From a virus, in the IMG/VR virus record IMGVR_UViG_3300010885_061023, positions 1 to 30,022 of that record: a stretch of DNA of 30,022 bases; one strand, 5' to 3'. Under the pieces are notes generated by a model. The model saw only the letters and a program-made list of their open reading frames with translations, was not told the origin of the DNA and ran no database searches. The position numbers were made by a program, and so were the translations under genes. Numbering within the stretch: the stretch's first letter is position 1; every line of letters starts with the position of its first letter. This document shows positions 1 through 30,022 of this stretch, piece after piece.

Positions 1-258
1 GAAAATCACTTATCGAATTTAAGAAAACCAAATAAAAATAAAGGTAAAAAAGCTTCAGAAGAATTTAAACAATCTATTAGAGAAAGAACATCAGACAATA
101 GTGTTTACAAATTCTTCAATATTCGAACTAAAGAAACGTTCGAAGGTACTCGTAAAGCATTTTCAGAAAAATATAATATAGCAAGACATAATATTGTTGG
201 ATTAGTTCATAAAAAAACAAAAATCCTTGGTGAAACTTGGATATTAGAGAATGATTAA
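1..258 (+). CDS. Homing endonuclease-like protein, C-terminal fragment (5' end outside window)
   Basis: The reading frame is open from the first base and closes with TAA at 256-258, giving 85 residues. The last 40 residues, with the stretches FEGTRKAFSEKYNI and HNIVGLVHKKTK followed by GETW, match the small helix-turn-helix repeat (NUMOD/IENR type) that phage GIY-YIG and HNH homing endonucleases use to bind DNA. In that family a catalytic domain lies N-terminal to this repeat; here it would be upstream of the window. The basic, Lys/Arg-rich linker before the repeat fits DNA binding. The stop codon abuts the ATATTTATA box of the next gene. The nuclease identity is inferred from this repeat only; a non-nuclease phage HTH protein is possible. 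Confidence 0.55.
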   Translation, partial: ENHLSNLRKPNKNKGKKASEEFKQSIRERTSDNSVYKFFNIRTKETFEGTRKAFSEKYNIARHNIVGLVHKKTKILGETWILEND

Positions 259-266
259 TATTTATA
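258..266 (+). promoter_or_regulatory. ATATTTATA box, 3 nt before the start at 270
   Basis: ATATTTATA is followed by TCT and then the ATG at 270. The same box with 3-4 nt spacing precedes the starts at 776, 24848, 22742 and 16543. It is a candidate late promoter for a nearly leaderless mRNA, or a translation-start signal. The sequence shows the pattern; the role is inferred. Confidence 0.45.
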
Positions 267-269
267 TCT

Positions 270-764
270 ATGAAGTTAATGAGTCTTTTATCAGAATCTA
301 CAATTGATATTGTAAAATTTCTCGCAAATAAGAAACCAAAGAATCCTAAAATGAATGGGATATTCTTGTATCATGGAACGAGAAAATCTCCATTAGAGTT
401 TAAATTAAAAGCTGACTATGATTGGGAAGATAGCAACGCATGGGAAAATAGATTACCAGATGATTATGTATTTTTAACTACCGATATAAAAGAAGCAAAA
501 GATTACGGTTTTTATATAATACCGTGCGAATTAAAAAAAACTGATCACATATTTTTTAAAGTAAATTCTCCAAGTCCAAGTAGAGTATTCGATGATGATT
601 ATAATGGTAGACTAGATCTTAATATGTGGGATAATTTTGAAGATAGTGATAAAACTAATTTAATAATAAAAGGAATAGGTAGATCTACTATTATTTCTCC
701 TTATTACAATGTAGTTCCAAGAATAGATTTAGCAAAAGAATTTTACGAGAAAGAAGAAATATAA
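270..764 (+). CDS. Tagged ADP-ribosyltransferase-like protein (possible Alt analogue)
   Basis: 164 aa. The N-terminus MKLMSLLSE ends in L-S-E, a match to the (L/I)-x-E site of T4-type prohead proteases and similar in layout to the start of T4 Alt. After the tag, IFLYHGT (residues 31-37) and YVFLTTD with A76 and Y79 (residues 66-79) resemble the His and Tyr motifs of H-Y-E ADP-ribosyltransferase folds (LYHGT; the second motif usually lies in a strand followed by A..Y). A clear third catalytic residue was not identified. T4 Alt is a capsid-borne ADP-ribosyltransferase that modifies host RNA polymerase, so tag plus this fold suggests an injected host-modifying enzyme. It is the first of three consecutive tagged genes and has its own ATATTTATA box. 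The fold call is tentative; a binding-only or inactive relative is possible. Confidence 0.5.
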   Translation: MKLMSLLSESTIDIVKFLANKKPKNPKMNGIFLYHGTRKSPLEFKLKADYDWEDSNAWENRLPDDYVFLTTDIKEAKDYGFYIIPCELKKTDHIFFKVNSPSPSRVFDDDYNGRLDLNMWDNFEDSDKTNLIIKGIGRSTIISPYYNVVPRIDLAKEFYEKEEI

Positions 765-772
765 TATTTATA
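764..772 (+). promoter_or_regulatory. ATATTTATA box, 3 nt before the start at 776
   Basis: The box overlaps the last base of the preceding stop codon and is followed by GGT and the ATG at 776. The spacing is the same as at 270 and 24848. Candidate late promoter or start signal. Confidence 0.45.
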
Positions 773-775
773 GGT

Positions 776-1333
776 ATGAAATTAATGCACTTATTACTAG
801 AAGCAGAAGCTGAAAAACAAGAAGCTGATGTTGTTGCACAACTCAAATCTCAAATGAGCTCTTTGATTGGTAATATAGATTCTACTTTAGAAGATAAATC
901 AGACGAACAAAACGAAGGTCTTTTGACTGTAGCCGGTTTAGCTGTAGCGATGCCTGCCATTTTAGGTTTAGTGTCTAAATTTGGAAAAGCCGCATCGAGT
1001 ATTATAAATAAAATTATGGGTAAAAAACCCACAGAGAAAGAACAAGAAGAGAACTGGTTCGCTAAGCTTGGAAAGATTGCGGACGATTTACATCACTTGT
1101 ATCAAGCTCCATTGGAGAAAGTTGTAGCTAAATTCGTAAAAGATCCCGCTAAAGCTAAAAAGGTTTCTCATTTCTTGTTTCACGTTATAGTTGCCATTAT
1201 GTTAATAGCATCAGGCGCTACTGCAATAAAAGCACTTCAATCTAAAGAAATATCTCTTGCTACTTTAGAAACAGCATTAGCTGCTGTTAAAGGCGGAGAA
1301 ATTAAAACATATATATCCAAATTATTAGGATAA
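776..1333 (+). CDS. Tagged membrane-associated protein
   Basis: 185 aa. It begins MKLMHLLLE followed by A, a good L-x-E/A prohead-protease-like site and nearly the same first four residues as the gene before it. An acidic stretch (residues 9-47) precedes a hydrophobic segment at about 49-66 (LLTVAGLAVAMPAILGLV). A second hydrophobic segment lies at about 133-152 (FLFHVIVAIMLIASGATAI). Between them is a charged, amphipathic helical region with HHLYQAP. Two helices and no signal peptide suggest a protein that inserts in a membrane, possibly after delivery with the DNA. No enzymatic motif is visible. It could be a pore or channel component, an inner-membrane effector, or a membrane-anchored head protein; the sequence alone does not choose among these. 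Confidence 0.6.
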   Translation: MKLMHLLLEAEAEKQEADVVAQLKSQMSSLIGNIDSTLEDKSDEQNEGLLTVAGLAVAMPAILGLVSKFGKAASSIINKIMGKKPTEKEQEENWFAKLGKIADDLHHLYQAPLEKVVAKFVKDPAKAKKVSHFLFHVIVAIMLIASGATAIKALQSKEISLATLETALAAVKGGEIKTYISKLLG

Positions 1334-1340
1334 TTATTAC

Positions 1341-1349
1341 ATATTTATT
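1341..1349 (+). promoter_or_regulatory. ATATTTATT box variant, 13 nt before the start at 1363
   Basis: ATATTTATTAATAAAAAA begins here. The same 18 bases occur before the gene at 27714, 26 kb away, which is hard to put down to base composition alone. Candidate late promoter. Confidence 0.4.
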
Positions 1350-1362
1350 AATAAAAAATAGA

Positions 1363-2301
1363 ATGAAACAAAACATGAAATTGCTAAAGCTCATTATAGA
1401 GAGCTTAGACGAAGAAAAAAAAGGTTTGCCTAGCGACAATCCTATGAAGCAAACAATGAATAGGGCTCAAGCATCAAAAAAATTAGCCGCTGCATTCAAA
1501 ACACAAAACGTATCAGCATTCGTTACTCAATTCAAAGCAATAGCTTCTGATCCAAAAGTTCAAGCAATTTTAAAAGCTGGAACTACTGATGGAAATCCTG
1601 GGGATGAGAAGGTAAATTATGCAGAAGGTTCAGTTGCAGTAAAAGGATTGTTACCAACTCAAGCTGAAATAGGATTCGATCAAAGTATTGCAAATATATT
1701 GACAGATCAATATGGAAGTCTACAAAGTATATTAGATGGTAGTGCTGATGTTGGTGGGCCAATCGTTACTTATAATGGAAAATATATTATTGATGGTCAT
1801 CATAGATGGAGTCAAGTTTACGCTGCGAATCCAAATGCAACAATGGCTAATTTGGACATCAAAGGAAATTTAAAACCAACAGATATACTAAAGATTGTTC
1901 ATGCAGCTATCGCTGCCAAAGTTGGTAAAGTGCCTTCTGCTAATCCACAAGGCATTAACATCTTAAAAGGCATTACTGAGAAGCAGGTTTCTGATGCTGT
2001 TGATTCAAAGCTTTCAGATAAAGCTAAAGCAATATGGACGAAACACGGACAAAAAGACAATGCCTCTATTGCTAAATTGATATATACTAATTTGAAAACT
2101 CTTATTAGTAAAAATAAACCAGTTCCAGGGGCCCCAGGCAGAAAAGACATGCCGCAAACAGATCAAGGCGGAGCAGCAACAGATAAATTAGCGTTGCTTC
2201 AAAAAGGCGCTATCAACTTTAAAGATCCAAAAGATAGTGATGTAAAAAAAGAATCTCTTCAAGAGGTTCGTAGATTAAAAAAGTTAGCAGGTCTTAAATA
2301 A
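1363..2301 (+). CDS. Tagged ParB/sulfiredoxin-fold protein
   Basis: 312 aa. The N-terminus MKQNMKLLKLIIE contains the tag; translation could also begin at the second Met (1375), giving MKLLKLIIE like its neighbours. Residues 98-110 (PTQAEIGFDQSIA) and 143-151 (IDGHHRWSQ) match the ParB-like nuclease family, in which the DGHHR motif binds nucleotide or metal. This family includes CTP-binding partition proteins and nucleases. The C-terminal third is Lys/Gly/Pro-rich and ends with LQEVRRLKKLAGLK, again containing an L-x-E. In T4-like phages similar ELRRMQKLAGI-type peptides recur in unrelated proteins. A terminator follows 30 nt downstream, so this ends the left + strand unit. The tag argues for a packaged DNA-binding or nuclease protein rather than a plasmid-type partition factor; the substrate is unknown. 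Confidence 0.6.
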   Translation: MKQNMKLLKLIIESLDEEKKGLPSDNPMKQTMNRAQASKKLAAAFKTQNVSAFVTQFKAIASDPKVQAILKAGTTDGNPGDEKVNYAEGSVAVKGLLPTQAEIGFDQSIANILTDQYGSLQSILDGSADVGGPIVTYNGKYIIDGHHRWSQVYAANPNATMANLDIKGNLKPTDILKIVHAAIAAKVGKVPSANPQGINILKGITEKQVSDAVDSKLSDKAKAIWTKHGQKDNASIAKLIYTNLKTLISKNKPVPGAPGRKDMPQTDQGGAATDKLALLQKGAINFKDPKDSDVKKESLQEVRRLKKLAGLK

Positions 2302-2330
2302 GATAATACACAAACTATCGTATAATTGAT

Positions 2331-2360
2331 GGGGAGCTCATGGTGGCTCCCTTTCTTTTT
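2331..2360 (+). terminator. Rho-independent terminator
   Basis: GGGAGC (2332-2337) pairs with GCTCCC (2346-2351) around an 8-nt loop and is followed by TTTCTTTTT. It lies 30 nt after the stop of the ParB-like gene and ends the left + strand unit before the convergent - strand block. Confidence 0.85.
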
Positions 2361-2492
2361 GTCCTATAGTTACTATTAATGAGCTTTTTTGGCTAAATAG
2401 TGATTACGGGGTGAGCTCAAAATCACTCGGGTATCTCGTTGGTAACCAATCAGTTACATCACGATCAAAATCAATAAGTTATGTATGAAGAA
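2361..2492. other. Convergent intergenic spacer with stem-loops
   Basis: No ORF is visible. AGTGATT (2399-2405) pairs with AATCACT (2421-2427) around a 15-nt loop, and TTGGTAACCAA (2439-2449) is a perfect palindrome. Neither is followed by a U-run in the - strand orientation, so they are not classical terminators for the leftward block. They may protect or process the 3' end of the leftward mRNA. Confidence 0.35.
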
Positions 2493-2900
2493 TTATTCAG
2501 ATATCCAACTCTCAGGAATAGCTTTATCAGCATACTTTATTCCTATTTTATCGCACCACATAGCGTAAGTTGTCTTAGATCCCTTAGATAATTTTGCATT
2601 GCTGTTGCTAAATACAAAACGAATATCCAATTCTGGATGCTGCTCTTTGATTAGAGCGTGTTTCTTTCTATCGGCTAGAACAAAGCGACCCTTGGTTTCT
2701 ACAATGATGCCATTAGGCAACTTAAAATCTGGAAGATAGTTGTGATTAGAAGCAGGAACAGCATATTTTATAGTGTTTTTCTTTTCTTCGTATTCGTAAG
2801 GAATGTTTTTCTCGGTCAACTGATTAGCGATTGTCTCTTCTAGACCCGATCTAAAACCATTTTTTATTGCGTGGTATCTTTTACTGTAAACTTTTTTCAT
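2493..2900 (-). CDS. Endonuclease I (T7 gp3-type Holliday-junction resolvase)
   Basis: 135 aa, close to the 149 aa of T7 gp3. It resolves branched DNA before packaging and can degrade host DNA. The PD-(D/E)XK residues line up with those of T7 endonuclease I: E21 in FRSGLEE, D58 in LPDF, and E68 and K70 in IIVETKG (T7: E20, D55, E65, K67). It is the last gene of the leftward block, 11 nt after a tail gene. The start has an A-rich leader and no Shine-Dalgarno. T4 uses gp49 (endonuclease VII) for this job, so a T7-type enzyme behind T4-like tail genes is a mosaic feature. Confidence 0.85.
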   Translation of the reverse strand: MKKVYSKRYHAIKNGFRSGLEETIANQLTEKNIPYEYEEKKNTIKYAVPASNHNYLPDFKLPNGIIVETKGRFVLADRKKHALIKEQHPELDIRFVFSNSNAKLSKGSKTTYAMWCDKIGIKYADKAIPESWISE

Positions 2901-2911
2901 AATTTTTATTT

Positions 2912-3769
2912 TTAACTATCGTATCTGACTACGAAAGTCATGTCAGTATTTGGAGGAATAGGATACGCAGTAGATAGTTTGCCAACAATTAGCAGCTCGT
3001 TTCTTTCGTTATATAGCCCAACGCAAGTTGCGTAAGGTCTAAAGTCTGATCCTGTTACTGCATTTATATAAGATCCTGTTGTGGTTGATATAGTTGCGCT
3101 GGGATTTTGTGTGTAATTGAAATCGTTTTCGCTTACGTGACACCTGTACTCGTTTTGATATATTGTGGTCTCGGCTAAGAATGAACATGTTGTATACGAT
3201 CCGGTTATGCAATCTAATACAACACTTGCGCTATTGGTCATAATAACTATTCCTTGAGAGTATATTACGTTTCCTACTTGTCCGTAATTAGTAGAATTTA
3301 CTGAACCAGATATGTTTCCGTTTCCATCATCCCAAAAAGTAAAAGTATAAGGATTACTTCCTCCAGCTGTTGCTCTTATAAACAATGAATTTCTAGATAT
3401 TTGCTCACCAAAAACTGTTGGAGGAATTGCTATGCACTGTATGCGAGCATTTGATTCTGTTGGAAAATATCTATTTTCGTATTCAAAAGATCCAGAACAT
3501 GCTGTTGATTGTTGATTCCAATCCCAATAACTGGCTGAACCTATTACTGATCCAGTTATGTAATTTTGATAATATAGTTGACGAACTAATCTATAATTAA
3601 CAATGCTTTGATTTACAGATCCTGTAATTGTCACTGATCCATTAGATCCAGTAATAACAGTTATGCCATAGGTGCTATAGTCTGCGCTTGACGCAGTGAA
3701 AGCATACTTCAATTTAATAGGAGTAGTTGATATATCCGACCCCTTTAATGTATTTGATGCTCTACTCAT
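2912..3769 (-). CDS. Virion/tail-tip protein with shared C-terminal domain (paralogue of the next upstream gene)
   Basis: 285 aa, rich in Ser, Thr, Gly, Asn and Tyr with many TGS/SGS steps, a composition typical of beta-rich phage fibre or baseplate surface proteins. The last 80 residues share a pattern with the C-terminus of the 345-aa gene at 3783-4820: an NYT.NPS-like segment, a GS-rich loop, then VGLYNERNELLIVGKLS (here) against VGMYNNNNELLAVAKLS (there). The N-terminal parts do not obviously align. Gaps of 11-13 nt on both sides indicate co-transcription with the tail genes. A role in the baseplate rim, a short tail fibre or an adhesin is inferred; no named family was recognised. Confidence 0.6.
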   Translation of the reverse strand: MSRASNTLKGSDISTTPIKLKYAFTASSADYSTYGITVITGSNGSVTITGSVNQSIVNYRLVRQLYYQNYITGSVIGSASYWDWNQQSTACSGSFEYENRYFPTESNARIQCIAIPPTVFGEQISRNSLFIRATAGGSNPYTFTFWDDGNGNISGSVNSTNYGQVGNVIYSQGIVIMTNSASVVLDCITGSYTTCSFLAETTIYQNEYRCHVSENDFNYTQNPSATISTTTGSYINAVTGSDFRPYATCVGLYNERNELLIVGKLSTAYPIPPNTDMTFVVRYDS

Positions 3770-3782
3770 TTTTTATCTTGTA

Positions 3783-4820
3783 TTACCAATCTAATTTAAC
3801 CCTAATCAAAGCTTCTTTGGTGAAATCTTTTACAAGTGGTTTAGATAACTTAGCTACAGCTAATAATTCGTTATTGTTGTTGTACATACCAACTGTAGTA
3901 ATATATGTTTGAGGATTGTAAATATAATTAGAATATGCTAGATTTCCCGATCCTGAAATAAAAGACGCATTAGTTGTATAATTATATTCTGCATTTTTTA
4001 TTCTTACAAAAATATAATCTGAAGATATAGTTTCTTGAGAATTTAATTGAAAACTGCTTCCTGATTGTATTGTCTTGAGTATTTCAAACGCATTAGTATA
4101 TGCAATAGTAGAAGGTCCTGCAGTGTTATAAAAAGTCATTCCCAGTCCACCTCCTGTAGGAGCCGCTTTTAAAGCGTGAGGATTCAATACAATAAGTCCA
4201 ATATCCGGTAAAAATAATCCGTAAGATCCGGTTGCAGTGTAGCCTTTAGCTGGCGCATTTGTTATAAGTGGAGAATTTTGAGCCGTTCCATAAGATCCTG
4301 ATACAATATCGTAAGCTCTTCCACAATCTAAATATGTTACAGTAGTAGTGTCAATAGAGTTATCTGTCAATTTTAAAGTTGTAGATCCCGATACTAGAGT
4401 TAAATTGAAAGTCCCTGGAAATAAACTCTCTTTATATCTGTTTCTGTCTATTGCAATGGCAATTAGATCAGCAGACGATGTAACGCCTGTACCGAATTGG
4501 ACTTTGGTTTCGTTATCTCCGTATATTATATTTCTGTATTGACCATAATTAATTCTAGTAGGCGTTATGGATGGAACAAGATTATTGAGAGGAGCAGAAC
4601 CAGTTCCAGTTATGTGTCCATACGCTATAGAGAATTGAATAGCCGATGAAATTTCTGCAGAAGATGTGTTGTACACGTCTATATAATAATTACTCGCGCT
4701 TACACTTGCTGAACCAGTATAAAATTGACTTAATGTAGGTAAATTATTGCTCCATGCTGGAGCAGTTACTGAATCTGATGATACTACTAGATCTGTTGGA
4801 TCGAATTTTGTAAATGACAT
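3783..4820 (-). CDS. Virion/tail-tip protein with shared C-terminal domain
   Basis: 345 aa, beta-rich and low in charge, beginning MSFTKFDPTDLVVSSDSV. The middle has two Gly/Ser-rich loops and no enzymatic motif. Residues about 265-330 carry the domain shared with the 285-aa neighbour, including FVRIKNAEYNYTTN and VGMYNNNNELLAVAKLS. In other large phages this NELLAVAKLS-type module recurs in uncharacterised structural proteins (recalled, not searched). The gene lies 1 nt after the 219-aa gene, so translation is probably coupled. A baseplate-distal or fibre-attachment protein is the best guess. Confidence 0.6.
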   Translation of the reverse strand: MSFTKFDPTDLVVSSDSVTAPAWSNNLPTLSQFYTGSASVSASNYYIDVYNTSSAEISSAIQFSIAYGHITGTGSAPLNNLVPSITPTRINYGQYRNIIYGDNETKVQFGTGVTSSADLIAIAIDRNRYKESLFPGTFNLTLVSGSTTLKLTDNSIDTTTVTYLDCGRAYDIVSGSYGTAQNSPLITNAPAKGYTATGSYGLFLPDIGLIVLNPHALKAAPTGGGLGMTFYNTAGPSTIAYTNAFEILKTIQSGSSFQLNSQETISSDYIFVRIKNAEYNYTTNASFISGSGNLAYSNYIYNPQTYITTVGMYNNNNELLAVAKLSKPLVKDFTKEALIRVKLDW

Positions 4821-4821
4821 A

Positions 4822-5481
4822 TTATGATGTTACTTTTGTGATTTGTACTGGGATTGATATTCTAGCTCCTGAGTCTCTACCTATAACGGTAAGGGTTGTT
4901 TGTAAAACTAAGTTTGTTCCAAATAAAGTGTTAACTGTTGTTGCAGACAAGTTGATTGTTGTGCCAATTACGGTAGAGCTTATGTTTGTTCCTATAGTTG
5001 TTGTTGTATTTAAAGCATTTGCTTCAGCGGTGTTTATACCAACTCCTATAAATGTTGACATCGTACGAACGTCTCCAATAGTAGCAACATATCCAGATTG
5101 CTCAAAAGTTGTGTTAGAGCCTAAATAATTTAAAGTTTGAGGAGTAACTGATAGAGACGATCCTTGTTTGATCGTAATGCTACTATAACCCAAATCCAAT
5201 ACAGGAAGTTTAGCGGTTCCTCTTGGAAGAGTTAACAATTTGTATCTCATGATCTCTTGATCGTTTGGATAGGCCTGTAATATAGGCATATTTTCTATGG
5301 CTTCTCCGTAGAAAGCCGATCCTGATGGATGACTTGGATTGTATAAACTGTAATCAATCTCATCGTCTGATAGTGAGAATTGAGTGATTTGAAAAGAGCC
5401 GTCGTTTCTTGCTAATAACTCCCTTCCTTTTTTTGTTAGTATTGCGTCTACTACGACTGATGTACTACTTAAATATGACAT
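4822..5481 (-). CDS. Virion structural protein (baseplate/tail-fibre associated)
   Basis: 219 aa. The N-terminal 70 residues (VVDAILTKKGRELLARND, FQITQFSLSDDEIDYSLYN) are soluble and mixed alpha/beta. The rest is a Thr/Asn-rich beta region (residues 120-219) with repeated short TTT..GT segments. The KKGRELLARN...ITQFSLSDDEIDYSLYNP signature is one I associate with conserved, unannotated structural proteins of large myoviruses. The gene starts a new sub-unit after a 78-nt gap that carries an ATATTTATT box, and is followed closely by two further tail-tip genes. Function beyond virion structure is unknown. Confidence 0.6.
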   Translation of the reverse strand: MSYLSSTSVVVDAILTKKGRELLARNDGSFQITQFSLSDDEIDYSLYNPSHPSGSAFYGEAIENMPILQAYPNDQEIMRYKLLTLPRGTAKLPVLDLGYSSITIKQGSSLSVTPQTLNYLGSNTTFEQSGYVATIGDVRTMSTFIGVGINTAEANALNTTTTIGTNISSTVIGTTINLSATTVNTLFGTNLVLQTTLTVIGRDSGARISIPVQITKVTS

Positions 5482-5503
5482 ATTGTTGGTAAATTTTACT
5501 ATT

Positions 5504-5512
5504 AATAAATAT
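5504..5512 (-). promoter_or_regulatory. ATATTTATT box variant upstream of 5481
   Basis: On the - strand the sequence reads ATATTTATTAATAG, 22 nt before the ATG at 5481, in a 78-nt gap between tail genes. It matches the ATATTTATTAATA form seen before 1363 and 27714. Candidate internal late promoter. Confidence 0.35.
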
Positions 5513-5559
5513 AATGCTTTATTGTTTTAAGTTTGCTTATTATCTTTTTAGTGAATTAA

Positions 5560-7245
5560 TTAATTTGTGTATACTTCCCATCCTAAAGAATATTGCAATG
5601 CGGTTTTGTCTGTTTGTCCTACCGCAGAAGGAGGCGCGTTTCCACTGCCACTCAAATTCAAATATCCGTTAGTTGCTCCAGAATATCTAAAATCATGTAA
5701 TATAGAATTTACTGATCCTGTTGATAGCGAATTGTTACTGGCATCAAAATAAGTTAAAGAAACAGGAAAATAACTACTAGATCCAACTATAGTTCCGCTA
5801 GCGCTTGTATATGTAGTTATAGCGTTATCATTACAATAAAAAGTTGATAATTTCGTATTATATAAACTAGGAATTATACCGTTTAATTTATTATTTGAAC
5901 AATAAAATGCAGTTAGCGCTAATGAAGATGAAAGTTCTGGAAGACTACCAGTTAAAGCGTTGTTTTGACAATAGAAGTATTCGAGAGAATTCATGTTTTG
6001 TAAAGGTGGTATACTTCCAGTTAATGCATTATAACTACAATTAAAAGATAGTAGAGAATATTGATTTTGAGGTATAATACTTCCTGATAAAATATTGTAA
6101 GAACAATCAAAATATTTAAGGTTTAAAGACGAAGATAGATTTGGAATGCTACCAGTTAATCTATTAGCGCCACAATCCAAATATACTATCGAATTAGGAA
6201 GTACTGATATTACGTCAGCTATGCTACCTGATACTAGATTTAGTCCGAAGGATATAGTGGTAATTCCTGAGGCAGACAAATAAGAATATTGTCTTATGCT
6301 TCCAGATAAATTTCCATGCTGATCATAAATTTCTAGAGTCTTTAGATTTGGAAGTTTGGTTGTATCTGGAAATCTACTTAGCGAACTTGCGTTGGCTTTT
6401 AATTCTGTAATTCCATTCAATCCCGAAAAGAATACATTTTGCAATGAAGAATAACCTATAGAATTGTCGTCGTCTATTTTTGTTGCACTAGAAAGATTAG
6501 ATCCTCCTATATAAAATGTACTATTAGATTGAGAATAAAATGTACTATTAGATTGAGATAAGAAAGATCCTGATATTTTTAAATATGAGTTCCAACTATC
6601 TAAACTAGATGTATTCGCTACGGGGTAATAAGGTGCTTCGTACGTTAATGCAATATATGGATAATTAATAATCGATCCTGAAAAAGTGTAACTATAAATA
6701 GGCATAGATGAATTAAAACTCGTAGAAATATTACTATTGAATGAAGAAGTGTAGTATATTGAGCTATTCAGAGAACTATTAATTACTTGTAGATATGAAG
6801 AGTAAAAAACAGAACTTCCTGATATTTTTATGACGTAATTAGAACCTGATGAAATTGTAATCGGTACTACTGATGATGAATACGAAGAAGAAGTTAATCC
6901 AACTATTTCTAATTGACTAAAAGTACTAGTATCGCCGATAACGCTAAAATCTGCTATAGCAAAAGATTTTATTTTTACTGATGCTGTAAAATTATTATTA
7001 CTTAAAGTATAATAATATATATTAGTCTGCTCTAATGGAAAAGATGCATAAATAAGGCTTCCGCTTTTAACGTAAACCCTTATAGATCCAGAATTAGCGG
7101 ACGCGCTAATTGATGCTGTTATTGCAGACAAGACATCTAACGTAACGTCTTGATAAATAGTTTCATTAACAGAACTATTATCCGGCACAATTCTTATATT
7201 TGAAACAACAGATCCAGATGCGTATGTATAGTATAAATTTGTCAT
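5560..7245 (-). CDS. Leucine-rich-repeat tail fibre/receptor-binding-type protein
   Basis: 561 aa. Residues 1-270 are a Ser/Tyr/Asn-rich beta region; residues about 290-520 hold at least six leucine-rich repeats of 22-25 residues with the pattern L..F.C..N.LTGSIP.L (for example FDCSYNILSGSI, FNCSYNALTGSIP, FYCQNNALTGSLP, FYCSNNKLNGIIP). The C-terminus has an NGYLNLSGSGN turn and a GWEVYTN end, likely a cap. The Cys-bearing LRR form is common in Bacteroidota surface proteins. LRRs bind proteins or glycans, so host-receptor recognition is the likely role. The start overlaps the stop of the 1716-aa gene by 1 nt, tying it to the tail operon. It contains a 24-bp tandem duplication (6511-6558). Confidence 0.75.
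   Translation of the reverse strand: MTNLYYTYASGSVVSNIRIVPDNSSVNETIYQDVTLDVLSAITASISASANSGSIRVYVKSGSLIYASFPLEQTNIYYYTLSNNNFTASVKIKSFAIADFSVIGDTSTFSQLEIVGLTSSSYSSSVVPITISSGSNYVIKISGSSVFYSSYLQVINSSLNSSIYYTSSFNSNISTSFNSSMPIYSYTFSGSIINYPYIALTYEAPYYPVANTSSLDSWNSYLKISGSFLSQSNSTFYSQSNSTFYIGGSNLSSATKIDDDNSIGYSSLQNVFFSGLNGITELKANASSLSRFPDTTKLPNLKTLEIYDQHGNLSGSIRQYSYLSASGITTISFGLNLVSGSIADVISVLPNSIVYLDCGANRLTGSIPNLSSSLNLKYFDCSYNILSGSIIPQNQYSLLSFNCSYNALTGSIPPLQNMNSLEYFYCQNNALTGSLPELSSSLALTAFYCSNNKLNGIIPSLYNTKLSTFYCNDNAITTYTSASGTIVGSSSYFPVSLTYFDASNNSLSTGSVNSILHDFRYSGATNGYLNLSGSGNAPPSAVGQTDKTALQYSLGWEVYTN
6511..6558. repeat. 24-bp perfect tandem duplication inside the LRR protein gene
   Basis: Two identical 24-bp units lie head to tail (6511-6534 and 6535-6558) and are in frame, so SQSNSTFY is encoded twice in a row at about residues 231-246. 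This looks like recent slippage in a Ser/Asn-rich linker before the repeat region. Confidence 0.9.
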
Positions 7246-10200
7246 TATGCTTGTGTATTTATATTATTTTGTAAATCAGTATTAAAGTTCGTGAATATTT
7301 CTCCTATCTTAGATTTTACAGAATTGTTAGCATCCTGAGGAATTAATATGGTTTGAGAAACTTCTCCGTCTTTTTTAGAAAAATTTACTATAACGGATGT
7401 TTCATCTTGTTTTGGTCTTAGAATCGCAAAGTCTGATTGAGGATTCAGATTTTGTTGATTTACTTGCCTATCTAATTTAATTGCATAACTTGAATACGTC
7501 TGTGATGAGTATCCATACATATTCCAATCTGTAATTCTATAGGAGTCTCCTGCGCCTATTGTCTCACTTGTTATAGAATCCTGTATAAATACATAGTATT
7601 TCCCATCTGGAAAATAGGTGGATACTGTAGTATCAATATACGTGCGATTAGGCATTAGTTTTAAAATAAGTCCATTATTGGCAAGTTTTCTACTGTAGGG
7701 GGGAGTGGGAGACAGGTAAGCTCCATCAATTCTTATGTAAGTAACCGTTGGATTTTGTAAAATAAAATTGAATTTATTTGCCAAGTACGCATCGAATACA
7801 AAGAAAGAAGAGTTATACCCTCCGCCAAACAAATTATTGTAAAAACCATTTAGATTTTGAAAAATCAAAGCAGAATCATCGTCAGATTGATTAAGACCAG
7901 TATATGTAGTAATATCGTATGTAGTAGCTCCGGATGAAATCACATTATAGTAATCTATTACTGGACTATTAAAGGAACCAAACCTAATAAAATCACCGGG
8001 TTTTATAAAAGTGGTATCCACAATCGGTGAATAATAGTTACTAGTTGGATTAGTTGGCACAAATATAGATGAAGTATTAAATAAGTCAAATAGTTTTGGA
8101 GAGGGTATTAAAGTGTCTAATGAGATTTTTGAAAATGCGTCAACGCTGTAATCTATATATGTAGACGTGTTATAAGAAAAAAATGGAATGAATTTATTGT
8201 AAATTTGAACAAAGTTAGTAGATGGATTATTAGCTGTAGTTGAATTTAATCTTACTTTCCAACCAGTGGTAAGTCTAAAAAGACCTTGAAAATCTACCGC
8301 AAATATAGAGTATCTTATTATATCTCCTGCTTGTAAGTTCAAGCTAAAATTAGTTAAACTAATATTTATGTTCTGGGCAGATGGAGTTAAAAATACTCTA
8401 TTGTTTGGCATTGTCACCGTGCCTCCTGTATAAGTTACTACGGGACTGTTTGAAATTTTTTCAATAGTCCAAGAATTTCCCTGATCTGTGCTTTTTTCTA
8501 ATAGTCCAAATAGTTTTAAATAACAATTTCCATTATCTTCATTTGTATTTACCCAATCTTCATAATAACTAGCATTGTTAAATGCTGTAGAATTAGCGAG
8601 AAAGTCAAACATCATATCGTGAGAAAACGATATATCAATACGTCCGGAATCAGGAGCTAGATACGTATAAGCGCCTTTTTTATAACTGTTTTCATCTGCA
8701 TTGATTAAATTCAATTTTGCATCGATATAGTCAAATTTTATTCTAATTGGTATCCTATATGCTTTTAGTGATGAATTTTTTAACGTTCTGTTATGATTGG
8801 AAATAGCGTACGATGACGGTAAACCAGTAAAATTCATGTCCGAAATTGGTGTAGTTGTAGTATTGACTACGTTCGTTGCTAAATAACTATTCCATGCAGT
8901 ATATCCAAAAGAAATATCACAGAGTTTTGGATCTGCTGAATCGATAGGCGCTGACCTATCATACACTCTATCAGACGTAGATTTTACGTCTCCATAAACT
9001 CCACTATACCCTACTTCAGCGATATTTGTGGTGTAAGGCAGAGCGACGCCTCTCACATTAGTTTGTGCATAAGCATCAGTATTTATAAAATATCCATCAG
9101 GATCAGTGGGTAAAATTTGATTTTCTGAACTATTATCAAGAGCTTGATATGTTAGCCAATTACCTGACCCATATACAATACTTGTATATATTCTTTTTTC
9201 GTAATTTGGAGCATAAAATCCCTCGTAAGATTGACTAACTTCAACATAATCCGTATACGTAAAATTTAGCCTTTCATATCCCTCTCTATATATAATAGGA
9301 TCATAAGAGACACCTCCTCTAAAAATAGATTTTGTTCCGTCAAGTATTTTCTGATTAGTTGGTTTATTTACATCAGATATAGATAAAATTACTTGATCTC
9401 CTGTTTTAAAAGTGTTTTGTACTTCGAAAAGATTATCGTTTTGTAAAGATAGATCTGTAATTTTTTGATTTGAATCTATAAGATACTTTAAGTATATAGT
9501 TGTCTTATCTGGAAAATTAAGAGCTTTAATTGGTATATTTTTTACCCATCCCACTTTAAAACTATTGCGATCTATAGCTGCTGTATTTCCGTATGAAGAA
9601 TCTCCTGGCCAAGTGTTTGACGCTGATGAATAAGTGTTATAGGTTCTACTAGTGGTCTTAGATCCGTAGTATCTTGGAATAGTGCTTCTTTGAATATTAT
9701 AGTTATAATCTTGCAATTCAGCATACGGACTCATAGGATTTGTATACGTTGCAAAATTATCTATAGCAGAATCTTTGATAGATTTCGTTACTATTCCAAA
9801 ATTAACCGGTACTCTGGAATTGTTTGTGTAATCTAAATCTAATCTTCTTTGAGATCTTACCGCCGCTGTAACATTTTGATAAAGCGCCCCAAAATTTACT
9901 CTGCTAGAACTCATTGTAGAATTTTGAGACAACTCAGTTTGATCTCCTACGCTATTCAGACTAGTTGCAACCAGCGTTGTGCCTTGAAATTCTCCAGTAT
10001 AATTTTCAAATCCGTATGAATCATTCACAGTAATATATCCAAGAGACGAAGTAATTGTTTTATTTTGAGTAGTTGGCCAAGTATAACTAGTCGCTGCAGA
10101 ACCAGATATCGATATCATGTCTATAGATTGACTATAATTTCTATGAGTTTCTACTTCAGGTTCGTTTCTTGCATATTTATTCCTCTCTAAAACGTGTGGT

Positions 10201-12395
10201 TTTACTATTATACCTGTAGATATATTAGTTCTTGCGGGCACAAAATCCTTAATCATTTTAAACAAAGAATTATTATAAAACTTTATAAGTCTTACATACT
10301 CTGCGATGCTATGAGGTTCGTTATACGAAGAAGAAAAATAATTGTTTCTATATCGATCTAAAGTATCATATGAGCTAGAATATCTTAAAGCAGGATTGCC
10401 TATTAATTGATCAATGGAATACACTAATGAAGACGTAATATTTGCATTTAGAGTATCGGCTGGAGAAAATCCTACTTCAACGTTTAAAGAATTTTTTCTG
10501 TAATTGTTATCGAACTGTTGTAAAGTAGATTTTGGAGACAGCAAAGATTGGCTCAATTCGTTTGGAGTAACTATATTGATTTTGGTATCGTTTAATTCAA
10601 ATATGTCTTCTCCTCCTAAAGCGGTTCCACCATATTCGTTTACTGTGAGTATAGAATCTGGTATGCCATAACAAGCTATCAAGGCTTTTACGCCTCTTTC
10701 TGTGCCTCTTGTCTTTAGCAAATAAGGAAGATTGTGATACAACCTTTTGTTTATTTCTTTTTGAATTTGATCATAAGGCAAACTAGCTAAGCTAGAAGAT
10801 ATAATTTTTATGTTTTTTTCAGACCCAGTAGGAAAAGAACTTGTTGATCCAGTAGGAAGAGAATTTCTTACTACATTATCTATACCAAATAAACTATAGT
10901 ACGCAGAGTCTGATAGATTTGTGTTTGTGTACAACTCTATGCCGAGTCCCTTTAAAGCGTCTGAAACCAAATCCATAGATATGCCAGTATTAGGATCGTT
11001 TGTTGCATTAAACCTACTACTCACATCTTTGTAATAGATCCAAATATTATCAAAGTGTTGACCTATCATATCTAAAAAGGTAACATAAGGTTGATTGTTT
11101 GGATCGTCTAACAAATACTGAGGCGCGCTAACGCTCAATAAATCTTTATTGGTTTGATCGTATAAAGATGCGGAATATAATATGGATAATTTAGTAGGTA
11201 TTGGCGGAGTAGTTGGTGTTCCCAACCAATTTACAGCTAGAGAAGAAGTTACAGAATGTAAACTATACGGTTTAGCTGAATTTATTTTTGGCCAAGCATA
11301 TGTTCCTGATGTATAATATAAGTAATATTCGTAGTTATCAAATTTTTCTATTATTGAATCTATATTAGTCTGTAGAACATTTATAGAAGCGGTAGTAATA
11401 GATCTAACTTGAGAATTTCCTGTTATTGCAGATTGAGATACTATTTGAATATTATAATTCTCTATGAGTCCAACTTTATACGCAAAATTACTAATTCTTT
11501 CAGTAGCGCTTGAGAAGTGTATAAAATTATTAAAATCTGTATAATCCGTGTTTATCGCAATGGCTTTATCATCGTAGTAAGACATTAATTGCCTTATTGA
11601 AGATGAGACTTGAGCTGAAAATAAATTATTATATGAATAATATGGAGTTGTTTGACCTATTTTTTGAGCTACTTCTATTTTATAATTAGGGCCTCTTAAT
11701 CTCTTTGTTGTGTCTATTTGTTCGGCTTCTATAGACACATTAACCACAAAAGAGACGGGTTCTGATAATTTATCAACTATCCACAACTGAGACTTTATAT
11801 CAAAATCGCTTGGTAGTGGTTCATATAATTTTATAAGTATGTAACTGCCTTGATCATCGTTTACATATGCTGCATTTACCGCAACAATTAGATTATTATC
11901 TCCAAAATTAAGATAGAAATCAGAATAGTAATTTTTTTGAGATATGTAATTTTGATAAGCTCCAAAGCCAGATCTCATAGTATCTCCACTCAATTGTTGA
12001 GAGGACAGTTTCAATTCTAATCGACTAGGCGAGATATCTTTTATCCAATAAAAAACTCCGTATTTTGAATTAAATAGGTTTTTTAATATGTTGTATTGAA
12101 TAGTAACTGATCCTCTATTGTATCCTTTATCTGATACATCTTTTTGAGGATCCACTAATATAGAAGTGAATTTATTAGTCCCAGAGTTTACCTCAGACGT
12201 TTTATAATAGCTTTGTAAATTATAATCATAACTCAATATAGATCCCGCATCGTCTGAAATAAATGCTTCTATGTAATCATTAGGATCTCCGAAAGTAGTA
12301 TTAATATATGTACTATTTATTAGAGATAAATCCCTATCAGAATATTTTTGAATAGATTTTCCTTCTCCATTATATAATATGTTAACTATTTCCAT
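7245..12395 (-). CDS. Giant (1716 aa) baseplate/tail-tip structural protein
   Basis: 1716 aa, the largest gene here. Composition is Asn/Ser/Tyr/Thr-rich and Cys-poor with no membrane segment. About residues 445-500 contain YVTFLDMIGQHFDNIWIYYK. About residues 555-610 contain EINKRLYHNLPYLLKTRGTE, RGVKALIACYGIP and SILTVNEYGG, a signature I associate with very large conserved virion proteins of big myoviruses. The C-terminal 600 residues are beta-rich. Its position, two genes after the gp6-like gene, corresponds to T4 gp7/gp8/gp10, the outer wedge; T4 gp7 (1032 aa) is the nearest size analogue, but no homology is visible by eye. It is probably a wedge or fibre-connecting scaffold. The start has an A-rich leader and lies 14 nt after the 113-aa gene. 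Confidence 0.65.
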   Translation of the reverse strand: MEIVNILYNGEGKSIQKYSDRDLSLINSTYINTTFGDPNDYIEAFISDDAGSILSYDYNLQSYYKTSEVNSGTNKFTSILVDPQKDVSDKGYNRGSVTIQYNILKNLFNSKYGVFYWIKDISPSRLELKLSSQQLSGDTMRSGFGAYQNYISQKNYYSDFYLNFGDNNLIVAVNAAYVNDDQGSYILIKLYEPLPSDFDIKSQLWIVDKLSEPVSFVVNVSIEAEQIDTTKRLRGPNYKIEVAQKIGQTTPYYSYNNLFSAQVSSSIRQLMSYYDDKAIAINTDYTDFNNFIHFSSATERISNFAYKVGLIENYNIQIVSQSAITGNSQVRSITTASINVLQTNIDSIIEKFDNYEYYLYYTSGTYAWPKINSAKPYSLHSVTSSLAVNWLGTPTTPPIPTKLSILYSASLYDQTNKDLLSVSAPQYLLDDPNNQPYVTFLDMIGQHFDNIWIYYKDVSSRFNATNDPNTGISMDLVSDALKGLGIELYTNTNLSDSAYYSLFGIDNVVRNSLPTGSTSSFPTGSEKNIKIISSSLASLPYDQIQKEINKRLYHNLPYLLKTRGTERGVKALIACYGIPDSILTVNEYGGTALGGEDIFELNDTKINIVTPNELSQSLLSPKSTLQQFDNNYRKNSLNVEVGFSPADTLNANITSSLVYSIDQLIGNPALRYSSSYDTLDRYRNNYFSSSYNEPHSIAEYVRLIKFYNNSLFKMIKDFVPARTNISTGIIVKPHVLERNKYARNEPEVETHRNYSQSIDMISISGSAATSYTWPTTQNKTITSSLGYITVNDSYGFENYTGEFQGTTLVATSLNSVGDQTELSQNSTMSSSRVNFGALYQNVTAAVRSQRRLDLDYTNNSRVPVNFGIVTKSIKDSAIDNFATYTNPMSPYAELQDYNYNIQRSTIPRYYGSKTTSRTYNTYSSASNTWPGDSSYGNTAAIDRNSFKVGWVKNIPIKALNFPDKTTIYLKYLIDSNQKITDLSLQNDNLFEVQNTFKTGDQVILSISDVNKPTNQKILDGTKSIFRGGVSYDPIIYREGYERLNFTYTDYVEVSQSYEGFYAPNYEKRIYTSIVYGSGNWLTYQALDNSSENQILPTDPDGYFINTDAYAQTNVRGVALPYTTNIAEVGYSGVYGDVKSTSDRVYDRSAPIDSADPKLCDISFGYTAWNSYLATNVVNTTTTPISDMNFTGLPSSYAISNHNRTLKNSSLKAYRIPIRIKFDYIDAKLNLINADENSYKKGAYTYLAPDSGRIDISFSHDMMFDFLANSTAFNNASYYEDWVNTNEDNGNCYLKLFGLLEKSTDQGNSWTIEKISNSPVVTYTGGTVTMPNNRVFLTPSAQNINISLTNFSLNLQAGDIIRYSIFAVDFQGLFRLTTGWKVRLNSTTANNPSTNFVQIYNKFIPFFSYNTSTYIDYSVDAFSKISLDTLIPSPKLFDLFNTSSIFVPTNPTSNYYSPIVDTTFIKPGDFIRFGSFNSPVIDYYNVISSGATTYDITTYTGLNQSDDDSALIFQNLNGFYNNLFGGGYNSSFFVFDAYLANKFNFILQNPTVTYIRIDGAYLSPTPPYSRKLANNGLILKLMPNRTYIDTTVSTYFPDGKYYVFIQDSITSETIGAGDSYRITDWNMYGYSSQTYSSYAIKLDRQVNQQNLNPQSDFAILRPKQDETSVIVNFSKKDGEVSQTILIPQDANNSVKSKIGEIFTNFNTDLQNNINTQA

Positions 12396-12409
12396 CTATT
12401 AGATTATTT

Positions 12410-12751
12410 TTATTTTGTTATATCCGCTACTGTGAGATACGTTTGAGACAATTCAATTATTTGTTGCTTTAAAGTGTTAATTTCTTCTATAAGTGCTGCT
12501 TTTTCTTCATCCATAACGTTGCCTCCAATATACTGAGTACTTCTTTCAACAAGCGTAGTGTGAGATTGTTCGCCTGTTATTGGAATGTCGTAAAATAATT
12601 GATCGTAATAAGAAAAAAATTGATCGACTGTAACTGGATTTTCTGCGATAGTTGGTGGTACTATTACAAACTCATTGAAATTAGTATCAATAACATTTTT
12701 ATATGTACTTATACCATTTACTTTTTTTATAAAATCTATACTAGTCGACAT
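12410..12751 (-). CDS. Small virion protein with C-terminal coiled coil
   Basis: 113 aa. The first 75 residues are a mixed region (FNEFVIVPPTIAENPVTVDQFFSYYDQLFYDIP). Residues about 78-105 form a heptad-patterned helix (DEEKAALIEEINTLKQQIIE) that likely trimerises or dimerises. It overlaps the upstream stalk-like gene by 1 nt and sits between it and the 1716-aa gene, so a baseplate linker or chaperone role is plausible. It is not recognised as a named family. Confidence 0.6.
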   Translation of the reverse strand: MSTSIDFIKKVNGISTYKNVIDTNFNEFVIVPPTIAENPVTVDQFFSYYDQLFYDIPITGEQSHTTLVERSTQYIGGNVMDEEKAALIEEINTLKQQIIELSQTYLTVADITK

Positions 12752-13818
12752 TATCTTACAATTTTAAAAATAGAATCGTTATCAACAACAATTGATTCGC
12801 CAGAATTTAATACATATTTTACTAATATTTTATAATATCTTTCAGGTTCAAGACCACTCATATATGCATTAAAAAAACTGCTTGTTGGATCGCAACTTAT
12901 TCTAGTATATGGCTCGTTAAAATCTACTATCATGTCTTCTGTTTTTACATCTTGAATAGCCCAAAATGATGAAGAAGGCAGAGCTTTATTAACTAAATAT
13001 ATTGATGACGTAGAGAAAGTTCTTACTGGATATTTATCTCTTGCCGATAATCTAAATTGATACTTATCTGTGGTTGATTTTAGAGTGTATGGGTTGTTAG
13101 TTACTGATAACTCAGTATTACTATTGCTTATAACAGATAGACTGCCAGTGTTGAAAATAGCATCGTCCCAACGCATTTCTAAACACGGAGGGAATATAGT
13201 ATGTGTATCTGCACTAAAAAAGTTTAAAACTTTATAACTATTAGAATTGTTTTCTACGCTACCAGAATGTCTTATTATTATCCCTGCGTTTGTACTATTT
13301 GCAATCCAATTAGAAAAAAATGAAGTTACTTTTACATTAATATCTTTGTTATCTTTATAAGAAAAACTTTGAGATATTGTTGTACCTGTCCAAGAACCTC
13401 CACCAGGCGTTACATAGTAAGATGAATTTGGCCAAGTGTTTATCGAACTAGTATATGATCCAGTATTATACCAACTCGCTCCTTTAACTGTTATAGGATC
13501 ATCAGAAAATTTTCCAACTCCCATTGCCCAAACTGTGTCTACTTGATTAAAGTTTAGATTGTATGTTGTATCTAAATTCTCAGCATTTGCTAAATATGCT
13601 CTTAAGTAAACATCATAATTTTTTGTTCCCCTAAGAGTCTGCAAGGTTTGTAAATCTAAGCTATTAAATTGAATTATAGATCTTCTTAAGTCATCAATAG
13701 CCAATGTAGTTGAATTTTTTACTGACACCTCTAAAATTTCATCAAGTCCAGCATTTTGGTTAGGATATGCTGAATATAGAGTTACATCTGCTTCTGGGAA
13801 TATTTTATATATTGACAT
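12751..13818 (-). CDS. Virion protein with DNRLRE/jelly-roll-like fold
   Basis: 355 aa. The opening IYKIFPEADVTLYSAYPNQN followed by AGLDEILEV and RRSIIQFNSLDL resembles the DNRLRE-type beta-sandwich found in bacterial surface and phage stalk proteins (D-x-T-hydrophobic at the start, N-x-G, then a strand with R..I.F). The rest is Trp/Tyr/Ser-rich beta sequence with a GGGSW turn. It lies 12 nt after the gp6-like gene in the position of T4 gp7 or gp8. It is probably a baseplate-wedge or stalk component. The DNRLRE assignment is by pattern only. Confidence 0.55.
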   Translation of the reverse strand: MSIYKIFPEADVTLYSAYPNQNAGLDEILEVSVKNSTTLAIDDLRRSIIQFNSLDLQTLQTLRGTKNYDVYLRAYLANAENLDTTYNLNFNQVDTVWAMGVGKFSDDPITVKGASWYNTGSYTSSINTWPNSSYYVTPGGGSWTGTTISQSFSYKDNKDINVKVTSFFSNWIANSTNAGIIIRHSGSVENNSNSYKVLNFFSADTHTIFPPCLEMRWDDAIFNTGSLSVISNSNTELSVTNNPYTLKSTTDKYQFRLSARDKYPVRTFSTSSIYLVNKALPSSSFWAIQDVKTEDMIVDFNEPYTRISCDPTSSFFNAYMSGLEPERYYKILVKYVLNSGESIVVDNDSIFKIVR

Positions 13819-13830
13819 TGGTATTAATTT

Positions 13831-15666
13831 TTAAAATGTTACTACACGACCTTGAATATCAGTATTAGGATATTTTATTTCAAATATGCATGGATCTAGT
13901 GATGGATATACGACTCCATTTATTGTTGCACCCGGAATATCGTAAGAATAGTTTGAATATCCATTAGAAGTTCCTGATTTATTTACTATTTCTACATTTT
14001 TAACTGTTTGTACGCCTTCAACCTGATCTAATAAAGAATATATGTTAGATAAATTTATTGGTTGATTTATTTGATAATTTCCTATATTGAAATAATCTTG
14101 AACCTTTAATATGCATCTTGCTATAACGTCTTGTCCCGAGAAATTTGGGTTTATTATTACATTAAAATTACAACCTATATTAACTATATAAGCTGATTTT
14201 ATATCAACAGCGTCAGTCATAAGTCTGTAATCAGTTAGATAAGACTGGAGGTTTTGTAATAATAATGTCGATGGCGACGCTAAATTTCCGTTGCTATCTA
14301 AACTCAACACATATAGACTAACTAAAACTTGATCTCTTTGAGTCATATCTTTTCCTATAGAGTTCATAAAAGTCGAATCGTCTTTGGTAACGTATGCTTT
14401 GGATATTTTTCCAAATTTTGCATCCATGCTCAATGCACGAGCCATATAATCTTGCTGAGTTACCGCTCTCATTTGAGTAGGAAATTGAGCTAGTGTATTT
14501 AATCTTAATTCTTGAATTGTATCTCCGTCTCCGCCGCCTGTAGCAGGCGAAGGATTGTTAGTAGCAACTGTATTTTGTCTAGTTAGATTATTTCCAGTTG
14601 CGGTAAATGATACAGGGATCGTTAATTGATTCGCTTGAGCGTTAGAAATTGCTCCTCCACCCACTAAATACTTAATTGTTAATGTTGTGTTTTTTGGAGC
14701 CAATCCATAAGTTTGAGTAGTAACAAAATTAGTCGGATCAAAAGACTGCGTAAAAGTACTTAAACCTGCTGTTTGGCCGACGCTAACTGAATTAGGATTG
14801 GGAATTATTACTGAATCTGCTACTGAATTTACCCCTGATCCAAATTCAATCACTAAAGATTCATTTGATTGAAATCTAGACGTGAATCTTCTTGGTACGT
14901 ATAATTTTTGGATTAAATACGGAACCTGATCAGTTGTAGATGGATTTGTATTAGCCACCGAATTTATTATATAGTCTTGAGCTAAATAGGGCACTTCGTA
15001 CCATTTGTTTCCACTACTATCAGTTACATCAACTATTGAAATTATATTAGGATCATTTATGGTTATAGATGAAAATCTTTGAGCATTTGTGAAATCGTAT
15101 GTAGATGTTTTTACTTGACCTGAGATTGCTTTTGCTTTCTTTGTCAATAGATACGTTTGTGGTACTCCAGATACAGACTGATACACTTCTATGGTTGTTG
15201 GATCATAAGAAGACGATGTTGTAAAATCTACTTTTTCAGGAATATAAAAATAAACTGAATTATCTACATTTGACTGTATTTGCATCCCTCCTTGGATTGT
15301 TACAGCTGTAGTAAAGTCTGGATAGTTTAATCCACCCGCAGTATTAGCAAGTATTGTTTGATAAACATTCACGTCGGCAATTGCAGCAGATGTTACTTTA
15401 GGTCTATATCCAAGCATATATGCCATAGTATATAGATTGTTCGGTTGTTTAGCGTACTGTAAAAAAGTTTCTTGCAATTGATTATCTAGATAAAAAGAAA
15501 GAACATCACCAATATAAGCAGCCATTTCTATAAACATAGAGCCTGGAGAAGCTTGATTAAAATCATTATAGACTGTTGGATAGTAAGCCTTAGCATATTC
15601 TATCAAATCAGATTTAAATGTATTAAAATCTTTATTTAAATATTTTATGTCTTTTTTTTCTGCCAT
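13831..15666 (-). CDS. 6: Baseplate wedge protein gp6-like
   Basis: 611 aa, against about 660 for T4 gp6. The gp6/J-type family builds the ring of wedge dimers around the hub of contractile tails. The N-terminus shows the family signature: FNQASPGSMFIEMAAYIGDV, LSFYLDNQLQETFLQYAKQP and MAYMLGYRPK (residues about 37-92). The middle is a long beta region. Residues about 375-420 have GDGDTIQELRLNTLAQFPTQ and a conserved-looking RAVTQQDYMARAL segment, typical of J/gp6 proteins. The C-terminal domain ends with a repeat-poor beta region. It lies 2 nt downstream of the gp25 gene, the usual order in myoviruses. Confidence 0.88.
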   Translation of the reverse strand: MAEKKDIKYLNKDFNTFKSDLIEYAKAYYPTVYNDFNQASPGSMFIEMAAYIGDVLSFYLDNQLQETFLQYAKQPNNLYTMAYMLGYRPKVTSAAIADVNVYQTILANTAGGLNYPDFTTAVTIQGGMQIQSNVDNSVYFYIPEKVDFTTSSSYDPTTIEVYQSVSGVPQTYLLTKKAKAISGQVKTSTYDFTNAQRFSSITINDPNIISIVDVTDSSGNKWYEVPYLAQDYIINSVANTNPSTTDQVPYLIQKLYVPRRFTSRFQSNESLVIEFGSGVNSVADSVIIPNPNSVSVGQTAGLSTFTQSFDPTNFVTTQTYGLAPKNTTLTIKYLVGGGAISNAQANQLTIPVSFTATGNNLTRQNTVATNNPSPATGGGDGDTIQELRLNTLAQFPTQMRAVTQQDYMARALSMDAKFGKISKAYVTKDDSTFMNSIGKDMTQRDQVLVSLYVLSLDSNGNLASPSTLLLQNLQSYLTDYRLMTDAVDIKSAYIVNIGCNFNVIINPNFSGQDVIARCILKVQDYFNIGNYQINQPINLSNIYSLLDQVEGVQTVKNVEIVNKSGTSNGYSNYSYDIPGATINGVVYPSLDPCIFEIKYPNTDIQGRVVTF

Positions 15667-15668
15667 TT

Positions 15669-16082
15669 TTATGCATTTTGTATCGCTATAACAGCAGTGT
15701 CTGTTTCAGCTGTATTTAATAATATATAACTAAATTCTATGATTATTGAATTGTTATTTGGATCTCCTTTTACGTTTAATGTGCTTATTTCAATGTTAGG
15801 AAAATTAGCTTCTATTTGAGACTTTAACGTAGCTTTTAAATTATCTATAGTATCAGAGCTAATTTGTTCAAATATCCTAGATCTCAATCCAGCTCCAAAA
15901 GAGGGATTGAATGGTCTCTCTCTTTTATCTGTTAGTAGATAATTTATTATATTATACTTGGTCTGTTCTTTAGTTGTATACACTGATTGAAAAGCGCTAG
16001 GATAACTAAATGGAAGCTTTACTCCTATTGCTGTAGAAGGCTTTTGATCTAGCGGAGATATTTTTTTTAAGTTATAAGCCAT
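15669..16082 (-). CDS. 25: Baseplate wedge protein gp25 (GPW/gp25 family)
   Basis: 137 aa, matching the 132 aa of T4 gp25. Despite the family's lysozyme-like name this is a structural wedge protein that starts sheath assembly. The core signature INYLLTDKRERPFNPSFGAG and LRSRIFEQ (residues about 46-73) contains the conserved RPFNP.FG motif, in T4-like proteins part of the element that contacts gp6 and gp53. It is followed by IDNLKATLKSQIEANFP and a final beta strand (IIIEFSYIL). It lies 2 nt from genes on both sides, in an operon with gp6. Confidence 0.93.
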   Translation of the reverse strand: MAYNLKKISPLDQKPSTAIGVKLPFSYPSAFQSVYTTKEQTKYNIINYLLTDKRERPFNPSFGAGLRSRIFEQISSDTIDNLKATLKSQIEANFPNIEISTLNVKGDPNNNSIIIEFSYILLNTAETDTAVIAIQNA

Positions 16083-16084
16083 AT

Positions 16085-16543
16085 TTAAATTGCTCCCTTA
16101 TCCATTAAATTTTTCATAAGTCCTGAATAGTCGGGAACTTCATTGATTTGTACCATTGATATATCTGAGCTTGGTCGTGCTGTAGATAACATTCCATTTA
16201 TATCTCCTACTGCTACTTCTTTAGGTTGAAAAAAAGTTGTTGGATTTACCATGTCGGATGTGTAACTAAGTGTTTCTACATCTTCTGGTTGCATAGACAT
16301 TGCTGTTTCATTCAATAAAGCATTTAAATGAGATGATTTAGTGAATTGAGTATCTTGTTTCTTTTTATACGTATCAACAGTATTTAGAGTAATTGGAAAT
16401 TGTTGTTTTTTCATTTCCTTTATTACATTATCAACTCCTGTATTAGAAGACTTTATTTCATTCATCAATCTAGGAAGTTCTTCTCTAAGAGCAGCTTTTA
16501 CTTCTTCTCGTATTAGTTTTCTTAATAAATCTACTTTTGCCAT
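16085..16543 (-). CDS. Small virion-cluster protein with helical N-terminus
   Basis: 152 aa. Residues 1-35 form a strongly charged amphipathic helix (MAKVDLLRKLIREEVKAALR), and the rest is Ser/Met-rich with little predicted structure. The N-terminus contains I-R-E followed by E, so it weakly fits the tag pattern of the + strand genes, but its opening is different and this may be chance. It starts the gp25-gp6 sub-unit: an ATATTTATA box lies 4 nt before the ATG in a 48-nt gap. It is not recognised as a named family; T4 gp53 occupies a similar place but no homology is seen. Confidence 0.55.
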   Translation of the reverse strand: MAKVDLLRKLIREEVKAALREELPRLMNEIKSSNTGVDNVIKEMKKQQFPITLNTVDTYKKKQDTQFTKSSHLNALLNETAMSMQPEDVETLSYTSDMVNPTTFFQPKEVAVGDINGMLSTARPSSDISMVQINEVPDYSGLMKNLMDKGAI

Positions 16544-16547
16544 ATGT

Positions 16548-16556
16548 TATAAATAT
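16548..16556 (-). promoter_or_regulatory. ATATTTATA box, 4 nt before the start at 16543
   Basis: On the - strand ATATTTATA is followed by ACAT and the ATG. It lies in the 48-nt gap between the 759-aa gene and the gp25/gp6 group. Candidate late promoter for the wedge genes. Confidence 0.45.
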
Positions 16557-16591
16557 TATTTTATTTAATTTACTTGATTATTTTATTTCGT

Positions 16592-18871
16592 TTATCTAGC
16601 TTTAACTTGCACTAATTGTTTTTTTAACTCTTTTATATTTTTTTGAATGCTTCTAATTTCACGTCTTAAACTTCGTATTTTTGCTATTGCAAAGGGCGCT
16701 AATGCTAATGAAGATAGTAGTATAGAAAATTTATTTATATCGTCATGTTTTATTCTGATCAGCTCTATTTCAGCTTTGATTGCTTCTTCAATAGCGCCTA
16801 TTCTTTGTTTTTTAACTAATTTACTAGTATATTTTCCCCCCTTATCAGATTTAGCGAGTTCTTGAGCTAATTTTATTTTAGCTTCTGCCATTTTCCTTCT
16901 CATGCGTCTCCTTAATCTTTTTCCTCTTTTTAAGCCGCTTATGAATGCATTTAGACCTAATGAATCATCTTCTGTATCTTCATTTTCCGGATCATCCATT
17001 CCGTCTTCAAATTGTGGCTCTTCATTAATATCAATACTTGGTTCTTCTAAAAAGTTTAAAGATTCTTCTAATATTGATGCTTCTTCTGGGGTTATTGACA
17101 ATTTTGTTTCTGGAACAAGATTTTTGCTTCTCAATAACAATTTAACTTCTTGTATTATGATCTGATCGTCAGACGCAAACGTTGGAGTGGATTGCACTAT
17201 TTTTGCTTGTGATTTATCTAAAGCTACGCCGTATCTGCGTCTTAGAGATATACCTTCATCTACTACTTCTTCTTTCAGTATTACAATAGTATATCCTCCA
17301 AATGTAGTGTCGGCCTTTTGTTTATTAGCGTCGTAAGTCTTAACAAAATCGTCAAATTGTTTTTTAGTCTCTTTTAAAGAAGCGGATATGCTTGAAAGAT
17401 CACTAATAATTATTGGATCAACTAGACCTGGATCACAACTTTCTAGATTTAATTTTATTAGATCTATTATGTCTGTGATGTTTCCTATTTTAATAGATAT
17501 GTCTTGTACTAAATAATATATGTTACTTAATATAGAATTTATTTCAGACAGTCTTTTTAATAAATTATCTGCAAATCTTGTTAGTTTATTTTCAGCAGAA
17601 GCGATTGTGGTTGTTACACCAGTGGTAGTAAACAAATTTGGCATCGGCAAAACTAGTAAAAATTGTACTATTATTTTAAATATTTTAATTAGGATAGTAG
17701 CTATTTGAATAATAGTCCTTGCCATGTTTATGAATCCCAATATCTGATTACATGCGGATTGTATCTTTTTGCATACTTCAACAATCTTTTTAATAACAGG
17801 AATAATCTTTTTCGGATCAATTAATTTATCTAATTTTTTCAAAGCTTCTGCAACTCCTGCATTTAAGAATGTATCCGCAAAAGCTAATAAATTAGCCGGA
17901 TTGTTCAAAGCCTGTATAGAAATACACACTTGTCTAGTTTTATCTATATAGCTTAAAATTTTATCAATCTGTTCGGATTTTAAACCCTCTATATTTTGGT
18001 TTAAAGATAAAAACTTTGACGCATTTTGTAGGTAATTATCAAATATAGAAATCATAGGAAACGCTGTTCGCAATTCTGGATTTTGAAACGGATTGTTGCC
18101 AGCAGGAGAGTTTAGTATTTCTAAATAATTTGATAGATTTGTTACTATTTGTCCTAGAGCTGTTTTAGATTCAATAGTTCTAAGATCACCATAACTCGTA
18201 TAGTATCCGTCTATAATTGTTTGTATCTGATAAGCTGCGTATTGAATCTCAAATTTTATTTTTCCTAAAGTGGTTTTAGTTTGACTATCTTTATCTTTAG
18301 GATTAAATTTTTTAGTGCCAAATTGATTTCCAAGTTTATTTGCTGCAAATGAAAAAATAGCGCATAAATCTATTGATGCTAATAGATTTAATATGTTTAT
18401 TAGTCCATAGTCTAAAGGATTTGCTAGTTTTTGTTTAGTTGAAATACCAGTTTTACCATAATAAAAATCGTTTATCTTTACTCTAATTTTATTTATTATT
18501 TTACTTATACTTGAAGTTATTTTTCCAAAACCCTGTGCTAAGCTTTTGCCTTCTGGAGGCTTTATTTCTTTCTGTTCTACCTTTGCGGGTGGTTGATTAC
18601 TTCCAACTGTAACTGTAGTAGAAGCTGAATTAGCTTGACTTGGAGGAGCTTGAGTAGTAGTTGATGGAGATGTTGGATTTGGTGGATCTTCTTTTTGCAT
18701 CGTCTCTATACCTTGTCCAGGATAGTTATCTTTTAATGCTAGTTTGGCTTCATTTACCATAGCATCTTTAGGCGCACTTAGAGATGCGTTAGTATAGATC
18801 TTACTTCCATCTTTATATACAGTAATAACTTTTGAAAATCCTAATTGAGTAAAAGAGTACGTTATTGCCAT
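16592..18871 (-). CDS. 759-aa virion protein (hub/tail-tip region), helical with charged C-terminus
   Basis: 759 aa. Residues 1-55 are a small beta domain (YSFTQLGFSKVITVYKDGSK). Residues 60-110 are a Pro/Ser/Thr/Gln linker. Residues 110-530 are largely helical with hydrophobic stretches (IIQIATILIKIFKIIVQFLL). Residues about 600-650 are very acidic (EDGMDDPENEDTEDD), followed immediately by an Arg/Lys run (GKRLRRRMRRK) and a long terminal coiled coil that includes the hydrophobic segment FSILLSSLALAPFAIA. It overlaps the spike gene by 1 nt and precedes the wedge genes, so it belongs to the hub and tail-tip set. The helical build suggests a hub, tape-measure-terminus or membrane-contacting role. 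No family was recognised. Confidence 0.55.
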   Translation of the reverse strand: MAITYSFTQLGFSKVITVYKDGSKIYTNASLSAPKDAMVNEAKLALKDNYPGQGIETMQKEDPPNPTSPSTTTQAPPSQANSASTTVTVGSNQPPAKVEQKEIKPPEGKSLAQGFGKITSSISKIINKIRVKINDFYYGKTGISTKQKLANPLDYGLINILNLLASIDLCAIFSFAANKLGNQFGTKKFNPKDKDSQTKTTLGKIKFEIQYAAYQIQTIIDGYYTSYGDLRTIESKTALGQIVTNLSNYLEILNSPAGNNPFQNPELRTAFPMISIFDNYLQNASKFLSLNQNIEGLKSEQIDKILSYIDKTRQVCISIQALNNPANLLAFADTFLNAGVAEALKKLDKLIDPKKIIPVIKKIVEVCKKIQSACNQILGFINMARTIIQIATILIKIFKIIVQFLLVLPMPNLFTTTGVTTTIASAENKLTRFADNLLKRLSEINSILSNIYYLVQDISIKIGNITDIIDLIKLNLESCDPGLVDPIIISDLSSISASLKETKKQFDDFVKTYDANKQKADTTFGGYTIVILKEEVVDEGISLRRRYGVALDKSQAKIVQSTPTFASDDQIIIQEVKLLLRSKNLVPETKLSITPEEASILEESLNFLEEPSIDINEEPQFEDGMDDPENEDTEDDSLGLNAFISGLKRGKRLRRRMRRKMAEAKIKLAQELAKSDKGGKYTSKLVKKQRIGAIEEAIKAEIELIRIKHDDINKFSILLSSLALAPFAIAKIRSLRREIRSIQKNIKELKKQLVQVKAR

Positions 18872-19314
18872 TATCTAGTAAAAGTATTTTTAGAAAGTGG
18901 ATTTTGTGGATGTTCTTCATTATTAAATACCTCTACTACTCTTTGACACGAAGTATATATAGCATTTCCAGCATCTGCGATGTTCTGGAATGATCCACCT
19001 GGATCGGTTTCTGCCACTGTTTGTAATAAACTTGCGGCTCTTTGTAGGTCTATAAATAATGTTTTTAACTGATCTAATAAAAATTTTCCTTTTAATAAAG
19101 GTGAACCTAAAGTTTCTGCTCTATTTCCTAATTCTATTTTATCGCAATCTAATAGAATTTTTTCTTTGGCATCTAGATTTATTGTTTGAGTAGAGGATAA
19201 CGCTACCATTTTTTTTCCGAATAGAAAAATTGCATCATCTTTAGAGTGAAGCATAACTCTACCTGATGATAGTATTATTTGATTACCTTTGTATGGAAAT
19301 TCAGGGTTAAGCAT
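18871..19314 (-). CDS. Baseplate spike protein, beta-helix (gp5 C-terminal domain-like)
   Basis: 147 aa. Residues about 12-65 alternate hydrophobic and polar residues in short strands (IILSSGRVMLHSKD, AIFLFGKKMVALSS, TINLDAKEKILLD, KIELG), the pattern of the intertwined triple-stranded beta-helix that forms the needle of T4 gp5 and VgrG. The C-terminal half is helical (LLKGKFLLDQLKTLF) and may dock to the hub. It overlaps the OB-fold hub gene by 8 nt. In T4 these domains and a lysozyme form one protein; here the needle is a separate polypeptide and no lysozyme domain is seen. Confidence 0.7.
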   Translation of the reverse strand: MLNPEFPYKGNQIILSSGRVMLHSKDDAIFLFGKKMVALSSTQTINLDAKEKILLDCDKIELGNRAETLGSPLLKGKFLLDQLKTLFIDLQRAASLLQTVAETDPGGSFQNIADAGNAIYTSCQRVVEVFNNEEHPQNPLSKNTFTR

Positions 19315-20212
19315 AAGTATTTTTGTCTTGATCTAGTGGTGAAACAAAATCTATTGAATTAGGAATTTCTTCAATAGTTATAACTTCTTGAACTTGAGGA
19401 TTGAATGCTTTTCCTTGACTGTATGATCTATTTGGAAATAGGTTTAAATCCAAAATAGAAATTTCTTGACCAGACGTTAGGTATATAGAAGATCCATCTC
19501 TATTTATATCTTCTACAGTAACCGGAGAATTTGATTCTGCTGTAGTATAATCTTTTTGGGAATTTACTATCATTGTAATAGGATCGCCTGAAAAACCACT
19601 TTTCGACCACGGATTTATAGATTTTAAAGTGTTAACAGTAGATCCGAACCTAATAGATTGTCCCCAACGACCTTGAAGTATCGTATCGCCTTCAAAAGGT
19701 CTAAGAAATTTAACATTAGATCTTTCTGAAAATGTATATCCTTGAGGAATATCTGGGAAGTCTTTACTTGAATTAGAATATCCAGGTTCAGCAAGCTTTT
19801 TATTTAGATAATCTGCGTATTCTCTCAAATCTGGAAATACGTTGTGGTTAGGCGAATTCCAAATAGAGAAAGCCGGCATATACCAAAGATCCTGTTTGCT
19901 TTTTCCATCATTCAAATCTGACGAAGGACCAGGAAATATTAAAACTATTTCTCCTATATTTGGATACTGTCTTATGAAAGAAAACATAGGGAATGCAGGT
20001 TTAGAAAACGCAGATTCACCGCCAGCTTCAGATTTGTTGTTATACAAAGGCTCAAAATATATAGCTCCCATTGATTTTTCAGAGTAGTAATTAGGATTAA
20101 GCTTTTTATCAACAAGATATTCTCCTAACACTAGTTTTTTTACTCTGCCAACAATGAATTGACTGCCACCGCCTTTAGTAAGTAAAGAATCAAATTCATT
20201 AAACATTGTCAA
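19307..20212 (-). CDS. Baseplate hub protein with gp5-type OB fold
   Basis: 301 aa. The N-terminal 100 residues resemble the OB domain of gp5/VgrG hub proteins: FIVGRVKKLVLGEY starts the barrel and QYPNIGEIVLIFPGP closes it. The middle segment FLRPFEGDTILQGRWGQSIR with FGST resembles the signature found where the barrel leads into the needle. The C-terminus is a short beta region with ITIEEIPNSIDF. It has no lysozyme catalytic triad, so cell-wall digestion must be done elsewhere. It overlaps the preceding gene by 14 nt and the spike gene by 8 nt, which suggests tightly coupled translation of hub and needle. Confidence 0.72.
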   Translation of the reverse strand: MTMFNEFDSLLTKGGGSQFIVGRVKKLVLGEYLVDKKLNPNYYSEKSMGAIYFEPLYNNKSEAGGESAFSKPAFPMFSFIRQYPNIGEIVLIFPGPSSDLNDGKSKQDLWYMPAFSIWNSPNHNVFPDLREYADYLNKKLAEPGYSNSSKDFPDIPQGYTFSERSNVKFLRPFEGDTILQGRWGQSIRFGSTVNTLKSINPWSKSGFSGDPITMIVNSQKDYTTAESNSPVTVEDINRDGSSIYLTSGQEISILDLNLFPNRSYSQGKAFNPQVQEVITIEEIPNSIDFVSPLDQDKNTYA

Positions 20213-20561
20213 TTAATTTTTTTTGATCTTTGGGTATTATTGAATTTACTTCGCTGAATAACTGAGCTATATCTTTTTCTGAAAGAATGCTTGAATCTCC
20301 ATCAGCATTTTGGTTTTTTTCTGCCGCTTTTTGGAATAGTTGAAGTATCTTCATTAGTACTTCGTCATTTTTTAAACTAGAATCAAAAAATCCCTTTAAT
20401 AGGGGCACGATGATGATGGCATCACCTGGAGAAGATATAAATTCAGATAGTCTCTCTATTTCACCAGAAATCCGGCTCTCTTGGTTCTTGTGTTTTTCGT
20501 ACACTTCTTTAACGAGATCGGTTATTTTCTTGCCTTTGAATATTTCTTTATCGAGATCCAT
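20199..20561 (-). CDS. Small conserved-type tail-operon protein
   Basis: 120 aa, soluble and mostly helical: a basic/acidic N-terminal helix (FKGKKITDLVKEVYEKHKNQ), a hydrophobic core (GDAIIIVPLLKGFFDSSLKN) and an amphipathic C-terminal half. No catalytic motif is visible. It opens the hub unit: an ATATTTATA box lies 9 nt before the ATG, and its end overlaps the OB-fold hub by 14 nt. An assembly chaperone for the hub or a small baseplate subunit (T4 gp26, gp28 and gp51 are such small hub-assembly proteins) is plausible but only by position. Confidence 0.6.
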   Translation of the reverse strand: MDLDKEIFKGKKITDLVKEVYEKHKNQESRISGEIERLSEFISSPGDAIIIVPLLKGFFDSSLKNDEVLMKILQLFQKAAEKNQNADGDSSILSEKDIAQLFSEVNSIIPKDQKKLIDNV

Positions 20562-20570
20562 ATATTTTTA

Positions 20571-20579
20571 TATAAATAT
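20571..20579 (-). promoter_or_regulatory. ATATTTATA box, 9 nt before the start at 20561
   Basis: On the - strand ATATTTATA overlaps the end of the sigma-factor stop codon and is followed by 9 A/T-rich bases and the ATG. It sits exactly at the switch from regulatory to hub genes. Candidate late promoter. Confidence 0.4.
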
Positions 20580-21340
20580 CAATGGTCTATATTTTTTATG
20601 TAATACTCTAGTATTCTCTTATACACTATTTTCAGTTTTTTAATAACTCTAGTGATAGTTATTGATTGAACATCTGTTATTTCTTTTACGTAAATAAAGA
20701 TAGCTTTTTTATTAAAAATGTCTATGTTATCTCTTTTTTTGAATATTTCAAGTATTGCATCTGCTGTTTTAAGATCTTCTGATTTATCGAACATATCAAA
20801 TAGATTAGTCTCAACTTCTTTGATAAACATCTCTAAAACGTCTAATCTGTCAATGTCAGAAGATTCCGGTTCTTCGATGAGTTTAGTTATGGTTTTATTT
20901 TCATTATGAATTTCTTGAAAATCAGTTTTAGATAATATCTTCTTATAATTTTTTTGATTGTATAGGATTAAATATCTTTTTACAATAGTTCCAAAATAAG
21001 AATACGCTTTTCCTTTTGATTGATCATATAGATTTATTTTTTGTAGAAGAAAAGATATTACTTCATATTTTAAGTCCTCTATATTGTCAACATCGGTATA
21101 GTAAAACTTAAATGTATGAATAATATTCTCGGCTAATTTATAAAAAGCATGATGTATCTTTTCATTATAGATTCTATTCTTTTCATCGTATGTTTTGGCA
21201 ACACAATAAGCTAATATGGCCGCTTCTGTATCTTCAGTAAAGTATAGATTTTTTGTTTTTGGTTTTCTTTTTCTAGGCTCGCCTTTCTTAGTTAATTCAA
21301 TAACCTCAGAAGATTTGTCTATGTCTGATATATTACTCAT
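20579..21340 (-). CDS. 55: Late-transcription sigma factor, gp55-like
   Basis: 253 aa. The family directs host RNA polymerase to late promoters together with a sliding clamp. Residues about 34-130 carry the sigma region-2-like core: YFTEDTEAAILAY, then LAENIIHTFKFYYTDVDNIE, DLKYEVISFLLQKINLYDQ and SKGKAYSYFGTIVKRYLI. The last two resemble the core-binding and promoter-melting helices of gp55 and sigma-70 region 2. The N-terminus (KKGEPRKRKPKTK) is strongly basic. It is about 70 residues longer than T4 gp55 (185 aa), and the C-terminal part (ITDVQSITITRVIKKLKIVY) could be a helix-turn-helix that reads an upstream element, which T4 gp55 lacks. It overlaps the membrane protein gene by 8 nt and lies directly before the late tail genes. 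Confidence 0.72.
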   Translation of the reverse strand: MSNISDIDKSSEVIELTKKGEPRKRKPKTKNLYFTEDTEAAILAYCVAKTYDEKNRIYNEKIHHAFYKLAENIIHTFKFYYTDVDNIEDLKYEVISFLLQKINLYDQSKGKAYSYFGTIVKRYLILYNQKNYKKILSKTDFQEIHNENKTITKLIEEPESSDIDRLDVLEMFIKEVETNLFDMFDKSEDLKTADAILEIFKKRDNIDIFNKKAIFIYVKEITDVQSITITRVIKKLKIVYKRILEYYIKNIDH

Positions 21341-21605
21341 TAGATATGAAATCTTTTATTTTTGATTGAATTTGTTTTACAGATTCAAAAAGATTCAATA
21401 ACTCTTGATCTGATTGCACCCAAATGGTTGCATCTATTTTTTCTACAATCTTATCTAAATCTTTTATATTAGATACCATAGATTCTATGAAATTATTTTG
21501 TTTGATAATTACGTTTTCTAACTTTCTATTTTTACTAAAAAGATTATAAACTACATATCCTATTATCGTTATTGGCCAAAGGATTAGCATAATTGTTGTA
21601 AGCAT
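21333..21605 (-). CDS. Small membrane protein with cytoplasmic coiled coil
   Basis: 90 aa. One N-terminal membrane segment (residues 2-24, MLILWPITIIGYVVYNLF) is followed by a basic stretch and a heptad-patterned helix to the end (FIESMVSNIKDLDKIVEKID). The positive residues after the segment (KNRK) place the long tail in the cytoplasm. It could be a membrane anchor, an antiholin-like regulator or a host-takeover protein. It is too short of cues for a family. It lies 4 nt after the HD-domain gene and overlaps the sigma factor gene by 8 nt. Confidence 0.6.
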   Translation of the reverse strand: MLTTIMLILWPITIIGYVVYNLFSKNRKLENVIIKQNNFIESMVSNIKDLDKIVEKIDATIWVQSDQELLNLFESVKQIQSKIKDFISNE

Positions 21606-21609
21606 ATTA

Positions 21610-22248
21610 TTATTTGTTTTGATTTTCTATTCGTGATGCTGCTAAATCAGCTTGATGTACTATGTACGGAAGATTTGTTTTTAATTCTGCTTCTGGAGAA
21701 TACGTTACATAATAGGCCTTATTAGATTCTTCGTATAATCCATCATGCAATTTAATAGTTAGAAATTCTATTTCTGATACTGGAATATTAGCTTTTTGTA
21801 GGTAATATAAACTTCTATCTGCTATTCTCATGTGAGTCATCTTATTATTGTACTTATAATGAGCTCCTTGGTTTTTAATATGCCAATCTGAATCATTTGG
21901 GATATAGAACGGTTGATCATTAGTTCCGAGTTTTCCAAGATCGTGATTAATACAGGAGAATACCAATTCTTCTAAAGTGTAATTCTTCTTTTGATTGAAT
22001 TTATCCCATACTCTATCTAATACCAAAGCTATTTCAGTAACTCTAAGTACATGTTCCAAGTATCCTCCTGGAAAACAATTATGATGAGCTTCTTTTGTAG
22101 ATGCAGGAGATTCAACAAGCGTTTGTTCAATTGATTTATAGAAATCCTTGAGTTGATCTTTTCTATTCCCAGATAAGTATTTGTCAATATATTCATAGAA
22201 TTTATTCACATTATCAACCATCTGTTCTGCTGTTAATTTTAATTTCAT
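21610..22248 (-). CDS. HD-domain metal-dependent phosphohydrolase
   Basis: 212 aa. HD proteins cleave phosphomono- or diesters of nucleotides or RNA using two divalent metals. The ligands can be placed: H66 (GGYLEHVLRV), H102-D103 (NHDLGK), H168 (KLHDGLYEE) and D201 (HQADLAA), in the right order and spacing for the family. The sequence HNCFPGGYLEHV resembles YhaM/HDIG-type 3'-5' exoribonucleases and phage HD nucleotidases. The N-terminal 45 residues are helical. Roles in nucleotide pool adjustment, RNA turnover or degrading signal nucleotides are all possible. It is expressed between a glutaredoxin-like gene and a small membrane protein. Confidence 0.8.
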   Translation of the reverse strand: MKLKLTAEQMVDNVNKFYEYIDKYLSGNRKDQLKDFYKSIEQTLVESPASTKEAHHNCFPGGYLEHVLRVTEIALVLDRVWDKFNQKKNYTLEELVFSCINHDLGKLGTNDQPFYIPNDSDWHIKNQGAHYKYNNKMTHMRIADRSLYYLQKANIPVSEIEFLTIKLHDGLYEESNKAYYVTYSPEAELKTNLPYIVHQADLAASRIENQNK

Positions 22249-22267
22249 AACTAATCTTTTCTTTAAT

Positions 22268-22579
22268 TTACAATTTTTTTATCGCATCTAGCATATTATT
22301 TATCGAGTGTACATAATATATTGTATTATTTTTGTATTTAAAATTCTTTCCTAATTGATTGTGATCTTTTGCTATACACATTATTAGATTTTCCAGAGCT
22401 GTAGTTTCTATTTTAATCATTGGATACATTTCGCAAGCAGTTATACTCTCTAGAGTATCACATATAGAGATATCTCCATTGCATTTAATATCAGTAAAAG
22501 TCAAAGAACGTTCTTTTAATTTATTTCTTAAAGACTCACATAACGCGCACCCGTCTAACGAATATAGTATTATTTTCAT
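22268..22579 (-). CDS. Glutaredoxin/thioredoxin-fold protein
   Basis: 103 aa from the ATG at 22579. A longer frame to 22666 exists but would run through the upstream small gene. The N-terminus MKIILYSLDGCALCESLRNK has the beta strand, C-x-x-C (C11, C14) and helix of glutaredoxins; YPMIKIE (near residue 53) supplies the cis-proline strand. Such phage proteins usually reduce ribonucleotide reductase or other disulfides. No reductase subunit is visible in this window. It lies 4 nt after the 52-aa acidic gene. Confidence 0.75.
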   Translation of the reverse strand: MKIILYSLDGCALCESLRNKLKERSLTFTDIKCNGDISICDTLESITACEMYPMIKIETTALENLIMCIAKDHNQLGKNFKYKNNTIYYVHSINNMLDAIKKL

Positions 22580-22583
22580 AGTA

Positions 22584-22742
22584 TTAATTTTCTTCTTCGC
22601 CTGTGTCTTCAAACTCAGGATCATGTATGGAAAGCAATAAAACCCACATTTTCTGCTCATCTTCACTCATATCATCGTATGAGATAGTTAGATAGTTATA
22701 TATTGCATCTAATTGATTTTTTGATAGCTTATCTTGTTGCAT
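22584..22742 (-). CDS. Small acidic protein (52 aa)
   Basis: A 52-residue gene that begins MQQDKLSKNQLDAIYNYLTI and ends DPEFEDTGEEEN before TAA at 22584-22586. Another in-frame ATG lies two codons upstream (22748), but that ATG is part of the ATATTTAT box; the 3-nt box-to-start spacing used at 270, 776 and 24848 selects 22742. The protein is helical with an acidic tail and contains DDMSEDEQKMW. It may be an RNA-polymerase- or DNA-mimic-type inhibitor, but nothing proves this. It is the first gene of the leftward block and lies 4 nt before the glutaredoxin-like gene. Confidence 0.65.
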   Translation of the reverse strand: MQQDKLSKNQLDAIYNYLTISYDDMSEDEQKMWVLLLSIHDPEFEDTGEEEN

Positions 22743-22745
22743 AGA

Positions 22746-22754
22746 CATAAATAT
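22746..22754 (-). promoter_or_regulatory. ATATTTATG box at the head of the leftward block
   Basis: On the - strand ATATTTATG is followed by TCT and the ATG at 22742, nearly identical to ATATTTATA-TCT-ATG before 270. Candidate promoter for the first genes of the 20-kb leftward block. Confidence 0.4.
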
Positions 22755-22810
22755 GAACAGGGTGTTAAGTTTTTTTTTATTGACTTTGTTTTTCGTTTTA
22801 GAATTATTAC

Positions 22811-23010
22811 TAATGCCCTGCGGAAATTACCCCGTCGATTTAATACTATATCGATATTCAATTAGCTTTTCGCCCAAAACTATTTTTATATACCCGACGC
22901 ATTGTTGCCTTGATCTTAGCGCCTGGTAGCAGAATTGATCTCTAATCTAAAAACTCGCTCATGGAATCTCACCAAGCTACGGTATAGATCTTAAAGTTCC
23001 GCATTATTAC
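22811..23010. ncRNA. Candidate structured non-coding RNA in the divergent gap
   Basis: This 200-nt stretch is 39% G+C (78 of 200), while the 100 nt to its right are 14% and the 70 nt to its left about 23%. It has no ORF of note. Its ends can pair: TGCGGAA (22819-22825) with TTCCGCA (22997-23003). Inside, CGTCG near 22833 can pair with CGACG near 22895, and GTAGC near 22926 with GCTAC near 22975. No tRNA T-arm, tmRNA tag or RNase P signature was found. The strand is not decided. The flanks of the 366-nt gap (22743-22810, 23011-23108) are A/T-rich and should hold the divergent promoters, but no clear -35/-10 pair could be picked. The RNA itself is inferred from composition and pairing only. Confidence 0.35.
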
Positions 23011-23108
23011 AACTAATATACAACATTTATTTGATTAAAAAAAATTATTTTAGAAGTACATAGAAAAAAAACTATTTAATTTCGAAATAATAGTAGTATA
23101 TTAGTATT

Positions 23109-24044
23109 ATGGAAAATAGTAAATACATACTTGGACTACTTGAATCAGTTTTAGGAAAAGCAAAACCTGATAAAAATAAAGCTGATCATATGTTTTATTG
23201 TCCCGTTTGCAAACACAAGAATCCAAAGCTCGTTGTTAATATAATAACTGGACAATATAACTGTTGGACGTGTCATCCTGCGACAAAAGGCAAGTCTCCA
23301 GTAACGCTTCTTAAAAAATTAGAAGCACCAATAGATAAGATTCAGGAGATGAAACAGTATTTTAAGAGCGATAGAACCTCTCTTGAAGATTACGCTCCAA
23401 CAAAAATATTATTACCAGAAGAATTTATACCGCTAAGTATAATACCAAAAGGTACAAATCTTGAATATCGTCATGCTATGGCATATTTAAAAAAGAGAAA
23501 CATCAGTGAAAGTGATATAAAAAAGTATAATATAGGATATTGTGCTTCAGGCAGGTATAGAAATAGGATCGTGGTGCCTTCTTATGATAAGAATGGTCAG
23601 CTCAATTATTTCATTGCTAGATCATTTGAAATAGAACCAAGACTTAAATACGACGCTCCAAGCTGCTCCAAAACTGAAATTATAGGCTTTGAGCATCTCA
23701 TAAATTGGAAAGTCCCCGTTATTTTGTGCGAAGGATCTTTCGATGCTATAGCAATTAAAAGAAACGCCATTCCACTATTTGGAAAAACAATCCCAAAAGC
23801 TCTTATGATGAAATTAGTAGAGTCTGAAGTAAAAACTGTTTATATAGCGCTAGATAACGACGCTTTAAAAGAAGCAATAACGTACGCAGAAAGCTTAATT
23901 AATATGGGAAAAGAGGTGTATTTAGTAGAATTAAACGGAAAAGATCCATCTGATATAGGTTTTGAAGCAATAACAAATCTTTTACATAGAGCTGAACAGC
24001 TCACATTCACAAATTTTTTCATAAAAAAAATGCAATTAGCATGA
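23109..24044 (+). CDS. DNA primase (zinc finger + TOPRIM)
   Basis: 311 aa. It makes RNA primers for lagging-strand synthesis with the replicative helicase. The zinc-binding domain has C31-x-x-C34 (FYCPVCKHKN) and C52-x-x-C55 (YNCWTCHP). The catalytic TOPRIM region has the EGSFDA glutamate motif (E208), the ALDND acidic pair (D249, D251) and the KDPSDIG motif (278-284). Domain order is that of DnaG and phage primases; the length is nearer T4 gp61 (342 aa) than DnaG. It is the first gene rightward from the divergent gap and has no ATATTTATA box, fitting early or middle expression. The next gene overlaps its stop by 4 nt (ATGA). Confidence 0.85.
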   Translation: MENSKYILGLLESVLGKAKPDKNKADHMFYCPVCKHKNPKLVVNIITGQYNCWTCHPATKGKSPVTLLKKLEAPIDKIQEMKQYFKSDRTSLEDYAPTKILLPEEFIPLSIIPKGTNLEYRHAMAYLKKRNISESDIKKYNIGYCASGRYRNRIVVPSYDKNGQLNYFIARSFEIEPRLKYDAPSCSKTEIIGFEHLINWKVPVILCEGSFDAIAIKRNAIPLFGKTIPKALMMKLVESEVKTVYIALDNDALKEAITYAESLINMGKEVYLVELNGKDPSDIGFEAITNLLHRAEQLTFTNFFIKKMQLA

Positions 24045-24829
24045 TTCAAAAATCAAACAATATCTTTCTCGATAAACGATTAAAAATGATCGTACAAACC
24101 GATCCAGAATTAAGACAAATAACACTTCCAGACGCTAGATACTATCAAAGATCTCCAGGAATTTTTTACCCTTCCGTAACAACTATCCTCGGTTATTTCC
24201 CAAAAGGTGCATTCTTCGAAACTTGGTTAAAAGACTCTGGCCACAACGCGGATTTCATAATGAGACGCGCAGGAGACGAAGGCACTCAAGTACATAACGC
24301 TGCAGAGAAAATACTAAAAGGAGAAGAAATTCGTTGGATCGAATCAGACGGTCATGTGAACTACAATACTCATGTTTGGAGAATGATTTTAAGTTTTTAT
24401 GATTTTTGGAACACATATAAACCTACTTTATTGTTGTCCGAAGAATTTATGTTCTCAGATACTCACAAATATTCTGGTACTTTAGATCTATTAGTTAATT
24501 TAAATGGTAAAAAATGGATTATAGACATAAAAACATCTACAGCTATTCATACAAGTCACTTTTTACAAATGTCGGCTTATGTGAAAGCTTATGAGGAGAG
24601 ATATTTGCAACAGGTAGATAATGTTGGTATACTGTGGTTAAAATCAAGTAAAAAAGGACCTGATAAAACAGGTAAAAGAATACAGGGTGCAGGTTGGGAA
24701 TTAAAAGAGGGCGATAAATCTATTGAAGATTACTTTCAAATGTTCTTACATACATACGAAACGTATAAAATGATGCATCCTGAACAAGAAATTGAGATGT
24801 TAACGCTACCAAATTCTATAAAGCTCTAA
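24041..24829 (+). CDS. PD-(D/E)XK exonuclease (Cas4/RecB-like)
   Basis: 262 aa. The RecB-type nuclease core is readable: H85 (GTQVHNAAEK), D149 (YSGTLDLLV), D162-x-K164 (WIIDIKTS) and the Q-x-x-x-Y motif (LQMSAY, Q176 and Y180). The N-terminal YPSVTTILGYF is also typical of this phage nuclease family. It probably processes DNA ends in recombination, replication or host DNA breakdown. Translation is coupled to the primase by the ATGA overlap. A later in-frame ATG (MIVQTDPEL) is possible but the overlap favours 24041. No four-cysteine iron-sulfur cluster typical of Cas4 is visible. Confidence 0.82.
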   Translation: MIQKSNNIFLDKRLKMIVQTDPELRQITLPDARYYQRSPGIFYPSVTTILGYFPKGAFFETWLKDSGHNADFIMRRAGDEGTQVHNAAEKILKGEEIRWIESDGHVNYNTHVWRMILSFYDFWNTYKPTLLLSEEFMFSDTHKYSGTLDLLVNLNGKKWIIDIKTSTAIHTSHFLQMSAYVKAYEERYLQQVDNVGILWLKSSKKGPDKTGKRIQGAGWELKEGDKSIEDYFQMFLHTYETYKMMHPEQEIEMLTLPNSIKL

Positions 24830-24835
24830 AATCAA

Positions 24836-24844
24836 ATATTTATA
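24836..24844 (+). promoter_or_regulatory. ATATTTATA box, 3 nt before the start at 24848
   Basis: ATATTTATA-AGC-ATG lies in the 18-nt gap after the nuclease gene, at the switch from replication genes to tagged accessory genes. Candidate late promoter. Confidence 0.45.
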
Positions 24845-24847
24845 AGC

Positions 24848-25648
24848 ATGATACGATTGTCGAGTATACTTTTAGAAGCTATGGGTCAACCGATAGCAAT
24901 ATTTTTAGCCGGATCAGCCGGAGCTGGAAAGTCTACATTCAGATCGGAATTTCTGGATTCTATAGCTGATTTTAAAATTCTTAATATAGATGATGAATAT
25001 GAGCCATTATTACAAAAAGCAGGTTTACCTTTAGATTTTAGAAAGTTTAAAGGACCTGAAGATTTATCAGCTGCAGGTAGTGCTATGGCGCAAGCTCAAA
25101 AACTTCACAGATCTAAGTATGAGAAGTCAAAAACAGACATGTCTCATATAATAATTGATGGTACTGGCGGTTCTTCTAACGAAATTATAAAAAAGAAAAA
25201 AGAGTTAGAAGCACTAGGATACAAAACCGCTATGGTACTTATATTTGTCCCTCCAGATATATCTCTAAATAGAAATATTAAAAGAGGAGAAGAAGGCGGT
25301 AGAACTCTTATGCCTGCAATTATTCTGAGAAGCTGGTCAGCTATGTTTAAAAACATCGACATATTTAAAAAAGAATTTGGAGAAGATTTTATGTTATATA
25401 AAGCATATAAATCAGGAGAAGAGATATTTCCTGATTTTGATCCATCTAATCCACAAGTAAAACAACAATTTTTTGATCCATTTAAAGTAAAAGGCAAAGA
25501 AAAAACCCCTGAGGAAAGAGAGAAAATGAATCAAAAAATAAAAGATCTAAATAGTGATATATCTACACAAATGCAGATGATAAAAGATTTAGATTTCGAT
25601 GATGCATCAGAGATAAGAGCAAAAATAAATAGATTAGCAAATGCGTGA
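24848..25648 (+). CDS. Tagged zeta-toxin-like P-loop kinase
   Basis: 266 aa. The N-terminus MIRLSSILLE followed by A has the L-x-E tag. A P-loop kinase follows at once: Walker A GSAGAGKST (22-30), an aspartate-rich stretch (NIDDEYEPLL, 46-55), the IIDGTGGS strand (102-109) and lid arginines in NRNIKRGEEGGRT (141-153). The layout matches zeta toxins and related small-molecule or protein kinases, which phosphorylate UDP-N-acetylglucosamine or other targets. The C-terminal 60 residues form a charged coiled coil (EKTPEEREKMNQKIKDLN). The tag suggests delivery in the virion; no epsilon-type antitoxin is seen nearby. It overlaps the next gene by 8 nt. Confidence 0.72.
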   Translation: MIRLSSILLEAMGQPIAIFLAGSAGAGKSTFRSEFLDSIADFKILNIDDEYEPLLQKAGLPLDFRKFKGPEDLSAAGSAMAQAQKLHRSKYEKSKTDMSHIIIDGTGGSSNEIIKKKKELEALGYKTAMVLIFVPPDISLNRNIKRGEEGGRTLMPAIILRSWSAMFKNIDIFKKEFGEDFMLYKAYKSGEEIFPDFDPSNPQVKQQFFDPFKVKGKEKTPEEREKMNQKIKDLNSDISTQMQMIKDLDFDDASEIRAKINRLANA

Positions 25649-26231
25649 TTATAGTCAAATAGGTGTAGAAATAATTCAAGAGCTTTTAAAAGAAGTAAAT
25701 GATACCACAGGTCCATGTTTTTTTCCTGGCAAATTTAAACCTCCTCACAAAGGTCACTTCGAAGCAGCAAAGTATCTTACTGAAAAGCCATATATAAATA
25801 AAGTATATATAGTTATTAGCAATGTTACAAAATTTGGAATAACGCCTAAAGACAGTTTAACAATTTGGCAAGATTATTTAGCAGCAGAACCAAATAATAA
25901 GATAGAAGTTAAGATTTCAACAGAAGGCACTCCTATAAAAGATATATTTAGATTCGCAGCTCAAAATGAAGACTTAAAAAGTATATATGTTGCATCGGCA
26001 AAAGAAGAAGCTGATGATTTAGGCTATTTCGATAAGCTTCAAGAGAAATTTCCCAACATTAAAAAAGAAGTTATTCCAGATCAATTCGGTAGAATATCAG
26101 CAACTCAAATGAGACAAGCTGTAAAAAATGGTAATTTTGACGAATTTTGCAAATTTGTACCAGCTTCATCGTATAACAAAGGCAAAGCAAAAGAGGTTTT
26201 TGGTTTATTAACAAAAATATTAGAGAAATAA
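25641..26231 (+). CDS. NMN adenylyltransferase-like nucleotidyltransferase, probably tagged
   Basis: 196 aa. The HxGH-type motif lies in GKFKPPHKGHFEAAKYL (H36, H39) and the ISxTxxR motif in ISATQMR (152-158); both are the ATP-binding and catalytic signatures of the NadM/NadR/CoaD nucleotidyltransferase superfamily. The substrate is probably NMN, nicotinate mononucleotide or a pantetheine-type phosphate; this cannot be fixed by eye. An N-terminal extension of about 22 residues (MRDYSQIGVEIIQELLKE) ends in L-K-E and fits the tag of neighbouring genes. It overlaps the kinase gene by 8 nt and abuts the next gene with no gap, so the three form one translation unit. An NAD-related enzyme beside an ADP-ribosyltransferase-like cargo gene is suggestive. 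Confidence 0.75.
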   Translation: MRDYSQIGVEIIQELLKEVNDTTGPCFFPGKFKPPHKGHFEAAKYLTEKPYINKVYIVISNVTKFGITPKDSLTIWQDYLAAEPNNKIEVKISTEGTPIKDIFRFAAQNEDLKSIYVASAKEEADDLGYFDKLQEKFPNIKKEVIPDQFGRISATQMRQAVKNGNFDEFCKFVPASSYNKGKAKEVFGLLTKILEK

Positions 26232-27125
26232 ATGCAAAACCAAGAGAGATTAGATATAATAAAAGACTTTGTAGACTACTGTCGAATTAATTTAGAAATA
26301 GAACAGCTTCCTGAAATAGAATTTACTGAAGACAAATCTTGGGCCACTAATTCAAGAAGTTTTGGACACTATATTCCTTCAAATAACTTTTTAAAAGTTT
26401 ACATAGGAAACAGAAATTTAGCAGATATACTTAGAACTCTTTCTCATGAACTTGTTCATCACAGACAAAACGAATTAGGAATGATAAAATCAAATTCTGG
26501 AGAAACTGGATCAGAGATAGAGAATCAAGCGAATTCAATATCGGGTATTTTAATGAGAAATTATGGCAAGACAAACGAATTGATATATGAATCTAAGTTA
26601 ACTTCTATGGCAGAGTCTATAATAAAATCTAGATTCACTATATATTGCGACATGGACGGAGTTTTAACTGATTTTGAAGCTCAATTCGATCACTATTATG
26701 GAATGAATCCAAGAGAATACGCTAAATTAAAGGGACCAGAGCTCATGAAAAAAGCTGTAGACGATGTTGGATTAGATTATTGGGCAAAAATGCCTCTATT
26801 TCCTGGTGCGCTTGAATTATGGGCATACATATCTCAATATCAACCAATAATTTTATCTAGTCCAAGCACATTTAAATACGCGAAAAAAGGAAAAGATATA
26901 TGGATTGCAAATAATTTAAAGCCGGCTCCAAGCGATATACTATACAAACAGACAGGCCACAAAGAAGAAGCTATCCAGGGACTTCCAGAGTCTGAAATAA
27001 AGCGCTCTATTCTTATAGACGATTACTACAGAAACCTAGCTCCTTGGAAAGAACTGGGAGCTATCGGAATCACTCACAAATCAGCACAACAAACAATTAA
27101 TATATTAAAAAAGTTTCGATTATGA
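26232..27125 (+). CDS. Fusion of HExxH metallopeptidase and HAD-type nucleotidase
   Basis: 297 aa with two domains. Residues 1-115 look like a small zinc peptidase of the kind fused or associated with phage DNA: H72-E-L-V-H76 (LSHELVHHRQNELG) provides two ligands and the EIENQAN helix (95-101) the likely third. Residues 135-297 are a HAD hydrolase: D140-x-D142-G (YCDMDGVLTDFE), S209/S210 (IILSSPS), a Lys near 219-221 and D263-D264 (ILIDDYYRN), close to the 5'-nucleotidase type C family. The joining segment is helical (SKLTSMAESIIKSRF). It starts with no gap after the nucleotidyltransferase gene. The two activities may meet in nucleotide salvage or host protein removal; which is unknown. Confidence 0.8.
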   Translation: MQNQERLDIIKDFVDYCRINLEIEQLPEIEFTEDKSWATNSRSFGHYIPSNNFLKVYIGNRNLADILRTLSHELVHHRQNELGMIKSNSGETGSEIENQANSISGILMRNYGKTNELIYESKLTSMAESIIKSRFTIYCDMDGVLTDFEAQFDHYYGMNPREYAKLKGPELMKKAVDDVGLDYWAKMPLFPGALELWAYISQYQPIILSSPSTFKYAKKGKDIWIANNLKPAPSDILYKQTGHKEEAIQGLPESEIKRSILIDDYYRNLAPWKELGAIGITHKSAQQTINILKKFRL

Positions 27126-27691
27126 ATGAATCAACACTAAAAAAAGAATTTTCTCAAAGTACTGTACAAAGAATGAGAAATATCATCAGTAATAATGCTG
27201 GTGATAGAACTGCAGTACAAACAGGTTGGGAAAAACATAAAAATAATTACGAAGAAGGAGATATCTGGGAAGAAAGTGGTAAAAGATGGACAATAAAAAA
27301 TGGAATTAAACAAACCATCACTAAATTAGACAATCTAAAAAAATTGGTTGTGCTCCCATTGACTTGTCCAAATTGTAAAACTCCATTTAAAGTTCACTAT
27401 GCTAATAAAAAAATGTATTCTATTCACGGAATGTGTTTGAATTGTGTAACTGAAATGGAAACAAAATTAAAAATAGAAGGCAAATACGAACAATACGAAA
27501 AAGGCTTTCTAAATCAAAATAAAAATGCAAGTCTGGAAGAGTTTGAAATGGGCTTAGAAGCTTGGATGAGAGAAAATGATTCTTTCGTTACAGAAGCCGG
27601 AGATGTAGAGAATTGGGGTAAAGTAGATAAAACAAAAATGTATGAAGAAATAAAATCAAATATAGAAAAATTAAAACATATCGATATTTAA
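27122..27691 (+). CDS. Zinc-binding conserved phage protein
   Basis: 189 aa. A zinc-ribbon-like site is formed by C82-x-x-C85 (TCPNCKTPF) and C105-x-x-C108 (MCLNCVTE). The N-terminal region has TVQRMRNIISNNAGDRT and EGDIWEESGKRWTIKNGIKQ, a signature I associate with conserved unannotated proteins in T4-like phages of several hosts. The C-terminus is acidic and helical. The start overlaps the previous stop by 4 nt. A nucleic-acid-binding or virion-associated role is possible. The opening MNESTLKKE is not a clean L-x-E tag. Confidence 0.6.
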   Translation: MNESTLKKEFSQSTVQRMRNIISNNAGDRTAVQTGWEKHKNNYEEGDIWEESGKRWTIKNGIKQTITKLDNLKKLVVLPLTCPNCKTPFKVHYANKKMYSIHGMCLNCVTEMETKLKIEGKYEQYEKGFLNQNKNASLEEFEMGLEAWMRENDSFVTEAGDVENWGKVDKTKMYEEIKSNIEKLKHIDI

Positions 27692-27692
27692 A

Positions 27693-27701
27693 ATATTTAT
27701 T
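27693..27701 (+). promoter_or_regulatory. ATATTTATT box variant, 12 nt before the start at 27714
   Basis: The box begins ATATTTATTAATAAAAAA, identical over 18 bases to the sequence before 1363. It lies in the 22-nt gap between two genes. Candidate late promoter. Confidence 0.4.
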
Positions 27702-27713
27702 AATAAAAAAGGC

Positions 27714-28568
27714 ATGCCGTATTCAATAGATCATAAAAGCAAGTGTGTTTATAAAAAGAAATCTGATGGATCTCGTGGAGAGAAGGTCGGATGCACTAAA
27801 GGCAGTCTAAAAGATTATGTTGCAGCGCTACAAATACATGCTGAAAATAAAAAACCAATGAAAAAATCTCTTAAAGAACAAGATGAATTAAAAGATCCAA
27901 TAGATGGATCGCTAAATCAAGTGTATGCAGTTCAAAAACCCTACGTTGGTTGTGAATTAACTTCTCTTGTAAAACCAATTGACCCGCTTTTAGGAATAGG
28001 AGCAGGACATAAAGTTGTCCCAGATCAAATTCACGCCGTATTTGTAGATGAACCTACTGCTCAAAAAATAGCAACAGAATTATATGAAACCCACATGGAG
28101 GGTCAACAAGCACTTGAAGAGAAAAAAGAAGTTACAACTAAAAAAATAAAATCAACTATCGATGCTATAGAGAAGAAAAGAAAAGAGCACATGGATATGG
28201 CAAAGGAAGATCCTAAAAACGCTAGTAAACACAGAGAACAAATAGCAATTATTACTGATAAATTAGATGATCTAATGAATAAATTGGAGAAGATTGAAAA
28301 ATCCAAGAAGCCAATTGAAGAAAAATTAGATGAGAGTTTCTTTAGAAAATTAAAAGAGAATATAAAAATACAAAAATCTATTAAAGAAATAGGAAATACA
28401 TCTAATGTTCATCCTTGGGTATTAACAACTATGGAAGAATTAAGAGACGATTTAGATTTTTATTTAGGAAAAAATAATCAATACGCAGGATCAAACATAG
28501 ATTTCAAATTGCTTAAAAGCAAAATGAATCAATTAATTAAAATGATTAATACATACAATAAACAATAA
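27714..28568 (+). CDS. Conserved phage protein with Cys-rich N-terminus and long coiled coil
   Basis: 284 aa. The N-terminal 40 residues (SIDHKSKCVYKKKSDGSRGE, KVGCTKGSLKDYVAALQIHA) form a small basic motif found at the start of many unannotated phage and giant-virus proteins. Residues about 45-56 (ENKKPMKKSLKE) are followed by an acidic segment; residues about 125-205 are a long charged coiled coil (KKKIKSTIDAIEKKRKEHM). A short helical C-terminal domain closes the protein (NVHPWVLTTMEELRDDLDFY). It could be a scaffold or virion core protein binding DNA through its basic end. Function is unknown. It lies 8 nt before the next gene. Confidence 0.55.
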   Translation: MPYSIDHKSKCVYKKKSDGSRGEKVGCTKGSLKDYVAALQIHAENKKPMKKSLKEQDELKDPIDGSLNQVYAVQKPYVGCELTSLVKPIDPLLGIGAGHKVVPDQIHAVFVDEPTAQKIATELYETHMEGQQALEEKKEVTTKKIKSTIDAIEKKRKEHMDMAKEDPKNASKHREQIAIITDKLDDLMNKLEKIEKSKKPIEEKLDESFFRKLKENIKIQKSIKEIGNTSNVHPWVLTTMEELRDDLDFYLGKNNQYAGSNIDFKLLKSKMNQLIKMINTYNKQ

Positions 28569-28576
28569 TATAAAAA

Positions 28577-28948
28577 ATGGAACAATTTGTAAAATTCGTA
28601 TCAACTTTATTTTCTAGTCGTACTCAAGCTCACATATTTCATTTACAAACTAAAGGACCAGGATCTCTTGCAAAACATGAAGCTTTGAATAGCTACTATG
28701 ATGAAATCGTTGGATTGGTTGACGGTCTTATTGAAAGCGTACAAGGAAGATATGGAATAGTAAGAGGATATAGTAGTCCTTCTCAGTTTAAAGAGGACGA
28801 TCAGCCTTTAACTTATTTTCAAGCACTTTGTCAATACGTAGAGACTGCTAGAAAAACTATTCCTCAAGACAGTTATATACAAAATCAAATAGACGAGATA
28901 GTTGATTTGATAGAACACACTAAATATAAACTTGAAAATTTAGCGTAA
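28577..28948 (+). CDS. Small helical protein, Dps/DUF5856-like
   Basis: 123 aa, all-helical. The opening FVKFVSTLFSSRTQAHIFHL followed by QTKGPGSLAKHEALNSYYDE and SVQGRYG matches, from memory, the DUF5856 family of phage proteins with a ferritin/Dps-like four-helix look (SRTQAHIFHLQT, H..LN.YY). Members are widespread in T4-like phages and their function is not established; DNA binding or iron storage has been suggested only by fold. It lies between the coiled-coil protein and a basic protein that starts at its stop codon. Confidence 0.65.
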   Translation: MEQFVKFVSTLFSSRTQAHIFHLQTKGPGSLAKHEALNSYYDEIVGLVDGLIESVQGRYGIVRGYSSPSQFKEDDQPLTYFQALCQYVETARKTIPQDSYIQNQIDEIVDLIEHTKYKLENLA

Positions 28949-29278
28949 TTGAAACACGTACACGAATTGAATGAAGGCGAATTCTGTCCAATGTGTTTAA
29001 AAGCATATATCTTAGAACATATTAATAAACTAGAAGAGGCAGAATATCAAGGAAGAGATGTTCCATTAGGCAAACCAATGGCAGGAGATGTAAAGAAGTT
29101 TAAAGTGTATGTTAAAAATAACAAAGGCAATGTAGTTAAAGTTAATTTTGGTCAAAAAGGAGTTAGAATAAAAAAGAACAATCCTAAGAGACGCAAAAGT
29201 TATAGAGCGAGACACGGATGCGATAAGAATCCTGGCCCTCGTTGGAAAGCAAACTATTGGTCTTGTAGAAAATGGTAA
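28949..29278 (+). CDS. Basic conserved phage protein with TTG start
   Basis: 109 aa. The only start that preserves the N-terminus is TTG at 28949, directly after the preceding TAA with no gap. The C-terminal 70 residues are strongly basic and conserved-looking: VPLGKPMAGDVKKFKVYVKN, then KKNNPKRRKSYRARHGCDKN and PGPRWKANYWSCRKW. Cysteines at C14 and C17 (EFCPMC) and two near the C-terminus could bind zinc. The opening MKHVHELNE followed by G contains an L-x-E, a weaker tag match. I recall the RWKANYWSCRKW ending from T4-like and other large phages; its function is unknown, with nucleic-acid binding likely from charge. Confidence 0.65.
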   Translation: MKHVHELNEGEFCPMCLKAYILEHINKLEEAEYQGRDVPLGKPMAGDVKKFKVYVKNNKGNVVKVNFGQKGVRIKKNNPKRRKSYRARHGCDKNPGPRWKANYWSCRKW

Positions 29279-29280
29279 AT

Positions 29281-29577
29281 ATGAAAAAAATGCACAGTCT
29301 TATACAACTTTTAGAATTAGGAGATTATTCAGCGGCAAGAACAACCCAAACCGATGTTAATCCAGAAACTGGAAAAATATCTTGGGACGTATCTTATAAA
29401 CCAGACTTTACTCTAATACTTAAAAAATTAGATGAGGTAATAAAAAATATACAAGCCGCAGAAAAAGATGAACATATCTCAGATCCGGTATTAAATCAGA
29501 GTTTGAAATCTTTGAAAACAACAAAACGAACAATAGAAAACAGAATATTAGAAAAATACCCTGAATTTTTAAAATAG
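29281..29577 (+). CDS. Tagged small helical protein
   Basis: 98 aa from ATG 29281. Another in-frame ATG at 29272 lies inside the end of the previous gene; 29281 gives an N-terminus like its tagged neighbours, MKKMHSLIQLLE, ending in L-x-E. The body is a short TTQTDVNPETGKISWDVSYK segment and helices with a heptad pattern (LILKKLDEVIKNIQAAEKD). It has no catalytic motif. The stop TAG shares its last base with the GTG start of the next gene. It may be a small internal head protein. Confidence 0.6.
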   Translation: MKKMHSLIQLLELGDYSAARTTQTDVNPETGKISWDVSYKPDFTLILKKLDEVIKNIQAAEKDEHISDPVLNQSLKSLKTTKRTIENRILEKYPEFLK

Positions 29578-29933
29578 TGATTAAATTATTACAAATATTA
29601 AATGAAATTCTACAAGAGGAAAAAGCAGATCGCTGTCTTCGTATAGCTAGAAGAAAGTATGATAAGCCTGGAGCTTACAGATCTGGAGCAATAGTTAGGT
29701 GTAGAAAAGGAGATATTTGGAAAGATTTAAAGGAAGAAGAAAAAGAATCTATTCATAAATGGTTCTCCAGACAAGGAGCGCCAGGGTCCAGTTCAGGATG
29801 GGTCGATTGTAACACTTGCCGTGAAGTAGAAGGAAAAAAACAGTGCAAAGCGTGCGGTAGGGAGAAAGGAGAAAAAAGATCTGAAAAACCTAGATGCAGA
29901 CCAACTCCTGCAGCATGTAAAAGAAAAAAATAA
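29577..29933 (+). CDS. Tagged Cys-rich basic protein (DUF5872-like) with GTG start
   Basis: 118 aa starting with GTG at 29577, whose G is the last base of the preceding TAG. The N-terminus MIKLLQILNE has the L-x-E tag. The body matches, from memory, the DUF5872 type found in phages and giant viruses: RCLRIARRKYDKPGAYRSGA, IVRCRKGDIWKDL, HKWFSRQGAPGSSSGWVDCN, then cysteine pairs C-x-x-C (NTCREVEGKKQCKACGR) and KPRCRPTPAACK. It likely binds zinc and nucleic acid. Adding the tag to this core suggests a packaged protein. The last gene before the partial one at the window edge, 6 nt away. Confidence 0.65.
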   Translation: MIKLLQILNEILQEEKADRCLRIARRKYDKPGAYRSGAIVRCRKGDIWKDLKEEEKESIHKWFSRQGAPGSSSGWVDCNTCREVEGKKQCKACGREKGEKRSEKPRCRPTPAACKRKK

Positions 29934-29939
29934 AAAATA

Positions 29940-30022
29940 ATGATAAAGCTAAAAAAAATCTTAACAGAAGTATCATACGAAAAATCAGGATTAAAAAATC
30001 CTAAATTAGCTGATAGAGATAA
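29940..30022 (+). CDS. Tagged protein, 5' end only (cut by window end)
   Basis: ATG at 29940 opens a frame that runs to the window end (27 complete codons). The start MIKLKKILTE followed by V has the L-x-E tag, and the next residues (SYEKSGLKNPKLADRD) are basic and soluble. Too little is visible for a family. It shows that the tagged cluster continues to the right. Confidence 0.6.
   Translation, partial: MIKLKKILTEVSYEKSGLKNPKLADRD

Follow-up and report, generated by a model that had tools for sequence, protein, structure and literature searches.

What is a gene for a leucine-rich repeat (LRR) protein doing among the tail genes of a phage? The question is raised by a stretch of 30,022 nucleotides, hereafter the window, which is an IMG/VR virus record (IMGVR_UViG_3300010885_061023). 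A preliminary description had singled out in it a putative tail protein with a beta-rich N-terminal half and at least six cysteine-containing LRR units, and its coordinates are exactly those of one open reading frame. Table 1 lists the parts of this gene and its neighbours.

Table 1. Parts of the LRR gene and neighbouring genes, with positions in the window
Feature	Position	Strand	Remarks
gp25-like baseplate wedge protein	15669..16082	minus	Pfam GPW_gp25 1.3e-6; PHROG 8.5e-16
gp6/J-like baseplate wedge protein	13831..15666	minus	PHROG baseplate wedge 4e-18
1716-aa upstream tail-cluster protein (big1716)	7245..12395	minus	residues 1-1000 conserved, C-terminal 700 hypervariable
LRR adhesin-like gene	5560..7245	minus	561 aa
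N-terminal module	6991..7245	minus	residues 1-85; M-x-NLYY..YASFP..TNxY; candidate virion-attachment domain
Middle beta-rich region	6475..6930	minus	residues 106-257; kept in all five slot LRR proteins; low-confidence model
24-bp exact in-frame tandem duplication	6511..6558	.	SQSNSTFY twice, in the linker preceding the LRRs; one copy in aligned relatives
LRR solenoid	5695..6405	minus	residues about 281-517; 8 clear and about 2 degenerate units
C-terminal LRR cap	5563..5775	minus	residues 491-561; ends GNxxPSxxG..K..L..GWxVxTN; shared with other phages, e.g. Nonlabens phage P12024S gp10
219-aa downstream tail-cluster gene (p219)	4822..5481	minus	highly conserved; far side of the slot
345-aa tail-cluster gene (p345)	3783..4820	minus	order conserved
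285-aa tail-cluster gene (p285)	2912..3769	minus	often longer, variable in relatives

The repeat protein and its genomic setting

Pfam LRR_4 (E 6e-13) and LRR_1 (2e-7) both match the protein above their gathering cut-offs, and the LRR_4 match, with 49 bits against a cut-off of 27, places it among LRR proteins. It contains six regularly spaced repeat pairs, against no more than one in each of 5000 shuffles of the same composition. A repeat HMM derived from five relatives (consensus LxxFDCSNNxLTGSIPxLss) recognizes eight units over residues 328-517, each scoring 13-29 bits and mostly 22-25 residues apart; in the window, the unit has 22-23 residues and the form LxxFxCSxNxLTGSIP. The earlier observation of repeats is thus confirmed.

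The fold was addressed by structure prediction, the check proposed along with the original claim. An AlphaFold2 model obtained from a three-sequence input reaches a pLDDT mostly of 80-94 over residues about 330-561, with lower values in a loop near 484-492. Its strands start at about residue 281 and follow each other every 22-31 residues, those at about 281 and 303 being in register, which gives about 10 turns. Solved LRR ectodomains of plant type (MIK2, RGFR1, BRI1, and PGIP) share both the LxxNxLTGxIP repeat and the solenoid and align with Z scores of 20-25 over about 260-300 residues, the best being MIK2 (Z 24.6, rmsd 2.6, 284 residues). The LRR half of the protein is thus confidently predicted to fold as a solenoid. 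The likeness to plant receptors concerns the repeat type only, as the window protein has no whole-protein homology to them, no kinase, and no signal peptide. Matches in BFVD, mostly to giant-virus LRR proteins, were likewise set aside as likeness of fold only.

The first 250 residues are not resolved in the full-length model, and a separate model of the N-terminal half is all-beta with a pLDDT of 46. The all-beta prediction agrees with the beta-rich half described earlier, while its pLDDT speaks against leaning on it; these low-confidence models were also counted against an adhesin, because the attachment role gains no support from a fold. Hydropathy alone, used without a dedicated predictor, revealed no export signal or membrane anchor in the 561 aa (maximum over 19 aa, 1.64). 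The protein is therefore not obviously secreted or membrane-bound, which speaks against its being exported or displayed at a surface, and without a hydrophobic N-terminus it does not look like the exported LRR surface proteins of bacteria of the BspA or internalin type.

The gene lies on the minus strand in a block that reads gp25-like wedge, gp6/J-like wedge, p355, p113, big1716, LRR gene, p219, p345, and p285, and its ATG overlaps the big1716 stop by one base (..GCATAATGACA..; TAATG). The block is called tail/baseplate because of the two wedge proteins and of the annotation of Flavobacterium phage vB_FspM_immuto (Immutovirus, NC_055915). This phage has the same order of gp25, gp6/J, p355, p113, the big protein, p219, p345, and p285, and a J homologue 47.5% identical to that of the window. 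No PHROG family matches big1716, p219, or p355, and profile searches of solved structures returned none for big1716 and p219 and a chance-level match only for p345. Gene context nevertheless supports the earlier designation as a probable tail protein, and a place within the tail/baseplate block is one expected of a phage receptor-binding protein. Microcystis phage Mel-JY01 (L083), with a cyanobacterial host on record, has this tail module in common with immuto; its host assignment, or its host range, may merit a second look. A gene for phage endonuclease I was noticed where the tail operon ends (window 2493-2900, Pfam 8.5e-56), with a homologue at the same place in contigs L014 and L021.

Variation at the slot

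A single-protein search of viral contigs matched nothing, and relatives came from neighbour-gene and alignment searches. They were gathered through the J protein and p219, and the slot was defined as the interval between the 1716-aa homologue and p219. About 115 related contigs, some of them overlapping or duplicate, were read at this slot. The big-protein homologue directly adjoins p219 in 73 of them, another ORF occupies the slot in 33 (in several cases what seems to be a split-off C-terminus of the big protein), L126 alone encodes a 202-aa protein with the N-terminal module and without LRRs, and eight, including the window, carry a slot LRR gene and represent five distinct phages. In immuto, the slot differs in holding an unrelated-looking 403-aa gene (gp108). 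LRR_4 has no match anywhere in ten long related contigs, the complete immuto genome included, and immuto also has no cap genome-wide. A tree of p219 requires four changes (gain or loss) of the LRR label, at least two of which are forced by well-supported branches. The LRR gene is an optional, patchily distributed, minority trait of this phage clade, and its absence from most related phages was counted against the adhesin reading.

Two other loci deserve mention here. In L105, an ORF adjoining the slot (7412-8188) resembles by eye a Hint/intein fragment (TYIANGVLTHNK ... CLTPNTQLEKYDGSIVLLKDV). Among the ten long contigs, two cap matches lie outside the slot in the one behind L064. L064 encodes a BspA-type LRR ORF (2-1666, Pfam LRR_5 6e-29) with a 144-aa LRR and cap ORF nearby; both lie far upstream of the baseplate block, and L064 lacks the slot gene.

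The occupied slots differ in what they encode. The LRR proteins measure 561 aa in the window, 595 in L199, 608 in L085, 1019 in L087 (identical to the cut-off L003), and 1081 in L166/L167. The earlier proposal to compare repeat number among related phages proved informative: the repeat HMM finds 9 units in L167, about 10 in L199, 11 in L085, and 22-23 in L087, so that the number varies from 9 to 23 at the same site. All five have the N-terminal module, which is also that of the LRR-free protein of L126 (HMM E 3.7e-12). L087 and L167 have an inserted segment between this module and the middle region, and L167 continues after the LRR cap with a DUF5122 beta-propeller (Pfam 8e-80). A conserved, putatively anchoring part followed by a variable distal part is the layout expected of a receptor-binding protein.

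LRR modules had been said to expand by duplication, which would give a way to change receptor. At the DNA level, L087 still has tandem arrays, with periods of 69/138 bp and about 72% matches, as has L168, an unrelated viral contig (69 bp, 76% matches), whereas in the window TRF detected only the 24-bp linker duplication and no tandem array in the LRRs. Growth by duplication is thus supported in relatives, an actual change of receptor is conjectural, and a recent tandem expansion within the window's own LRR gene was rejected.

Divergence from the closest relative, L085, is focal. The J segment (95% identity), p355 (96%), p113 (93%), p219 (95%), p345 (85%), and p285 (92%) are conserved, whereas the LRR gene is 50% identical, against the 85-96% of flanking genes. 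The big1716 protein is 81-96% identical over residues 1-1000, 19-49% over residues 1001-1700, and 62% in its last 16 residues. Two adjoining hypervariable segments amid conserved genes would be the pattern expected of host-recognition parts, and a divergence exceeding that of flanking structural genes is again as expected of a receptor-binding protein, although this comparison is of one pair, which selection and recombination fit alike.

Origin of the repeats and known LRR proteins of phages

The cysteine-containing repeat had been likened to surface proteins of Bacteroidota, and the likeness is supported. Patterns derived from the LRR repeats, run over 84,980 species genomes of bacteria and archaea, placed the nearest bacterial relatives at nine loci, all nine in Bacteroidota. 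Within the Flavobacterium class, 66 of 99 genomes have LRR_4, compared with one of 14 controls. The suggestion that the repeats came from the host fared less well. A search for the nearest bacterial LRR found no close one; the best match is 31% identical and has a different consensus (SLPxEIG), and the phage LRR cap occurs in only four of 395 genomes of the Flavobacterium class. A recent capture of the gene from the host was rejected for want of any close bacterial LRR in the genomes scanned.

A partial precedent is offered by gp10 of Nonlabens (Persicivirga) phage P12024S (NC_018271), annotated as 'similar to putative tail fiber protein'. Like the window protein, it ends in LRR-like units and the same cap (GGTNATPSATG..GWTVNLN), and a PHROG family of tail proteins matches its other half (1.8e-52). 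Unlike the window protein, it belongs to another type of phage, has another N-terminal region, and carries a few degenerate repeats without a Pfam LRR match. Its sequence shows that this C-terminal module also exists outside the window's clade, and by analogy it supports a tail adhesin. Viral contig L168 has adjacent LRR genes of 610 and 581 aa, with the same C-rich consensus and cap as the window. They differ in their N-terminal region, which has VNWGEG..NHTFG and looks PKD-like by eye, and lie near a terminase, a tail role being only possible.

LRRs had been called uncommon in phage adhesins, which agrees with their minority status in this clade and less well with the existence of other phage proteins with LRRs or LRR caps. 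The open-access literature searched contained no paper on an LRR phage adhesin. Vibrio jumbo phage pir03 lists a BspA-family LRR ORF (PMC7765460). Among isolated phages, tblastn returned only the records 'Listeria phage LM 4-11-1/4-14-1' and a Leptospira phage LRR gene, which were rejected as precedents. The matches in LM 4-11-1 and LM 4-14-1 are internalin-like LRRs, and these records are probably bacterial contigs deposited as phage, because many unannotated pieces share one name. Finally, several large viral-labelled contigs (L172, L175, L177, and L179-L181) have small ORFs lined up one after another in long rows, and several of these ORFs match LRRs weakly.

Candidate roles of the LRR protein and other genes of the window

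Host recognition by phages has mostly been described through trimeric beta-fibres and tailspikes. In T4-like long-tail-fibre adhesins and other hypervariable receptor-binding proteins, a variable recognition part lies beside conserved tail genes and undergoes modular swaps. The window locus resembles these systems without a known sequence relation, an LRR solenoid taking the place of the trimeric beta-fibre. Given the solenoid signature and its confident model, the position in the operon, the patchy occupancy of the slot, the modularity, and the focal divergence, the LRR protein is probably a receptor-binding adhesin, accessory and modular, of a phage with a contractile tail and, probably, a host among the Bacteroidota. 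From these observations we infer incorporation into the virion, late expression, anchoring, receptor binding, and an effect on host range. The gene would be expressed late, its translation coupled to that of the tail gene before it, and its product would be mounted on the baseplate or a tail fibre through the conserved N-terminal module. The solenoid would project outward, its curved face binding a surface protein or glycan of the host. Lineages would acquire, drop, or exchange the C-terminal part, giving other LRR counts, a beta-propeller, an LRR-free version, or no gene, and such swapping would let the phage follow receptor variation.

More tentatively, and with somewhat less than an even chance, Bacteroidota contractile phages may share a dedicated, exchangeable LRR-adhesin slot, in which the N-terminal module stays fixed while duplication and swapping alter the number of LRRs and the domains appended and so retarget host recognition, as a counterpart of the diversification seen in lamprey VLRs and plant LRR receptors. 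If true, an LRR solenoid encoded at an optional tail slot of fixed position would be a separate recognition scaffold. The natural repeat-number variants make the role of the protein testable, and LRR-cap proteins annotated as unknown in environmental Bacteroidota phages may be adhesins as well.

The same observations could be read otherwise. An unlikely alternative, though one to be taken seriously, is a structural or decoration protein of the virion, the solenoid serving a big1716 fibre as spacer, brace, or tip-cap, without receptor specificity of its own. The LRR gene follows big1716 directly with an overlapping start, its varying repeat number would suit an element that sets length, and it forms one hypervariable segment with the big1716 C-terminus. 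However, most relatives with big1716 and p219 lack the LRR gene, which is thus not needed for assembly, and recognition accounts better for the strong divergence seen in close relatives. The adjacency of the hypervariable big1716 C-terminus to the hypervariable LRR gene, with conserved neighbours on both sides, would also suit a fibre assembly factor or tip adhesin like T-even gp38, acting on or capping that C-terminus and co-varying with it; this is improbable, as many phages with a full-length, variable big1716 have no such gene. An equally slim chance is given to a non-virion protein made during infection and acting in the host or after lysis, as a decoy, superinfection blocker, or moron. 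LRRs bind proteins, and an accessory distribution is typical of such genes, but this one lies mid-way along a tail operon that is conserved, has a start overlapping the gene before it, encodes no export signal, and has a cap related to that of the P12024S tail-family protein. Least credible is a recently captured bacterial surface-protein gene of unsettled role, since, common as LRR_4 repeats are in the Flavobacterium class, the nearest bacterial match is distant, a phage-specific N-terminal module in five divergent phages implies long residence, and the protein has no export signal.

Elsewhere in the window, several plus-strand genes (270-2301, 24848-26231, and 29272-29933) start with leaders that resemble one another and end in motifs of the L-x-E type (MKLMSLLSES, MKLMHLLLEA, MKQNMKLLKLIIES, MIRLSSILLEA, and MIKLLQILNEILQEE). 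T4-type capsid-targeting sequences are cut by the prohead protease, and by analogy the products of these genes may be packaged internal proteins. Another gene (26232-27125), without a Pfam match, apparently fuses, judged by eye, a zincin-like domain (HELVHH) and a HAD/5'-nucleotidase-like domain (CDMDGVLTD).
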